Source: an uncultured Pirellulaceae bacterium
GTDB taxonomy: Bacteria > Planctomycetota > Planctomycetia > Pirellulales > Pirellulaceae
Assembly: GCA_938083195.1 (NCBI GenBank)
Contig: CALKCK010000007.1
Span: 1 to 64,000 of the forward strand
Direction of reading: 5' to 3'
DNA length: 64,000 nucleotides
Shown here: positions 1 through 64,000 of the stretch, piece after piece
How the letters are laid out: each line of letters begins with the position of its first letter
How positions within the stretch are numbered: the first letter of the stretch is position 1
The notes under the pieces: generated by a model
Told to the model about the DNA's origin: nothing
Databases searched by the model: none
What the model saw: the letters and a program-made list of their open reading frames with translations, nothing else
Program-made: the position numbers and the translations under genes

Positions 1-1
1 C

Positions 2-1087
2 GGTGAATTTCTCGACGACCCTTCGATTACTGAGATAATGGTCAATGGCTATCAACAGGTCTTCATTGAGAGGAAAGGGCAGATTCAAAATACGGTGTCT
101 GGTTTTCACAGTGAGGACGCCCTTCGCTCAGCCGTTAACAACCTCGCTCAATCAGTAGGTCGCGAAATCAGCGAAGACCATCCGGTGCTCGACGCTCGGC
201 TTCCCGATGGCTCCCGCGTCCATGCAATCATTCCTCCGAGTTCACGGGTTGGAACTTGTTTGACCATTCGAAAATTCTCTAGCGAGCCCTTGACCCTGGA
301 AGATCTTATTGGATTTGGGAGTCTCACTGAATCAGCACGTGAATTTTTAGAAATTTGTGTGCGTTTGCGAAAGAACGTAATCATTTCAGGTGGGAGTGGA
401 ACTGGAAAGACATCGATGTTAGGAGCGCTTTCACGTGCGATTCCTGAGACCGAGAGAATCATTGTGATTGAGGACACCTCGGAACTTCGGCTTCACCAAG
501 AACATTGCCTTTATCTCGAGGCTCAACCGGCCACCAAGTCAACGCAGTCCGAAATGGACATTCGCGAATTATTCCGCGCTTCATTAAGAATGAGGCCGGA
601 TCGCATTATTGTTGGTGAAGTGAGGGCAGGTGAAGCGTTGGACTTAATTCAGTCGATGATCAGTGGACATGAGGGAAGTCTATCAACGGTCCACGCAAGT
701 TCGGCGGTGGATGCGATGGTTCGTTTGGAAACTTTATCGTTGATGTCAGACGTGGAAATTCCGGTGTATGTCGCTCGCGCTCAAGTCGCCTCAGCAATTG
801 ATGTGATTGTCCAACTGACTCGCTCTAATGAGGATGGTCGGCGTCGAATTCATGCGATCACAGAAGCCGGTCGTTTGACCTCTGATCAACAATATCAGTT
901 CAGCGAACTGTACACCTTGAAGCCATTGAGGGCGGTTGCCGATAACGATTCAGCCGACCGTGTCGAAATGCAATTGACCCCCACGGGGAATATCCCCCAG
1001 TTTTGCGAAGAACCTTATGAAAGTGGGATGGCTAATAGGATCGAAGCTTCCCAGTCCATGTGGAAGAGACCGAACATAACAACTTAG
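2..1087 (+). CDS. cpaF: CpaF/TadA-type pilus motor ATPase (5' end outside the window)
   Basis: Hexameric secretion ATPase of the type II/IV superfamily; it powers Tad/Flp pilus assembly on the cytoplasmic face of the inner membrane. The open frame runs in from the left edge (its first residues read GEFLDDPSITEIMVNG, a typical CpaF segment), so the N-terminus is missing. A Walker A motif GGSGTGKT is encoded at 389-412. The ASP-box/Walker B stretch RMRPDRIIVGE follows at about 589-621, and STVHA after it. It leads a same-strand pilus cluster, with the next gene 49 bases downstream. A second CpaF homologue fused to an FHA domain lies at 7483-9486, so the cluster holds two motors. The family call is secure; which motor drives assembly is not visible. 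Confidence 0.95.
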   Translation, partial: GEFLDDPSITEIMVNGYQQVFIERKGQIQNTVSGFHSEDALRSAVNNLAQSVGREISEDHPVLDARLPDGSRVHAIIPPSSRVGTCLTIRKFSSEPLTLEDLIGFGSLTESAREFLEICVRLRKNVIISGGSGTGKTSMLGALSRAIPETERIIVIEDTSELRLHQEHCLYLEAQPATKSTQSEMDIRELFRASLRMRPDRIIVGEVRAGEALDLIQSMISGHEGSLSTVHASSAVDAMVRLETLSLMSDVEIPVYVARAQVASAIDVIVQLTRSNEDGRRRIHAITEAGRLTSDQQYQFSELYTLKPLRAVADNDSADRVEMQLTPTGNIPQFCEEPYESGMANRIEASQSMWKRPNITT

Positions 1088-1136
1088 GTGCTGAGGAAAA
1101 ACCAATCGACCGATTTTATTGACGATGAATCATTAA

Positions 1137-1325
1137 ATGAAATTAAATCAACGCTCAACCAAAAAGAATCAAACTTGTAATCGAACTGCGATTGCCAGTC
1201 TGGATCTGGTACTTGTTCTTGGAATCATTTTACCATTGGCAGGGTTCTTGTTTTATTTATTACCTCGAATGATAAAACTGGTCTATGAAATGACTATTAC
1301 GATCATCGGATCACCATTGATGTAA
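1137..1325 (+). CDS. Small prepilin-like membrane protein of the tad locus
   Basis: A 62-residue protein with a basic, polar N-terminus (about 20 residues) and one hydrophobic segment beginning ASLDLVLVLGIILPL. This is the layout of a class III (Flp-type) prepilin. If cleavage follows the Ala of NRTA, an Asp would occupy position 5, where pilins normally carry Glu. It sits between a CpaF gene and a clearer Flp-like gene, which supports a pilin or minor pilin role, but sequence similarity is low. It could instead be a small accessory membrane protein. Only a weak purine-rich ribosome site precedes the ATG. Confidence 0.6.
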   Translation: MKLNQRSTKKNQTCNRTAIASLDLVLVLGIILPLAGFLFYLLPRMIKLVYEMTITIIGSPLM

Positions 1326-1387
1326 ATCTTGAATTGATAGCAATTCGAAATTTCAACGATTAAATGTTTTAAGTAAAGGAAAAAGAG

Positions 1388-1600
1388 ATGAAGCGAATGT
1401 TGGACGTAAGGCGCTTCTTGGCGCGAATCCACAACGATGAAAAGGGTGGCGTCAGTCTGGAAACGATATTGATTATTGGTGCCATTGCCCTTCCCATTTT
1501 GATTTTTCTAATTACCGTCGCCTGGCCTCGAGTTAAGACTTTCTTTGAGCAAGGCATGACGGATTTAGAAAATGGATCCATAAACGCGCAAAGTCAATAA
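1388..1600 (+). CDS. Flp-type prepilin (candidate major pilin)
   Basis: A 70-residue protein with a charged leader (MKRMLDVRRF...), then EKGGVSLETILIIG leading into one hydrophobic helix and a short polar tail. Cleavage after the first Gly of EKGG would leave Glu at position 5 of the mature protein, the hallmark of type IV/Flp pilins processed by a TadV/CpaA peptidase; such a peptidase is encoded immediately downstream. A good ribosome site (AAGGA, spacing about 7) fixes the start. Length and layout fit Flp pilins (50-80 residues). It is the likeliest pilus subunit in the cluster. Confidence 0.8.
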   Translation: MKRMLDVRRFLARIHNDEKGGVSLETILIIGAIALPILIFLITVAWPRVKTFFEQGMTDLENGSINAQSQ

Positions 1601-1622
1601 TCAGTCAATAAAAAGCCAGTCC

Positions 1623-2168
1623 ATGATTGCGACCTATGTTTTGCTGTGTTTGACAGTTATTGCGACCCTGACCGATGTGTCCGGGCAGAAGATTTATAAC
1701 TGGACGACCTACAGTGGAATAGTGATTGCATTGATTTTGTCTGGGGCGCAGACGCTGCAGATTTCAGGCGTGTTTTCTGAGATTGGTCTTGGGGAATCGC
1801 TGGCCGGTTTGGCGGCTTGTGGCGGAATTATGTTGATTTGTTTTTTACTATTTCAAATCGGCGGGGGGGACGTGAAATTACTGGCCATGATGGGGGCATT
1901 CTTAGGGTTGGAACCCGGGATTGAAACCTTGTTGTGGACCTTTGTGATTGGCGGAGCGATGGCGCTCGTGATTTTGATTTGGAAAATTGGTTTGATCAAA
2001 CTGTTTAAACGAATTGTGCAACAACTAATGTGTAGGCTTGGCGTGGGGGTTTGGGATGATTTGTCACCTGAAGAGAAGAGCCAATTAAAGATTCCACTTT
2101 ATTTAGCACCGGCTGCGTTGGCCGCGTTATTGATAGTCAAATTCAAAGCTGTCGAGTTGTTTTCCTAG
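1623..2168 (+). CDS. cpaA: Prepilin peptidase (A24 family, CpaA/TadV-like)
   Basis: An integral membrane aspartic peptidase, 181 residues and almost entirely hydrophobic, expected to cut the leader from Flp prepilins on the cytoplasmic side of the membrane. The two catalytic aspartates are recognisable: one in the early loop LTDVSGQKIYNW (family TDxxxxxIPN) and one in GGGDVKLLAMMGA (the GxGD motif). It is the short CpaA/TadV type, without the N-methylation domain of PilD. It starts 22 bases after the Flp-like pilin gene, consistent with co-transcription. Confidence 0.9.
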   Translation: MIATYVLLCLTVIATLTDVSGQKIYNWTTYSGIVIALILSGAQTLQISGVFSEIGLGESLAGLAACGGIMLICFLLFQIGGGDVKLLAMMGAFLGLEPGIETLLWTFVIGGAMALVILIWKIGLIKLFKRIVQQLMCRLGVGVWDDLSPEEKSQLKIPLYLAPAALAALLIVKFKAVELFS

Positions 2169-2259
2169 GTGAGGAAATTTTTTTTAATTGGCCAAGCAAT
2201 ACTGAAATAGATCAGAACTTTGGCTCGTTGTAACTGGCGGTTTGTTTTAACCTTGGAAA

Positions 2260-3300
2260 TTGAAACGCGAATTTTATACTTCTTGTCCCGGACCATTTTT
2301 GGAAAATGGGTTGATGAATCAAGCGATTTTAACATCTTGTACCCCTTGGGCCATTTGCTTGGTGGTAGCGGTTGTTGGCGCTCGGGTCTTGGTAGGCCTC
2401 AGTGGCGCGAAATTTGAATTCGCTCGACTACGGCGGATCCATGCTAATGAATCCGGGTCGGTTCAGAGCCTTAGTTTTGTATTAACCCTGCCGTTTTTTG
2501 TAATGGTGTTGATGCTGATCGTTCAGGTCAACCAAATTATGTTTGGGAACATTCTGGTCCACTATTCGGCTTTTGCTGCAGTTCGTTCTGCTTCCGTTTG
2601 GATTCCCGCCAACGGTAATCCTGAATTTGAAACGGCGAATCGAATTAGCTCAATCACGCTGATCAATTCCACTGAAGAAGGGCAACAGTATTTGGTTTCG
2701 CCATGGTTCGATGGCAAGTACTCTGAGATTCGCCAGGCAGCGACTTTAGCTTGCATGCCGCTCGCTCCGTCTCGGAACCTAGGCTATACCCTCGATCAAT
2801 ATGGGAACCGATCGCAGATAGCGATGGAGAAGGTTTATTCGGGACTCGATCCTGGATCTGCGGCTAACGCAAAGATTTCGGATCGAATTAGAAACAAACT
2901 CGCCTACTCCTATCCTAATACAGAGGTTCAGTTGACATTTTGGCACCGATCCCGTCCGCGAAATGTGCGAATTCGGGATGAGAGAGTTGAATGGCGTGAC
3001 CCACCGCTTCAACCGATATACCCGGAGGCCTATGGAGTTTCTCCTTATTTTGACGAGTATTATGACAACGAAATTGGTTGGCAGGATGAGTTGACGGCGT
3101 TAGTGACTTTTAACCTCCCGCTTCTTCCTGGTCCGATTCGATTTTTTGCCCCTACAGGCGGGTCGATCGCTGCTGACGGTACGAACCCCTCTAGAGATCA
3201 ATCGGGTGAGGTTTTCATTTGGCCGTTGAAGGCATTTGCGACGATGGGAGTTGAAGGTCAGAAACCGCAACTTCCTTATTGGCAGGAGACTTTCCAATGA
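2260..3300 (+). CDS. TadE-like pseudopilin / pilus assembly protein
   Basis: A 346-residue protein with a TadE-type hydrophobic anchor, ESGSVQSLSFVLTLPFF, at about residue 65-85, followed by a large extracytoplasmic region. A further hydrophobic stretch lies before it (WAICLVVAVVGARVLVGL), so the protein may cross the membrane twice or use a later start. The ATG at 2314 (MNQAILTSCTPW) is a plausible alternative. The Glu at pilin position 5 is not conserved. The stop overlaps the next start as ATGA, indicating translational coupling. In Tad systems TadE proteins are processed pseudopilins; that role is inferred from anchor and context. Confidence 0.7.
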   Translation: MKREFYTSCPGPFLENGLMNQAILTSCTPWAICLVVAVVGARVLVGLSGAKFEFARLRRIHANESGSVQSLSFVLTLPFFVMVLMLIVQVNQIMFGNILVHYSAFAAVRSASVWIPANGNPEFETANRISSITLINSTEEGQQYLVSPWFDGKYSEIRQAATLACMPLAPSRNLGYTLDQYGNRSQIAMEKVYSGLDPGSAANAKISDRIRNKLAYSYPNTEVQLTFWHRSRPRNVRIRDERVEWRDPPLQPIYPEAYGVSPYFDEYYDNEIGWQDELTALVTFNLPLLPGPIRFFAPTGGSIAADGTNPSRDQSGEVFIWPLKAFATMGVEGQKPQLPYWQETFQ

Positions 3301-4661
3301 GCAAGTATTCCATGGTCGATGCTGTTCAGCGAAGATTCCGTCGCGGAATTGCTTGCTTGATTCGTCGAATTCATCGCGACCAAAGCGGTTCGATTAGTGT
3401 TGTGACGGTGTTCGCATTTATCTTCTTGACCATGGTTTTGGGAATGTTGATGAACGTGGGGCGGCATGCGGATCGCAAAGTGAGGATTCAGAACGCGGCA
3501 GATGCAGCCACTGTTTCTGGTTCCACCGTCTTGGCTCGTGGAATGAATACGTTGGTGTTCACGAACCATTTGATGTGTGATGTATTTGCTTTGACAGCTT
3601 ACCTGCGTGAGGCTCGCGACAGAAATTCGGAATCGTTGACTCCGGAGATACTCGCAGAATGGGATTCAATGGCTCCTGAATTTGCCGACGCCCCTCACCA
3701 AAAATTTTCTGATTTAGCGGAAGGAATACCCGCGAAGACTCCACTGGAACAGGATTTAATTACGGCCTTTGCTCAGCAGAACGCGATGGTTTCAGAAAGT
3801 TTGCTTCCCGTAATGGAACAAATTCTTGATTTCGAAATGATTCCGGAATTCCAGCGAGCCTTAGTCATTGCGTTGCCTCAATTGTCAGTCACGGCAGCGG
3901 ACGAGATTGCATCAAGGCTGGGGCCAGCAAATCGAGGCTTGGCCGGTGGCCAACCGATGCGGGCTCGGATGTGGCGAACCCTTGGAGTGGAATTCGAAGC
4001 GCTTGGCAGTACCGGTTTTTCACAAATGCCTGTGGCTGATCCCATTAACGACATCAGTCAGCGACAGCCAGAGTATTTTTCGAGGGGTATTTCTGAACGA
4101 AGGGTCGCAGCTAACCGATACCTCAATTATTTAAACTCTCAGATGCTGCGTGATTTCGATGAGCACGCGAAAATGAGTCAGTATTCGAATTTATGGAGGG
4201 GGTTCTCAAAAGCCTATCTTCGTCAATTGCTCGAAGATGAATATCCAGACAGTAATGTGCCCTACCAGGTCCGCCGATCTGACTTAATCCTTCAAGAGGA
4301 AATTGAAACCGATTATATGTTTGTGGGCGTCTCTTACTGGGATCCAATGAGTGAACGGATGCCCGGCCTGTTTTCCAACCCGAATCCTGGGGTGCAAGTT
4401 GCTTATGCACAGAGTCGTTTGTTTATTCCACGCGGGCGTTTATATCATGACTCGCGGTTTGCATTTCCCGAAGGAGTGTTTCGGCACCGTGTTTCGAATA
4501 AACACGATTTGATGAACCAAAATTGGGTGACTCGATTGGTGCCCGCCACGGCACCGGCGATACCTCAGATTTTGCAAACCTCGCCCCAAAATTTACCTGT
4601 TGACGTCCCAAACCTAGGAGGGATCAATGTTGAAGAATTTCAGCAGCTTAATACCCACTAG
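3297..4661 (+). CDS. TadG-like pilus assembly protein
   Basis: A 454-residue protein with a TadG/TadE-type N-terminal anchor (DQSGSISVVTVFAFIF) and, just after it, the segment RKVRIQNAADAATVSGS. That resembles the 'QnAADaAALAGA' motif following the anchor in the Flp pilus-assembly TadE/G family. The rest is a long extracytoplasmic region without a domain I recognise; I do not see a clear von Willebrand A motif. The start at 3297 is chosen because it overlaps the previous stop as ATGA. The 3' end overlaps the next gene by 35 bases. This is the second of three TadE/G-like genes in a row. Confidence 0.75.
   Translation: MSKYSMVDAVQRRFRRGIACLIRRIHRDQSGSISVVTVFAFIFLTMVLGMLMNVGRHADRKVRIQNAADAATVSGSTVLARGMNTLVFTNHLMCDVFALTAYLREARDRNSESLTPEILAEWDSMAPEFADAPHQKFSDLAEGIPAKTPLEQDLITAFAQQNAMVSESLLPVMEQILDFEMIPEFQRALVIALPQLSVTAADEIASRLGPANRGLAGGQPMRARMWRTLGVEFEALGSTGFSQMPVADPINDISQRQPEYFSRGISERRVAANRYLNYLNSQMLRDFDEHAKMSQYSNLWRGFSKAYLRQLLEDEYPDSNVPYQVRRSDLILQEEIETDYMFVGVSYWDPMSERMPGLFSNPNPGVQVAYAQSRLFIPRGRLYHDSRFAFPEGVFRHRVSNKHDLMNQNWVTRLVPATAPAIPQILQTSPQNLPVDVPNLGGINVEEFQQLNTH
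4616..4621 (+). promoter_or_regulatory. Strong ribosome binding site inside the upstream gene
   Basis: AGGAGG, five bases before the ATG at 4627. It lies within the last codons of the TadG-like gene and fixes the start of the overlapping TadE-like gene. Confidence 0.75.
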
Positions 4662-5616
4662 ATTTCGGAATCCTTTAAGAAGCCAATTTCGGATTGGTCC
4701 ATCTGAGCCGAAGCGTGTCCGAGGAGCAGGGCGAACAAGGCGTGGACTTGCGCCTGTGGAGATGGCGTTAACCCTTCCACTGCTCATGGGATTCGTAGCG
4801 GCTTTGGTTGCTTTTGGCTATGCTTCGAGTTGGAAAATTCGCTCCGAGGTAGTTGCTCGGAATGTTGGCTGGCGAAACCGACACCCCCGCTGGGTACACT
4901 GGAACGCCTATCCTGCTGAATGGCCAACGTCTGCAACCTTTGATCGTCATGGCGCGGGTCAGCTTGAAGATTTAGCTCAATTCTCAGTGACCGAGGCACC
5001 CATCATCCGAGGTCCAATTTCTCAAGTAAATGTCGATGCCAATTTGTTAAATATAAGCAGAGACGTAATTCAAAGCGGAGCCCAAATTCGCCGCAGTCCA
5101 CCACTGTTGCCGCGTCTTGGAGAAATTTCTTACGATACCAATCACCAATATCTTGACGACTTTTTCACTCATTCCGAGATGGGAATATCAAATTCTTCGC
5201 GGCGGATTCCTCGAATCTATGATCTTGATTTGGACTATGTAAGAGATTCCGCGCCGGTGTTGCAGGCCGTTTCGGCAATTCAGAACAATCCTCGGCGGCA
5301 ACTTCTGATTGCGCTCGAGGAAGATCCTGACTTTATTGCTTGGCAGGGTGGTGCGCCAGATTTTCATCCAAGGGTTAGCACCAGGAACTACGAATTAGAT
5401 GTTGATTGGGTCCGACAGCAACGTGTGGCAGGTCTTCTCCGGTCAATCGAAAGATTACCGCAAACAATGGTAAGAAGTACCATCGGATTGTATCGCAGGC
5501 AGATTAATGAATCTGAACCACCCCTTCCGGAAGCAACGATTGCAGAGTTAGAGAGAAAAATTCAAGAACTAGAGGATTACCTCGACCGTTTAGAAGCGCG
5601 CGCGGGGGAACAATAG
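4627..5616 (+). CDS. TadE-like pseudopilin with C-terminal coiled coil
   Basis: A 329-residue protein. The anchor RRGLAPVEMALTLPLL is a textbook TadE motif: cleavage after the Gly places Glu at position 5 of the mature protein. The C-terminus (EATIAELERKIQELEDYLD) is predicted coiled coil, which may mediate assembly with partner pseudopilins. The start is well supported by an AGGAGG at 4616-4621, five bases before the ATG, lying inside the 3' end of the preceding gene. This is the best TadE match in the cluster. Confidence 0.8.
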   Translation: MLKNFSSLIPTRFRNPLRSQFRIGPSEPKRVRGAGRTRRGLAPVEMALTLPLLMGFVAALVAFGYASSWKIRSEVVARNVGWRNRHPRWVHWNAYPAEWPTSATFDRHGAGQLEDLAQFSVTEAPIIRGPISQVNVDANLLNISRDVIQSGAQIRRSPPLLPRLGEISYDTNHQYLDDFFTHSEMGISNSSRRIPRIYDLDLDYVRDSAPVLQAVSAIQNNPRRQLLIALEEDPDFIAWQGGAPDFHPRVSTRNYELDVDWVRQQRVAGLLRSIERLPQTMVRSTIGLYRRQINESEPPLPEATIAELERKIQELEDYLDRLEARAGEQ

Positions 5617-5643
5617 GCTTGTTTGAGTCAATTGTTAATTCAC

Positions 5644-6675
5644 ATGGAAAACAGAATACCAACCCAATCTGAGCCCAAGTCATTAGACTCAACCGATGTT
5701 GAGTCCGATGGGGCACCTTCGATGGATTCCACAGAGACAGCTAATCTAGTGGGCTCGTCGTTCGGCAAGGTAATCCGGTGGACGAGTAATTTGATTGCGA
5801 CCGGTCTAGTCATTGCGATCGTTGTCACGTTTGGCCCCGAGCTTATTTCGTCGGTTCTTCCAGCAAAAACTGCAAATAACGTCGATAAATTGGACATTGT
5901 TGAGGATTGGCCTACGTTTCAACAAAGTAATTTAGAGTTTGGCGATGCTGGATATCAGCTTAGTCGGTCTCGTTTTTCCGGAGAGATTGAAAACGTTTTC
6001 GACTTACTTGAAAACCTTTGTCGTGAACAATTACAAACAAAGATTAGGCCTTTCGGCGAGATTGGGCTTCAGGAAAAGAAATTTATAGAAGATCAAAACG
6101 GTAGAGAACCAGTGGAATCAGTCGCAGGGCAATACCGAATTTTCTGCGAGCGTTCTCAACCAATGCTTGCCGGTTTTCCAACCGCAATTGGAATTCGCGA
6201 TGACTGCGAACAAGAGAAAATTGGATTGACGTCAAGAATGACTGTATGGGCAATGGCGATGCCGGCCGGAGAGAACCAGTGGACGACCTTTGTAGGCACC
6301 TCCGCAATTGAGAAGGGCAGCCAGTGGATTGATCGAATGATACCAACCGATGCGGTCAAAAATATTTCGTTGTCGGACAAAAAGGGTGGGGCGGTGATTG
6401 GGTTTGCAGGCGGTGACATGGAAAAGGCGATTGAATTTTATCAGCGCTTCGAGCAAGTGCACCATTGCGAGTTGCAGAACATACAAAAGGCAGAGACAAG
6501 CTGGAATGGTTCGGTTGTTTTGGATGATGGCGAAAAGACATTGGAAGTGCGAATTCAATTGGCGCAGCCTCAGGGAAAAGAACTAACTGGAATACTAATG
6601 AAAAAATCGAGTGGCAAGCCGGCTAATCCCAGCCGGTCTCAACTGACTCTGAGAGAGGGAAATAAATATGAATAA
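5644..6675 (+). CDS. Unknown single-pass membrane protein of the tad locus
   Basis: About 343 residues. A Ser/Thr/Asp-rich cytoplasmic N-terminus leads to one transmembrane segment (residues about 38-65, WTSNLIATGLVIAIVVTF), then an extracytoplasmic domain of about 260 residues that I do not recognise. The gene lies between a TadE-like gene and cpaB and overlaps cpaB by 8 bases, so it is probably a pilus assembly component, perhaps specific to planctomycetes. The first in-frame ATG is at 5644; a TTG at 5623 is possible. Neither has a clear ribosome site. No catalytic motif was found. Confidence 0.65.
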   Translation: MENRIPTQSEPKSLDSTDVESDGAPSMDSTETANLVGSSFGKVIRWTSNLIATGLVIAIVVTFGPELISSVLPAKTANNVDKLDIVEDWPTFQQSNLEFGDAGYQLSRSRFSGEIENVFDLLENLCREQLQTKIRPFGEIGLQEKKFIEDQNGREPVESVAGQYRIFCERSQPMLAGFPTAIGIRDDCEQEKIGLTSRMTVWAMAMPAGENQWTTFVGTSAIEKGSQWIDRMIPTDAVKNISLSDKKGGAVIGFAGGDMEKAIEFYQRFEQVHHCELQNIQKAETSWNGSVVLDDGEKTLEVRIQLAQPQGKELTGILMKKSSGKPANPSRSQLTLREGNKYE

Positions 6676-7444
6676 CGCAATTGGTTTACTAATTGCCGTT
6701 TCGTTGGCGATGATTGCGGGGGTCTTAAATTGGAATTACCTCGAAACCAAGTCAAAAGAGATTGAAATGGTTTCTTTTGTTGCAATCGATGAAGACGTTA
6801 GCCTGAAGCCGGGTGATACGTTCTTAGAAAAGCACTTAGTTCCACTGGATGTTCCACAAAAAAGAGTGGGATTCCTAAACGAATCTGCAGTGCTTTACGA
6901 GGATCGTTTTACAGTCATCGGCTTGAAAGCGGTTCGCGAATATAAGACGGGCGATGTCATTCTACTCCAGGAATTAAAGACGCCGCCAGCGGAATTAAAC
7001 CTCAAACCAAATGAAGATGCGGTGTGGATCCCAGTGGACGGTGGTTCTTTTGTGTCTTCGTTAGTTTCTCCCGGTGATACGGTCTCATTTTATGTTGCAG
7101 CTCCGTCGGTGAAATCCAGTTTGCCAGCCGTCGTTCCCCCAGAAGGTTCGGAGGAACCGGAATGGGATTTTGAGGGTGGTAACAAAGAGAAGCCAAATCA
7201 ACCGATGATCTACGGCGGCTCTGAGACGATTGGCCCTTTCCGAATTATTTCGTTGGGTGGACGGTTGGGAAGCATTCAAGTATCTCGCGCTTCTGGCGCG
7301 TCAAGCGGCCAAGAAAATGTGATTGGAATAGCCGTTGGGAAAATTGGTGATCGGTATGAGCCCAACGCGGAACGTTTATTGCAGAGAGTAAATTCGGCAG
7401 GTTTTCGAAAAGCGGGTGTTCTGCTTCATCCAAAGGCGAAATAA
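6668..7444 (+). CDS. cpaB: CpaB/RcpC-like pilus assembly protein (SAF domain)
   Basis: A 258-residue protein with an N-terminal membrane anchor (NAIGLLIAVSLAMIAGVLN), followed by a SAF-like domain: VSFVAIDEDVSLKPGDTF, then the DVPQKRVGFL and GLKAVREYKTGDVIL segments typical of CpaB. CpaB is a periplasmic protein that works with the outer-membrane secretin (CpaC) of the Tad pilus; no secretin gene is in the window. It overlaps the preceding gene by 8 bases. The CpaB family call is fairly secure from domain order and context. Confidence 0.8.
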   Translation: MNNAIGLLIAVSLAMIAGVLNWNYLETKSKEIEMVSFVAIDEDVSLKPGDTFLEKHLVPLDVPQKRVGFLNESAVLYEDRFTVIGLKAVREYKTGDVILLQELKTPPAELNLKPNEDAVWIPVDGGSFVSSLVSPGDTVSFYVAAPSVKSSLPAVVPPEGSEEPEWDFEGGNKEKPNQPMIYGGSETIGPFRIISLGGRLGSIQVSRASGASSGQENVIGIAVGKIGDRYEPNAERLLQRVNSAGFRKAGVLLHPKAK

Positions 7445-7482
7445 CTTGCCTCTATCCAGTCAAATGAACGGAAAGAAACAAC

Positions 7483-9486
7483 GTGAAAATTTGGTTTAAC
7501 AAAATCAATGAGAGTCGTCGTTCTATCTTCGAGGTAGAGGATAAGGACCAGAATGGAATCCCCGTTGATGTTGAAGTTACCATCGGTAGAGATGAGACCA
7601 ATATGTTGGTTTTGGAAAGTCCATTGGTCTCTCGCCTTCACGCAGTCGTGCGCCGCAAGGACAATGTATTCGAACTAGAAAACATTGGCCTGAATGTTTG
7701 CATGATTGGTGACACTGAGATTGGAGTGGGTGAATCCGCTCAGTTTGATACAGGAATGCCAGTAAGAATCTGGCCGTACACGTTAAGTTTTGAGCTTGAG
7801 ACGCTTCCCCAAGTTAGCCGTGAAGAATTCGATGGCCATGTCCGAAAAGTGATGGCCAATCTCGAGCAAAAGATACACAAACAACTTTTAGAGCGGCTTG
7901 ATCTAGTTGGAATGGAAAGCTCTCGCACGCCAGATCAAAAAAGCATTCTCTTGCTAGAGCACAACATTGAAGACTGCTGTCGTGAGATGCAGGTCTTCTC
8001 TGAGGAGAACGAGGATCTGTTAAACAGTGTTGTTGGTTTGGTTTTGCGTGATTTACTCACGAATCAAATCATCTTGGAGGGTGGTCAGGATTCGGCCAAA
8101 TTGGCGCCCTTGGCGTGTAACGAATTTGATGTTCCAGCGACGCTGATTCCGGAACGTGAGATTGAGTTAGAAAATCTAATCCGGATGCTGAAAGACAAGT
8201 TACAGATTGATGTCACAACGGATACTAGTGAAAAGGTCAGGATTGTTGACCAGAACGCTCAGGCCGTGTTTCCATCCTTTCAACGTTTTCTGCATGGCGA
8301 ATTACGGAAATATGTAATTCTTAGGGCGTTAAAGAAGGACTTAAAGGATACTGTGTTTGGTTTTGGACCACTGCAAGACCTTCTGCGTGTTCCAACCATC
8401 ACCGAGATTATGGTCGTCTCCAGTGATCAAATTTACGTTGAGACCGATGGCGTGATTGAAAAATCTGGTCGCCGTTTTATTTCTGATCACGTAACCGAAT
8501 CGGTGATTGAGCGAATTGTCGCCCAGGTTGGACGCCGAATTGATAAAAGCCAACCTTTGGTGGATGCACGTCTGCCAGATGGTTCACGCGTCAATGCAAT
8601 CATTCCACCACTTTCTGTTTCTGGCCCCTGCCTAACGATTAGGCGCTTCCCCAAAGACCGACTCACGATTGAAGAGTTGATTAACAAGCAGAGTCTTACC
8701 AGTTCAGCGGCTGCATTCTTGAGAGCCGCGGTTGGGAATCGGCGAAACATCTTGGTCAGTGGCGGAACCGGTAGTGGAAAAACCACCATGCTCAACGCGA
8801 TGAGTAGTTTCATTTCATCCAAAGAACGAATCGTTACGGTCGAAGATACGGCCGAGCTTAAAATGCACCAGGAACATGTTGTTACCTTGGAAACTCGAGC
8901 TGCCAATGTGGAAGGCACCGGTGCCTACACTGCTCGGGACTTAGTTAAAAATGCTCTTCGAATGAGGCCAGATCGCCTAATTGTCGGCGAGTGTCGCGGC
9001 GGTGAAGCCCTTGATATGCTTCAGGCAATGAACACAGGACATGATGGTTCGATGACGACTGTGCACGCAAACAGTGCACATGAGGTCATTGAGCGACTGG
9101 AATTACTGGTGTTGATGGCAGTTGAATTGCCAATTAAAGCGATCCACCGACAAATTGCATCCGCCCTCGATTTAGTAGTTCAGCTTACGCGAATGCAGGA
9201 TGGCCGAAGGATGGTCACCCAAATTTCGGAGGTGGAGAGGATGGATGAAGAAACTGGCAATTTGATTGTTACCGATATATTTAACGCAAGAGACGGGATC
9301 ATGCTTCGACCGACGGGGCATCTTCCAACCTTCGTGGATCAATTAGTCGATAAAAACCTTTTGGATTTGAGGTTTCTTTACCACGAAGACCGTACTCCTC
9401 ATGCGGGGGCGACTGTCATCGAAGCAAAACCGCCGCTGGCAAAGAACCTGACTGGCAATCCACCAACGGCGGAGCTCTTGCCATAA
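7483..9486 (+). CDS. cpaF: FHA-domain-fused CpaF/TadA pilus motor ATPase
   Basis: A 667-residue fusion. An N-terminal FHA domain (residues about 25-105; IGRDETN...SPLVSRLHAVV, the conserved GR, S and RLH residues of phosphothreonine readers) is followed by a linker and a complete CpaF ATPase. In the ATPase, Walker A GGTGSGKT lies near residue 427, MRPDRLIVGE near 493, and TTVHANS after that. The start is a GTG with a GGAAAG-type ribosome site. It is followed by tadB and tadC. FHA domains bind phosphothreonine, and a Ser/Thr kinase is encoded 3 kb downstream, so motor activity may depend on phosphorylation (inference). It is the second CpaF of the cluster. Confidence 0.93.
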   Translation: MKIWFNKINESRRSIFEVEDKDQNGIPVDVEVTIGRDETNMLVLESPLVSRLHAVVRRKDNVFELENIGLNVCMIGDTEIGVGESAQFDTGMPVRIWPYTLSFELETLPQVSREEFDGHVRKVMANLEQKIHKQLLERLDLVGMESSRTPDQKSILLLEHNIEDCCREMQVFSEENEDLLNSVVGLVLRDLLTNQIILEGGQDSAKLAPLACNEFDVPATLIPEREIELENLIRMLKDKLQIDVTTDTSEKVRIVDQNAQAVFPSFQRFLHGELRKYVILRALKKDLKDTVFGFGPLQDLLRVPTITEIMVVSSDQIYVETDGVIEKSGRRFISDHVTESVIERIVAQVGRRIDKSQPLVDARLPDGSRVNAIIPPLSVSGPCLTIRRFPKDRLTIEELINKQSLTSSAAAFLRAAVGNRRNILVSGGTGSGKTTMLNAMSSFISSKERIVTVEDTAELKMHQEHVVTLETRAANVEGTGAYTARDLVKNALRMRPDRLIVGECRGGEALDMLQAMNTGHDGSMTTVHANSAHEVIERLELLVLMAVELPIKAIHRQIASALDLVVQLTRMQDGRRMVTQISEVERMDEETGNLIVTDIFNARDGIMLRPTGHLPTFVDQLVDKNLLDLRFLYHEDRTPHAGATVIEAKPPLAKNLTGNPPTAELLP

Positions 9487-9543
9487 CACGGCTTATTTGT
9501 TCTTCCAACAACATTTTAAATTTTTATTTCAACACAGATTTTC

Positions 9544-10392
9544 ATGAGCACAACCGACACCCTATTTTTGAGCACGTTGATGGGCCTCGCTGCCGGCGTT
9601 GCATCATGGGCCAGCCGTGATTGGGTGGGACGGGTAATCGATTTTATCGAAGCTGATGTTCAAAAGAAGTTGAAGGCAATGCGTATCGTCGCACCGCGGC
9701 TTCGCATCTATTTGTCGAGTTGGATCTATTTAATGGTCATTGCCCTTACCGGATTATGGTTCGGCTATGGTAATCCAGTGTTCGCGATCATGGCGATTAC
9801 TTTAATGGGTCCGCTCCCTTGGTATCTGCTGAGAAGAATGGCAGAGCGGCGCCGGTTGCAAATTGAGGACCAGTTAGCTGGGAGTATGACGACTTTGGCC
9901 GGTGCGATTCGAGCCGGACTCTCGCTTGCCCAAGCATTAGAAATTTTAGCTGAGCAATCGCCGCAACCTATTCGGTTGGAATTCCAGCACATGGTGGGGC
10001 AGTACTCAATGGGAAAAACTTTGCAAGAGACTTTGCTCGAAGCGAAGCAGCGATTGCAAAGTGAAAACTTTTCGATGTTCGCTGCCGCCATGCTGGCCAG
10101 CCGGGAGAGCGGTGGAAAGCTTAACGAAACGGTCGAGCGGATCGCGAAATCGGTTCGGGAGTTTCAACGACTCGAGAGAAAGATCGAATCTGAAACTGCT
10201 CAGGCTCGAAAATCCGCTACTTATATGGCGATTGCGCCGCCAGTCATTTTACTGGTTTACTATTTTGTCGATCCAATAAATACGGGCCGGTTGTTTTCGA
10301 CGTTACCCGGGCAAATCATGCTGTCGATTGCTGTGTTATTGAACGTCTCAGCTTGGTTATGGGCGAGATCGATCCTGTCACCTGACATATAA
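9544..10392 (+). CDS. tadB: TadB-like pilus inner-membrane platform protein
   Basis: A 282-residue protein with a type II secretion system F domain: LAGSMTTLAGAIRAGLSLAQALE, then a helical region ending in FAAAMLASRESGGKLNETVE. Hydrophobic segments lie near residues 55-90 and at the C-terminus (about 225-280). TadB and TadC form the inner-membrane platform on which the CpaF motor acts. The order motor-tadB-tadC is the canonical one. Confidence 0.9.
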   Translation: MSTTDTLFLSTLMGLAAGVASWASRDWVGRVIDFIEADVQKKLKAMRIVAPRLRIYLSSWIYLMVIALTGLWFGYGNPVFAIMAITLMGPLPWYLLRRMAERRRLQIEDQLAGSMTTLAGAIRAGLSLAQALEILAEQSPQPIRLEFQHMVGQYSMGKTLQETLLEAKQRLQSENFSMFAAAMLASRESGGKLNETVERIAKSVREFQRLERKIESETAQARKSATYMAIAPPVILLVYYFVDPINTGRLFSTLPGQIMLSIAVLLNVSAWLWARSILSPDI

Positions 10393-10453
10393 TGAATCAA
10401 CAAATTTTTAATCAAGCCGCTGGTACATACACTTTGTTCAAACGATAAAAAAC

Positions 10454-11407
10454 GTGAATTTGTTTTACACTACAAAATTTGAATTGCTTGCTGCTGCTGA
10501 TGCCGCGGCTGCGGTGCCGACTCTGGTCACGGCGGCTTCTGTATTTATGTTCGCGTGGTGGGTCTCTCGTTCTCTGCAAACAGGAGACCTTGAGCAAGGC
10601 AATGAGTGGCGGTTCGATGTCAGCCGCATTAATGACCTTCGTCGCAATGACTCGATGTACAGGATATTTCAACCAGTAATTAGAGTGTTGGCGCAATTGA
10701 ACCGTGGCGCTTTCCGAGATTTCCTGCCTTCTATTTACCGGGAGATTCAAGCTGCCGGTTTACCACGAACGTGGTTGCCTGAGGAATACCTTGCGAAGTT
10801 ACAGTTGATTGGGTTGTTAATTTCGCCATTCATTATTGTTGGTTGCGTTCAATGGATGGGCGGGTTTGGGATTGTCATGGGCGTGATTTTCACTTTTGTG
10901 TTTATCATTTTGTTGCGAAGGAACCTACGACGCAAAGCAATGATCCGTCTCACAGACATTAAAAGACGTATGCCGTTCATGTTAGATTTGATGACTCTTT
11001 TGATGGAAGCTGGAACTACCTTTCTTCACGCGCTTGAGCAAGCGGTTGGGGAATACCGTGGGCACGCCTTATCACATGAATTTGCACGAGTTCTGACGGA
11101 CATGAATCTCGGCAAAACGCGGAAGCAGGCGTTTGAGTCAATGCGTGATCGGCTTCAAGACGATGAAATTACCAGTATTATCGGATCGATGTTGCAAGCG
11201 GAACAATTGGGGACTCCGTTATCAGGAGTTTTCCGAACGCAGGCCGACGTCTTGCGAATGAAGCGGTCTCAGCGTGCCGAAGCCATCGCAGGCGAAGCGG
11301 CGGTAAAGATGCTGCTGCCTGGCGTATTGGTAATGGCGGCAACGGTGATCGTGATTATCGGCCCCTTTGCACTGAATTTTTTGATCTTTGGTTTTAACAT
11401 TGACTAG
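10454..11407 (+). CDS. tadC: TadC-like pilus inner-membrane platform protein
   Basis: A 317-residue protein with the second type II secretion F-like domain of the Tad system. Paired hydrophobic segments occur around residues 110-155, the F domain RMPFMLDLMTLLMEAGTTFL... follows, and a C-terminal membrane segment (LLPGVLVMAATVIVIIG) ends it. The start is a GTG, 61 bases after tadB. It closes the recognisable pilus gene order in this window. Secretin CpaC, CpaE/TadZ and TadD-like genes are not seen here and may lie upstream of the window. Confidence 0.88.
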   Translation: MNLFYTTKFELLAAADAAAAVPTLVTAASVFMFAWWVSRSLQTGDLEQGNEWRFDVSRINDLRRNDSMYRIFQPVIRVLAQLNRGAFRDFLPSIYREIQAAGLPRTWLPEEYLAKLQLIGLLISPFIIVGCVQWMGGFGIVMGVIFTFVFIILLRRNLRRKAMIRLTDIKRRMPFMLDLMTLLMEAGTTFLHALEQAVGEYRGHALSHEFARVLTDMNLGKTRKQAFESMRDRLQDDEITSIIGSMLQAEQLGTPLSGVFRTQADVLRMKRSQRAEAIAGEAAVKMLLPGVLVMAATVIVIIGPFALNFLIFGFNID

Positions 11408-11465
11408 CTCAGGATTGGGAGAAAGCCTCTAATAGTTTGTAGCCAAACTCAAGTAGACAAGAGTT

Positions 11466-12386
11466 ATGAAAAACGAAAACTGTCCAAATTGCGGTGGGAA
11501 ACTGGGCGTTCCGGAAAAGCTCAAGGGCCGACCGGTTCGATGCCCAAAGTGCGATTTGGAATTTGTCCCCGATGAGAATATGGGCAAATTAAAATCAAAT
11601 CGAAACAAGAAGTCCTCTGGAGCAGCTAAGCAGCCAGCGTTGAGAGCTATTCCGCTCCCCGCCGGTGTCTCCCATGATCCCCCTGATACCTCGGATTCGG
11701 TGACCCAGTTAGAGCGTCCGAATTCACCGCTGATGCCGCCGAAGAAAAAACGCAAAACAAAAAAGAAGGTGGAATCACTCCCTCCCTCTGTAGCTGCGGT
11801 TGAACCGGACGTAGTGTCCCACGCGGCGACGCCAGTTTCTGCTCAAGGGGATCTGGCTCAAGCGGAAACCGTGGAGACTCCAGTCGTCGCGAAGATAATC
11901 CAGCAAGAGACGGTTGAGCCCAAGCTAACTAAGGATGGCAAACTTCCAACTTTGTTGCTCGCTGACGAGGAAAAGCCACGGGCTTCTGAGAAGGGGGGGC
12001 TTAAATCGAATCCAATTGTTATTGGACTGTTGATTTGTTTCAGCCTTGTCAGTTCAGCGGGAATGTTATTCCTGATTGAATCGGGGCACCCAGAGGCAAA
12101 ACAAGAGGTAGAGGAGGCACGTATTGATGTAGTCCGGTTTTACCAAGTCCGTGAAGATCAGGAACTGCAGCCTTATCAACGAGAATTGAGGGAAGCACAG
12201 CGGGCGTACTCTCGCGGAGATTTCTCCGCCGAATCGAGTTATTACCAAAAGGTAATGTTGCGATTCCACAATGAAGATTTAACTAAATATGCTGGGCTGA
12301 CAGGTAGCCCGATTGGTGATATCGAACTTGAGAAGGATGTTTCTTTGTTGTTGAAAGACGCGAAGAAACGTGCCAAGAGAAATTAG
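11466..12386 (+). CDS. Zinc-ribbon single-pass membrane protein
   Basis: A 306-residue protein. An N-terminal zinc ribbon (CPNCGGKLGVPEKLKG...CPKC) resembles the MJ0042-type ribbons abundant in planctomycetes. A low-complexity Pro/Glu/Lys-rich cytoplasmic region follows, with one basic stretch KKKRKTKKK. A transmembrane segment lies at about residues 180-200, and about 100 helical residues with charged repeats form the C-terminus. It is 58 bases after tadC and 53 before the kinase, so it is probably in the same operon. Function unknown. Confidence 0.75.
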   Translation: MKNENCPNCGGKLGVPEKLKGRPVRCPKCDLEFVPDENMGKLKSNRNKKSSGAAKQPALRAIPLPAGVSHDPPDTSDSVTQLERPNSPLMPPKKKRKTKKKVESLPPSVAAVEPDVVSHAATPVSAQGDLAQAETVETPVVAKIIQQETVEPKLTKDGKLPTLLLADEEKPRASEKGGLKSNPIVIGLLICFSLVSSAGMLFLIESGHPEAKQEVEEARIDVVRFYQVREDQELQPYQRELREAQRAYSRGDFSAESSYYQKVMLRFHNEDLTKYAGLTGSPIGDIELEKDVSLLLKDAKKRAKRN

Positions 12387-12439
12387 CACGCGGTCAATCC
12401 TTTGACTGGTGAAAACTCCCCTTAGATTTCGAAAATGAT

Positions 12440-15400
12440 ATGGCGAAAGATCGATCAAAAAAACGCTACGACAATCTCGTCCTTATTGGTGAGGGTGAGT
12501 ATGCGAAAGTTTATTCGGCTGAAGATACCAAGCTTGGCCGAAGCGTCGCGGTCAAGCGAGTTCGTAAGCAGTATCTAGATGACAAGGAAAAGTTGTCTCG
12601 CTATTGGAAAGAAGCTCAGTTGCTCGTTGATGTTGAGCATCCCAACATTCTGACAATCTACGATTTAATGAAATCAAAAGGTTGCCTTGTGCTTGAGCTT
12701 ATGAAGGGGAACCTCAAGCAAATCTACGGTAACCGTCCGATGCCGGTGAAAGATATTCGTGAGATGTTGCTGCAAGTTGCCCGCGGCTTGGAATGTTTAC
12801 ACAAAAATGAAATCACCCACGGCGATGTTAAGCCGGAAAACTTAATGTTGAGTCGCCAAGATGTTGTCAAGCTAGGTGATTTTGGTTTGGCAAGGCGGGC
12901 GAGCGATGAAGAGGGAAGTCTCTTAAAAGGAACGACTAAATATATGGCACCTGAATTGGTGTCAGAGGATTTTGGCGAAGTTGGTACGGCCAGCGATCTC
13001 TATTCGTTAGGTTTTTCCGCGCTTGAGTTAATGATTGGACCTCAATTTGACTCTCTCTTTCCAGACTTAATCGCTTTTGGTAGCGATAAACAAATGGCGT
13101 GGATGATGTGGCATTGTTCAGCCGATCGTAAATTTCCTCCAATACAAACGATCCTTGAGGGTGTGCCCGATGATTTGGCCAAGGTTCTTCAAAAACTAAC
13201 TGAAAAGCCACAAAGTGATCGTTACCAGAGTGCAAAAGAACTGATTGATGATTTGACTGGCGGTACGAAATTAATTGGCGAGGCCATTCGTGATGATGAG
13301 GCAGAGGCAAATGAATTAGCCAAAAAGAAGAAGCGTAAACGGCGAATTAAAGCGGCGGTTGCCTGTTGTATAAGTCTGATGCTTTGTGGCGTTATCTTTT
13401 GGGCTATTCAGGAGCCGCCTCCCAAACCAGTTGCCAAAGTCGTTGATCCCGTGCGAGGCGTCGTCAAAAATGTCCTACCCATCGATCAAAAATTTGTGCT
13501 TGAGCTTATGAAGGGGAACGTGGAAGAGTATCAACTGAGTCCTGCGGATACTGTTCATATCAATCGAAAGAAACGCCTACTCAGTGATCTTCAATTAGGT
13601 GACCGAATTGTGGTTCATACCCGCCCGAGAACTGAAACGGCATCTGGGATTTTGGAAGTGCTCGCCTTCCGGCCAGAGACGCATTCGGGGGTGTTGACTT
13701 CGGTTGATGCGGAAAATGGAAAAATGAAAATTTCGGTGTTGGGGGGGACGGACGAAGGCGAAGTTTTTGACCTTGCTTCGATTGAGGAAACGGAGATTAG
13801 TCTCAATGAGGAGTCTCAAAAAGACGGCGAACCCCTAGACATTTCGGCATTAGCCGAAGGCGATGAGGTTATCGTCGATCTGTCTGATGATGAATCCGGC
13901 ATGGTTGCATTGAAAGTAGTTGCGACGCGGCTCGTTTCCATCGAAGGTCTTATTAGAAAACTCGACCCACCCAATGGTACGATTACGATCGGCGTCGACG
14001 ACGGTGGTGGCGACGAACAATTGATCACACTACCGATTGACCCGGCGTGCAGTATTACCTTGAATGGCCTAGCCTCGATTGATGAAAAACTATTGAGTGT
14101 GGCTAATGTCCAAGTGGGAGATCAAGTAAAGATTCGCCACGACATCAAAATTAAAAATCTTGATGCGTATCGCGATTTCGGCGATTTAGGCCGAATCTTA
14201 TCGATTGACTATGCGGGCAACACGATTGACGTCAAGAGTGTGGATTCGACCGAAAAACAGCAATACAAGATCACTCCAGAGACCTCTATTAAGCTAGGGT
14301 TGGACTCAGTTAAATTGACTGATCTTCGCGCTGGTGATTCGGTTGAATTGAGTCATGACTCGCCGGACGAAGCGACACCGCCGCTTATTTTTCTTGACGC
14401 CACGCGGATGCCGAATCGAAATCGTTGGGTTATTCTGATTGGCAATCAGAGTTTTGAATCCAGTACGGTAACCGAAAATCGTACCGCCGATGCAGATCTT
14501 GAATCGTTGCGGTCCACATTGGTGGAACGATTTGCCGTTCCAGAGAATCAGGTGTCGGTGTTTGAAAACGAAAGTTCCGTGCGCTTAAGAAATGAAATTC
14601 CGAACTTACTCGATCGTCTCGGCGCGCAGGATGAACTCTACGTCTATATCACGACCCGTGGTTATTTAGACAAGGGTGACCGTGCTTATTTAGCAGCTAA
14701 AGAATTCGTTGAAACGAAGATGGAAGACACTGGTTTGGCACTCGATTGGCTAATCGACCAAATCGACGGCTCCACCGCTAAACGAAAATTGCTAATGCTT
14801 GACTGTAGCACCAACGACTTGGATAAATCAGTCAATGGATTATCGATGGTCGATTCGATTCAAGCTTCTAAACGTGGTGGTTATCCAAAATCGACTTATA
14901 TCTTGTCGAGTAGCGGGGAAGGGGAGAGTGGCTTAGCGTCGACGGAGAAAGCAAATAGAAGTCTGTTTGGTTTGTCACTGGCAGACGCGTTCGCCGGTGA
15001 AGCGGATCAGCAACGCGATAGTGACATTGAGACGACTGAATTGACAACGTTTGTTATTGAGCAAGTCCAGAAATTGGCGAGCTCGTCTGGGCGTTCACAA
15101 CGCCCCAAGTTGATTCTTCCCGACGATACACCGCCGCGACTTTCTGATGCGGCGCGGCAGGCAACAATCGAACTCCTTTCCAAACTGGGCCAAAAAGGCT
15201 TTAAAGAGCCAGAAATTAGAGCGGAGGCGCTCGCAGCCGAAAGGCTCGCCAGCGGAGAGCCCGATCCAATGCTGGCTGCCGGGATTTTGTTGATTCGTGT
15301 TGGGAAGATTAACGAGTCGCTGGAGATTTTAGAGAGTATTCGGCTCTCTCACCCAGATATCTTGGTATCCCACCAGGCGGTCATTTGGATTCATTTTTAC

Positions 15401-15811
15401 AAAAAGCACTACAAGATCGGGACGGCAAAGATTGCCGAGTTGTTGGCGAATATTCCTAAGCCCGAAAAGGCAGACGAAACTTACAGTGAAGAACAATTAT
15501 CTCTATTCGAATGGGCTGGTAAGCTTAGAGAGTTGGCCGAACGTGGTAACTGGGTGCCTGCGCCGCGTGTGCCAGACCCCCAGGATTTAGCAAGCTGTGA
15601 TCAACTAGCGTCTGAGCATGGAGCGGTTGCCAATGCAAGATATCTTGAGGGAAGAAAAGCTGCGGGGGCTGTCGTTGAGAAGTTCCAAGCGGAAGTCGAT
15701 GCAGATCCAGATTCAAAATCAAAGTTGGAACGAGAGCGAATCGATTTTTATGTCGAGAAAATCGCCAGCCCCAGCACGGTCACGCTGATTCGAGGTGGTC
15801 TGGACAGGTAA
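12440..15811 (+). CDS. Transmembrane Ser/Thr protein kinase with beta repeats and a degenerate caspase-like domain
   Basis: An 1123-residue protein. Kinase domain at residues about 10-275: glycine loop IGEGEYAKVY, VAVK lysine, catalytic loop HGDVKPEN (HGD rather than HRD) and GDFGLAR. A transmembrane helix lies at about 303-326. Then about four repeats of roughly 75 residues (about 335-650), each ending in a 'LxxGDxVxV' strand, DUF5666-like. Residues about 660-890 have the layout of a caspase/peptidase C14 fold: RWVILIGNQSF, ELYVYITTRGYLDKGD, KLLMLDCSTND. The catalytic His position reads TRG instead of GHG and the Cys position is shifted to Ser, so peptidase activity is doubtful. A TPR-like tail follows. 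Its position after the tad genes suggests it may phosphorylate the target of the FHA-motor. Confidence 0.85.
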   Translation: MAKDRSKKRYDNLVLIGEGEYAKVYSAEDTKLGRSVAVKRVRKQYLDDKEKLSRYWKEAQLLVDVEHPNILTIYDLMKSKGCLVLELMKGNLKQIYGNRPMPVKDIREMLLQVARGLECLHKNEITHGDVKPENLMLSRQDVVKLGDFGLARRASDEEGSLLKGTTKYMAPELVSEDFGEVGTASDLYSLGFSALELMIGPQFDSLFPDLIAFGSDKQMAWMMWHCSADRKFPPIQTILEGVPDDLAKVLQKLTEKPQSDRYQSAKELIDDLTGGTKLIGEAIRDDEAEANELAKKKKRKRRIKAAVACCISLMLCGVIFWAIQEPPPKPVAKVVDPVRGVVKNVLPIDQKFVLELMKGNVEEYQLSPADTVHINRKKRLLSDLQLGDRIVVHTRPRTETASGILEVLAFRPETHSGVLTSVDAENGKMKISVLGGTDEGEVFDLASIEETEISLNEESQKDGEPLDISALAEGDEVIVDLSDDESGMVALKVVATRLVSIEGLIRKLDPPNGTITIGVDDGGGDEQLITLPIDPACSITLNGLASIDEKLLSVANVQVGDQVKIRHDIKIKNLDAYRDFGDLGRILSIDYAGNTIDVKSVDSTEKQQYKITPETSIKLGLDSVKLTDLRAGDSVELSHDSPDEATPPLIFLDATRMPNRNRWVILIGNQSFESSTVTENRTADADLESLRSTLVERFAVPENQVSVFENESSVRLRNEIPNLLDRLGAQDELYVYITTRGYLDKGDRAYLAAKEFVETKMEDTGLALDWLIDQIDGSTAKRKLLMLDCSTNDLDKSVNGLSMVDSIQASKRGGYPKSTYILSSSGEGESGLASTEKANRSLFGLSLADAFAGEADQQRDSDIETTELTTFVIEQVQKLASSSGRSQRPKLILPDDTPPRLSDAARQATIELLSKLGQKGFKEPEIRAEALAAERLASGEPDPMLAAGILLIRVGKINESLEILESIRLSHPDILVSHQAVIWIHFYKKHYKIGTAKIAELLANIPKPEKADETYSEEQLSLFEWAGKLRELAERGNWVPAPRVPDPQDLASCDQLASEHGAVANARYLEGRKAAGAVVEKFQAEVDADPDSKSKLERERIDFYVEKIASPSTVTLIRGGLDR
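12687..13519 (+). repeat. 26-base exact direct repeat inside the kinase gene
   Basis: The copies at 12687-12712 and 13494-13519 are identical over 26 bases and read in the same frame as VLELMKGN. The first lies in the kinase hinge region, the second in the first extracytoplasmic repeat. The coordinates given span both copies. Confidence 0.9.
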
Positions 15812-16246
15812 TATTTGTTCGAGAACCGTCTAAATTCGCCCCCATTTCCATTCTATCGAGCAACTCCAAAAATCGTTCAGGTCGACGAAAACTGCGCAGA
15901 TTCACATTTTGGGCGGGAACGTCGAACTGATACTGATTTTTTTTGTTGTTTCGGGGAAGAGAAGGGCGTTCCTGCGAAACAAGTTTGCATGGGAAACATA
16001 GCTAGCTCGATCACAGTATGAAAAATTGCCTTTTTGACTTAAAAAGATGGCGATTACGACGGTGAACCAGTTCTTTTTCTTGCCAAGTTCCGGAATCGCC
16101 ATGAAAACTGGTTAACCCCGTTTTTCCAATTCAATCCGTTTTGGTATTCTATTGGCTTGAGTGAAATGACCCGTTCGTAGATCGGGTGAAAACGCAATCG
16201 ATAAACACCAAAGGTGGACGTACGTCCCCGATTGATAAAATTAAAT
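15812..16246. other. 435-base intergenic region upstream of the ketosynthase gene
   Basis: No convincing gene. Short open frames here lack ribosome sites and have no coding character. It presumably holds the end of the kinase transcript and the promoter of the ketosynthase gene. The only structure seen is a loose pair of inverted 8-mers (AACCAGTT near 16065 and AACTGGTT near 16106). Confidence 0.5.
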
Positions 16247-17485
16247 ATGGGCAATAGACAAGTTGCAGTTACCGGTTTCGGCATTAACAGTGCTTTAGGC
16301 AATGGGATCGATGTCAACACGGCGGCATTGAAAGCTGGAAAATCTGGCATCGTTTCGACTCGACCGCATTGGGTTGAACACAAGTTTAAATCGCAAGTTG
16401 CTGGAAATATCTCAACAGAAGGCCTCGAGGAATTATTTGACAGGAAAGTCTGTCGCTTCCTTGGCCAACCAGCCTTACTTGCGGCCGCGGCAATGAAGGA
16501 TGCGATTACACATTCCGGTTTGACTCCTGAACAGGTTCAATCTCCCGATACCGGGATCATTGTTGGAACCGGTGCCGGTGCGAGCATTACCGACGTCTAT
16601 TTCATGTGTCAACGGCTTGATAAGCGGGGAGCTGCGAAGGTCGGTGCATACCATGTTCCCCTGATTATGGGTTCGTCGTTATCCGCCAATTTAGGAAGTA
16701 TTTTTCAGATTCACGGCCACTCCTATACCATCACCTCGGCTTGTGCTACCTCGGCTCACGCAATCATGTTGGGGCTTGATACGATTCGCTCGGGGCGACA
16801 AAATCGAGTCTTTGTTGGGGGCTCCGAGGACGTAAATATTTACGCGGCGGGATCATTTGACGGAATGAACGCACTTTCCTCTGCATTCAATGATGATCCA
16901 ACTCGTGCATCTCGGCCGCTTGATAAAGCTCGTGACGGATTTGTGTTTTCAGGCGGTGCCGGAATTCTTGTTCTCGAAGAATTGGAAGCAGCGAAAGCTC
17001 GGGGCGCGACCATCTATGCAATAGTGGCAGGTGCAGCGGCATCTTGCGATGGAGACCAAATGGTGGTTCCCAATGGCGTGGGCGCCCAGCAGGCGATGTC
17101 TGAGGCGTTGAAAGATTCCGGCTTGCAGGCAAGTGACATTGATTACCTCAACTTACACGGGACTTCCACGCCTGTGGGCGACACGTCTGAACTTCGAGGT
17201 GTGATGAATGTGTTTGGCGAAAATGTTCCTCCATTTTCATCCACAAAATCGATGACCGGTCATGCACTTGGAGCTGCCGGATCACAAGAAGCGATTTTCA
17301 CGATTCTGATGATGCAACATGGATTCATCGCCCCTAACATTAACCTCGAAGATCCAGACGAGCTGGTGGGCGATCTACCCGTGGTTAAGACCATGCAGGA
17401 AGCCGAAATTAAGTATGCAATAAGTAATTCATTCGGTTTCGGCGGGACCAATTGCAGTTTGATATTCGCTAAAGACGCATTGTAA
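16247..17485 (+). CDS. fabB: 3-oxoacyl-ACP synthase, KAS I (FabB) type
   Basis: Condenses acyl-ACP with malonyl-ACP in fatty acid elongation (cytoplasm). About 412 residues, the usual length. The Cys-His-His triad is intact: Cys in SSLSANL...TSACATSAHA, His in HGTSTPVGDTSEL, His in SMTGHALGAAGSQEA. The C-terminal block HGFIAPNINLEDPDE and NSFGFGGTN resembles FabB more than FabF. The ATG at 16247 begins MGNRQVAVTGFG, the normal N-terminus; an upstream in-frame ATG at 16214 would add 11 atypical residues. No acyl carrier protein, fabA or other fab gene is adjacent, so it stands alone between two kinases. A role in a polyketide-like or unsaturated fatty acid pathway cannot be excluded. Confidence 0.88.
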   Translation: MGNRQVAVTGFGINSALGNGIDVNTAALKAGKSGIVSTRPHWVEHKFKSQVAGNISTEGLEELFDRKVCRFLGQPALLAAAAMKDAITHSGLTPEQVQSPDTGIIVGTGAGASITDVYFMCQRLDKRGAAKVGAYHVPLIMGSSLSANLGSIFQIHGHSYTITSACATSAHAIMLGLDTIRSGRQNRVFVGGSEDVNIYAAGSFDGMNALSSAFNDDPTRASRPLDKARDGFVFSGGAGILVLEELEAAKARGATIYAIVAGAAASCDGDQMVVPNGVGAQQAMSEALKDSGLQASDIDYLNLHGTSTPVGDTSELRGVMNVFGENVPPFSSTKSMTGHALGAAGSQEAIFTILMMQHGFIAPNINLEDPDELVGDLPVVKTMQEAEIKYAISNSFGFGGTNCSLIFAKDAL

Positions 17486-17824
17486 GTCGTCGTTAATTTA
17501 CAACCTTTGCATGGGCAAAGGTTGGATACCTGGCTGAACCAAGGTCTTTACGGTTTCGCACGGATAAAAATATGATTGGTTTGCACCCCCCTGGGTAACT
17601 CTGACCTCCCGTTCCAGGAGGAGGATTGGTTAAAATCCTTAAAAACCGCCTTCTCTTTTTGGATGTGGTTTCAAGTATTCCCCTGAAAGACCGAAACTAG
17701 CCATGTAGTTGCGTTTAGTGGGAATATGCGTCTCGGCTAAAATGTTGAGAAGTCACCTGCATATTCTTAATTGGGCGTTAAACTATCGGGTAGGTTATTT
17801 TCTTTGTCGCCGGACTGCAAACTT
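17486..17824. other. 339-base intergenic region with a perfect hairpin after fabB
   Basis: No gene seen. A perfect 10-base-pair hairpin (arms 17501-17510 and 17515-17524, loop ATGG) lies 16 bases after the fabB stop. It lacks a T-run, so it may be a weak terminator or mRNA stabiliser. The remainder presumably includes the promoter of the WD40 kinase gene. Confidence 0.5.
17501..17524 (+). terminator. Stem-loop downstream of fabB (no T-run)
   Basis: CAACCTTTGC pairs with GCAAAGGTTG across a 4-base loop. Its position directly after a stop codon suggests transcript end processing; without a T-run, intrinsic termination is uncertain. Confidence 0.4.
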
Positions 17825-20800
17825 ATGGAATCGCGATCGGAAGACGAAATTCAAGATGTGCTTAATCGCTATCGCGAGGCGATCGATTATGACGACGCTG
17901 ACTTCCTTGTAAATTTCGTCAATCTAATTGAGACGCCTGATTTCAAGTTAATTGCCCGAATAGTTGCGTTGGATATTCAATTGCGCCGAGGGCCAGTGAC
18001 GGATTCATCGCCCGACAATATTCGGGATTTCGGTGATGAATTTACAATTTTGGTCGAGCGAGTTTTACTCAGCCAGACAAAATTTGATACCAACGCATCC
18101 GGTGATTTAACCGCTGCGATGCAACTGGATGCCACCAACATTGATGTTTCCGAAGACATTTCCTTTGGATCAATAAGTGGGGCATTGAAATCAGCGAACA
18201 CACCTGTGCGTTCCCCCGAAATGGTGATTGACCACTACCGGTTAATTGAACCTATCGGAACCGGAGGAATGGGGACTGTTTGGTTGGCACAACAAGAAGA
18301 ACCGGTGAGACGGCGTGTTGCGCTCAAGGTGACTAACAACCGGTTCAACTCAAAAAAATCGAACGCTAGATTTGAAGCTGAGCGACAAGCAATTGCTTTG
18401 ATGGATCATCAGAATATCGCGAAAATTTTGGATGCGGGAACAACTTTCGATGGGCATCCTTATTTTGTGATGGAATTGGTAGATGGTGTTCCGCTGAATA
18501 AATATTGTGATCAACGCAAACTTGATTTGAACAAGCGACTTGAGTTGATGATTCCTGTTTGTCGGGCAATTCAACATGCGCATCAAAAAGGCATCATTCA
18601 TCGCGACCTCAAACATTCCAATGTATTGGTTACAGAGTACGATGGAGTCCCTGTCCCAAAAGTAATTGATTTCGGATTGGCCAAATCCCAAGTTCACGAA
18701 TTAACCCTGACCGATAAAACTTTTTTTACAGAAATCGGTAAAGTAGTTGGCACGATTCAATACATGAGTCCGGAGCAGGCTGAGACGACGAATGTTGATG
18801 TCGACACCCGGAGCGATATATATTCGCTAGGCGTCATGATTTATAAGCTTCTAGTTGGCGTGACCCCTCTTGATGATGGCGATCTTGAAAAAATGCCATT
18901 GCTAGAAGCATTGAAAATTATCCGCGAAAAAAATCCATCCAAGCCAAGCGCGAAAGTTCAATCGGTATCAGAATATGATGCCGAAGCCTTGGCCAATCGG
19001 AATTGCCGAGCGGACGAGCTGACGTCTCAACTCTCAGGGGACTTAGATTGCATCGTCATGAAAGCTTTGGAGTCAGATCGAAAGCACCGCTATCAAACGG
19101 CTAATGCGTTAGCAGCTGAATTGACGAGGTATTTAAATAACGAAAAGATTCTAGCTCGGCCTCATTCCACCATTTATTCACTTCGAAAATTTGTAAGGCG
19201 CAATCGAGGTTTGGTCGCGTCCATTTCTTCGTTTGTCGCACTTTTAATTATTGGAATCATCGCTACCAGCATGGCCTACATTTGGGCTTTGAATGAAGGA
19301 GCGACGGCTCGTCTAGCTGCGGAAAAGAGCGAACGAGCTTCGGTTGCTTTGAAACAGGCGAATTCGGATTTAGACAATACACAGCAAAGCTTGCGTAGTA
19401 GATTGCTTTCAGTGCAATTAAACCTCGCTTGGAACCATTGGAAAATGGGAGCGGCGACTGACGCAATTGATATTCTTAACCAATTGAGCCAAAACGGCGA
19501 AGGAGGGTGGGAGGTCGATTATCTCTGGTCTGAATTTAATTCAAGTCAAACCACACTTTACGGTCATGCTGATGCCGTTGAAACTTCGACCGTTAGCCGT
19601 GACGGCAAATGGTTGGCGACTTCGGGGCGTGACAATTGTGTGTATTTGTGGCAGGTTGATGGCCATAAAAAGATCTGCCAGTTTCGAACAACAGAAACAC
19701 CAAGTTGTTTGAGTTTTTCTGCTGATGGTGCAAGGCTTGCGTGTGGTGACGTGGATAACAAAATTTATATTTGGGACCTTGCGACTCAGACCATCGAAAA
19801 AATTTGTGGCCCCTACGCAAGCGACATCGGTGCGTTGGAATTTTGCCCAGGGACCGACCTGTTGCTGTTTGGAATGAATGTTAAGGATACGTTTAAAAAT
19901 AATGGTCGCGTGTTTACGTTAAAAGAACATTCTGACAAAAGACTTCCATACCAGTTTATTTCTCTGAATGATTTTGAATTAGTTGACCCGCTACCTGTCC
20001 CTGCCGCGGATGAAGCGTTGTTTAGCTTTAGCTACGATGGAGAATTATTAGCTACCGCTGGGATGGAAGGAAAAATTTACATATGGAAAAGAGAAAACGG
20101 AAAGTACCGACTCGACACGACTCATGATCACTCGAATGCTGAATTAACGGCGATGAGTTTATCGCCAACCGGCCGGCTAATGACATGCGGATATTCTGAC
20201 CAATCCGTTTTGGTGTGGGAATTAGAGAATGACAAATTAATTAAATCATTCTCAGGCCATAATGGCGCCGTTCGAAGTGTCTGTTTCTCAGAGAACGAAG
20301 AACTTGTATTGTCAGGGTCTGATGACAATACCGCGATCTTATGGTACCTCGAAGGTGATCGAAACCGGCAATTCCAGGGACATTTGAGCTCAGTCACTAA
20401 CGCAATCTTTCTTCCCAATCGTTCCGAAATTTTAACTTCATCGCTAGATCACACGGCGAAGATTTGGTCATTTGACAAGAATTCAAATACTGTTTCAGTG
20501 GATGCACACGCTTACGAGGAGTCACCGCAAAACTCCCATGTTGTTTGGGCAGCCGATTTTTCGCCGGACGGGAACCGCCTGGTCAGTGTCAGTGAAGACG
20601 GTACGATTGCGATCTTGGACTGCAAGACCGGCGCAATCATCAAAACGATGGGTGACAATTTAGATGTTCCTGCAATTGGCGCAGCCTATGCGCCCGATGG
20701 CAGCGTGATTGCAACGGCGAATGAAGACGGTATGGTCTCGATATGGGCAGCCGGAGACCTTAGCCTTCAGCGCGAATTTCAGGCCCATGAGGCGGCTATT

Positions 20801-21835
20801 TGGGATTTGAATTTTTCACCTGACTCTCAACATATCATTACCGCAAGTGCCGATGGCTCAGCTCGCATCTTTGATCTAGAGACGAAGTCTCAGATTGCCA
20901 TTTTGTCAGACCACGAGGATGAAGTTTCGTCGGCCAGTTATTCGTCTGATGGATCAATGATTGTGACTTCCAGCGATGATCATTCCAGCAAAATTTGGGA
21001 CGCGAAAACAAAGAAGGTGATCAGAACGCTCGCCGGTTCAAAAAGTGAAATTTGGCAAGCGGTCTTTAGCGATCAAGGGCATCTCGTGGGTGCTTCTACC
21101 TATACAGGCGAGCTGTGGGTTTGGGATACCGCGACTGGGAAGAGGATCCTTTCGGTTGATGAGGCACACAGCGGACAAATCGGTTCTTTGGCCTTTTCGA
21201 AAGATGGCACGCGGTTGATAACTGCTGGAGATGACGCTTCCTTGAGGATTTGGGACATTGAAACGGGCGTAAACCTGTTTGAGTTGTTGGATGGCACCAA
21301 CGTGGAATTTGGACATGTCTCTTTTTCAGATGACGGTAAAAAATTGGTTTCAGGCAACCAATTTGGACTCATCACGGTTAGAGATTCAAGCAACGCAGGA
21401 GCACGCGGCGTTGAAATTCTAAGTTCGGCAAATGTCGAACTGGAAGTCTTGAAAATGCTTAAAGTCGTCCAGCGGAAATATCTTACTGAGAGTGAACTCA
21501 ATAGCATGCTTGAAACATGTATGAAATATCAGGCGACGTTTCCATCTTTCCGCACAAATCTAATCACAGGAATCATTCAGCTTCAGCTGGGAAACCACGA
21601 GGAAGCCGTCCAGTTTCTCCTCGAGTCGGATCGTCTTGAGCCTCTCAACTACGGTTACGACGATCAAGATCTTGCAATTGAGGGATGGCTCGCGCTTGCG
21701 TACATGTTGCATGGTGATTTTTCAGAAGCTGAAAAACACTGTGCAGAATTCGATGAGCGGAGCGAGGAGTTTAAAAACATTGAGTTTTTAACATCCGAAA
21801 TTGAACGCTTATTATCTACGCAGAAGCCCAAATAA
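17825..21835 (+). CDS. Ser/Thr protein kinase with two WD40 propellers
   Basis: About 1336 residues. An N-terminal helical region typical of planctomycete kinases precedes the kinase (about residues 138-415): IGTGGMGTVWLA, VALKV, HRDLKHSNVLV (His in place of the usual Pro of HRDLKPxN), IDFGLAK and the MSPEQA segment. A transmembrane helix at about 465-490 precedes a coiled coil. About 14 WD40 repeats follow (from TLYGHADAVETSTVS at 19555 to about 21400), enough for two seven-bladed propellers, and a TPR-like tail ends the protein. The ATG at 17825 (MESRSEDEIQ) is preferred; a TTG at 17771 is possible. It is probably a membrane sensor kinase with an extracytoplasmic interaction platform; the signal is unknown. 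Confidence 0.9.
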   Translation: MESRSEDEIQDVLNRYREAIDYDDADFLVNFVNLIETPDFKLIARIVALDIQLRRGPVTDSSPDNIRDFGDEFTILVERVLLSQTKFDTNASGDLTAAMQLDATNIDVSEDISFGSISGALKSANTPVRSPEMVIDHYRLIEPIGTGGMGTVWLAQQEEPVRRRVALKVTNNRFNSKKSNARFEAERQAIALMDHQNIAKILDAGTTFDGHPYFVMELVDGVPLNKYCDQRKLDLNKRLELMIPVCRAIQHAHQKGIIHRDLKHSNVLVTEYDGVPVPKVIDFGLAKSQVHELTLTDKTFFTEIGKVVGTIQYMSPEQAETTNVDVDTRSDIYSLGVMIYKLLVGVTPLDDGDLEKMPLLEALKIIREKNPSKPSAKVQSVSEYDAEALANRNCRADELTSQLSGDLDCIVMKALESDRKHRYQTANALAAELTRYLNNEKILARPHSTIYSLRKFVRRNRGLVASISSFVALLIIGIIATSMAYIWALNEGATARLAAEKSERASVALKQANSDLDNTQQSLRSRLLSVQLNLAWNHWKMGAATDAIDILNQLSQNGEGGWEVDYLWSEFNSSQTTLYGHADAVETSTVSRDGKWLATSGRDNCVYLWQVDGHKKICQFRTTETPSCLSFSADGARLACGDVDNKIYIWDLATQTIEKICGPYASDIGALEFCPGTDLLLFGMNVKDTFKNNGRVFTLKEHSDKRLPYQFISLNDFELVDPLPVPAADEALFSFSYDGELLATAGMEGKIYIWKRENGKYRLDTTHDHSNAELTAMSLSPTGRLMTCGYSDQSVLVWELENDKLIKSFSGHNGAVRSVCFSENEELVLSGSDDNTAILWYLEGDRNRQFQGHLSSVTNAIFLPNRSEILTSSLDHTAKIWSFDKNSNTVSVDAHAYEESPQNSHVVWAADFSPDGNRLVSVSEDGTIAILDCKTGAIIKTMGDNLDVPAIGAAYAPDGSVIATANEDGMVSIWAAGDLSLQREFQAHEAAIWDLNFSPDSQHIITASADGSARIFDLETKSQIAILSDHEDEVSSASYSSDGSMIVTSSDDHSSKIWDAKTKKVIRTLAGSKSEIWQAVFSDQGHLVGASTYTGELWVWDTATGKRILSVDEAHSGQIGSLAFSKDGTRLITAGDDASLRIWDIETGVNLFELLDGTNVEFGHVSFSDDGKKLVSGNQFGLITVRDSSNAGARGVEILSSANVELEVLKMLKVVQRKYLTESELNSMLETCMKYQATFPSFRTNLITGIIQLQLGNHEEAVQFLLESDRLEPLNYGYDDQDLAIEGWLALAYMLHGDFSEAEKHCAEFDERSEEFKNIEFLTSEIERLLSTQKPK

Positions 21836-21865
21836 ACAGTTTAGAATTGCATATCTAGTTTGCAC

Positions 21866-21888
21866 GCAACCCCTTCAACCGGGGCTGC
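21866..21888. terminator. Hairpin in the convergent gap between kinase and sulfatase genes
   Basis: GCA-A-CCCC and GGGG-C-TGC pair around a 7-base loop (one mismatch). It lies between two convergent genes where a terminator is expected. No T-run on the plus side, so confidence is low. Confidence 0.3.
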
Positions 21889-21918
21889 CATGATTTCGCT
21901 ACTCAACGAAGATTGATG

Positions 21919-23721
21919 TCAGTCATCCACTCGAGTAACGTACGCATAAAAAGCACCAACAGACTGGTCATTCGGGCCGGTAAACGAAGCGGTCAACTTT
22001 GTTTTGCCCGCTGGCAGTTTAATTTGAAAGGTTGCTTCTACGTCGTCTTTCTTGAAGCTGCTGGAATGTTGTTTACCAAACATTTCAACGTGGGCAGTGT
22101 CGAGTGTGCGAAATTCCCGTCCTGGTGTTTCGCGAAAGGCGCGACTGCCAGGGACAGGCGCCCCGGGTTTCATGCCGGCATTAATTGCCCGGTTAGATTC
22201 TGCTGGCCAACGCCGTAATTGAATTTGGTAAGTGCCAGCCGAATGGACATTGACGTGCCAAAATCCAGTTGATTTTTCATTGTCGACACCCTTGCGAATA
22301 TGACCTTGGTTCCACGGCGTGGAGCCGGTTGTAATCCAGTCGTGACTAGTTAGGCGGGCGGGGTTTGCTTTGGGGTGCCCAAGATAAATCGAAGTAGCAT
22401 TTTTAAAGGTTGGCTCGATCTCCTCCCACCAGCCTTGGTAAAAATCCCTTAGCCGCCGGACCTCTGCGGGATAGGCTTTGGCTAGGTCATTTTTTTGCCC
22501 GGGATCAGAGTGAATGTCGTACAGTTCTTTACCGTTAATGAGCCGCCATTTGGAGGTCATGACAGAACTGGATTTCCACATTTTTGGATCCTTCACACGT
22601 TGCGAATCGGTAACCAAGATTCGGTTGTTCCAATCTGTTTTGGGATCTGGTTTACCTCTCAGTAAACTCGCGATGCTCTTTCCATCAAAATTTCTGTCTT
22701 GGCTAGAAGTGACGTCACACAGTTCCATTAATGTTGGGAGCACATCTACTGCGTGTGTGATTGGCGCTACGTCCAGCGCCGTTTTCATGTTGCCGTTTGG
22801 CCAATGTACGAAAAAGGGAACGCGGTGGCCGCCGTCGTATTCACTGCCCTTCTTTCCTCGCATCTCTGCGTTAAAAACTTTAGCTCCAGTCGCTGTTCCA
22901 TTGTCGGTCGTAAAAATGAAAATGGTGTTGTCAGTTAAGCCTTCGTCTTTTAGGAAAGCCCGTAATTTTGTGACGTTGTCATCGATGTTGGCAATCATTC
23001 CGAAAAAATTTCCAACTTGGTTTCCATGGTCTTTTATATAAGGCTTGGAAAATTCCTCGGGGCAGTGGAGGGGCCCATGGGGTGCGTTGGTTGAAATGTA
23101 GGCTAAGAACGGCTTGTTGGCGGCTTTTTGAGTCTTGATGAATTTCTTGGCGTAGTCAAAGAATACGTCGGTGCAATATCCTTTGGCGGCTTCTGGTTTC
23201 CCGTTGTGCCAATAACTCCCGTCGAAATAGGCGTTGTCCCAATAATCAGGAGTCTGGCCGACCCCACCGCCTCCGTGTCGCAATACTTCGGTGTAACCTC
23301 GATCTTCCGGTCGAAATGGATAGTTGTCTCCTAAGTGCCATTTGCCGAACATGCCTGTCGCGTATCCTGCGTCAGAAAACACCTCACCAATGGTCGGTTC
23401 ATTCTCCCGCAACATGCTACGCCCCATAATCGTGTGCCACACGCCGGTGCGATTGGTCCAGTGACCTGATTGAAGCGCGGCTCGTGTTGGCGAACAAGTT
23501 GGGGCTACGTGGTAATCCACAAGCCTTACCGATTCAGCGTAGAGTTGATCGATTCCTGGGGTTTTTAAAACTGGATTGCCGTGGCAACTCAAATCTCCAT
23601 AACCCTGATCGTCGGTGATGACGACAACCACATTTGGCTGATTCAATTCTTCTGAAAAACTCGAAGATGTCCAAAGCGTACAAATCGAAATAAAACATGC
23701 GGCCAAACGGAAAGACTTCAT
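21919..23721 (-). CDS. Secreted sulfatase (S1 family, formylglycine type)
   Basis: A 600-residue sulfate ester hydrolase. It has a signal peptide (MKSFRLAACFISICTLWTSS), the metal-binding N-terminus VVVVITDDQGYGDLSCHG, and the formylglycine motif CSPTRAALQSG, whose Cys must be oxidised by a maturase not encoded in the window. GKWHLGD and TTDNGTATG are further family signatures. The C-terminal about 150 residues resemble a beta-sandwich appendage and lie beyond the usual sulfatase core. It is the second gene after a GH16 lipoprotein on the same strand (45 bases apart), which points to a sulfated polysaccharide substrate, perhaps algal. The exact sulfatase subfamily is not determined. Confidence 0.93.
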   Translation of the reverse strand: MKSFRLAACFISICTLWTSSSFSEELNQPNVVVVITDDQGYGDLSCHGNPVLKTPGIDQLYAESVRLVDYHVAPTCSPTRAALQSGHWTNRTGVWHTIMGRSMLRENEPTIGEVFSDAGYATGMFGKWHLGDNYPFRPEDRGYTEVLRHGGGGVGQTPDYWDNAYFDGSYWHNGKPEAAKGYCTDVFFDYAKKFIKTQKAANKPFLAYISTNAPHGPLHCPEEFSKPYIKDHGNQVGNFFGMIANIDDNVTKLRAFLKDEGLTDNTIFIFTTDNGTATGAKVFNAEMRGKKGSEYDGGHRVPFFVHWPNGNMKTALDVAPITHAVDVLPTLMELCDVTSSQDRNFDGKSIASLLRGKPDPKTDWNNRILVTDSQRVKDPKMWKSSSVMTSKWRLINGKELYDIHSDPGQKNDLAKAYPAEVRRLRDFYQGWWEEIEPTFKNATSIYLGHPKANPARLTSHDWITTGSTPWNQGHIRKGVDNEKSTGFWHVNVHSAGTYQIQLRRWPAESNRAINAGMKPGAPVPGSRAFRETPGREFRTLDTAHVEMFGKQHSSSFKKDDVEATFQIKLPAGKTKLTASFTGPNDQSVGAFYAYVTRVDD

Positions 23722-23766
23722 TCGCAGGTCATCCTAGTTAGAGAGTTCTCGTGAAATCGACATTCA

Positions 23767-24654
23767 CTACTTTGATTTTTGGAAAACTCTAACATAGTCG
23801 ATTTCCATCGTCGCGGGAAATATTTTCTCGTCCTCAACCCCTTCCTTACCGCCCCAACCGCCGCCGACAGCCATATTCATCAGTAAGAACTCGGGCTTAT
23901 CGAAGGGCCAGTTTGCCGGCGTAAAGTCCTTCGGTCGATCAAACGTCATTTTTACATTGGTCGGATTGCCCGTATAAAATATCAATTGGTCTTCCGTCCA
24001 TATCAGTCCATAAACATTGAATTTCTCCTCTGCTACCTCGAGCTTTTGATGGAAATCCAACTGGGTCTTATCTCGATGGTTATTCGCTTTCGTGTGAATT
24101 GCGCAATGAATGGTGTCTTCGTTGAAACTCACGTACTCGAGAATGTCGAGTTCACCACAATCAGGCCATTTTCCGCCGCGAATTGAGTCGCCTAGCATCC
24201 AAATCGCAGGCCATAGTCCCTTGCCCTTGTGGTCGGGCATTTTTGCGCTGACTTCGATTTTTCCGTAGGTAAAGGACTGTTTGCTATTCAATCGGGTGGA
24301 GGTGTAGTCACCGGCCTTTTGACCAGGGCCGACCTTTTTCGCTACAATTTTCAAGGTGCCATCAGAAACTGTTGCATTGTCACCCTCGGTATAGTTCTGC
24401 CATTCATTGTTCCCCCAACCATGCTGACCCGTTTCAAAACTCCATTTCTCGAGATCAAGTGCGTTTCCATCAAACTCGTCGCTCCAAACGAGTTTCCATT
24501 CCCCTTCGCTTCCACCAACCAACGGCGCGGGCCGTTGTGCTTGGAATTGGCTTGGGGCTGGCGTCGCAACCAATTCGATCTCTTCAGCGCATCCGAGTAA
24601 AAAGAGAGTAAGAAATCCCAATCCGGCTAAATGTTGAATTCGTGTCATACTCAT
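23767..24654 (-). CDS. GH16-family glycoside hydrolase lipoprotein
   Basis: A 295-residue beta-jelly-roll endoglycanase (laminarinase/agarase/carrageenase clan). The lipobox FLLGCAEE marks it as a lipoprotein. KLVWSDEFDGNALDLEKW is the classic GH16 N-terminus. The catalytic strand GELDILEYVS carries the ExDxxE triad, and WPAIWMLGD and NMAVGGGWGG are further conserved blocks. The ExDxxE form is that of the beta-bulge GH16 enzymes acting on laminarin, agar or related chains. ATGs at 24654 and 24648 are both possible starts. It precedes and is probably co-transcribed with a sulfatase, suggesting a small locus for a sulfated or mixed marine polysaccharide. Confidence 0.93.
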   Translation of the reverse strand: MSMTRIQHLAGLGFLTLFLLGCAEEIELVATPAPSQFQAQRPAPLVGGSEGEWKLVWSDEFDGNALDLEKWSFETGQHGWGNNEWQNYTEGDNATVSDGTLKIVAKKVGPGQKAGDYTSTRLNSKQSFTYGKIEVSAKMPDHKGKGLWPAIWMLGDSIRGGKWPDCGELDILEYVSFNEDTIHCAIHTKANNHRDKTQLDFHQKLEVAEEKFNVYGLIWTEDQLIFYTGNPTNVKMTFDRPKDFTPANWPFDKPEFLLMNMAVGGGWGGKEGVEDEKIFPATMEIDYVRVFQKSK

Positions 24655-25057
24655 CCTAGAAACTCCAATAAAATTCAGGCGAATTGCGATTGTTGGTAAG
24701 GCGGTCCTCGTTCTTTTTAGAAGCCACCGTTCCGGATCTTCAACGAGGAATTAAGCGTTAACTGTAGTAACTCATTGATTGTAGTAACCCTTCCCGTGAA
24801 ACCAAGTCCCAATCAACCAGTCGTGAGGTCAGGGAAATAACGAGGAAGCGACGCAAGACAACCAAAGGGACGTGTCCAGGCGAATCACCGAGCCAAGAGG
24901 CGGCAGGCGGTACTGAAGAAGGCCGAAACGTAAAACGCCGGCAGAAAAAATTCCTCTATTGGCTCACATCGCGGAATGAGGTGTCAGCCATTAGAGGGTC
25001 GGTAGTACGTTTGACTGCAAGTAGTGGCCCGTGATGGCAAACTTACTTGACGATAAA
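24655..25057. other. Non-coding stretch between the GH16 gene and the small lipoprotein gene
   Basis: Part of a 728-base region without a normal gene. It contains the terminator described at 24945-24998, a direct repeat of TGTAGTAAC near 24761 and 24778, and presumably the GH16 promoter. An open stretch on the plus strand (about 24769-25035) encodes a basic, low-complexity sequence but has no start codon or ribosome site, so I do not call it a gene. Confidence 0.5.
24945..24998 (-). terminator. Long rho-independent terminator, minus strand
   Basis: Read on the minus strand, an imperfect hairpin of 17 base pairs (7+5+5, interrupted by two single mismatches; 24998 to 24952, 9-base loop at 24971-24979) is followed at once by a run of T. 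It lies about 60 bases after the end of the small lipoprotein frame, supporting that frame as a transcribed unit. Confidence 0.75.
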
Positions 25058-25240
25058 TTATTGGTCGCTCAGAGATTCCGAGTCCGTCGATCCGGTGTCT
25101 GGGGCAGCGTTTGTGTTTAATGCGGCCGAACTGGCAGCAGCTTTGCCCGGTCATCAGCCGCCAGAACCCTGATTACACCCGACAAGTGCAACGGTCGAGG
25201 TAAAACACAAAACTAACAAAATCAACTTTAGAGTTTTCAT
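25058..25240 (-). pseudogene. Small lipoprotein gene interrupted by two consecutive in-frame UGA codons
   Basis: From the ATG at 25240 the minus strand encodes a lipoprotein signal (MKTLKLILLVLCFTS...LVGC) and then CNQGSGG. Two UGA codons follow (25156-25151). The same frame then continues for 30 more codons rich in Ala, Ser, Thr, Asp and Glu up to a TAA at 25058. Such acidic, low-complexity tails are typical of small planctomycete lipoproteins, so the frame was probably continuous once. A strong terminator follows. It is either a recent pseudogene, a 28-residue lipopeptide, or a readthrough gene; a short hairpin lies about 18 bases after the second UGA. Too short for most gene finders. No function can be assigned. 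Confidence 0.45.
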
Positions 25241-25382
25241 GATTTCAAAGTACTCGCTGGTTAGGGCAGTGAAACAGAGCTTTCTTTGGATAACCGAAAG
25301 GGCGGCATCTTATTAACGAATTACCGAACATCCAAAAATATATGACTAATATCGGAAGAAACTACCTCTCCGATTTAATAAA

Positions 25383-25700
25383 TTAAAGCCTGATCGCCAC
25401 TGAAAACACGATCGTGCCAAGTAGGACGCCAAGTAAACTGCCCCACAGAAATCCCTGCGAGCCATTGATCGTGGCACCAACGAGTGCAAAAATCCCGGTG
25501 ACAACCACGCAAAAAATTCCCATCAAAATAGCGTACGAATAATCTGCGATCAGTTCGCCTTTTTCTACTTTGTGTTCAGGCTGCGTTACTTGAATCTTTT
25601 TTGCTTCATCTGCCAATCTATCGACTTCAATAGAGCTGCATTCTTGACAGAGCATATCTCCGTTTTCAATTGGCTTTCGGCAAAGGTTGCAGGGTCTCAT
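25383..25700 (-). CDS. Small zinc-ribbon membrane protein
   Basis: A 105-residue protein. The N-terminus has two Cys pairs (MRPCNLCRKPIENG and MLCQEC) forming a probable zinc ribbon. A charged linker follows, then two hydrophobic segments (YAILMGIFCVVVTGIFALVGA and FLWGSLLGVLLGTIVFSVAI). I do not recognise the family. It is probably a small inner-membrane protein with a cytoplasmic metal-binding head. It sits alone, about 140 bases upstream of the small lipoprotein frame on the same strand. Confidence 0.65.
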   Translation of the reverse strand: MRPCNLCRKPIENGDMLCQECSSIEVDRLADEAKKIQVTQPEHKVEKGELIADYSYAILMGIFCVVVTGIFALVGATINGSQGFLWGSLLGVLLGTIVFSVAIRL

Positions 25701-26098
25701 ATGTGATTAAGATACCGTATTAATTTCTCGAATTGATCGATCGTTCAAGAATTTCCAGTTTTAGAGGAAGCCCCTTAAAACAGACCAACGATCTTAGAAA
25801 CAAGCTTTCTGTTGTTGCTATTCGAGTGGTGGGATAAAATATTGCTGAAAAACCGGCGGCAAATTCTTTGGTTGTTTTTTGTAAACTCACTGAAAACAGT
25901 CTACAAACTATGTTCGGGCCTGCGAGCTGGACGGTAACAAATTCAATTTAAAAGAAACGGTTGGAGCTAATCTAAAGAGCCAACTGGATAAATTAATGGT
26001 TTAACGATTTTGGAATTCCCAAATTGTTGTCCAAGAGAGTCGTCGCAACTTTAAAAAAGCCAAATTCCGATGTTTGTGCCGAATGCCGGCTTCAGATT
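25701..26098. other. Intergenic region between divergent genes
   Basis: About 320-400 bases, depending on the sulfatase start. It should hold divergent promoters for the zinc-ribbon gene (minus) and the sulfatase (plus). I see no clear promoter, hairpin or repeat. Confidence 0.4.
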
Positions 26099-27544
26099 GT
26101 GGATGTTTCAAAAAAAATTGAGGTGTCAGTTTTGCAAATATTAATTACTTATTCAGTGTTGTTGTTCGTTATTTGTTTTGGTTTTATCAACGACGCGAAT
26201 GGTCAAATCAATTCTTCAGCGAAGAATAATTTTCAAACGCCTAATATTGTGTTCATTATCGCCGATGATTGCACGTTCCGCGACATTGGGTGTTATGGGG
26301 GGCAGGCATTTACCCCAAATATTGATCGCCTTTCGACTGAAGGAATGAAATTTAGCAATTGCTTTCAGGCGGCGCCAATGTGTTCGCCCACGCGGCACAA
26401 CATCTATACAGGCTTATATCCAGTCAAAAGCGGCGCCTACCCTAATCACACGCGTGCTTATGACCATATTAAAAGCATCGCGCATTATCTCAAGCCAGTC
26501 GGTTATCGAGTTGTTCAAACAGGAAAGAAGCATTTTAATCCGGCTAAAGTTTTCCCGTTTGAGCACTTTCCAAAAAGTAAGAATAAGTTCCCCGACATAA
26601 CTGCGATCGATAACTTATTTGAGGAGTGCAAGTCTGCGAAAACGCCTTTTTGTCTTTTTGCCTGTTCCAATTCGCCGCATTCGCCATGGACCGAAGGGGA
26701 CGCATCACGATATCCCCCCGACGATATTAAATTGCCCCCATACATTGTCGACACACCTATCTTGAGAAAAAATTTCAGCAATTACCTAGCTGAGGTTACA
26801 CATTTTGATTCAGAGGTTGGCAGTATTTTGGCCTCGCTAAAGCATCATCAATTAGAAGAGAACACATTGGTGATGGTAGTATCCGAACAAGGCAACTCAT
26901 TTCCATTTGCAAAATGGACCTGTTACGACAGTGGTTTGCAATCAGCGATGGTCGTTCGCTTCCCCGGACACATCGAGCCAGGCGTAATGAGTGACGCCTT
27001 AGTTGAATACGTAGACGTTTGTCCAACCTTGGTCGATCTTGCCAATGCCGAGGAAATTGACGGTCTCGACGGAAGAAGTTTCCTGCCGGTGCTCTTGGGA
27101 GACAAAATTAACCACAAGGATTTTGTTTTCGGAATTATGACGACGCGTGGAATCATCAATGGGAGTGAGGCGTACGCCATTCGCTCAGTTCGCGACAAGA
27201 AATACAAATTGATCAAGAATCTAAATTTCGAAACAAAGTTCACTAATGCGTGCTCAAAGTCTGTTTATTTCAAGTCGATGGTGGAAAAGGCGAACCTTGG
27301 TGACAAAGACGCCAAGCGCCTCGTAAACGCCTATCATTATCGACCCAAGATTGAGTTTTTTGACATTCAAACCGACCCGCTCGAACTAAATAATTTAGCT
27401 TCGGATCCGGCGTACCAGTTAGAAATAAACCGCTTGTCGCGAGAACTCGAGAATTGGATGTCCTCTCAAGGTGATGAAGGCGTGGTTACAGAATGGAAGG
27501 CCCACGAGCGGCAGGCACCCAAACGAAAAAGTAAAAAGAAGTGA
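26099..27544 (+). CDS. Secreted sulfatase, sulfamidase/heparan N-sulfatase-like
   Basis: About 482 residues. A signal-like segment (SVLQILITYSVLLFVICFGF) is followed by PNIVFIIADDCTFRDIGCYG (metal-binding start of the sulfatase fold) and the formylglycine motif CSPTRHNIYTGLYP. The 'DDCtfrDIGcYGG' and 'GKKHF' forms resemble SGSH-like sulfatases. The extreme C-terminus is very basic (KRKSKKK). The start is unclear: no ATG precedes the signal, and GTG at 26099 (MDVSKKIEVS) gives the best signal peptide. A TTG at 26024 and a GTG at 26123 are alternatives. It is followed 140 bases later by a ThuA-like gene. Substrate unknown; sulfated glycans are likely. Confidence 0.85.
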   Translation: MDVSKKIEVSVLQILITYSVLLFVICFGFINDANGQINSSAKNNFQTPNIVFIIADDCTFRDIGCYGGQAFTPNIDRLSTEGMKFSNCFQAAPMCSPTRHNIYTGLYPVKSGAYPNHTRAYDHIKSIAHYLKPVGYRVVQTGKKHFNPAKVFPFEHFPKSKNKFPDITAIDNLFEECKSAKTPFCLFACSNSPHSPWTEGDASRYPPDDIKLPPYIVDTPILRKNFSNYLAEVTHFDSEVGSILASLKHHQLEENTLVMVVSEQGNSFPFAKWTCYDSGLQSAMVVRFPGHIEPGVMSDALVEYVDVCPTLVDLANAEEIDGLDGRSFLPVLLGDKINHKDFVFGIMTTRGIINGSEAYAIRSVRDKKYKLIKNLNFETKFTNACSKSVYFKSMVEKANLGDKDAKRLVNAYHYRPKIEFFDIQTDPLELNNLASDPAYQLEINRLSRELENWMSSQGDEGVVTEWKAHERQAPKRKSKKK

Positions 27545-27684
27545 ATCCTCTTAGAGTGAAGCTTGGAAAAGTTGCAATTCCATTCTAAATCAGGCACGTT
27601 GGCAGTCGCGTTTGTTACACTTGATTCCTGCATTAAAATAGAAACTCGTTCACGACCTACTTTGAAACAAATTTGAGAGATCTC

Positions 27685-28797
27685 ATGAAACACGATTGGC
27701 CCCTTAGAACAGCGATATTTCATTTCACCATCCTTTTTTGTTTCGGAATTTCAAGCTTAGTTAATGACTGTTTTGCAGTGGAATCAGGCGTCAATGACGC
27801 GCCGTTAATATATGAAGGTACCACCGGGCTTGGAGCTGGAAAGCATATTGTATTTCTTGCAGGCGACCACGAATACCGATCGGAAGAGACCTTGCCGGCG
27901 TTAGCTAGGATGCTTGCGATTAATCATGGTTTCAAATGTACGGTTTTATTTACCGTGGATCCAGAAACTGGAGAAATTGACCCTGCGGCGGATAATCTTC
28001 CGGGAACGCAGGCATTGGAAACGGCCGATTTGGCAGTGATTTTCTTGAGGTTTAAAAACTTACCTGACGATCAAATGAAGCCAATTGTCGACTATCTCGA
28101 TCGGGGCGGTCCCGTCGTTGGTCTCCGAACGTCCACTCATGCTTTTAAAATTCCATCGGGGCGAAAGTATTCGAAATTCGATTACCAATTTAAGGGCGAT
28201 GACTATCAACGTGGTTTCGGTAGGCAAGTGCTTGGCGAATCTTGGTCAGGTCACTACGGCAAAAATCATGTAATGGCTACACGATTGGACATTCCTGCTG
28301 AAGCAAAAGCTCACCCAATCATGACCGGTGTCGAGAACCCATGGGCACAGTCTGGAGGGTATTGGACGGAACCCGTCGATGGTTCCGTCGTGTTGGCGTA
28401 CGCACAACCTTTAGAAAACATGTCTCCTGATTCAAATCCGGCGAAAGACAAAAAACCTTGCCCTGGAGTATGGATTCGCAAATACTCCAGCCAAGACGGC
28501 AAAAATGATGGACGTGTTTTTACGACCACTTACGGGGCTTCAGAAGATATTTTAGACGATGATTTCAGGCGAATGATGATTAATGCGTGTCTTTGGTCTA
28601 TCGGCATGGAGTCCAAGATCACAGATAAACTGAACATTGAATTTGTTGGGGACTACCTACCTGCGACCTACAAATTTGGCGGCCACCGACGCAATGTAAA
28701 GCCATTGGATCTTGCGGACATTAAGGTGCCGATTATGTCCTCAGACAAACCAATCGTGGTTCCAGAACGAAAAAAGAAAAAGAATAAAAATAAATAA
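27685..28797 (+). CDS. Secreted ThuA-like protein
   Basis: About 370 residues. An N-terminal signal peptide (HFTILFCFGISSLVNDCFA) precedes a ThuA/glutamine-amidotransferase-like fold: GKHIVFLAGDHEYRSEETLP, LETADLAVIFLRF, DYLDRGGPVVGLRTSTHAF and a late VFTTTYGASEDILDDDFRR. ThuA domains are linked to sugar metabolism (trehalose utilisation) and are numerous and secreted in planctomycetes; their activity is poorly defined. The basic C-terminus ends in a Lys-rich run. The ATG at 27685 follows a GAGAG ribosome site; the TTG at 27673 is less likely. The neighbouring sulfatase suggests a role in polysaccharide use (inference). Confidence 0.85.
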   Translation: MKHDWPLRTAIFHFTILFCFGISSLVNDCFAVESGVNDAPLIYEGTTGLGAGKHIVFLAGDHEYRSEETLPALARMLAINHGFKCTVLFTVDPETGEIDPAADNLPGTQALETADLAVIFLRFKNLPDDQMKPIVDYLDRGGPVVGLRTSTHAFKIPSGRKYSKFDYQFKGDDYQRGFGRQVLGESWSGHYGKNHVMATRLDIPAEAKAHPIMTGVENPWAQSGGYWTEPVDGSVVLAYAQPLENMSPDSNPAKDKKPCPGVWIRKYSSQDGKNDGRVFTTTYGASEDILDDDFRRMMINACLWSIGMESKITDKLNIEFVGDYLPATYKFGGHRRNVKPLDLADIKVPIMSSDKPIVVPERKKKKNKNK

Positions 28798-28955
28798 TGA
28801 GTGGGATCGCTGCCTGCTGGAATCCCGAAGTCAATTGTTTCCGACCATGAATGTCCAAACGTTGACTTTCGATGATGCTTTCCCCAAGACTTCCAGTTCC
28901 CGTTTTAATTTCCATTGACTCCGCGATTACTTTTTTGATTCGAGAAAGCTTGGCT

Positions 28956-30887
28956 ATGAAGGAATTGTTTTTTATCTTAGCGATTTGCACCAGTTGTATT
29001 GCAAGCGATTATGTCCATGCTCAACCGGGGAGACGAGGCGGTCCTACGGGGCCTCGGATTGAACCAGAGAATCTTGAATTCGATCTTGGTGTCGCAAAAA
29101 TTGAAACGAGAGACTTGTTTGAGAGACTTTCCTACCAGGGACCAGAAGTCTCGAGGGATGCGTATCTTGCCAATCTTGAGTTTGTGAAATTCATCATCGA
29201 CAAAGAGGACCCTCGTGATCACAAAGTCTATTTCATGAACACCCAGAATCACCGAGCACACCCTCCCTATATGAGACTCGTTGGAATCAATAGTCGAGAG
29301 CGGGGGGCGATCACTTATATGCCTCGACTGACCAGTCCGGATGGGACTCCAGGGTTGTATATCATCGATTTCCAGCCAAACGACTCGTATTCCTTTGAAG
29401 ATATCGATCGGATATTAAAGATATTGACTCTTCAAATGCCTTTGCTCGAAGGGAAGGTCGCATTCCATCCTCTCAATGGGAATTTAAGGCAATATGAGTC
29501 GGAGAAAGACAAATATAAAAACGGAGGCGTTGCGGTTTATCTTGATTCGGACATTTATAAAAACATATCCTTTCTTCCACTAAACATCGCGAGTGGATTT
29601 GGAAAGCTGCGTGTCTATGACAATGAGATGAGATCTTCGCCTCGCGACATTTTAATTTGTCCGACGCTACCTAATGAAATGCCGCGGGTTGCCGGCGTAA
29701 TTACTGAAACACGACAAACGCCATTATCACATGTCAATCTTCGGGCAATTCAGGATAAGGTGCCAAACGCATTCATCAAAGATGCGAGGAAGTTATCCGA
29801 CATTTCTTCGTTAATTGGGAAAGAGATTTTTTACGAAGTCACGAGTCAGGGTTACCGAGTCAGGTTGGCGAGCGACTCAGAAATCGAAAAACACTTCGAA
29901 GCCTTGCGTCCTTCAAAAGCGCAGTTTCCGAAACGCGATCTCAGTTCGACTAAAATCATTCCGCTGGACGAGGCAAATTTCCTTGATGCGTCTCGTTACG
30001 GGGCCAAGGCAGCCAACCTTGCGGAAATGAAAAAATTCAAGTTGAAGAAAGGGGTCTTGCCTGATGGATTTGTGATGCCTTTCTATTTTTACGATGAATT
30101 CATGAAGCACAATGGACTCTATAAAGCGTTTGATGAGTTAGCCGAGGACGATAAATTTAATACAGATTCGAAAATTCGCGCTGAAGCTCTTGAGAAATTT
30201 CGGAATCAGATTAACTCTGCTGAAATGCCGCCGTGGATGATGGAACAAATTTCGACATTGCAAAATGAGTTTCCTGCGGGGACGGCAATCCGGTGCCGTT
30301 CAAGTACCAATAATGAAGATCTGGATGGGTTTAGTGGAGCCGGCCTTTACGACTCGTTTACCCACAACCCAAGCGAGGGCCACCTTGCAAAATCTGTTAA
30401 ACAGGTTTTCGCAAGTCTTTGGAATTTTCGAGCTTACGAGGAGCGTGCCTTTTTTCTCATTGACCATAAACAAACTGCGATGGGGGTCCTGTTCCATCCG
30501 AATTTTAAAGGGGAGCAAGCCAATGGAGTTGCCGTTACCAGTGACGTGTTATACGGAACTGAAGGTAACTATTATCTGAATCTCCAGCCAGGAGAGGATT
30601 TGGTTACCAATCCGACAGCTGAGTCCTCGCCGGAAGAAACACTTCTTGCGTGGTGGGAGCGAGACGGTCAGCAGATGATTCGATCATCGAATCCAGATTC
30701 ACCTAATAAATCGCTTTTAGATTCTGATCAGCAAAATGAGTTGAGGGAAGCTTTGGGGCGGATTCACTTTAACTTTGAAAAGTTATATGGGAAAACCCAG
30801 ACGTCCCCGTTTGCGATGGAGATTGAATTTAAAATTACAAAAGACGGAAAGCTAGTGATTAAACAGGCTCGTCCCTGGGTGTTTTAG
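28956..30887 (+). CDS. Exported PEP/pyruvate-binding (dikinase-like) protein
   Basis: About 643 residues. A signal peptide (MKELFFILAICTSCIASDYV) precedes a region without a recognised domain. Then comes a swivelling phosphohistidine-type domain (PRVAGVITETRQTPLSHVNL, with the His in TPLSH), followed by a PPDK/PEP-synthase N-terminal ATP-grasp domain: YGAKAANLAEMKKF, AIRCRSSTNNEDLDGFSGAG, SLWNFRAYEERAFF and the end VIKQARPWVF. The His domain preceding the ATP-grasp domain reverses the order of PEP synthase. ATP is not expected outside the cytoplasm, so an exported dikinase is puzzling; the signal may be an uncleaved anchor, or the domain may bind something else. The ATG at 28956 is preferred over 28872 because it starts the signal peptide. 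Confidence 0.8.
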   Translation: MKELFFILAICTSCIASDYVHAQPGRRGGPTGPRIEPENLEFDLGVAKIETRDLFERLSYQGPEVSRDAYLANLEFVKFIIDKEDPRDHKVYFMNTQNHRAHPPYMRLVGINSRERGAITYMPRLTSPDGTPGLYIIDFQPNDSYSFEDIDRILKILTLQMPLLEGKVAFHPLNGNLRQYESEKDKYKNGGVAVYLDSDIYKNISFLPLNIASGFGKLRVYDNEMRSSPRDILICPTLPNEMPRVAGVITETRQTPLSHVNLRAIQDKVPNAFIKDARKLSDISSLIGKEIFYEVTSQGYRVRLASDSEIEKHFEALRPSKAQFPKRDLSSTKIIPLDEANFLDASRYGAKAANLAEMKKFKLKKGVLPDGFVMPFYFYDEFMKHNGLYKAFDELAEDDKFNTDSKIRAEALEKFRNQINSAEMPPWMMEQISTLQNEFPAGTAIRCRSSTNNEDLDGFSGAGLYDSFTHNPSEGHLAKSVKQVFASLWNFRAYEERAFFLIDHKQTAMGVLFHPNFKGEQANGVAVTSDVLYGTEGNYYLNLQPGEDLVTNPTAESSPEETLLAWWERDGQQMIRSSNPDSPNKSLLDSDQQNELREALGRIHFNFEKLYGKTQTSPFAMEIEFKITKDGKLVIKQARPWVF

Positions 30888-31162
30888 GGGCCGTACGAAC
30901 GTCAAGTATTTGATTCCGTCTTTTTAAAAACAGCCCGTACGTCGAATCGCCAACATTTGTGCGAAACGAGGTCTCGTTTTTCAATATCAAACTAACTTAG
31001 TTGGATTATTAAAAGCCACACATCTTTGTCTTAGTTGGGGAATCTCAGATTCCGAAACGGACGGCAATAAGATGGTGTAAAAAAGCCTAAATCGCGTTAT
31101 ATTGTTGGAACGTGGTAAAGTGCCACTGATCGCTTTGATTTTCCCTTCAACCAGGTTCTCCA

Positions 31163-33274
31163 ATGAAATTGCCACCCAAAGTTTTACTGCTACTGTTGGT
31201 CACGATTCTTTTCGGCTCGATCGCTGAGTCAAATGACACCGCCTGGGGCCAGTCGCCCGCGAAAAGAATGACCCCTGAATTATTATGGAAACTTGGACGA
31301 CTAGGAGAAGCTGTTCCCTCTCCAGACGGGACTCAGGTAGCCTTTACGGTAAGGCGTTATGAGTTAGCAGAAGACAAAGGCAGTTCCAATCTTTTTATTA
31401 TGAATACCGCTGACAACACCAAAGTGGTCGCGTTAGAAAAATGGGCTTCGATTGGCTCAATCGACTGGATAGACAACGGATCTGGCAATCATCTGTTTTT
31501 TGAAGGAATTAATCCCAATGACGCTGCCAGTTCAAACCAAGCCTGGTCAATGGAGTCTAAGACTCACGAATTAAAACAGTTAACTTCGATTGACGGCGGG
31601 ATTTCTAATTTTAAAGTGGCACCGACAGGTGAAAAAATTGCCTTCACACTCGACATTAAACTCGATCAAGAACCCAACGAGATCTACACCGACCTCCCAA
31701 AAGCTGATGCAAGAATCATTGACCAGCTAATGTTTAGGCATTGGAATGGTTGGCACGATTATCGCTATACCCATTTGCATGTAAGTGTGTTGGGAAAAGA
31801 TGGAACTGCGAAACCGCCAATCGATTTGATGGCCGGTCGAAAAGCTGACTGTCCAGTTCCTCCATTTGGCGGAACAGAGCAATTCAGTTGGTCGCCCGAC
31901 GGGAACGAAATTGCATTCACCATGAAGGACGTTGATAAGTGGGAAGAATCAACCAATAGCGATGTATACGTGATTGCAGCCGATGGAACAGGAGAGTTAA
32001 CCAATATCACCAAAGAGGGTCTAGGTTATGACAACAACCCAGTCTACTCTCCCAACGGGAAACTACTTGCTTATAGTTCGATGGAAAGAGCGGGGTTTGA
32101 GGCCGATCGCAATCGAATCATGGTTTACAATCGAAAGCGCGGATCTACGAAAGAAATCACCAAAGGTCTTGATCAAAATGCCAACGGTCCGGTTTGGAAA
32201 AGTGATTCCAAATCCATGATTTTTGATTCTGAGCGTGATGGTACAACACAGCTATTTGAAATCACAGTCAAAGGGCAAACGCTAGAACAACTAACCGATG
32301 GTTGGTTCAACTGGCACTTTTTTGGTGAACAGAATTCCGCGGACGCTGGAAACCAAAAACTAATCGTCTCTCGAACCAATATGCTTCGTCCGGCTGAGAT
32401 CTACTCGGTTGACCAAAAGAAAGCTACCAAACTGACGGGAATCAATGATGCGATTTTTGCAAATCTAGAGCTCCCAACAATCGAACAACGATTTGTTAAA
32501 GCGACCGACGGTAAATCGATTCAATGCTGGGTCATCAATCCTCCCGGTTTTGATTCTAAATCGGACAAAAAATGGCCCATGCTGACCTACTGCCAAGGCG
32601 GGCCTCAGGGGCAAATTGGCCAGTGGTTTTCTTATCGGTGGAATTTTCACCTGATGGCTGCCAATGGCTATGTAGTCGTAGCCCCCAACCGGCGTGGTCT
32701 ACCAGGATTCGGTCGGGAATGGAACGATCAGATTAGCGGTGATTGGGGCGGACAAGCAATGAAAGATATTCTCTCAGCTACTGACGCAATGACGGCTGAG
32801 AAGTTCATTGATAAAGAACATGTTGCTGCGATTGGCGCGAGCTTTGGTGGATACACAGTTTATTGGCTAATGGGCAACAGTGCCGATCGATTCTGTTCAA
32901 TGATCGCACACTGTGGAGTTTTCAATTTGGAATCGATGTACGGTTCCACCGAAGAGTTATTCTTTGTGAATTGGGACCTCGGTGGCCCCTACTGGAAGGA
33001 TGAAGAAATTTTGAGTAAATATCAGAAGTTCTCACCGCACCGATTTGTTAAAGAATGGACGACCCCTTTGTTGGTGATCCATGGTCAGAAAGATTTTCGT
33101 GTTCCAGTCACCCAGGGGATGGAGGCGTTTACAGCAGCTCAAGTCCAGGACGTACCCTCTCGATTCCTGTATTTCCCCGAAGAAGGTCACTGGGTGATGC
33201 GACCTCAAAATGGAGTTTTGTGGCATCGAATTTTCTTTGATTGGCTCAATCGTTACTGCAAAGATGGCAAATAG
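31163..33274 (+). CDS. Secreted S9-family prolyl oligopeptidase-like peptidase
   Basis: A 703-residue serine peptidase (dipeptidyl aminopeptidase/acylaminoacyl peptidase type). A signal peptide (PPKVLLLLLVTILFGSIAES) leads to a beta-propeller of WD/TolB-like blades (FSWSPDGNEIAF, PVYSPNGKLLAYSS). The C-terminal alpha/beta hydrolase carries the nucleophile in AAIGASFGGYTVYW, the Asp in VIHGQKDFRVP and the His in EEGHWVMRPQN, so the triad is complete. Propeller plus hydrolase and the length are normal for S9. It degrades peptides in the periplasm or outside the cell. A strong terminator follows its stop. Confidence 0.93.
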   Translation: MKLPPKVLLLLLVTILFGSIAESNDTAWGQSPAKRMTPELLWKLGRLGEAVPSPDGTQVAFTVRRYELAEDKGSSNLFIMNTADNTKVVALEKWASIGSIDWIDNGSGNHLFFEGINPNDAASSNQAWSMESKTHELKQLTSIDGGISNFKVAPTGEKIAFTLDIKLDQEPNEIYTDLPKADARIIDQLMFRHWNGWHDYRYTHLHVSVLGKDGTAKPPIDLMAGRKADCPVPPFGGTEQFSWSPDGNEIAFTMKDVDKWEESTNSDVYVIAADGTGELTNITKEGLGYDNNPVYSPNGKLLAYSSMERAGFEADRNRIMVYNRKRGSTKEITKGLDQNANGPVWKSDSKSMIFDSERDGTTQLFEITVKGQTLEQLTDGWFNWHFFGEQNSADAGNQKLIVSRTNMLRPAEIYSVDQKKATKLTGINDAIFANLELPTIEQRFVKATDGKSIQCWVINPPGFDSKSDKKWPMLTYCQGGPQGQIGQWFSYRWNFHLMAANGYVVVAPNRRGLPGFGREWNDQISGDWGGQAMKDILSATDAMTAEKFIDKEHVAAIGASFGGYTVYWLMGNSADRFCSMIAHCGVFNLESMYGSTEELFFVNWDLGGPYWKDEEILSKYQKFSPHRFVKEWTTPLLVIHGQKDFRVPVTQGMEAFTAAQVQDVPSRFLYFPEEGHWVMRPQNGVLWHRIFFDWLNRYCKDGK

Positions 33275-33286
33275 ATTTCGCAATGG

Positions 33287-33327
33287 AAGACCACAGCAAG
33301 GTTTAGTTTGTTGTGGTCTTTTTTTTG
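33287..33327 (+). terminator. Rho-independent terminator after the S9 peptidase gene
   Basis: Arms 33287-33299 and 33308-33320 form a 13-base-pair stem (one G-T pair) with an 8-base loop, followed by a run of T. A classic intrinsic terminator. Confidence 0.9.
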
Positions 33328-33358
33328 ATTTTGTACCCTAGAGAATGCTTCACCAACT

Positions 33359-33685
33359 ATGAGATTGAACTCCACAAGTGCTCAACTTCTGTTGCTTGAT
33401 TGTGTTGGCGATCAAATTTGGGATGAACAGACGTGCAAAAAACATGGGATTCCACAAACCTGGTTCGATGAGTTAGTTGATAATTACGAATCAGGGTTCG
33501 ATAGTGATCGAAACACGATCTACGTAAATGAACACGTCGTCAATCAATACCGTGGTGTTTCTGATTTACACATTGCCTTGAAACTCGCCGAATTTCTTGG
33601 AATCGACTGGAAGAGAGCCACCAGTTCGACGTTAGGTCGGCGAGCACAGGTCGCGGCGATTAAAGCTGAGCTGGACGAGTTATAA
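33359..33685 (+). CDS. Hypothetical protein, 108 residues
   Basis: A soluble, acidic protein starting MRLNSTSAQLLLLDCVGD, with no signal peptide or membrane segment. It has an alternating helical pattern and ends in a helix (AQVAAIKAELDEL). I do not recognise the family. It is isolated between a terminator and an oxidoreductase gene on the same strand. The length of the open frame, its codon use and the position after a terminator support a real gene. Confidence 0.6.
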   Translation: MRLNSTSAQLLLLDCVGDQIWDEQTCKKHGIPQTWFDELVDNYESGFDSDRNTIYVNEHVVNQYRGVSDLHIALKLAEFLGIDWKRATSSTLGRRAQVAAIKAELDEL

Positions 33686-33829
33686 AACCCAAGGCTTGGA
33701 CTGCAATCAATTCAAAACACAGCATAGATACACAATTCGGATCTGTTACCGTTGAATTCGGTATCTTTAAAAAACTGAAATTTTCGAAAACCCTAAAAAT
33801 ATTAGATCTACTAAGTGGAGTTAAACAAA

Positions 33830-34942
33830 ATGAATTCTCAATCTGTTCCAAAAATGTGCCGCTGGGGAATCATGAGCACAGCAACCATCGGTCAAAAAAA
33901 TTGGCAAGCGATTAAACTGTCAGGCAACGGAACGCTGACAGCAGTCGCCAGTCGCAATTTGGCGAGTAGTGAAAATTTTATTAATCAGCTGCAGGCGTCT
34001 GCGCCTTTCGAGACAACCCCTCAGGCAATTGAGGGCTATCAAGCACTTCTTGATTCACCAGAGATTGACGCAGTCTACATTCCGCTGCCGACGGGGATGA
34101 GGCGTGAGTGGGTGATTAAAGCGGCGGAAGCTGGCAAACATGTTCTGTGCGAGAAACCCTGTGCATCGAGTTATGCCGAGCTACAAGACATGGTCGCGGC
34201 CTGTCGGAAGAACAACGTTCAATTCATGGACGGTATTATGTACATGCACGGTCCTAGACTAAAATCGATTAGAGATGCGATCGACACAAAAATTGGGAAA
34301 ATCAAGCGAATTGCGACTCAGTTTAGTTTCTTCGGCGACCAAGAATTTGACGAGGGAAACATTCGTACCAACAGTGAGCTGGAGCCTTTTGGTTGCCTCG
34401 GCGACTTGGGATGGTACACCATTCGGTTTGCACTCTGGGCGATGAACTACCAATTGCCAAAGCAGGTTTATGGTCGAATGATTTCTTCATACAAACGAGA
34501 AGACAGTCCCAATGCCGTGCCCATGGAAATTGAATGCGGGCTTCAATTCGAAGATGGGGTCACGTCATCGTTCTACAACAGTTTTTTGACTGGGCATCAA
34601 CAATGGGCTCATGTTTCAGGTACCGAAGGAAGCGTTTATGTTCCTGATTTTGTCCTGCCCTATGAAGGCAAAGAGGCCAAGTTCTCGATCTTCAAGCCAG
34701 AATTCATAGTGAACGATTGTGATTTTGCCATGGTCGAAAACCGTGAAGAAGTCGTTGTCGAGGAATCTGGAAACAGCGCGACAAACTCCCAGGAAACCCA
34801 CCTTTTCCGAAATTTCGCTGAGATCGTCTTGTCTGGACAAACGGATGATCATTGGAGCGAGGCTGCCTTGATGACACAACGTGTCATGGATGCGTGCAAA
34901 ACATCTGCGGAAAACGGCGGTGTCGCCATTGACCTCTGCTAG
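33830..34942 (+). CDS. Gfo/Idh/MocA-family oxidoreductase
   Basis: About 370 residues. An N-terminal Rossmann fold (CRWGIMSTATIGQKNWQAIK, NAD(P)-binding glycine/Ala pattern) with the VAVASRN-like second strand is followed by the catalytic block YIPLPTGMRREWVIKAAEAG, then HVLCEKPCASS (the EKP lysine). The C-terminal alpha/beta domain contains GDLGWYTIRFALW. These enzymes oxidise or reduce sugars and sugar derivatives with NAD(P). No signal peptide, so cytoplasmic. The ATG at 33830 has a good GGAG ribosome site with 8-base spacing. Substrate unknown; planctomycetes carry many paralogues. Confidence 0.9.
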   Translation: MNSQSVPKMCRWGIMSTATIGQKNWQAIKLSGNGTLTAVASRNLASSENFINQLQASAPFETTPQAIEGYQALLDSPEIDAVYIPLPTGMRREWVIKAAEAGKHVLCEKPCASSYAELQDMVAACRKNNVQFMDGIMYMHGPRLKSIRDAIDTKIGKIKRIATQFSFFGDQEFDEGNIRTNSELEPFGCLGDLGWYTIRFALWAMNYQLPKQVYGRMISSYKREDSPNAVPMEIECGLQFEDGVTSSFYNSFLTGHQQWAHVSGTEGSVYVPDFVLPYEGKEAKFSIFKPEFIVNDCDFAMVENREEVVVEESGNSATNSQETHLFRNFAEIVLSGQTDDHWSEAALMTQRVMDACKTSAENGGVAIDLC

Positions 34943-35199
34943 CGTTTTGAATAGCGGTGCGGTTACATCCCTTCGGCAACGATTCTGACTCCAATTGGCA
35001 GTGATCCACGTTCTTATTTATTCAAATTACCTCTTCGATTTTGTTTAGCCAATTTTGTTTAATTCGAGCGTAACCTCGCAACCGATTCTAAAGACAGTTA
35101 CGTCTGGTTGGCTTGGGGCATATTAATAACCTGATTGTTTTCGATTTGAACACATTGTGTTTGTCGAAACAGGTTCGTGGTTGCCCTTGAAAGGCAAAT

Positions 35200-36117
35200 A
35201 TGAATCGAACCGGTGTTGTTGCACTTTTTATTCTCTCTCCGCTAGTTTTCGCTCTGCCTTCTTCATTGGTAGGGCAGGGAATTGGTTGTCCGGTTCCGTG
35301 CTGTCTAGCCCCTGGCGATTCGTCAGAGCAGGAAAAATCAGCCGCTGTCCAAGATCCGCTTCAAAAGATGGCCAGTTTGTCTGATTCGGTCGCCCCCGGC
35401 GAGGGGCAAAATTCGATTAAACCTGTGGGGTCAGGCACTGACTTATGGGATTGGTCTGATTCAGGTCCACATCACGATTCAGTCGTGGAGATATCTTCCG
35501 AAGCTGGAGCTGGTACGGGTGTTTTGATATCCGCGGATCGAACCAGACTTTTCAAAAAAGGGCATGTAGGACATGTTCTAACGGCCTGGCATGTTATCAA
35601 GAATGACATTGTCAATGGTAAGCTGAAAGTAAGATACCGAAACCGAGTTGAAACTCGTGATTGTACCGTTGTCCGGCATAGTGAAGAAAAAGATATTGCT
35701 ATTATACGCGTCTGGGTGCCTCGAGAAATTCGCGAAGCTCGTTTGGCGAGTGTTTCGATTCAGCGGGGAGACCAGCTTGAGCTAGTCGGACTCGGTGGGG
35801 GTACCAACCTGACCAGTTGTGTGAGAGCGTTTAAATCATCCGCTTCTCCTCCGTCGAATCCCGACAAAATTTTTGCAGACGTGCCACTTCTTCCGGGCGA
35901 TTCAGGCGGCCCAATTTTTAACGAGCGACATGAGGTGGTCGGGGTGATCTCAGGAGGCTGGTTTTGGTGGGATAGCGGCGTCACGACTCCGGATGGTGCA
36001 ATCATGCGAACCACTTGGCCTGCGAGAGCAAGTAATGTTGAGCCCATTCTTCGCATGTTAAATGGTTTAAAAAGTCCTACGAACGTGGCAGACACCTCGC
36101 CAACCTTAATCCGCTAA
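35200..36117 (+). CDS. Secreted trypsin-like serine protease
   Basis: A 305-residue protein with a signal peptide (MNRTGVVALFILSPLVFALP) and a short Cys-containing linker (GCPVPCCLAPGD). The S1-type catalytic domain has His in VLTAWHVIK, Asp in EEKDIAIIRV and Ser in LLPGDSGGPIFN. It has no PDZ domain, unlike HtrA/DegP. It is expected to act in the periplasm or outside the cell. Nothing in the neighbourhood indicates a specific target. Confidence 0.9.
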   Translation: MNRTGVVALFILSPLVFALPSSLVGQGIGCPVPCCLAPGDSSEQEKSAAVQDPLQKMASLSDSVAPGEGQNSIKPVGSGTDLWDWSDSGPHHDSVVEISSEAGAGTGVLISADRTRLFKKGHVGHVLTAWHVIKNDIVNGKLKVRYRNRVETRDCTVVRHSEEKDIAIIRVWVPREIREARLASVSIQRGDQLELVGLGGGTNLTSCVRAFKSSASPPSNPDKIFADVPLLPGDSGGPIFNERHEVVGVISGGWFWWDSGVTTPDGAIMRTTWPARASNVEPILRMLNGLKSPTNVADTSPTLIR

Positions 36118-36238
36118 ATATATGCCAAGGTTCGGCCTATTGGAAATTCTCTATCCAATAACTAAATCGCATAAAATCTGTTATCCTTAGATAGATTTTT
36201 TCAATCTGATTTATTTGTTTGGCAAGGGAGTTCGGTTC

Positions 36239-36604
36239 ATGAATCCGATGCAGGAAGTTGAAGTCTTACGTGCCGCTTGTTGCGTGGCAGGAATTGATGG
36301 CAAGATCACCGAAGATGAAATGGCGATGATCAATAAGTTGGCAGCAAGAGCAGGCGTGGGGAGAGCATCCCTCGAAGCCATGGTCCTCCGTGGAGAGTCG
36401 GATCCTGAATTTTACAAAGAGCAATTCCGCGTGCTAAAAGAAAATCCACGCAGATCGATGGTAGACATTCTAAGAGTAGCTACAGCTGATCGGGTACTCT
36501 CTAACGATGAAATTGGAGTGATGCGCAAGTTTGCTGAAAAGCTTAACATCTCTCCGGAATCGTTCGATGCAGCCATCGACAAAGTCTCGCAGCGTTCCGA
36601 GTAG
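36239..36604 (+). CDS. TerB-like helical domain protein
   Basis: A 121-residue all-helical protein. VLRAACCVAGIDGKITEDEM and ATADRVLSNDEIGVMRKFAE are the paired acidic EF-like turns of TerB-type (tellurite resistance, co-chaperone-like) domains. The ATG at 36239 is preferred because AAGGGAG lies 8 bases upstream; a TTG at 36215 is less likely. TerB domains bind metals or mediate protein contacts; no other ter genes are near, so tellurite resistance should not be assumed. Confidence 0.75.
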   Translation: MNPMQEVEVLRAACCVAGIDGKITEDEMAMINKLAARAGVGRASLEAMVLRGESDPEFYKEQFRVLKENPRRSMVDILRVATADRVLSNDEIGVMRKFAEKLNISPESFDAAIDKVSQRSE

Positions 36605-36917
36605 GCATCTGAATTCGCTAAGGTTTAAATTGGCAAAAACCGGCAGCTCAAGTTTTGCAATTAATTTTTTAGGTTGCAATTTGTTTAGGGGGATTGCACA
36701 ACGTTCTCCCTGAATTGTTGTTCGATTAGGCAAATTCGGCCTTGCGAGTGATCGATCGTCCAAATCTGACTGGAATCATCCGGAGCGAGTCCACTAGTAT
36801 TACCGCCTTTCTATTTATCGGTGATAAATTAGAATCAGGTGCGATGGAAGCCGCTGGGTTTTAACGGCCTGGAATTCGAGATCCCCTCCGCAAACCATAA
36901 TGAATTGAAAGTAAATT
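36605..36917. other. 313-base intergenic region
   Basis: Between the TerB-like gene and the M13 peptidase gene. I see no gene, strong hairpin or clear promoter in it. Confidence 0.4.
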
Positions 36918-38957
36918 ATGAGACCGACGTTAGTAATTTGTTTCTGGTTGTCACTGTTGAGCACCCTATTCGCACAAGATGACGATGGAACGCTTGATAC
37001 CTCTGCGTTCGATAAGGACGTCCGTATTCAGGACGATCTGTTTAATCACGTAAATGGTTCATGGCTCAAGTTCACCGAGATTCCGAGTGACAAATCAAAT
37101 TATGGATCATTTGGAAAATTGGCAGATGAATCACAGCTTCGGATTAGGCAGATTATTGAAGAAGCTGCGAAGCAGGAGCACCCCCAAGGCAGCAACGCCC
37201 AGAAGATTGCTGACTTCTATCGCAGTTTTATGAATGAAGACGCCGTGAATGCGAAGGGCTATTCACCCCTCAATGACGAGCTCGGAAAAATCCGCGCACT
37301 CAATACCAAAGCCGATATTTGGAAACATTTTGGTCATCTCAGTAAAATTGGTGTCGGGAGTCCAGTTGGTTTCTTCGTGTCGCAAGATGCAGGTGACGCA
37401 ACACAATATATCTGTCAGTTAATCCAAAGTGGTACGACCTTGCCAGATCGCGATTACTACTTAAAGGATGACGAAGATTCAAAGAAAGTCCAATTAGCGC
37501 TTTCTACCTATATCAAGACACTTTTCGATTTAGCTGGTATTGAAAACAGCGACGAAGCAGCGAAACAGATCGTTGCACTCGAAACTTCATTGGCTGAAAT
37601 CTCATGGGAGCGTGTTAAACTTCGTGACGCGAGGAAGCGTTATAATAAACAGTCTTTCAAAGAACTAATGGGTCTAACCGGCGGTGCAGTTGATTGGGCC
37701 GCCTATTTCGATTCAAACGACGTCACTGAAACCCCGGAGATGGTCAACGTCAATACGCCAAGTTTCTTCGCTGGTCTTACTGAAATAATTAAGTCCACAC
37801 CAATGGAAACATGGAAGCATTATCTCCAGTACCGATTGCTCGATAGTTATGCGGGCTATCTGTCGCAGCCTTTTGTGGATGCAAGATTTGAATTGTACAA
37901 CAAGACTATTGCCGGTATTCCAGTCCAGCGACCTCGCTGGAAACGCGGTGTGAATGCAATTGCCGGTGCAGGGGCAGGCGATTTCGGCGCACTCGGTGAG
38001 GCTGTAGGCGAGCTATATGTTAAGCAATATTTTAAGCCTGAAGCCAAGGCAAAAATGGAGACGCTTGTCGACAATCTGCTTACTTCTTTTGGACAGAGCA
38101 TCGATGATCTCTCATGGATGACTGACGAAACGAAAAAGCGAGCAAAGGACAAGCTCTCAAAAATTGGAACTAAAATTGGCTATCCTGACGTATGGCGTGA
38201 TTACTCTGCATTAACCGTTTCCGCAGACGATCTCTTTGGAAACGTGTTTCGGTCAAATATCGTTGAACATCAACGCAACATTAACCACCTTGGTCAACCG
38301 ATCGACCGGGAAGAGTGGGGGATGACTCCCCAGACCGTTAATGCTTATTACAGTCCGACCAAAAATGAAATAGTCTTCCCCGCTGCGATTTTGCAGGCTC
38401 CCTTCTTTAGCATGGACGCTCCCGATGCTTTAAATTACGGAGGAATTGGTGCGGTAATTGGACACGAAATTAGTCATGCTTTTGATGACCAAGGCAGTCG
38501 ATACGATGGCGATGGAAATTTGAACAATTGGTGGTCGGAAAAGGACCAAGAAGCCTTTAGCAAGCTAACACAACAATTGATTAATCAGTATGCTGCTTAT
38601 GAGCCTTTGAATGGGAAGAATGTTAATGGCAATCTGACGCTTGGTGAAAATATCGCCGATCTATCCGGCCTGACAATTGCTTACAAAGCATTCAACATTG
38701 CCAACGAGGGCAAGCCAGAAGTGCTTGTTGCGGGATGGAATGGCGATCAATTGTTTTTCGTAGGTTGGAGCCGCGTGTGGCAAAGAAAATACCGCGACAA
38801 AGAAATGATCAAGCGTTTGTTGACCGATTCGCACTCTCCGTCTAAGTATCGTGCTAACGGACCAGTCACCAATATTGGCGCGTTTTATAAAGCATTTAAC
38901 GTTAAACCGGGCGATGGACTCTTCAAACCTGAAGCCGAGCGGATTACGATTTGGTAA
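36918..38957 (+). CDS. Secreted M13 (neprilysin/PepO) family zinc metallopeptidase
   Basis: A 679-residue peptidase with a signal peptide (MRPTLVICFWLSLLSTLFAQ). N-terminal M13 segments include VNGSWLKFTEIPSDKSNYG and TLPDRDYYLKDD. The zinc site VIGHEISHAFDDQG (HExxH) is followed by GENIADLSGL, which supplies the third ligand Glu, and by the NAYYSPTKNEIVFPA substrate strand. Length and motifs are complete, so it should be active on extracytoplasmic peptides. Confidence 0.94.
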   Translation: MRPTLVICFWLSLLSTLFAQDDDGTLDTSAFDKDVRIQDDLFNHVNGSWLKFTEIPSDKSNYGSFGKLADESQLRIRQIIEEAAKQEHPQGSNAQKIADFYRSFMNEDAVNAKGYSPLNDELGKIRALNTKADIWKHFGHLSKIGVGSPVGFFVSQDAGDATQYICQLIQSGTTLPDRDYYLKDDEDSKKVQLALSTYIKTLFDLAGIENSDEAAKQIVALETSLAEISWERVKLRDARKRYNKQSFKELMGLTGGAVDWAAYFDSNDVTETPEMVNVNTPSFFAGLTEIIKSTPMETWKHYLQYRLLDSYAGYLSQPFVDARFELYNKTIAGIPVQRPRWKRGVNAIAGAGAGDFGALGEAVGELYVKQYFKPEAKAKMETLVDNLLTSFGQSIDDLSWMTDETKKRAKDKLSKIGTKIGYPDVWRDYSALTVSADDLFGNVFRSNIVEHQRNINHLGQPIDREEWGMTPQTVNAYYSPTKNEIVFPAAILQAPFFSMDAPDALNYGGIGAVIGHEISHAFDDQGSRYDGDGNLNNWWSEKDQEAFSKLTQQLINQYAAYEPLNGKNVNGNLTLGENIADLSGLTIAYKAFNIANEGKPEVLVAGWNGDQLFFVGWSRVWQRKYRDKEMIKRLLTDSHSPSKYRANGPVTNIGAFYKAFNVKPGDGLFKPEAERITIW

Positions 38958-39314
38958 TTCGAAGCGAATGAACGAAAACTTTGCGTCAATTCTGGGCCAC
39001 CCTCCCAGGCAATCGCTTGCCGATGGAGGCGTGGCCGAATTCGGATGGGTAGACTTTCATCACATTATTGGTTTGAGCCGGCTCTCGACAAACTGATCGT
39101 TGGCAAGATTCGTCTTTCTAAAATGCTAATTACTTTAGGACGGATTCTAATCAGCGAAATTGTTGTGCCGATTTATTTAAATTTCCGTTTGAAGAACGGA
39201 AATTTAATTTCACGTTAGCTCCCGTCTAAGGAGCGTGTGCATAGCTTTAAAAAAAAGGGACTCTAGCTAGGTAGTAATATTCCACAGTACGGTACTGACA
39301 TCTGATAATATGGA
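38958..39314. other. 357-base intergenic region with a strong hairpin
   Basis: It contains a perfect 13-base-pair hairpin (39177-39207) and otherwise no gene. Two short open frames at its start overlap the peptidase 3' end and are not convincing. Confidence 0.45.
39177..39207 (+). terminator. Perfect 13-base-pair stem-loop
   Basis: Arms 39177-39189 (TTAAATTTCCGTT) and 39195-39207 pair perfectly around the loop TGAAG. It lies 220 bases after the M13 peptidase stop and about 110 before the next gene. No long T-run follows, so it is a possible terminator or regulatory hairpin. Confidence 0.45.
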
Positions 39315-41096
39315 GTGGTCACGGTCGCAAATCGCGCAATTGAGCCAACTTTGAGCCACCAATTACCCATTCTTAATGGGGGAGCAATTCCCAAAAAACA
39401 ACGCACGAGCTGGCGTACTCTGTTTGTACATGCGTGTCGAGTCGGACTGTTTGTAGGAATTATCATTCTAATTCGAAAGCAGCATCGGGAACTTGCTGAA
39501 TACAAGACAGACGCATCTTTTCTAAATGACATCAGCGTGGAGACCATTCGAAAATCGATCCCTGAGGCGACGGGGATGGGCGATTGGGATGGATCCAGCG
39601 ATTCCCGAGAGATCATGTCCGCGCAGGGGAACCGGATTGGAACTCTTCTCCAGACGGCTCCCATTGGAAATTCTGCCATCGGATATCTAGGACCCACGAA
39701 TCTGATGATCGTTCTCTCTGAGGATCAGAAAATTCTTAATCTCCAAATCTTAGAAAGTGCTGATACAAACGAACATGTGAACGCTGTGAGGGAATCCAAA
39801 AAATTCTTATCGTCTTACAAGGGACTGAGGTGGGGTTTTTCGGATCTTTGGCCAGCGATTGATACAGTCTCCGGTGCGACTCTAACCAGTTACGCGATCA
39901 AACAAGCTGTTCGAGCGAGAGCGGGATCCCAGGTCAATCTGTCCAAGTTTCCTGAACAAGTCCAGAGCGTTGAATTGAGCCCGTTCTATCCGAGACATCG
40001 AGAATTGGTTATTGAGGATTGTTCTGACAGCCCAAAGTTGAATCTCGGTACAGTCTCTGATAGCACCATGAAGAACGTTGGGTTTTATTTGCGTACATCT
40101 CCAACAGCCAATTCAATTTCAGGCTATCAAGGTCCGACCGATACGCTGATTGCTTTTGATGAACGCTTCCGCTTTCTTGGTTCGTTAATTCGCTCCAGCT
40201 ATGACAACGAACCTTATGTTCAGTACGTAAAGGAAGATACTTATCTGGATGAACTTCTCAAGGGTAAAAATCTTGAAGAATTAATCGAGTTCCGTGAAGA
40301 GGACTACGAAGGTGTTTCTGGCGCTACGATGACAAGCCTCAACGTATTTTCCGGGATCCAGACGACAGCAGAACATCTGTACAAGCATCAAAATCGAGGG
40401 ACCGGAAACCGCAATTGGACTTGGATTGTGACGGAGTGCCTCACCGCATTACTTTGTTTGGTAGGCATTTGCATGTCGTTCACCGGCGTAAATAAGCGCC
40501 GCACTTTGCGTATCGGCTTTCAAACGGTATTGATTATCTACCTTGGATTTATCGCCGGAGAAATCTTATCTCAAGCCGTGATTTTTGGTTGGGCTCAACA
40601 CGGATTGCCGCTTAAAAACGCGCCTGGCATGGTTTTTCTCTGCATCGCCGCTTTGGCTGTTCCCGTCATTTCAAAACACAATACCTACTGCGATCACATT
40701 TGCCCTTTTGGTGCTATTCAACAGCTGTCTATCAAATCGAGGGTTAAAAAAGTTCGACTAAACAGACGAGTTAGAAAAGCATTGAAGTTGATACCGGCTG
40801 CATTACTCGCGATGGTCTTGCTCGCCGTTTGCGGTCATCTCAACATCAATCTTGCCTCGATTGAGCCATTTGATGCATTTTCTTTTCGAGTCGCTGGATG
40901 GCTAACCATTGGCATTGCCTTAGTCGGAATGATTGTGTCGTGTTTTATACCGATGGCCTATTGTCAGTATGGTTGTCCAACGGGAGCCCTATTGGGCTTT
41001 CTTAGGTTCAATCGTCAAAGCCACAAGATTCACCTGAGAGACTGGTTCGCCATCGTCATGTTGTTGGTTGCGTTAGTCATCACCAGGCAAAATTAA
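39315..41096 (+). CDS. Membrane protein with two FMN-binding domains and NosR-like Cys motifs
   Basis: A 593-residue protein. A membrane anchor near residues 35-55 is followed by two FMN-binding domains outside the cytoplasm, each ending in a flavinylation motif (DTVSGATLTS near residue 185 and GVSGATMTS near 334). A C-terminal half of several transmembrane helices carries two CxxxCP motifs: YCDHICPFGAI near 458 and YCQYGCPTGAL near 549. In NosR/RnfG-type proteins the SGAT Thr is flavinylated by ApbE, and the CxxxCP motifs belong to an iron-sulfur membrane domain. It is probably a transmembrane electron-transfer protein. The start is a GTG at 39315 and is uncertain. No apbE, nos or rnf gene is adjacent. 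Confidence 0.82.
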   Translation: MVTVANRAIEPTLSHQLPILNGGAIPKKQRTSWRTLFVHACRVGLFVGIIILIRKQHRELAEYKTDASFLNDISVETIRKSIPEATGMGDWDGSSDSREIMSAQGNRIGTLLQTAPIGNSAIGYLGPTNLMIVLSEDQKILNLQILESADTNEHVNAVRESKKFLSSYKGLRWGFSDLWPAIDTVSGATLTSYAIKQAVRARAGSQVNLSKFPEQVQSVELSPFYPRHRELVIEDCSDSPKLNLGTVSDSTMKNVGFYLRTSPTANSISGYQGPTDTLIAFDERFRFLGSLIRSSYDNEPYVQYVKEDTYLDELLKGKNLEELIEFREEDYEGVSGATMTSLNVFSGIQTTAEHLYKHQNRGTGNRNWTWIVTECLTALLCLVGICMSFTGVNKRRTLRIGFQTVLIIYLGFIAGEILSQAVIFGWAQHGLPLKNAPGMVFLCIAALAVPVISKHNTYCDHICPFGAIQQLSIKSRVKKVRLNRRVRKALKLIPAALLAMVLLAVCGHLNINLASIEPFDAFSFRVAGWLTIGIALVGMIVSCFIPMAYCQYGCPTGALLGFLRFNRQSHKIHLRDWFAIVMLLVALVITRQN

Positions 41097-41211
41097 CGGA
41101 ACATCTGAAACTTGTTGTTGATTAACAAAAACGCAATTGTGACACGTATCTAGGGACTTGCAGGCAGGAGAAGATGCGAATTCCCTTGAAGGGAATGGAA
41201 TCGAATCTGGC

Positions 41212-42678
41212 TCAGACAACAGTCTCTAAATACTGGTTGCACGCCTCGGCGGCTTGCCTGCCTTCTCGGATAGCCCAAACGACGAGACTCTGCCCGCGTC
41301 GACAATCACCGGCCGCAAAGACACCGGGTTGACTCGTTTCGTAATCGGATGTGTTGGCTAGAATGTTCGATCGTGGGCCGATTTCCAAACCGAATGCCTC
41401 TGAGATTCCGGGCTCCGGTCCTGTGAATCCGAGTGCCAGAAACGCTAAATCAGCGTCAATTAGTTTCTCACTACCAGCGACGGGTGAAAACGGCGCAACC
41501 CCGGGTCGCTCGACACTCCAATCAACTTCAACTGTTCTTAACGCAGTCAGGTTCCAGTCGGCGTCTGGAAGGAATTCGACCGTCTCAATATTAAACGAAC
41601 GGGGGTCCTGCCCGTAAATCGCCTTTGCTTCGGCATGTCCATAGTCAGTGCGGAAAATTAAGGGCCATTGTGGCCAGGGATTTGAATCTGCTCGGGATTG
41701 AGGCGGGCAATCGACAATTTCTAAATTGACGACACTTTTACACCCCTGGCGAATAGCGGTTCCGATGCAGTCCGTTCCAGTATCTCCGCCGCCGATCACG
41801 ACGACATTTTTATCCTTGGCGGAAATGATTGCTTCCGTTCCGTCGAGTAACGACGCCGTAGAACCTCGGAGATAATCCATTGCGAAATGAATGCCGTTGG
41901 TAGATCGTCCCGGTATTTTGAGATCCCGGGGAGCGGTTGAGCCGACACAGATCACGACGGCGTCGAATTGAGAACGAATCTCCTCCGCGGAAATCGTAAC
42001 GCCGACTTCCATACTGGTTTTAAATTGAATACCTTCCTGTCGCAACAAATCCAATCGTCGATCGACGACATCTTTGCCGAGCTTCATGTTGGGAATCCCG
42101 TACATCAGCAACCCACCAATGCGATCATCTCGCTCAAATACAGTCACTTCATGGCCGAGTTGATTTAAATTATCAGCCGCCGCAAGGCCTGCGGGGCCCG
42201 ATCCGATTACCGCAATGGTTTTTCCAGAGCGTTCTTGGGGAATTCGAGGCAGGACCCACCCTTGCGAAAATCCGCGATCAATTATGTTTCGTTCGATACT
42301 CTTGATCGTCACAGCGGGCTCGTTAATTCCAAGCACGCAGGAACCTTCACACGGAGCAGGGCAGACTCTTCCTGTAAATTCGGGAAAATTATTGGTTAGA
42401 TGAAGACGGTCCAGCGCTTCTTTCCATTTTCCACGATAAACCAAATCGTTCCATTCAGGGATCAGATTATTAACGGGACAGCCAGTTGCCAATCGATCAA
42501 TCGTCTGCCCGGTATGGCAAAAGGGCACGCCGCAATCCATACAACGGGCACCTTGTGTCTGCAGATCCCCTTCGTCAATTTGCACAAGAAACTCGTTCCA
42601 GTCGCCAATGCGAGTGTTCGGATCGCGTCGATCTTCATCGACGCGATCAAATTCAATGAATCCCGTTGGTTTACCCAT
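41212..42678 (-). CDS. gltD: Glutamate synthase small (beta) subunit
   Basis: A 488-residue NADPH-dependent electron-input subunit; it carries FAD and iron-sulfur clusters and passes electrons to the large subunit. N-terminal cluster motifs are CMDCGVPFCHTG, GCPVNNLIPEWNDLV and CPAPCEGSC. The FAD-binding VIGSGPAGLAAADNL and the NADPH-binding VIGGGDTGTDCIGTA are both present, as is the terminal FAAGDCRRGQSLVVWAI. The ATG at 42678 (MGKPTGFIEFDR) matches the family N-terminus and has a GGGAG upstream; an earlier in-frame ATG at 42732 is unlikely. It follows gltB by about 50 bases on the same strand. Confidence 0.96.
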   Translation of the reverse strand: MGKPTGFIEFDRVDEDRRDPNTRIGDWNEFLVQIDEGDLQTQGARCMDCGVPFCHTGQTIDRLATGCPVNNLIPEWNDLVYRGKWKEALDRLHLTNNFPEFTGRVCPAPCEGSCVLGINEPAVTIKSIERNIIDRGFSQGWVLPRIPQERSGKTIAVIGSGPAGLAAADNLNQLGHEVTVFERDDRIGGLLMYGIPNMKLGKDVVDRRLDLLRQEGIQFKTSMEVGVTISAEEIRSQFDAVVICVGSTAPRDLKIPGRSTNGIHFAMDYLRGSTASLLDGTEAIISAKDKNVVVIGGGDTGTDCIGTAIRQGCKSVVNLEIVDCPPQSRADSNPWPQWPLIFRTDYGHAEAKAIYGQDPRSFNIETVEFLPDADWNLTALRTVEVDWSVERPGVAPFSPVAGSEKLIDADLAFLALGFTGPEPGISEAFGLEIGPRSNILANTSDYETSQPGVFAAGDCRRGQSLVVWAIREGRQAAEACNQYLETVV

Positions 42679-42728
42679 AGCTCTAATGAACTCCCTTTCC
42701 GTGTTGTAAACGGTAAAAAAACCTAGCT

Positions 42729-45700
42729 TCACCTTCCCAAAGATTCAGCCGATTTTTGCTCCAGAATTTTGCGGTACAAGCTGGGAATGATTTTTTTGAA
42801 TGCGCCAACAGCAGAGTCCCACTGCTCTAGAATCGCTGTGGCGACATTCGACTCCGTAAATTGTGCGTGCTTTTTTATCATTTCATGCAATTCGTCTCGA
42901 TCTTCTTGACTGTGAACCGAATCTATTTCAACCAATTCAAGATTGAGATTGTTTAAAAGGCAATCGTCGGGGTCGTAAAGATAGGCGATGCCTCCGGACA
43001 TGCCTGCCGCGAAATTGCGCCCGATTGCCCCAAGAATGACGACTCTTCCGCCCGTCATGTATTCACAACCGTGATCGCCGACTCCCTCCACAACTGCAAC
43101 CGCCCCCGAATTACGAACGGCAAACCGTTCTGCGGCAACCCCGCAAAAATAGGCCTCGCCGGCAGTCGCGCCATAAAGTGCGACGTTGCCAATGATGATA
43201 TTGTCTTCGGCGGCGAACGTGGCAGATCGGGGTGGACGGACGACCAAACGACCGCCAGACATTCCTTTACCGACGTAGTCGTTTGCATCCCCTTCAACTT
43301 GAATAGAAATACCACCCGCTAAAAACGCACCAAGGCTCTGTCCAGCCGAGCCTTTGAAGTTGATGCAAATTGTATTTTCCGGAAGTCCATCTGGGCCATG
43401 CGTTTTCACAACATGGTGGCTCAGAATAGCTCCAACTGATCGATCTGTATTCTTTATCTCAGATTCGATTTCAACCCTCTGCCGTGTTTGGATTGAATTC
43501 TGTGCTTGCTCAAGAATTTTCCAGTCAAGCACATCATCGAGGGCATGGTCTTGATCGACGGTGCAATAAACTTGGACGCCATCATGAAATCCAACCGCTG
43601 GTGCTAATAGCTTTGACAGGTCAATACCTTTAGCTTTCCAGTGCTCAACAGCATGATCCACATCGAGTGCGTCCACTCTCCCAACCATTTCATTGATGGA
43701 GCGAAAACCTAGATCCGCCATGATTTGCCGAGCCTCTTCAGCTACCATGAATAGATAGTTTACGACGTGCTCAGGTTTTCCCTTAAACTTCTTGCGGAGC
43801 TCGGTGTCCTGTGTCGCGATTCCGACCGGACAAGTGTTTAAATGACACTTCCGCATCATGATACAACCCATCGTGATTAGTGGAGCCGTCGCAAATCCGT
43901 ATTCCTCGGCACCAAGTAACGTCGCGATCACGACATCACGACCTGTTTTTAACTGACCATCCGTTTGCAATCGAGTCCGACTGCGGAGGTCATTCATGAC
44001 CAGCGTCTGATGGGTCTCCGCGATACCAAGTTCCCAAGGCATTCCAGCATGTTTAATGCTGGTCAATGGCGAGGCGCCGGTGCCTCCGCCGGAACCAGAG
44101 ATAAGAATGTTATCTGCGTGAGCTTTTGCAACTCCCGCAGCAATCGTCCCAACGCCAACTTCCGAGACTAGTTTCACACTAATTCTCGCGGTAGGGTTTG
44201 CATTTTTAAGATCAAAAATCAGTTGAGCCAAATCCTCAATTGAATAAATATCGTGATGGGGCGGCGGACTAATTAACGTGACCCCAGGGGTGGAGCGCCG
44301 AGTGTCCGCAATGGTTTGATTAACCTTATGCCCGGGAAGTTCACCCCCTTCACCAGGCTTCGCCCCTTGAGCCATCTTAATTTGAATCTCGTCTGCGTTA
44401 CTCAAATAGTATGCAGTGACCCCAAATCTACCAGAAGCTACTTGTTTGATCGCTGATCGACGCAAATCTCCGTTCGCGTCAGGTTCAAACCGATCATAAT
44501 TTTCACCTCCCTCGCCGGTATTACTTTTGCCTTCCAATCGATTCATGGCGATGGCGAGTGTTTCGTGCGCTTCACCTGAAATGGATCCATAACTCATCGC
44601 ACCGGTACAAAAACGTTTGACGATTTCCTTCGCCGATTCCACCTGTTGGATTGGGATTGAGGTTCTGGAGCGGAATTTCAATAATCCACGTAGATGACAT
44701 TCGCGGGCAGTTTGTTGGTTAATCGCAGTTGAGAATCGTTTGTAGGCATCTGGGTCTCCCGCCCGTGCGGCTTGCTGGATGTTTGCAATGTTCAACGGGG
44801 TCCAAGCGTGTTTTTCTCCATCCTGACGCCAATGGACAGATCCTTCTGTTTTTAATTCAACGACTGGCAGCACTGAATTTCGTTTTTGAGGCGTGTATCC
44901 TAGCTCATGCCTGCGGAGCGCTTCGTTCGACAGCACATCGAATCCGACGCCTTCGATTCGGCTGGCAGTGCCTGGAAACGACTTTTTAATCACTTCTGAA
45001 TTAAGTCCAATGGCTTCAAAAATTCTTGCCCCTTTGTAACTCGCCAGAGTAGAGATACCCATTTTGGCAAGCACCTTTAACATTCCCTTATGGACGCCAG
45101 TTCGATACGAAGCGATGCACTGCTCTGCCGTTAGATCCGAATCCGGCGAGTTTTTGTGATGGTCTATAATGGCTTCTAAAGCGAGATAGGGATGGATCGC
45201 ATCCGCTCCAAATCCAGTCAAAAGACAATGGTGGTGAACCTCCCTTGCCTCACCGGTCTCGACGGCAATCCCAATTCGCGTTCTCAGTTCCTTATCGACT
45301 AGGTGATGATGAACTGTGCTCGTTGCAAGCAATGCACTTAGCGGCACACGTTGGGGGCTAATGCCTCGATCAGATAGAATGAGAATCGCACATCCATCTG
45401 AAATTGCAGATTCCGCTTCCTTGCAAATTCGTTTTAGAGCCGCTGTAAAGCCATCTAAGCCTTCATTTTTGTCAAACGTAATATCGAGGGTGCGGGATTT
45501 CCAACCTCGGTAATCCATGTTTTTGATGCCCGCCATTTGTTGGAAATCAAGAATTGGATTGTCCAGCAGCAACCGATTGCACTGTTTTTCTGTTGTCTCT
45601 AAAAGATTGCCTTCTGGGCCGATATAGCATTCGACGGACATCACAATCTCTTCGCGAATTGAATCGATCGGAGGATTGGTGACCTGCGCAAAAAGTTGCG

Positions 45701-47267
45701 AGAAATAGTCATACAACAGGCGTGGCTTATCGCTCAAACAGGCCAACGCTGCGTCGTTGCCCATCGAAAGGATAGGATCTTTTTTTACCTTGACCAATGG
45801 CAATAACATATATTTCATGGTCTCAGTGGTGTAGCCAAAGGCTCTCATCTGAGACAGTCGCTCCGCTTTCGAGAGCGGAGGAATTGGTTCGGACTTTTCC
45901 AATTGATCAAATGTAATTCTTTGATCTTTCATCCACTGAGCATAAGGGCGTCGATTGGAAATCTCTGTTTTTAATTCATCGTCTGAAATGATTCGTTTGT
46001 TTTCGAAATCAACTAAAAACATCTTTCCCGGTTCAAGCCGTCCCTTTTTTATGATTTTTGCAGGGTCAATCTCAAGGACGCCAACTTCGCTGGCCATGAC
46101 GACTCGATTGTCATCAGTCACATAATAGCGGCTAGGTCGAAGCCCATTCCTATCGAGCACCGCACCAATCATTCGACCGTCGGTAAAAGATATTGAAGAC
46201 GGACCGTCCCAGGGTTCTTGGAGGCATGAGTGATATTCATAGAATGCCCGTTTGTCTTCGGGCATCGTTTGGTGGTTTCGCCAGGCCTCTGGGATCATCA
46301 TCATCACGACTTCGGGCAGGTCGCGCCCTGCCATCATTAGCAACTCCATCGCATTGTCAAATTCCCCTGAATCACTGCATCCTTGTTCCGTAACGGGCAT
46401 GACAGTTTTTAATGGAGCGTTGAAGACATCGCTGGCCATAAGGCCTTGCCGAGCCGCAATCCAGTTCCTATTACCTCGTAAGGTGTTAATCTCTCCATTG
46501 TGAGCCATCCATCGAAGGGGTTGGGCTCGGGACCAGTTAGGTAATGTGTTGGTGGAAAAACGAGAGTGCACCATTGCGAGATGACTTTGGTAGTCTTCAT
46601 CCTGGAGATCGACAAAGAATTCAGGCAGCTGGGCTGTTGATAACATCCCCTTGTAAACAATAATTCGGGACGAAAGCGAACATACATAAAACAAGTCGGA
46701 TGAATACATGCCGCTTGAGCGGATCGATTTCGTTGTTGATTTTCGAATCTGATAAAGACGGCGTTCAAAATCAGCTTGACTAATTCCGTTCTGTGCACCA
46801 ATGAAGACTTGAAGAATCGTCGGCATGCTGCGAATTGCAGTCGGACCGATTCCAGACCCCTCAACATCGACCGGAACCTCCCGCCAAGCGATTAATTTTT
46901 GACCAAAACGATTGGTGTTTTGAGCGAAGATTAGTTTGCACTTTTCTCGCTCTTCTTCATCGGTGGGGAGAAAGACGTTACCCACCCCAATAAAGGGAAA
47001 ATCGGTAGAGAAGCCGATTCGTTTTGCCAATTTTGCGACTAACTTGGTGGGAATACCCGTTAGAATTCCCGCGCCATCGCCTGTTTCGGGTTCGCAGCCG
47101 CACGCTCCGCGGTGCTCCATTCTCGATAAAATTCCACACGCATCGACGACAATCTGCCGCGATGCGACTCCGTCAATTTGAGCTACAAATCCAACGCCAC
47201 AGCTGTCATGTTCGTATTCAGGGCTATATAGAGTACTTTCCGCGGCAAACGGTTTCGGTGTGGTCAA
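42729..47267 (-). CDS. gltB: Glutamate synthase large (alpha) subunit
   Basis: About 1512 residues. It makes glutamate from glutamine and 2-oxoglutarate with electrons from GltD. The N-terminal glutamine amidotransferase nucleophile is the Cys of EHDSCGVGFVAQ, preceded by a short propeptide. The FMN-binding synthase domain contains GEGGELPGHKVN and GGTGASPLTSIKHAG. The 3Fe-4S motif is CIMMRKCHLNTCPVG, and the C-terminal GXGXG domain is present (GGRVVILGAIGRNFAAGMSG). No ATG precedes the active-site Cys; a TTG at 47267 has AAGGA 7 bases upstream and gives a propeptide of about 22 residues. A TTG at 47375 is an alternative start. Confidence 0.95.
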   Translation of the reverse strand: MTTPKPFAAESTLYSPEYEHDSCGVGFVAQIDGVASRQIVVDACGILSRMEHRGACGCEPETGDGAGILTGIPTKLVAKLAKRIGFSTDFPFIGVGNVFLPTDEEEREKCKLIFAQNTNRFGQKLIAWREVPVDVEGSGIGPTAIRSMPTILQVFIGAQNGISQADFERRLYQIRKSTTKSIRSSGMYSSDLFYVCSLSSRIIVYKGMLSTAQLPEFFVDLQDEDYQSHLAMVHSRFSTNTLPNWSRAQPLRWMAHNGEINTLRGNRNWIAARQGLMASDVFNAPLKTVMPVTEQGCSDSGEFDNAMELLMMAGRDLPEVVMMMIPEAWRNHQTMPEDKRAFYEYHSCLQEPWDGPSSISFTDGRMIGAVLDRNGLRPSRYYVTDDNRVVMASEVGVLEIDPAKIIKKGRLEPGKMFLVDFENKRIISDDELKTEISNRRPYAQWMKDQRITFDQLEKSEPIPPLSKAERLSQMRAFGYTTETMKYMLLPLVKVKKDPILSMGNDAALACLSDKPRLLYDYFSQLFAQVTNPPIDSIREEIVMSVECYIGPEGNLLETTEKQCNRLLLDNPILDFQQMAGIKNMDYRGWKSRTLDITFDKNEGLDGFTAALKRICKEAESAISDGCAILILSDRGISPQRVPLSALLATSTVHHHLVDKELRTRIGIAVETGEAREVHHHCLLTGFGADAIHPYLALEAIIDHHKNSPDSDLTAEQCIASYRTGVHKGMLKVLAKMGISTLASYKGARIFEAIGLNSEVIKKSFPGTASRIEGVGFDVLSNEALRRHELGYTPQKRNSVLPVVELKTEGSVHWRQDGEKHAWTPLNIANIQQAARAGDPDAYKRFSTAINQQTARECHLRGLLKFRSRTSIPIQQVESAKEIVKRFCTGAMSYGSISGEAHETLAIAMNRLEGKSNTGEGGENYDRFEPDANGDLRRSAIKQVASGRFGVTAYYLSNADEIQIKMAQGAKPGEGGELPGHKVNQTIADTRRSTPGVTLISPPPHHDIYSIEDLAQLIFDLKNANPTARISVKLVSEVGVGTIAAGVAKAHADNILISGSGGGTGASPLTSIKHAGMPWELGIAETHQTLVMNDLRSRTRLQTDGQLKTGRDVVIATLLGAEEYGFATAPLITMGCIMMRKCHLNTCPVGIATQDTELRKKFKGKPEHVVNYLFMVAEEARQIMADLGFRSINEMVGRVDALDVDHAVEHWKAKGIDLSKLLAPAVGFHDGVQVYCTVDQDHALDDVLDWKILEQAQNSIQTRQRVEIESEIKNTDRSVGAILSHHVVKTHGPDGLPENTICINFKGSAGQSLGAFLAGGISIQVEGDANDYVGKGMSGGRLVVRPPRSATFAAEDNIIIGNVALYGATAGEAYFCGVAAERFAVRNSGAVAVVEGVGDHGCEYMTGGRVVILGAIGRNFAAGMSGGIAYLYDPDDCLLNNLNLELVEIDSVHSQEDRDELHEMIKKHAQFTESNVATAILEQWDSAVGAFKKIIPSLYRKILEQKSAESLGR

Positions 47268-47274
47268 AATGCTA

Positions 47275-47279
47275 TCCTT
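47275..47279 (-). promoter_or_regulatory. Ribosome site supporting a TTG start for gltB
   Basis: AAGGA on the minus strand, 7 bases before TTG at 47267. It favours that codon over the upstream TTG at 47375, where I see no comparable site. Confidence 0.5.
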
Positions 47280-47375
47280 ATCGATACAGATCCGTTCCTT
47301 GATTTCCTCACTGCTGGTGAAGTCAGTCAGGAAATGCTGAGTTTTAGTGATAAACGCTTCGGAAAAAATAAGCAA

Positions 47376-47721
47376 ACGGCGAAATCAACAATGGAATTGC
47401 AATCACCGTTAAGTCCCCATAACGGTTAATCGGCATTAAAATATTTGTCTTTTTCAATACGAACCGTGAAGTGTTCGTTAGTTTCGAACTGAGTAATTTC
47501 CCCCCAAATACCAGCCAGCTATCTCCAATGTGTGTTCAAAGGTACCTCCTATAAGCCTCACGAATTTGCGTATACGCTTGACCACAAACCAAAACGTTCG
47601 CTCACAGACAGTTCTTTTACATAATTCAAATAAATTTCGATATCATGAGTCTGCATAAGCGAACGTCTGCGTGTTCGATCTATAGATGGTAAATGGATAC
47701 TTCTAGTTTTAAGAGATTGTT
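47376..47721. other. Divergent intergenic region between gltB and the selenoprotein candidate
   Basis: It should contain both promoters. A 10-base perfect palindrome GCGTATACGC lies at 47568-47577, and GTTCG/CGAAC inverted 5-mers at 47473-47489; either could be an operator half-site. No convincing -35/-10 pair was found. Confidence 0.4.
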
Positions 47722-48783
47722 ATGAACCCTTCTCCCAGCCGTTTGTTAAAGACATCCCAGCGAATCCAACTGTTGATATGTTTGACCGCGTCGATTTCTG
47801 TTAGCAGTTGTTACGCACAACAAAATTCCGAAATTCCAAGTGGAATTGCTTGGCACGGAGTGCTCACAGACGGGCTTGCCGACGCCAAGGCAACTAACCG
47901 GCCAATCATGTTGTTATCCGCCGCCCCCCAGTGCGCCGGAGTACCTGGGATGTGGTGACCGGGCAAACAGAATATGGATAGGAGTTTCCTGTCTAACGAC
48001 CAAGTCATTGAGGCGTCGCGAAATTTTGTCTGTATCCGATTGGCTACCTATGAAGATGAGGCAGAAGCAGAATTCCTGCGGACGGTCTACGTAGGTAGAA
48101 CTGGAGATCTTGAAAATACTGTGTTTGTATTAATGACACCGGATACAAAACAAAACCTTTGTCGCCCAGGACGCAGTCCAAATTTTGCCTTTCGGTCCCC
48201 AAGTAGCCTTGCTATCGAAATGAATAAAATTGCTAAAAAGTACAAAGCTTCAAATGCTGAGGTCGATCCAATTCTTCCTCAACTGAAGGACGTTCGCTTG
48301 GGCTTGAACGTTAGTTCTTGTGATGGATTGCCCTCGGTCGTTTGTGTGGCGGATGGTAATAATCCTGCTGAATTTATGCAGAACCTTCTCGCCCCATTGG
48401 CATATTCAGAAGACTTGGCCGGTAAATTTGTCTACTCCACGACTACTGATCCCTCGATGCTCAAAACAGTCCAAGGATATTCGGGGAAACCGGGAATCCT
48501 TTTGATTGAACCAGGTGATTATGGATTGGATGGCAAATTAGTAAAACTGTTCAGCCCTACGACTGAGTCAAGCGTAATCGAAAAGGCGCTAAGCGAGTAT
48601 GCAAATGGCGTCAGCAAAGTGAGCAAAAACCATTCGACTCATGTCCGAACAGGCATGAGAGAAGGTAAAGTTTGGAAAACAGAAATTCCGATAGAGGATC
48701 GAAACACTTTGCAGGCCATGCAGCGAACAAATCGTCCTTCTGGTCGAAGCGGGCCAGGCGGAAGAAGGCCTGGCGGGAATTAG
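47722..48783 (+). CDS. Secreted thioredoxin-like protein with in-frame UGA; candidate selenoprotein
   Basis: One frame of 354 codons, ATG 47722 to TAG 48783, is broken only by a UGA at 47956-47958 (codon 79). N-terminal signal peptide (LLICLTASISVSSCYA), then a thioredoxin-like domain: DAKATNRPIMLLSAAPQC, GMW-UGA-PGKQNMDRSF, FVCIRLATYEDEAEA, NTVFVLMTPDTK. In thioredoxin_7-type domains the matching segment reads W-C-x-x-C-K before a 'xxFSDxxV' helix, so the UGA sits at the first active-site Cys. A SECIS-like hairpin starts 17 bases after it. The 275 codons after the UGA stay open and show no other lesion. Selenocysteine is the favoured reading; a recent nonsense mutation or sequencing error is the alternative. 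The C-terminal half is unassigned; the tail is Gly/Arg-rich. Confidence 0.7.
47956..47958 (+). other. In-frame UGA, candidate selenocysteine codon
   Basis: Codon 79 of the thioredoxin-like gene. It follows Trp and precedes Pro-Gly-Lys, the local context of a thioredoxin active site (WCxxxK), with Cys expected at this position. Confidence 0.6.
47975..47995 (+). promoter_or_regulatory. SECIS-like hairpin downstream of the in-frame UGA
   Basis: TGGATAGGA (47975-47983) pairs with TCCTGTCTA (47987-47995): 9 pairs including two G-U, with loop GUU. The loop begins 26 bases after the UGA and starts with G. Bacterial SECIS elements lie within the coding region shortly after the UGA and carry a G among the first loop bases, so placement fits. 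The 3-base loop is at the small end. Confidence 0.5.
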
Positions 48784-48790
48784 AACTGCC

Positions 48791-48820
48791 TTTCCAGCCA
48801 ATCACTTTCCAGCCAATCAC
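48791..48820. repeat. Tandem 15-base duplication
   Basis: TTTCCAGCCAATCAC occurs twice in immediate succession (48791-48805, 48806-48820), between the stop codon of the thioredoxin-like gene and its terminator. Confidence 0.9.
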
Positions 48821-48821
48821 T

Positions 48822-48854
48822 AACAGGGTGTCTTTCCAAGGCACCCTGTTTTAT
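48822..48854 (+). terminator. Rho-independent terminator after the selenoprotein candidate
   Basis: AACAGGGTG (48822-48830) and CACCCTGTT (48842-48850) form a perfect 9-base-pair stem followed by TTAT. It ends the unit 40 bases after the TAG at 48783, supporting a transcript that spans the in-frame UGA. Confidence 0.8.
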
Positions 48855-48891
48855 ATGCGTTTGCCAGCATGGCTCGACCCGAGGTAGTGGT

Positions 48892-49614
48892 CTACTTTTC
48901 TTTTTCTTCGATCTCACACGTGTGCAGGATAGATATTTTTTGCCATATCTTACCAGACAAGCCAGTTGTGAGGATTTCCAGTTCCGATGCGGATGCCATC
49001 GCGACTCCATCCTCAAATTCTTGTACATAAACAGCAGCTACTTTGCCGGTTAAAGAAAGCATTTCGCTGCAATAGTCTAAATACCGTCTAAGCTCAAAAC
49101 GAGTTAATTTTAGCTCTGGCGACTTCCCCGTTTTCGAATACTGAATTGTCTGTGAAATCCGATGGGGATCCTTGGTCAACTGGTGCATGTCGATCACATG
49201 GGCGATGGAACGCAATTCATGGAGGGCTTTCAATGCTCTGGCTCTTTTGTATCTCACCTCGACAGACAACAAGAAAAAGATTGCAGCACCAATCAACACC
49301 ACATCATTGAGCCCCGCTTCCATCAGAGTGACAACTGACTCAAGGTCCAATTGTTTGTCGAGATCGGATTGGAAGTAGAAGAATGGAATAATAGCGCAAA
49401 CAAAGATGATGACACAAAACGCCCATGTCAAATAGCGAATCCACATCACCGGCTTCCCAATCCATTCAGCACGATCTTCCATGTTTTTTGCGATCAAAGA
49501 CAACTGGCCGCAAACCTTGTTTAACCCCGATTCTGGAAATCGCTCTGTAATTCGCTGATTCAATTTTTCAATCGTTTCAACGATTAGTCGTGGCTTGAGA
49601 GTGTCTAAAGACAT
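48892..49614 (-). CDS. Two-pass membrane protein of unknown function
   Basis: A 240-residue protein with two transmembrane helices (LTWAFCVIIFVCAIIPFFYF near residues 67-87 and VVLIGAAIFFLLSVEV near 107-122). A cytoplasmic helical N-terminus precedes them, and a C-terminal region rich in charged helices contains LHELRSIAHVIDMHQLTKDP. I do not recognise the family. It lies convergent to the thioredoxin-like gene, and its start is 50 bases from the uridine kinase 3' end on the same strand. Confidence 0.65.
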   Translation of the reverse strand: MSLDTLKPRLIVETIEKLNQRITERFPESGLNKVCGQLSLIAKNMEDRAEWIGKPVMWIRYLTWAFCVIIFVCAIIPFFYFQSDLDKQLDLESVVTLMEAGLNDVVLIGAAIFFLLSVEVRYKRARALKALHELRSIAHVIDMHQLTKDPHRISQTIQYSKTGKSPELKLTRFELRRYLDYCSEMLSLTGKVAAVYVQEFEDGVAMASASELEILTTGLSGKIWQKISILHTCEIEEKEK

Positions 49615-49665
49615 GTTGTTCGACTTTAAGTAAATGCTTCTATGGACTTTGACCTTGCAAAAAGG

Positions 49666-50367
49666 TTATTGCAAGTCCGTTCCGCTTGGTTTGGTTTTCA
49701 AGATGGATTGGATGTAATTTTGAAGGACGGAGATAGCCATTCTGTTTCTGCCGCCGCGTGGCACAATTAGATCCGCGTGTTTTTTCCCAGGATAGAGAAA
49801 CTCGTGAAACATCGGTCGCACGGTTTCATGATATTGCTGTAAAACAGAATCAAGAGTTCGCCCTCGTTCGTTGATGTCTCTTACGAGCCGACGAGATAAG
49901 CAAACGTCTAAATCCACATCAACGAATATTTTCATGTCTAACAGATCTCGCAGTTCTGGAGGGTGGAAAATCAGTATTCCTTCGACCAAAATTATGTTCG
50001 CGGGATTAAAATTTGTAACATGCGGACTTCGATTATGCTGTGAATAGTCGTACTGCGGAACTTCGACACTCTTCCCTAGTGCCAAATCAGTTAGATGCTG
50101 GATTAATAATTCGTGTTCGAGTGCATCGGGGTGGTCATAGTTGACGACCTCGCGCTCCGCGAATGTCAGACCGTCGCGACAACGATAATAACAATCCTCG
50201 TTAATTATTTTGATTTGCTCATCACCCAAAGCTTCATCAATGGAATCGCAAAGTTGAGACGCTAATAAACTTTTTCCCGAACCCGATGCGCCAGCGATTC
50301 CGATAAATATTGGTTTTTCTAACACTTCTATTTTTTCTCTAATTAACGCGGCCAATAAAACAACCAC
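49666..50367 (-). CDS. udk: Uridine kinase
   Basis: A 233-residue nucleoside kinase (pyrimidine salvage: uridine or cytidine plus nucleotide triphosphate gives UMP or CMP). P-loop IGIAGASGSGKSLLA is near the N-terminus. NEDCYYR and NYDHPDALEH correspond to the substrate-binding blocks, followed by ILVEGILIF, then DVCLSRRLVRDINERGRTL (the lid). Length is normal. Cytoplasmic. The first about 12 residues are extra compared with typical Udk, so a slightly later start is possible. It may share a transcript with the downstream membrane protein gene. Confidence 0.93.
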   Translation of the reverse strand: MVVLLAALIREKIEVLEKPIFIGIAGASGSGKSLLASQLCDSIDEALGDEQIKIINEDCYYRCRDGLTFAEREVVNYDHPDALEHELLIQHLTDLALGKSVEVPQYDYSQHNRSPHVTNFNPANIILVEGILIFHPPELRDLLDMKIFVDVDLDVCLSRRLVRDINERGRTLDSVLQQYHETVRPMFHEFLYPGKKHADLIVPRGGRNRMAISVLQNYIQSILKTKPSGTDLQ

Positions 50368-50469
50368 TGCTTGTAAATCTTACACGCCAGCGGTTCGAAG
50401 AATTAGCCTTGTCTCTTATTTTTGAACCCGCTAATCTCAGATTTGATGCTACTTTTCTGAGGAATCGCC

Positions 50470-51240
50470 GTGAAAAACACTACCGTTCTTTTCCACTTAT
50501 CTTTTTTGTTTTTAACTGCTACCGCATGTTTTGGCCAGACTTCTACGGAAATTGAAAATCCCGAGATAATTATTGAAGCTGAACCAAGCCTTTGGAGTGG
50601 TTCCTTTGCTGCCGGACTCAACGGTAAATCAGGAAACAGTCAAAGCGTCGACATGAACATAGAAATGAATTGGGTCCGCGAGACGGATACAAACAAGACG
50701 GATCTGATAGCCAATTATTTTTACAGTACGAATCAAATAGCGACAGTAACGGATCGATTTTTTGGGCAGGCAAGGCAGGAACGGAAAATACGAGAAGGAC
50801 GCTTGAGTACATTCGTCCAAACCGCGATAAATTGGGATCGATTTAAGAATTATGATTACCGAATCGCTTTGCATTCAGGTCTGTCCTACGAGGTCATTAA
50901 AGAGGACGACAGGTTTTTCACAACACGTTTGGGTGCTGGTGCGTCGAAGGAAGTAGGAGCCGTGATTGACGATTGGATTCCTGAACTTCAAATTGGTGCT
51001 GACTGGGAACGGAAAATCACCGATACCGTCAAAACTTATTGCACTGTCGATTATTATCCCAGCTTCAAAAACTTCGAAGAATACCGCGTCAACACGAATG
51101 CTGGGCTCGAATTTCTGATTGACTGGCAAAGGGACATTAACTTTAGAATCTTCGCATTCAATCGTTACGACAGCACTCCACCGCTTGGCAATGTATCGAG
51201 CGATCTCGATTATGGATTCGCTTTAGCTTTCGATTTCTAA
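50470..51240 (+). CDS. DUF481-type outer-membrane beta-barrel
   Basis: A 256-residue protein with a signal peptide (LSFLFLTATACFG) and amphipathic beta strands throughout, starting SGSFAAGLNGKSGNSQSVD, which matches the DUF481/YdiY family opening. Other strands alternate polar and aromatic residues (TDLIANYFYST, YRIALHSGLSYEV), and the last strand ends with Phe (ALAFDF), the outer-membrane barrel signature. Function of the family is unknown. Confidence 0.85.
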   Translation: MKNTTVLFHLSFLFLTATACFGQTSTEIENPEIIIEAEPSLWSGSFAAGLNGKSGNSQSVDMNIEMNWVRETDTNKTDLIANYFYSTNQIATVTDRFFGQARQERKIREGRLSTFVQTAINWDRFKNYDYRIALHSGLSYEVIKEDDRFFTTRLGAGASKEVGAVIDDWIPELQIGADWERKITDTVKTYCTVDYYPSFKNFEEYRVNTNAGLEFLIDWQRDINFRIFAFNRYDSTPPLGNVSSDLDYGFALAFDF

Positions 51241-51278
51241 ATCGCTTGATCACTCTGTTAAGTCATTTGACTTGCCTG

Positions 51279-52535
51279 CTAATTTCGTAGCTTTCCCTCT
51301 AAGCAATAGAGTTTTGAGATGCTCCGAACAATCAAGCGATCTCCTGCCACCGCTGGAGATGCTTTGAAACCGTCCCCCAGTTTAGTTTCCCCAATGATTT
51401 GATAAGTATCACCCGGTTGAAAGGCGAATACTTGGCCCTTTTCACCGAATGCAAAAATATGTTCACCATCAAAGATTGGTGATGCTGCGAACGTCTCACC
51501 AATTCTTTTTTGCCACAATATTTCACCATCCTTCGCGCGAACGCAGCTCGCAATTCCCTTATCGTTGAACATAAACAGATTTCCATCGACTAGGATTGGT
51601 GAGGGCCGGCGGGTGACATTCTTGCGAATGGTCCAGTCAATGTTGGTTTTTGTAATATCGCCGGTGCCCTGCGGATTCACAGCATCCATTCGCCCCATCC
51701 CGTTTGTCAAAATAACGAGGCCATCCTCGGTAAGAATAGGCCTGGCCGACGCATTCATGCCATCGTGGTAAACGGTCCACATCGGTTCCCCATTACTCGG
51801 ATTGTAGGCCACGGTCGCTTTGGCGGATGGATAGATCAGTGTTGGTTTACCTTTAATGTCAAACACGCTCGCAGTGCCATATGCTTTTTTCCAATCTCCG
51901 TTTTCAGTCCCGTACTTTAGATTACGATCGGTTTTCCACGCAGTCTCTCCTGTCTCCTTATTTAACGCCACTACGTACTGCTTATCCGAACCGTCGTAAG
52001 CAACAATTAAGTTATCGCCATAGAGGATAGGCGAAGAACCTGGGCCGCGGAAATGATCGCATTCAAAATCGTCACGACTCCAAATTGTATTACCCGTACT
52101 GGTGTCAAGGCAAACTGTGCCATAGCTTCCGAAATGCAGATATACTCGCCCCGCTTCAATTGCCGGAGTGCAACTTGCATAGCTATTCGTAGGGTGGCGA
52201 AAACGAGGGCTTTCGTTTTCGTAAATTAGTTTGTCATAGATCACTTTACCTGTTTCAAGGTCAACACATATGCCAAACATTTTTTTACCATCTTCTGTGG
52301 CGGAGGTAAGCCATATTTGTTCACCCCAAATGACAGGCGACGACCAACCTCTCCCGTGAATCGGGATTTCCCAAGATACGTTTGCCGAGTCTCCTAGATC
52401 CGTCGGTAACGAAATCGCAGGAGCGACGCCATCGCCGTTTGGTCCGCGAAATTCTGGCCAGTTATCTTGGCCAGCAAGCCCATTCACAAATACAAATAAA
52501 GAAATAGTTGTGATTAATTGTTTACCAAACTGCAC
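51279..52535 (-). CDS. Exported PQQ-like beta-propeller protein
   Basis: About 418 residues. DNWPEFRGPNGDGVAPAI, then blades with the W-motif (NVSWEIPIHGRGWSSPVIW, NTIWSRDDFE, ETAWKTDRN, GEILWQKRIGE) form a BamB/PQQ-type propeller found widely in planctomycetes. A signal peptide (QLITTISLFVFVNGLAGQ) begins close to a GTG at 52535 with AAAGGA upstream; the ATG at 52580 would add 15 atypical residues. The propeller has no PQQ catalytic motif visible, so a binding or scaffolding role is likelier than dehydrogenase activity. Confidence 0.85.
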   Translation of the reverse strand: MQFGKQLITTISLFVFVNGLAGQDNWPEFRGPNGDGVAPAISLPTDLGDSANVSWEIPIHGRGWSSPVIWGEQIWLTSATEDGKKMFGICVDLETGKVIYDKLIYENESPRFRHPTNSYASCTPAIEAGRVYLHFGSYGTVCLDTSTGNTIWSRDDFECDHFRGPGSSPILYGDNLIVAYDGSDKQYVVALNKETGETAWKTDRNLKYGTENGDWKKAYGTASVFDIKGKPTLIYPSAKATVAYNPSNGEPMWTVYHDGMNASARPILTEDGLVILTNGMGRMDAVNPQGTGDITKTNIDWTIRKNVTRRPSPILVDGNLFMFNDKGIASCVRAKDGEILWQKRIGETFAASPIFDGEHIFAFGEKGQVFAFQPGDTYQIIGETKLGDGFKASPAVAGDRLIVRSISKLYCLEGKLRN

Positions 52536-52792
52536 GTTCAAGTCCTTTACGACAATCGCCAATCCACTCAACCGCGCCATTGGATGCCCACGCTGAGCTT
52601 ACCCATAGATGGAACGATCGGAAAAATGCAAGCGTAATGATAACTCAGATTCCGTGTTCACGCACAGCTCCAAGTCAATTTCGCGATACAGCCAATAGAT
52701 CAAATCCAAGCGTGGATTCAACAAGAAAATGCCAACGACCATAAGCAATTGCTGGAAAAGTAAGCAGCACTTTGGTTCGGCGACGTTGTCGG

Positions 52793-54172
52793 CTAGAGAG
52801 TAAAGGTCAGTCCTAAGACTACCGAATTCTGGACGACGTCTCGATTACTCATACTCGTCAGCCCAATGAGCGGCGCAAACCCAGTACTACGAACATATTC
52901 AAGACTGATTCGCGAATTGCAAGATGGTTCAACACGATACCCAATTACGAGCTGACGGTTAAATTCAGATTGCGTCCCTGCCTCCCCTTGAATCCCCTCA
53001 CTCCAAGAAACAGACCAACGAGCTGGAAGTGTCATAAAATAAGTATCAAGTGCAGCATCCGCGCTGTAAGCGATCACGTCATGATCCGTCACCGGCCAAG
53101 CGTTAAGGGTGCGAACATACTCAACACCAAGGTGCAAACGGTTAATTCTCATTCTCGCATTGACATCCCATGCGCCGTTCGGATCACCAAAAAGTGTCGG
53201 ATCTAAATGTTCAGCCACGTCAGCATCATAAATGGTGCCATGGATGTAACCGCCGCCTAATTTCAACTCTCCATCTCGCATTGCAAAAGGCATTCTAAGA
53301 AGTAAATTAGCAGCGAAATTATTGACATCGCCAGTCGATTTTGAATCGATAACACGAACACCACGCCCACCACTTAGACCAGCAACCGTTGCGCTAACAA
53401 TTCCGTTGTCAAAACCGATCCCTGCTCCCTCACCAAGCCCTCCAAAATAGTGCCACGGAATGGATTGAGAAAATGGACTTAAAGTGCTCATGTCGCCAAA
53501 GCCAACATTCTTTTTTCCTATGTAACCGTACCACGATGATCTTGTGAAATCTCCGAACACGACGTAGGCCTGACGAACCTGAAAGCTACCTTGTTTCGGG
53601 TTATCAAAAGAGAACACGTCGGAAAAAAGTGTCTCGAAATATCCATGGACTCTTGGACCAAAACTTGCACTCGTCGCTAGGTTGGCCTGCAACATCCTGA
53701 AATCAGAAGCATAATTACCTTCAAAATCAGTTGGGAAACGACCTAGGTAGGGAAATTTACCGGCATCATTTGTTTTTCCATAGATCGCTGATGCCCGAAA
53801 TTGAGCACCGAGGGTCATGTTGGTCTGGCCGTTACTATTTAACGAGTGCTCAAGTAGTAGAATCTCTTTGTTCGACTGGCGATTTTGAAAATCAAGCATT
53901 TCGCGAGAATAGTTAGGCGCTAATTGGATAAAATTCCCATCAACGATGTCCGAAAATTGCCCCTCATCCTCAATGACAACCACCCCTTCGACTCCTTCCG
54001 GGTACTCGATGACCAGCGAGGGATCTGAAGTGTCGTAGACGATCTCTTCCTGCGCAACAAGCGTTGTCGAATTAACCAACAACGACAATCCAACGGAGCA
54101 CACGAAAATGCCCAACTTGGTAAGCGATTGGAAGACTATCGGTCGGAAAATTGCTTGGCTAATTAAAAACAT
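52793..54172 (-). CDS. Outer-membrane porin-like beta-barrel
   Basis: A 459-residue protein. A signal peptide (LTKLGIFVCSVGLSLLV) is followed by an acidic N-terminal stretch and a barrel-like region: many amphipathic strands (NMTLGAQFRASAIYG, VHGYFETLFSDVFSF, LHLGVEYVRTLNAW, RISLEYVRSTGFA) and a final strand SVVLGLTFTL. The layout recalls the LbtU/porin class of large outer-membrane proteins, but I cannot name the substrate. Probably a porin or solute channel. Confidence 0.75.
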   Translation of the reverse strand: MFLISQAIFRPIVFQSLTKLGIFVCSVGLSLLVNSTTLVAQEEIVYDTSDPSLVIEYPEGVEGVVVIEDEGQFSDIVDGNFIQLAPNYSREMLDFQNRQSNKEILLLEHSLNSNGQTNMTLGAQFRASAIYGKTNDAGKFPYLGRFPTDFEGNYASDFRMLQANLATSASFGPRVHGYFETLFSDVFSFDNPKQGSFQVRQAYVVFGDFTRSSWYGYIGKKNVGFGDMSTLSPFSQSIPWHYFGGLGEGAGIGFDNGIVSATVAGLSGGRGVRVIDSKSTGDVNNFAANLLLRMPFAMRDGELKLGGGYIHGTIYDADVAEHLDPTLFGDPNGAWDVNARMRINRLHLGVEYVRTLNAWPVTDHDVIAYSADAALDTYFMTLPARWSVSWSEGIQGEAGTQSEFNRQLVIGYRVEPSCNSRISLEYVRSTGFAPLIGLTSMSNRDVVQNSVVLGLTFTL

Positions 54173-54285
54173 TTAGAGTAACCTTGAATAACTCAGGGAA
54201 ACGTCGGTAGCGAATCTTTAATTAGATGTTGTTTTTCTTTGAGTCAACGCGAATCTTAACAAAACACAGCTGTCGCGATTGCTAG

Positions 54286-55404
54286 CTACTTATTGTTCCC
54301 CATTTTTAAAACATCGCGACAGTACTTCAGGCTATTTAGCAGTTCTTGTACTTGAAATTCGGGTTCATTTGCCCGCCCTGCAGCAATTGGCTGACCTCTC
54401 CTCGCAAGTCGAAGAAATGCCTCGTAATCTACCGCTTTTACATCGGGATAAGCCGTCCAGAATTCATCCTTTTTAAAATCAAATGGCTTGTTAAAGCCGG
54501 ATATGATTTCCAACTGAAAAGGCACACCTGGACAAAGCTTCGCAAAGAGTTCGGTATACTTTCCCCAATCAACTAAACCATCGCCCACAGCATTCCAGGC
54601 AACTCGCGCGCCAGTATCGGTCAGCCAGGCAGTTGAATCACGCATTCCGGAACTCACTGCGTGAGGACCAAGAATTTTGAGATTTTCAATTGGATCTTCA
54701 AGAGTCCACGTCGCATTGCCGCTATCAATGGTGGCTCCAACAAATTCCGGTCCAGCCGCTTCAATTAATCCGACCAGTTCGCGGGCTTGCATGTCACCGG
54801 CATGGTTCTCAACTGCAATTTTTACATTGGCGTCCATCGCAGCGGATTTGACTTTTTTCAACACCCCAACCGTGCGGTCAATGTGCTTCTGAATCCCTCC
54901 CTCTGTTCGGCGATCTTTTTCGCCTCCCAAATAACATCGAAAAACTGGCGATCCAATCTCCGATGCAATTCGAATCCCGAGCCGGAGATGTTCCTCAGCG
55001 GAACCCCATTTATTATTCCACCGTCCCGCCGTGGGACAAATGCTGCCGGTCCCAGCATGGACGATAATGCCCAAATCCGAAGCTTTCATTGCCAAACCTC
55101 GAAGGTACTTTTTTTCGTGATTTTCATAAACATCCAAGTCCGAGAGTAACAAGGAATCTACCTTTTGTTTCCCAGCAAAATCGAGAATCTCGCTGGCATT
55201 CCACTTCAACGCCCTGATAGAGAAATTGTCGAAACCAAGAGGAATTGCACGCTGGGATTCGGATCTCACTGAATCCTGATTCGCCCATGTCAATTTACTC
55301 GTCGATAATGAGCAAATTGCGGCTCCACTGGCTGCGATAAATTGACGCCGGGGCAGATCCGTTAAGCTGACTTTTGGGTTCGTTGCCATCACAGTATTCT
55401 CCAT
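54286..55404 (-). CDS. Tat-exported xylose-isomerase-like (sugar isomerase/epimerase) protein
   Basis: About 372 residues. LPRRQFIAASGAAICSLS is a twin-arginine signal. The mature part is a TIM barrel of the sugar-phosphate isomerase/epimerase (AP endonuclease 2) superfamily: ILDFAGKQKVDSLLLSDL, VKIAVENHAGDMQARELV (metal-ligand Glu), EFVGATIDSGNATW, GVPFQLEIISG. Metal-dependent isomerase or epimerase activity outside the cytoplasm is inferred; substrate unknown. The ATG at 55404 is chosen over a TTG at 55416; 55389 is also possible. Confidence 0.85.
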   Translation of the reverse strand: MENTVMATNPKVSLTDLPRRQFIAASGAAICSLSTSKLTWANQDSVRSESQRAIPLGFDNFSIRALKWNASEILDFAGKQKVDSLLLSDLDVYENHEKKYLRGLAMKASDLGIIVHAGTGSICPTAGRWNNKWGSAEEHLRLGIRIASEIGSPVFRCYLGGEKDRRTEGGIQKHIDRTVGVLKKVKSAAMDANVKIAVENHAGDMQARELVGLIEAAGPEFVGATIDSGNATWTLEDPIENLKILGPHAVSSGMRDSTAWLTDTGARVAWNAVGDGLVDWGKYTELFAKLCPGVPFQLEIISGFNKPFDFKKDEFWTAYPDVKAVDYEAFLRLARRGQPIAAGRANEPEFQVQELLNSLKYCRDVLKMGNNK

Positions 55405-55457
55405 TTTTGCGTACAAGCTAAGGAATGTCTTTTTCTGAACGTTCCGGATTTGAGTGA

Positions 55458-55991
55458 TTAGGATGCCGCTTGATCTCGTTCAATCGCTTCCATAATCATC
55501 TTTTTTGCCACATCTACTTGTTCAACACTGGTGATTTCAACCCATTTATCTGGCTCGAGATCCTTATAGTGTTGAAAAAAGTGTTCAATTTGCTGAATAG
55601 TAATTTCGGGCAAATCTGAATAGCTCCTGATGTTTTCGTAGCGCCGAGTCAGTTTACTGGTTGGCACCGCAATAATCTTTTCGTCCGGACCAGCATCGTC
55701 TTTCATCACGAGAACACCTACCGGCCGACAACTCATCACTGCCCCGGGAACAATTGCTCTGGTATTACATACAAGCACGTCGATTGGATCTCCGTCGAGC
55801 GAAAGTGTATGTGGGACAAATCCATAATTCCCTGGATATACCATTGGAGTATAAAGGAATCGATCAACAAACATTGTCCCCGATGCTTTATCGAGTTCGT
55901 ATTTAATTGGCTGGCCACCCACGGGAACCTCAACAATTACGTTTATATCCTCAGGTGGATTAGTGCCAATTGGAATAGAGTCAATTCGCAT
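55458..55991 (-). CDS. ppa: Inorganic pyrophosphatase (soluble, family I)
   Basis: A 177-residue enzyme that hydrolyses pyrophosphate to two phosphates (Mg-dependent, cytoplasm). Conserved blocks: IEVPVGG-like [16 protein letters not shown], then [18 protein letters not shown], and the active-site aspartates in [24 protein letters not shown] follows. The ATG at 55991 ([15 protein letters not shown]) has a GGAAG site 8 bases upstream and matches the usual length; an ATG at 56057 would add 22 unusual residues. Confidence 0.95.
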
Positions 55992-56134
55992 TGATATGCT
56001 TCCGTTTAGTTTAAGATGGCAAGGCTGATTGATTTCGATTGGAGCAAAAATACTCAACCTATTGAAACAGTGATTTTAATCGCTGCTAATAGAGACACCA
56101 GAGGTAGCACCCCTGAAGAAATCGCGCGCAAAAA

Positions 56135-56164
56135 AAGGGGACGACAATTAAGCCGTCCCCTTTT
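56135..56164 (-). terminator. Rho-independent terminator between the hypothetical gene and ppa
   Basis: A 10-base-pair stem (one G-T) with a 10-base loop, arms 56135-56144 and 56155-56164. On the minus strand the T-run (complement of the A-run from 56131) follows it. It ends the upstream hypothetical gene and separates it from ppa. Confidence 0.8.
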
Positions 56165-56186
56165 CATTAGATGAATCAATCAAGCG

Positions 56187-56648
56187 TTACTTCGCGACTT
56201 CTTCTTTGTCCTTTAGAATAATCGCGGTAAGGCCATCTGCGAGTTTTTTCACAGCTTCTTGTACTGTTTCCTCGCCAAGTCGCAAGACTTTAACGGTCTC
56301 CCAACCCTTGCCCTCTTTCCCCGTAAGTGTCGCGCGGAACTCTTCGTAAATTTCGCCGACTTGAATGTGTTCTTCTTCGTTTAAACCAGAAATTTTAGGC
56401 TTCATTCGCCAATTCAGCTGGCATTGACCCTTGTAAACTTGAATCACGCTGCAGTGGTTCCCTGCAGAAGCGTAAAATGTAGCGTAGTCAGATTTCCCGC
56501 GTGTTACGCTTGTGTAGGTGCAGGTTAAATCCGTGTTCTCGACGATAAACTGCTCAAGCTCAACATAGGCATTATAAGCCCTTGCACTTGGACATAGTCT
56601 TTCAGTTTCACGATCCCATTGTTCGCGTGTAATTTCTGTCGCAGCCAT
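56187..56648 (-). CDS. Hypothetical cytoplasmic protein
   Basis: A 153-residue protein starting MAATEITREQWDRETERLCP. No signal or membrane segment. It has a mixed alpha/beta pattern: FYASAGNHCSVIQVYKGQCQ in the middle and a charged C-terminal helix (ETVQEAVKKLADGLTAIIL). I do not recognise a family. An AAGGTG ribosome site precedes the ATG. It is monocistronic, ended by a strong terminator, so probably a genuine gene. Confidence 0.65.
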   Translation of the reverse strand: MAATEITREQWDRETERLCPSARAYNAYVELEQFIVENTDLTCTYTSVTRGKSDYATFYASAGNHCSVIQVYKGQCQLNWRMKPKISGLNEEEHIQVGEIYEEFRATLTGKEGKGWETVKVLRLGEETVQEAVKKLADGLTAIILKDKEEVAK

Positions 56649-56953
56649 CGGACACCTTATTTAACTCAACTCGTAAATAAACCTCAGGATCCATCATAAC
56701 GGATTTTCACAACCAGTTCACTATTGATTCGCAAAATCCCCGTTACTTTCGGTTCGATAGTCTAAAAAAGCCCACTCTCTCGCCAAAAATCGACTTGGCA
56801 AATGGGAAATCACGATTAAACCGGCGACGGATCCAGAGTTACGCCATATTTTGCCAGTAACTATTTCCAGTTCTACAAATTTGTTTGTGCTTAGATAAAA
56901 TATAAAGCACTCATCTTCTACCAATTGCAGTTAATAAACTCGACAAAGTGACA
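56649..56953. other. 305-base divergent intergenic region
   Basis: Between the hypothetical gene (minus) and a two-pass membrane protein gene (plus). I see no gene or clear structure; it presumably holds both promoters. Confidence 0.4.
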
Positions 56954-57643
56954 ATGAATTTACGAGCCCACCCAGAGCGGATTTTCTTACTCAAGTATCT
57001 TGCCATCGGCATGATCTGCTGTGCGTTTGCAGTTTACGCTGCATACGACGGATTCCTGGCCTATCCGGCTGAACTCCCACGCGCCCATGCGTGGCAAAAA
57101 CTCCAGGCAGAGATAGAGGCAGACCCCACTCTGGATCGGACTGATTTGGTTGCACAGTGGAAGACGTTGGCAAAGGAGAATGACTGGAGTGCTAAACAAA
57201 TTAGAAAAGATGACACGGTCTCTGCGATCCAAAACAAAATCTATTGGCAATATGCATTCATTGTAATCGGATTGTCGATTGGCCTCCCCTGTGTGATTTG
57301 GTATCTCACCAGCCGAAATTCTTGGATTGAATCAACCGAAGACGGCTTGCGTTCAAGCAACGGGACCGAACTTCTTCTGGATCAAATTTACAGATTCGAC
57401 AAAAAGAAATGGGAAAAAAAAGGAATTGGTGTCGTCCATTTTAAAAATCAAGTTCCCAATGGGGAAGGAACCTTTATTTTAGATGATCTAAAGTTCGACC
57501 GAAAAATTACAGATGAAATTGTACGATGGGTCGAATCCAAAATACCACAGGAAATGATCGTTAACGGGAAGCCAGAAAATTTGAAAACAGAAACATCCAC
57601 TGAAAACTCTAGCGATGCGGGAGATCCTGAAGCAAACAGTTGA
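56954..57643 (+). CDS. Two-pass membrane protein, unknown
   Basis: About 229 residues. Transmembrane segments lie near residues 13-35 (LKYLAIGMICCAFAVYAAYD) and 97-120 (WQYAFIVIGLSIGLPCVIWYL), with about 60 polar residues between them. The C-terminal domain (GLRSSNGTELLLDQIYRFDK, then GTFILDDLKFDRKITDEIV) resembles a small membrane-associated PH-like fold. I do not recognise a family. The ATG at 56954 follows a GTG at 56948 in the same frame. The 3' end overlaps the first possible start of the DUF1549 gene. Confidence 0.65.
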   Translation: MNLRAHPERIFLLKYLAIGMICCAFAVYAAYDGFLAYPAELPRAHAWQKLQAEIEADPTLDRTDLVAQWKTLAKENDWSAKQIRKDDTVSAIQNKIYWQYAFIVIGLSIGLPCVIWYLTSRNSWIESTEDGLRSSNGTELLLDQIYRFDKKKWEKKGIGVVHFKNQVPNGEGTFILDDLKFDRKITDEIVRWVESKIPQEMIVNGKPENLKTETSTENSSDAGDPEANS

Positions 57644-57764
57644 TTTTGTTTTATATGTTCCTAACACTAGAATGAAGGTTGATATCCAAGCGCTCTCTGA
57701 TGTTGTCAATAATTATCTTGGTGATCCCGACGAGTTATCGAAACAGTTCAACTTAGACAATTCC

Positions 57765-60323
57765 ATGAATCCCCAAATTCAAAAAGCAGCCTCTGCACGC
57801 GGTCTTGCTGTTCCATTTATTAAGAGACAATCGCTCCACCATATTTTCATGTGTGGGTTTTTGTGGGTTACGTTTCAATCAGGGATAACACTAGGGCAGG
57901 GCCCTCAGGAATCAGTTTCTTTTATCCGCGATGTTCGACCGATACTTTCGGACAAGTGTTTTCAGTGCCACGGGCCTGATTCAGAAACGCGAGAGGCAGA
58001 TCTCCGTTTTGATCGTGAAGACTCTGCACTGCAGGTCATAGATAAAAATGCACCTCGCAAAAGCGAACTGCTTGAGCGGATTCTTCACCTTGATGCTGAT
58101 GTGTTGATGCCACCCCCTGAAACCAATAAGCCTCTGACAGACAGTGAAATTGAAACACTTACCCAGTGGATTCAGCAAGGTGCTGATTGGTCAGAGTTCT
58201 GGGCTTACGTTAAGCCTCAAGCTCATTCGCAACGAAAACGATCCGATAAAAGCAACTGGATTGACGACCTCGTCGCAATAAATCTTAAGAGAGGCGGTCT
58301 TTCTCCCTCTCCACCAACCGATAAAAAGACACTCTTGCGTCGGATTTATTTTGATTTGACAGGGCTGCCTCCAAGCCCTGAGCAAATTAGTTCGTATTTG
58401 AGTGATACGAGTTCGGATCCGTTTGGGCGTGTGGTCGATGAGTTGCTCGACTCTCCTCATTTTGGAGAGCGCATGGCAATTTACTGGCTCGATCTAGTGA
58501 GATATGCAGACACCGTTGGCTATCATGGCGACCAACCCCACAACATATCTCCCTACCGAGATTGGGTCATTAATGCCTTTAATTCCAACTTGCCATTTGA
58601 CCAGTTCACCCGTGAACAAATTGCTGGCGACTTGATCGAGAATGCAAATGAGGCGCAATTAATTGCCTCTGGCTACAACCGTTTACTCCAAACCACCCAT
58701 GAAGGTGGCTTGCAACCTCGTGAGTATTCTGCCATCTACGCGGCCGACCGAGTCCGAAACGTTTCGCTTGTTTGGATGGGCGCGACCGTGGGGTGCGCGC
58801 AATGTCACGATCACAAGTACGACCCTTACACTATCAAAGATTTTTATTCGCTGTCCGCCTTCTTCGCAGACATTGATGATGAAGCCCATTTCAAAGTCGG
58901 AACCAATTCGCTGCCTACCAAACGCCCGCCTGAGATTTTGGTGTTACCAAAGGCAGATCGCGCTGAACTAAATTCGGTGAGCAAACAGTTGGACGAGATA
59001 AATCAACAGCTTAAGACACTCAAACGAACACTCGCTGAAAAAACAAAGCTTAACCAGGTCCAAACCGCCGAAGCTGCCACTCACGAAGACGATCCGCCGC
59101 GGCCGTTGCCTGCGAAGGTAGATTTAGATACTCAAATAAAAAAATTAAACGTAGACATTGAATCCGTTGAATCGGACAAAAAACAACTTGTAAAAGCTAA
59201 GTCGAATGTTGAAAGTCGCGGACGATTGACGATGATTTCCAAAGCGCTGGCAACACCTCGGGTGACTCGCGTACTCGCTCGGGGCGACTGGATGGATGAA
59301 ACGGGAGAGATCGTGGCCCCCGCCATTCCGAGTTTTCTGGGAGAGATTAAGACCACCGGGCGTTCTACTCGAATGGATTTGGCCAATTGGTTAACCAACA
59401 CAGACTCAGGCAATGGCGGCCTAACGGCTAGAGTTTTTGCGAATCGATTTTGGTATCTACTAATGGGTAGCGGTGTCTCGAGGTCACTTGATGATTTTGG
59501 TGGTCAAGGATTTCCGCCGAATAACGCGGAACTTCTCGATGCGCTCGCTTTGGAATTTATAGATAACGGTTGGGATGTGAAGCGACTAATTCGTCAAATA
59601 GTGACAAGTAATTCCTACCAACAGTCATCCATTCCATCGCCTCTGGCAGCTCAAATCGATCCGTACAATCAATATTTTTCACACCAATCCAGGTATCGAC
59701 TGCCCGCAGAATTGATTCGCGACAATGCACTCGCTGTAGGCGGTCTTCTGGATTTGAGCACGGTAGGGGGAAATAGTATTAAACCTGCCCAGCCTGCGAA
59801 ATATTATCAGCACCTTAACTTTCCACAACGCAGATACCAGCCTTCTGCCAATGGGGATCAATGGAGAAGAAGCGTTTATATTCATTGGCAGCGAATGTTT
59901 CTCCACCCAACTTTGAAAGCATTCGACGCGCCATCGAGAGAGGAGTGCACGGCAGAACGCCCAAGTTCCAACACGCCTTCTGCCGCGCTAGTGCTTATGA
60001 ACGATCCGATTTTTATTGAAGCAGCTCGAATGCTGGCTTACCGAACCCTCAATTCGTCAAAAAATTCAAAATTTGGCTCGCGTTTGGAGCAACTTTATCA
60101 GCTGGCTCTTTCTCGTTCACCTGACCCAAAAGAAATTGAATTACTGTTTTCTCTCTATCAATCTAATTTAAAAAGTTTCAGCAACTCGCCTGACACGGCA
60201 AAAGCGTTTTTAGCGGTTGGCCAAGCAAAAGGAACGTCTACTCTAGATGAGGCGACACTCGCTACATGGGCTTCCCTTGCGAGAGCCGTGCTTAACACGA
60301 ACGAATTCATAACCCGCAATTGA
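57765..60323 (+). CDS. Secreted planctomycete cytochrome-type protein (PSCyt1, DUF1549, DUF1553)
   Basis: About 852 residues from this start. A signal-like segment (HHIFMCGFLWVTFQSGITLG) is followed by a PSCyt1 domain with the haem motif CFQCHGPD (57957-57971). The DUF1549 domain includes LRRIYFDLTGLPPSPEQ and GCAQCHDHKYDP, a second CxxCH. A coiled coil follows (about residues 407-480), then the DUF1553 domain with FWYLLMGSGVSRSLDDFG and ELIRDNALAVGGLL. This is a complete example of the family. The exact start is unclear: ATGs at 57615, 57672 and 57849 are also in frame, none with a good ribosome site. A DUF1501 gene follows, the usual pairing. Function is undetermined. Confidence 0.9.
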   Translation: MNPQIQKAASARGLAVPFIKRQSLHHIFMCGFLWVTFQSGITLGQGPQESVSFIRDVRPILSDKCFQCHGPDSETREADLRFDREDSALQVIDKNAPRKSELLERILHLDADVLMPPPETNKPLTDSEIETLTQWIQQGADWSEFWAYVKPQAHSQRKRSDKSNWIDDLVAINLKRGGLSPSPPTDKKTLLRRIYFDLTGLPPSPEQISSYLSDTSSDPFGRVVDELLDSPHFGERMAIYWLDLVRYADTVGYHGDQPHNISPYRDWVINAFNSNLPFDQFTREQIAGDLIENANEAQLIASGYNRLLQTTHEGGLQPREYSAIYAADRVRNVSLVWMGATVGCAQCHDHKYDPYTIKDFYSLSAFFADIDDEAHFKVGTNSLPTKRPPEILVLPKADRAELNSVSKQLDEINQQLKTLKRTLAEKTKLNQVQTAEAATHEDDPPRPLPAKVDLDTQIKKLNVDIESVESDKKQLVKAKSNVESRGRLTMISKALATPRVTRVLARGDWMDETGEIVAPAIPSFLGEIKTTGRSTRMDLANWLTNTDSGNGGLTARVFANRFWYLLMGSGVSRSLDDFGGQGFPPNNAELLDALALEFIDNGWDVKRLIRQIVTSNSYQQSSIPSPLAAQIDPYNQYFSHQSRYRLPAELIRDNALAVGGLLDLSTVGGNSIKPAQPAKYYQHLNFPQRRYQPSANGDQWRRSVYIHWQRMFLHPTLKAFDAPSREECTAERPSSNTPSAALVLMNDPIFIEAARMLAYRTLNSSKNSKFGSRLEQLYQLALSRSPDPKEIELLFSLYQSNLKSFSNSPDTAKAFLAVGQAKGTSTLDEATLATWASLARAVLNTNEFITRN

Positions 60324-60360
60324 CTCGCCTTACCGTCATTGATCTTCCTCTGGAAAAACG

Positions 60361-61803
60361 ATGCTTCCAATTGACCCCAACGAATTAGCTAATCAATTTA
60401 ACCGACGGACATTTCTTAAAAGTGGTGGTATCGGGTTCGGTGCAACTGCGATGGGAACGCTGTTGGGACAATGGAATCAAGCAAACGGTGTATCAGGCAA
60501 AGAGAATAACACTTTGTCTATGCCGCACCATTCGCCAAAGATTAAACGGGTTATCTTTCTGTGCATGGCCGGTGGCCCCTCTCACCTCGAAACCTTTGAT
60601 TATAAACCCGAACTTGAACGGCTTGATGGCAAGCCAATGCCAGAATCCTTTACCAAGGGTCAGCCGATTGCGCAACTTCGTGGGCAATCTTTAAAATGCC
60701 TAAGGCCGCTTACGAAATTTACGCCTCACGGCAAAAGTGGCCTGGAGTTCAGTGACTTTCTACCCTACCAATCCCAATTGGCTGACGATATTTGCATCGT
60801 CAAATCAATGGTCACCGAACAGATCAATCACGATCCAGCACATACGTTTATGAATACGGGGACCGCGATCAGTGGCCGCCCTTCGATGGGCTCTTGGATC
60901 AACTATGGTTTAGGAAATGAAAGTGAGAACCTTCCCGGTTTTGTTGTGATGTCGAGTGTGGGTGGGAGAAATCCTCAGCCGATCGCTTCGCGCCAATGGT
61001 CGGCAGGATTCTTGCCAAGTCGCCATCAGGGGGTTGAATTTAATTCGGCTGGTAATCCAGTCCATTACGTACAGAATCCTCCGGGAATCAGCAGCCTTCA
61101 GCAGAGTGACCTTGTCCGTTCCATCAGTGAACTTGATTCAATTCGAAATCAAAAGATTCGGAACCCAGAAATCGACACACGCATCGCGGCCTATGAGTTG
61201 GCCTTCCGCATGCAGACATCTGTTCCTGAATTGACCGATGTAAGCGACGAGCCACAGCATGTACTCGACATGTACGGAGCAACTCCAGGAGACGGCAGTT
61301 TTGGTTCCAACTGCTTATTAGCGAGGAGACTCGCAGAGCGGGGCGTTCGGTTCATTCAACTCTATCACCGCGGCTGGGATCATCATGGCGGCCTAGAGAA
61401 ATACATGAAAGTATGTTGCGACCACACGGACCGCGCAACGTGGGCCTTAATGGCGGATCTTAAACAACGTGGAATGTTGGAAGACACACTGGTTGTTTGG
61501 GGCGGAGAATTTGGACGTACGCCAATGTTTCAAGGAAAAGGTGGTGCAGGGCGAGACCATCATATCAAAGGGTTTTCAATGTGGCTCGCAGGCGGGGGAG
61601 TAAAGAAGGGATGCTCGTATGGTGAAACCGACGCTCTCGGGTATCACGCGGTAAAAGACATCGTTCATGTGAGGGATTTGCACGCCACTATCCTTCACTT
61701 GTTCGGCATAAATCATGCAAAATTTACAGTGCCATTTCAGGGTCTTGATATGAAATTGACAGGGGTGAAACCTGCCCGTGTCGCCCAGGGAATTTTGTCA
61801 TAG
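60361..61803 (+). CDS. Tat-exported DUF1501 protein
   Basis: A 480-residue protein with a twin-arginine-like N-terminus (NRRTFLKSGGIGFGATAMG). The DUF1501 fold (alkaline phosphatase/sulfatase superfamily relative) includes RVIFLCMAGGPSHLETFDY, DICIVKSMVTEQINHDPAH and VVWGGEFGRTPMFQGKGGAG. It lies 37 bases after the DUF1549/DUF1553 gene, the standard partner pair in planctomycetes, and they are probably co-transcribed. The biochemical role of the pair is not established; the superfamily suggests metal-dependent hydrolysis. Confidence 0.93.
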   Translation: MLPIDPNELANQFNRRTFLKSGGIGFGATAMGTLLGQWNQANGVSGKENNTLSMPHHSPKIKRVIFLCMAGGPSHLETFDYKPELERLDGKPMPESFTKGQPIAQLRGQSLKCLRPLTKFTPHGKSGLEFSDFLPYQSQLADDICIVKSMVTEQINHDPAHTFMNTGTAISGRPSMGSWINYGLGNESENLPGFVVMSSVGGRNPQPIASRQWSAGFLPSRHQGVEFNSAGNPVHYVQNPPGISSLQQSDLVRSISELDSIRNQKIRNPEIDTRIAAYELAFRMQTSVPELTDVSDEPQHVLDMYGATPGDGSFGSNCLLARRLAERGVRFIQLYHRGWDHHGGLEKYMKVCCDHTDRATWALMADLKQRGMLEDTLVVWGGEFGRTPMFQGKGGAGRDHHIKGFSMWLAGGGVKKGCSYGETDALGYHAVKDIVHVRDLHATILHLFGINHAKFTVPFQGLDMKLTGVKPARVAQGILS

Positions 61804-61845
61804 CCACTACAGCTTCAAACCTATTCGAGTAACCTGAAGGTTTAC

Positions 61846-63120
61846 TTACTTTAGGAACCCATCCAATGTGCCAGTACTGTCTGCGAATTGGTCAATTTCG
61901 AGCCCCATCATATTTCCTAGGCTCAACCATAAGTTAGCCAGTCGCGTCCCCTTGTTCGCCTTCAAATGCGTCCCTGAATTATGTAGGCCGTTGCCATTAC
62001 CAGCGATGACGATTGGGAGTTGTTCATACGAATGTTGAGCTCCATTGCCTAACCCAGAACCTAAAACAAATGTGCACTTATCTAATAAGGTAGTTTCGCC
62101 ATCCTGAATTGATTTCAGTCTATTAATTAAATAAGCATATTGTTGTACGTGAAAGCGGTCGATTTTTGCAACTCGCTCGTCCTCGTTAGTATCGTGGGTC
62201 ATCACATGATGGCTCACAGGTTTCTCAAAGACCCCTTCATAGAATTGAGGCGTTTCCCATCGCTCTGGTCCGACCATCATTGTCGCAACCCTAGTCTGGT
62301 CAGTTTGAAACGCAAGCACCATCAAGTCTCCCATCATTCGAATGTATTCACCACGATTCGAAGGCAGTTCCTCAGGGACTGTATAGTCAATTTTACCAAT
62401 AGAACCTTTCGACGCTTTCTGTTTAGCAATCCGGTTTTCAACTGATCTAACCGAATTGAGATACTCATCTAACTTCCTCCGATCATTCTTACCAAGAGAA
62501 CGATTCAAACGATTCGCATCTTCAAGAACCGTGTCAAGAATACTTTTCTTAATCGACGTTGATTCGCCAAACAGTCGAGAGAAAACCTTCCTAGGATCAT
62601 TCTGCGATTTGGCATCGTAACCCGGTCCGTACCACGAAATGGAGTCAAAGATCTTTGGCTCAACGTTATCAATGAAACTGTTACAGCTCAACTCAATCGA
62701 AGCAAAGGGCGTGGCTTTTCCGGCGGTTTTTGCAATGATTTGATCCAAAGTTACATCAATTGCGTTTACGCCATCAACACGCTCATTCGGCTTAGCACTG
62801 GTTAACCAACACGAACCAGCTTGAGAATGGGGTTCGCCAGTGAGATACGTTCGGTTTAGTCCGCTGATCACTGTCACATCACTGCGCAACGATTCGAGCG
62901 GTTTCAAACTTTCGCCAAATTGAAAATCACCGCCTGCTGAGTCTGGAAACCATTTCGAGCCGATGACCCCATTAGGTATGTACATGAACGCTAATCGATT
63001 TGCGCTGCTAGTGCCCGGCGCATTCACGCAGGTCGCAGCCTTCCCCATCGCCTCGAGCCACGGCAAGGCGAGTCCAGCCCCCAGTCCACGCAAAACGGTT
63101 CTACGATTAATGCGTTTCAT
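61846..63120 (-). CDS. Tat-exported DUF1552 protein
   Basis: A 424-residue protein starting MKRINRRTVLRGLGAGLAL, a twin-arginine signal, then FMYIPNGVIGSKWFPDSAGG and other DUF1552 blocks such as VFVLGSGLGNGAQHSYEQLP. DUF1552 proteins are encoded with DUF1592/1588/1585 proteins, as here: the start overlaps the upstream gene's stop as ATGA, indicating coupling. Function unknown. It converges with the DUF1501 gene, 42 bases away. Confidence 0.92.
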   Translation of the reverse strand: MKRINRRTVLRGLGAGLALPWLEAMGKAATCVNAPGTSSANRLAFMYIPNGVIGSKWFPDSAGGDFQFGESLKPLESLRSDVTVISGLNRTYLTGEPHSQAGSCWLTSAKPNERVDGVNAIDVTLDQIIAKTAGKATPFASIELSCNSFIDNVEPKIFDSISWYGPGYDAKSQNDPRKVFSRLFGESTSIKKSILDTVLEDANRLNRSLGKNDRRKLDEYLNSVRSVENRIAKQKASKGSIGKIDYTVPEELPSNRGEYIRMMGDLMVLAFQTDQTRVATMMVGPERWETPQFYEGVFEKPVSHHVMTHDTNEDERVAKIDRFHVQQYAYLINRLKSIQDGETTLLDKCTFVLGSGLGNGAQHSYEQLPIVIAGNGNGLHNSGTHLKANKGTRLANLWLSLGNMMGLEIDQFADSTGTLDGFLK

Positions 63121-64000
63121 TCGTTATCAACAATTTCTTCCAAGTGTTTTCGAAAAAGCCCGCTCAGCACGACTTCTGTAATAACCGCACGAAATCTGAA
63201 GTCCTGCTTAGCCACCAAGTCCGCAACTTGCCGAATATCAGGCTGGTCTACAAAATCTAATTGACGACCCAATGCGTATTTCATTGTATGCTCAACAAAC
63301 GCCCGAACAAATCTAGGTTTATCGCGAAGCACCACGTTCTTAAAACGTTCAGAACCGACAAAGGCATCGCCTCTCAACTCGCCAGAGGAATCCACTTTTT
63401 TTCCATTGGCATAAGAACTCCTCCATTTACCGACCGCGTCGAACATCTCAAAGGCGAAACCAGGTGGGTCAATTACGTTATGACAAGTTGCGCAAGCTTC
63501 ATTCTCCCGGTGACTCGCTAACTTTTCCCTCACCGTTAAGTCGACGGACACCTCGCCAGCAGCAGCTTCCAACGGAGGAACATCAGCCGGAGCAGGGGGG
63601 GGCGGCGAATTGTAAATGACGTCTAAAATCCAAGCGCCTCGATAGACAGGACTGGTTCTTGTTGTTGTCGAGGTTGAAATCAACATGGCACCAGAAGATA
63701 AAACACCACCTCGGTGACCATTGGGCCATTTAATCCTGAAAAAATCTTCAAACCGATCTATCGGCGGCGAATAACCTAATACCTGCTCTGGATCGACCGC
63801 ATACCAATCCATCAACTGGCGATTCAAATAGGCGTATTCGGAAGCAATAAACTCTGTAATCCTACGATTCTCAACCATCACCGATTCGAAAAACAGCAGC
63901 TGTTCAATCATCATTGAGATAGCTGGCGGGGGGCGTTGATTGCTTTTCACATAATATTGTGGGTAGAGCGTTTTGTCGGGCAATACCGATGCCACATCTT
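63117..64000 (-). CDS. DUF1592/DUF1588/DUF1585 cytochrome-type protein (5' part outside the window)
   Basis: About 294 C-terminal residues; the frame continues beyond the right edge, so the N-terminal cytochrome and DUF1587/1592 parts are not visible. DUF1592 end: LMDWYAVDPEQVLGYSPPID. DUF1588: RGGVLSSGAMLISTSTTTRT and SPVYRGAWILDVI. The haem motif CATCHNVIDPPGFAFE lies in DUF1588. DUF1585: FVRAFVEHTMKYALGRQLDF. It is an analogue of the DUF1549/DUF1553 protein in the convergent operon. It is translationally coupled with the DUF1552 gene. Confidence 0.93.
   Translation of the reverse strand, partial: DVASVLPDKTLYPQYYVKSNQRPPPAISMMIEQLLFFESVMVENRRITEFIASEYAYLNRQLMDWYAVDPEQVLGYSPPIDRFEDFFRIKWPNGHRGGVLSSGAMLISTSTTTRTSPVYRGAWILDVIYNSPPPPAPADVPPLEAAAGEVSVDLTVREKLASHRENEACATCHNVIDPPGFAFEMFDAVGKWRSSYANGKKVDSSGELRGDAFVGSERFKNVVLRDKPRFVRAFVEHTMKYALGRQLDFVDQPDIRQVADLVAKQDFRFRAVITEVVLSGLFRKHLEEIVDNE

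Follow-up and report, generated by a model that had tools for sequence, protein, structure and literature searches.

A UGA codon that very probably encodes selenocysteine in a thioredoxin-like protein family of Planctomycetota

An interrupted reading frame in a Pirellulaceae contig

The window analyzed here, i.e., the whole stretch of 64,000 nucleotides from an uncultured Pirellulaceae bacterium (assembly GCA_938083195.1, contig CALKCK010000007.1, positions 1 to 64,000), carries at 47722-48783 a frame cut by a TGA, and raises the question of whether this codon ends a protein or is read as selenocysteine (Sec). The frame encodes 353 residues followed by TAG, and the TGA at 47956-47958 (codon 79), preceded by Trp and followed by Pro-Gly-Lys, is its one internal stop. 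An initial annotation had described a frame interrupted by UGA alone and an undamaged coding stretch 3' of it; the translation agrees on both points, with no further lesion downstream. Standard ORF calling at 47722..48783 returns only a truncated 269-aa ORF starting at 47974. This is the sole place in the window where stop-to-stop stretches of at least 60 and 100 codons are joined across a TGA, a codon that serves elsewhere in the window as an ordinary stop, terminating 8 of the 40 long ORFs chosen for this count from the window's ORF list. The features of the locus are as follows:

47722..48783, forward strand: very probable selenoprotein gene, 353 residues, Sec at 79, TAG stop (translation, ORF list, homologue searches)
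47722..47820, forward strand: probable export signal, with a basic start, a hydrophobic stretch and then CYAQ (translation read by eye)
47932..47934, forward strand: codon of Cys71, 8 residues before Sec (sequence; Cys in 90/91 stretches with context)
47956..47958, forward strand: UGA codon for the putative Sec79, aligned with the first of the two thioredoxin CxxC cysteines (sequence, homologues, profile-profile alignment)
47975..47995, forward strand: SECIS-like hairpin of the bacterial type, with 9 pairs and a GUU loop (fold, covariation, synonymous constraint, bSECIS rules)
48031..48033, forward strand: codon of Cys104, the second conserved Cys, 25 residues C-terminal to Sec (89/91 Sec-form sequences)
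48823..48849, forward strand: terminator-like hairpin after the gene (read by eye from the sequence)

The terminator that had been proposed after the TAG is visible directly in the sequence, as a hairpin with arms 48823-48830 and 48842-48849 and a U-rich tail. It has no entry in our terminator scan because its 11-base loop exceeds the permitted 3-8, and neither the promoter nor the terminator scan of the window gave anything above shuffles. The neighboring genes (glutamate synthase, its small subunit-like neighbor, uridine kinase, DUF481 and PQQ-repeat proteins) give no hint of function. The glutamate synthase large subunit (41212-47375, reverse strand) has the small-subunit-like gene upstream, and a uridine kinase-like gene (49666-50367, reverse strand) lies downstream; they have no link to selenium.

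Conservation of the UGA in homologues

Among 92 fetched homologous stretches covering the UGA column (96 hmmsearch stretches minus two with negative scores and two falling short of the column), 91 carry TGA and one carries Cys. The initial annotation had suggested examining this column, and no Trp, Arg or gap was found there. The fetched loci are part of the rows matched in the genome searches, which gave a similar picture at three taxonomic depths. A match was found in 24 of 60 related genomes, with one TGA in 33 of 35 rows, the other two rows being partial. With a profile built from 27 members (A1), matches were obtained in 56 of 199 genomes of the bacterial family, a count that includes distant matches near E 1e-5 in proteins of ∼690 residues; of the 54 rows that match most strongly (E ≤4.5e-84), 53 have the TGA and one, in G123, has no stop, and a further 18 rows with weaker matches are either partial or distant. 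Across the phylum, 53 of 392 genomes matched at E 1e-8, with TGA in 55 of 60 rows, and the five non-TGA rows start after the Sec column. Three sequences (L113, L131, L132) have a second TGA, at the protein end.

The genome lies close to Mariniblastus: contig JAPKBL010000038.1 of Mariniblastus sp. ANT-37 has a homologue at 82%, the sole relative from a single-protein contig search, a method that detects close relatives only. No relative was found among 94 pattern stretches from viral contigs, and plasmids gave no match. L148 (G288) is a gene split by a frame change. At L090 (G168:C186:70277-72322), two divergent copies of the gene are adjacent to each other (E 1.3e-105 and 6.4e-119).

A SECIS-like hairpin inside the coding sequence

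Over 60 bases counted from the UGA, the minimum-energy fold gives the same nine pairs as the hairpin initially annotated at 47975-47995: U75-A95, G76-U94, G77-C93, A78-U92, U79-G91, A80-U90, G81-C89, G82-C88, and A83-U87 (add 47900 to each number). Its loop, GUU, occupies 47984-47986 and thus begins, as had been stated, with the 26th base past the UGA, leaving 25 bases in between. Bacterial SECIS (bSECIS) elements are described as having a loop of 3-9 nt, a stem of 4-16 bp, a G in the first two loop positions and a distance of 16-37 nt from the UGA, and by the rules as set out in that source the window hairpin (GUU, 9 pairs, 25 nt) lies within the loop, stem and spacing ranges (PMC13188914).

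The hairpin also covaries among homologues, with scores that are inflated by the relatedness of the sequences: double-change cells number 76 vs. 22.8 in shuffled alignments of the 91 sequences (36 vs. 15.8 with 29 sequences), pairing cells amount to 87.7% vs. 76.9%, and the covariation score is 0.410 vs. 0.213 shuffled, slid versions of the hairpin reaching at most 0.139. Two measures are weak, namely the number of pairs with any double change (7 vs. 5.3; 53 of 500 shuffles as high, and 9 for a slide by -1) and the number of further pair types (18 vs. 16.1; 77 of 500 shuffles as high). For L018, L144 and a few other sequences, the agreement with the nine pairs is poor. Synonymous constraint gives independent support for a SECIS beside covariation. 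The fraction of same-residue pairs sharing a codon is 0.75 over positions +7 to +12 relative to Sec, vs. 0.38 for 45 codons on the flanks (maximum 0.63). All 77 Ser residues at +9 are encoded by AGT and 47 of the 54 Arg residues at +8 by AGG, whereas CGN codons prevail for Arg at -22, -19, +21, and +27. Synonymous constraint is not seen at codon +12 (0.40).

Selenocysteine machinery in the same genomes

All the sel genes that the initial annotation had proposed looking for were recovered from the window's own genome: tRNA-Sec (C17:29815-29910, 67.4 bits), selB (C1:84972-86867), selD (C40:5264-6172), and selA (C7:83265-84623), the latter on the same contig as the window, ∼19 kb past the end of the window. 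The selD of this genome sits within a UGA-free open frame of ∼740 aa, as long as a fusion might be, and in three genomes of the same genus (G021, G023, and G024; L062-L064) selD has an in-frame TGA.

In the 60 related genomes, tRNA-Sec, counted above 60 bits (our own cut, as the family gives many matches near 50 bits or lower), occurs in 22 of 24 family-positive vs. 18 of 36 family-negative genomes, selB above cut-off in 22 of 24 vs. 20 of 36, and selA above cut-off in 20 of 24 vs. 21 of 36. Across the wider phylum, selB matches exceed the cut-off in 50 of 52 positives vs. 1 of the 20 negatives listed, the latter being very complete genomes clustered in few groups and thus not a fair sample for the contrast. 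Several genomes with the TGA gene show incomplete machinery: none of selA, selB and tRNA-Sec was found in G150 and G211, tRNA-Sec alone in G029 (99% complete) and G002, where selA and selB were not found, and selB was not found in G513 and G568. Assembly gaps are a likely cause. In four relatives of G029 (G118, G168, G190, and G204) selA and selB lie close together, and our guess is that one assembly gap could drop both from G029.

Relationship to known thioredoxin-like selenoproteins

When the family profile was compared with a profile of eight VPGUxxT-like proteins from the group, 101 columns aligned (E 1.2e-6, probability 90.7%) with coinciding Sec columns, and the Sec would therefore replace the first of the two CxxC cysteines. 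This is where the initial annotation had put the UGA, by reference to a WCxxCK motif: the column agrees, and in detail the site reads UxxK, with Lys in the place of the second Cys. The window protein is a distant relative of the VPGUxxT selenoproteins (NF041382 for type 1, NF041383 for type 2, 'OS_HP5'), sharing with them a homologous N-terminal domain, the Sec column, and VPG before Sec. Yet, in VPGUxxT-like proteins UxxC follows VPG directly, whereas the window family has two residues in between (often MW, giving VPGMWU), conserves an upstream Cys at -8 with about seven extra residues before Sec beside it, and has UxxK/Y/F where VPGUxxT has its second Cys. The best scores against the two VPGUxxT models were 16.0 and 12.2 bits in the five proteins scanned, far below the cut-offs of 350 and 275 bits. 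Proteins resembling VPGUxxT type 1 do exist in the same genus and order (L065-L074), with an in-frame TGA in 11 of 13 rows above 100 bits, and the type 1 cut-off of 350 bits was reached in none of 40 genomes (best 141).

The Trx7/PDZ family (NF041199) is similar in its Thioredoxin_7-like N-terminal domain (best E 0.0019; 7 of 27 members at E ≤0.1), and differs in its CxxU motif vs. UxxK/Y/F; scores of 11-14 bits stay below its cut-off of 300 bits. Because the cut-offs were not reached and the motifs differ, membership in VPGUxxT or Trx7/PDZ was rejected and the proteins were filed outside both. Pfam Thioredoxin_7 (PF13899) matches 24 of the 27 members at E ≤0.1; L015 passes its cut-off (29.3 vs. 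27 bits) and the window protein, at 18.1 bits, lies below it, and the family differs from PF13899 by its extra residues before the motif and the absence of the second Cys. None of the 27 A1 members reaches the cut-off of any NCBIfam model (best E 0.0019). In the longer ORF L019, a lipoprotein model matches below cut-off (E 5.9e-6) and outside the Sec domain. A profile search of the PDB gave a best E of 0.49, and an AlphaFold model from a two-row alignment (window protein and L061) had a mean pLDDT of 34.6, too low for a fold to be read from it; no assignment was obtained for the C-terminal half.

A 2026 inventory lists 119 selenoprotein families or subfamilies in its Table 1, none of which has the motif of the window protein, and the string 'planctomyc' is absent from its text (PMC13188914). 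An earlier study reported putative selenoproteins in Planctomycetes P1 and P2 based on in-frame UGA and SECIS, and its account of them names formate dehydrogenase and formylmethanofuran dehydrogenase; it concerns the same phylum, and the full list in its S9 Table may overlap with the window family and contain an earlier mention of it (PMC4807772, 2016). No description of the family was found in literature search listings or in passages from openly accessible papers. As filed here from its sequence features, the window family appears to be a new family, a variant of the thioredoxin-like selenoproteins.

Residues of the active site and the single Cys form

Of the 92 stretches, 91 (L105 among them) have sufficient context for counting active-site residues. 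The residue before Sec (-1) is W in 78 of them and F in the other 13, the rows with F clustering together in the tree (support 100/98). At -8, Cys is found in 90 stretches and Asn in one; the C-x7-U arrangement had been pointed out initially for the window protein. At +3, where CxxC has its second Cys, the residue is K (65), Y (23), or F (3), and Cys at +25 is found in 89 of 91 Sec-form sequences. The one exception at -8, L146 (G513), is a natural variant of the C-x7-U arrangement, with Asn at -8, Cys at -11, and UKGK instead of UPGK, and it keeps Sec.

The single Cys homologue, L105 in G123, reads SCAGVSGMW-C-PGK, and no SECIS hairpin was seen in the DNA after its Cys codon. In its home genus (g34), neither selA nor selB above cut-off nor tRNA-Sec at E 1e-9 was detected in the three genomes searched. 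A genome of the same genus as G123, G182, holds a C-terminal piece only. In the tree, the Cys row forms a long branch at an open fork, so that either Cys or Sec may have come first. The Cys homologue (L105 477-1790, reverse strand) carries at its N-terminus a stretch resembling, when read by eye, two EF-hand motifs.

Alternative readings of the UGA and of the conserved cysteines

Computation strongly supports Sec coding, a SECIS, and Sec machinery in the same genome, and the claim of a selenoprotein made initially finds its backing in the TGA of 91 of 92 homologues, the covarying and synonymously constrained hairpin, and the sel genes. Judging from these data, it is very probable that Sec is inserted at the UGA and that the gene is an intact selenoprotein gene. 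Could the UGA instead be a real stop, separating a 78-residue exported peptide from a 269-residue protein starting at ATG 47974? Such an ORF does exist, but codon conservation runs in a single frame across the UGA, including the stretch up to this ATG, which itself lies in the stem region of the hairpin and corresponds to a position (+6) where only 51 of 91 sequences have Met; moreover, Cys is the only substitute for UGA and SelB accompanies the family across genomes, making a genuine stop very improbable. Reading of the UGA as Trp or another ordinary residue, or a reassigned code, is more improbable still, with nothing found in its favor, as TGA terminates long ORFs of the window and interrupts no other such frame, Cys is the one residue seen in its place, and the codon is followed by a covarying hairpin. 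We consider a nonsense mutation, a pseudogene, or a sequencing error the least credible of all: a broken copy is known elsewhere (L148), but none of the window gene, which has no further lesion downstream, and the same codon recurs in separate genomes from several families of the phylum, which a sequencing error would not do and which contradicts this reading.

If the gene is expressed as a selenoprotein, SelB with Sec-tRNA would bind the hairpin, located 25 bases past the UGA, and the ribosome would place Sec at residue 79, where ordinary relatives carry the first Cys of CxxC. The selenol of Sec79 would likely be the catalytic atom, a nucleophile in a redox reaction. Since the second CxxC Cys is replaced by Lys, Tyr, or Phe, its selenylsulfide partner would most likely be Cys71 (C-x7-U), or else Cys104. 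We rate the chance that such a Cys-Sec pair acts as redox partners at about even. It is possible, at a probability somewhat short of even, that Sec in the same selenoprotein needs no Cys partner within the chain and serves in a one-selenol peroxidase or as a ligand of metal or selenium, the upstream Cys being structural. The missing second CxxC Cys fits this, as does L146, which lost the Cys at -8 and retained Sec, but the conservation of Cys at -8 and at +25 exceeds that of many neighboring residues, which argues against it. The N-terminal signal suggests that the window protein is probably exported, and it probably has a redox role, i.e., thiol or peroxide chemistry outside the cytoplasm.

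A family found almost only in its Sec form

The wider reading, which we hold with even confidence, is that of a family spread across many Planctomycetota lineages and occurring almost only with Sec, which would combine a new C-x7-U redox pair with Lys or Tyr in the place of the second Cys, would be missed by searches that require Cys, and whose Cys form would have arisen where the Sec machinery was lost. Deep-Sep, by its own account, may overlook selenoproteins that lack Cys homologues (PMC12013277). In the window family the ratio of Sec to Cys is reversed, which may explain its absence from lists, and annotation would treat its genes as truncated fragments. It lets one ask which chemistry needs Sec, and barely tolerates Cys, at a thioredoxin-like site without the second Cys.
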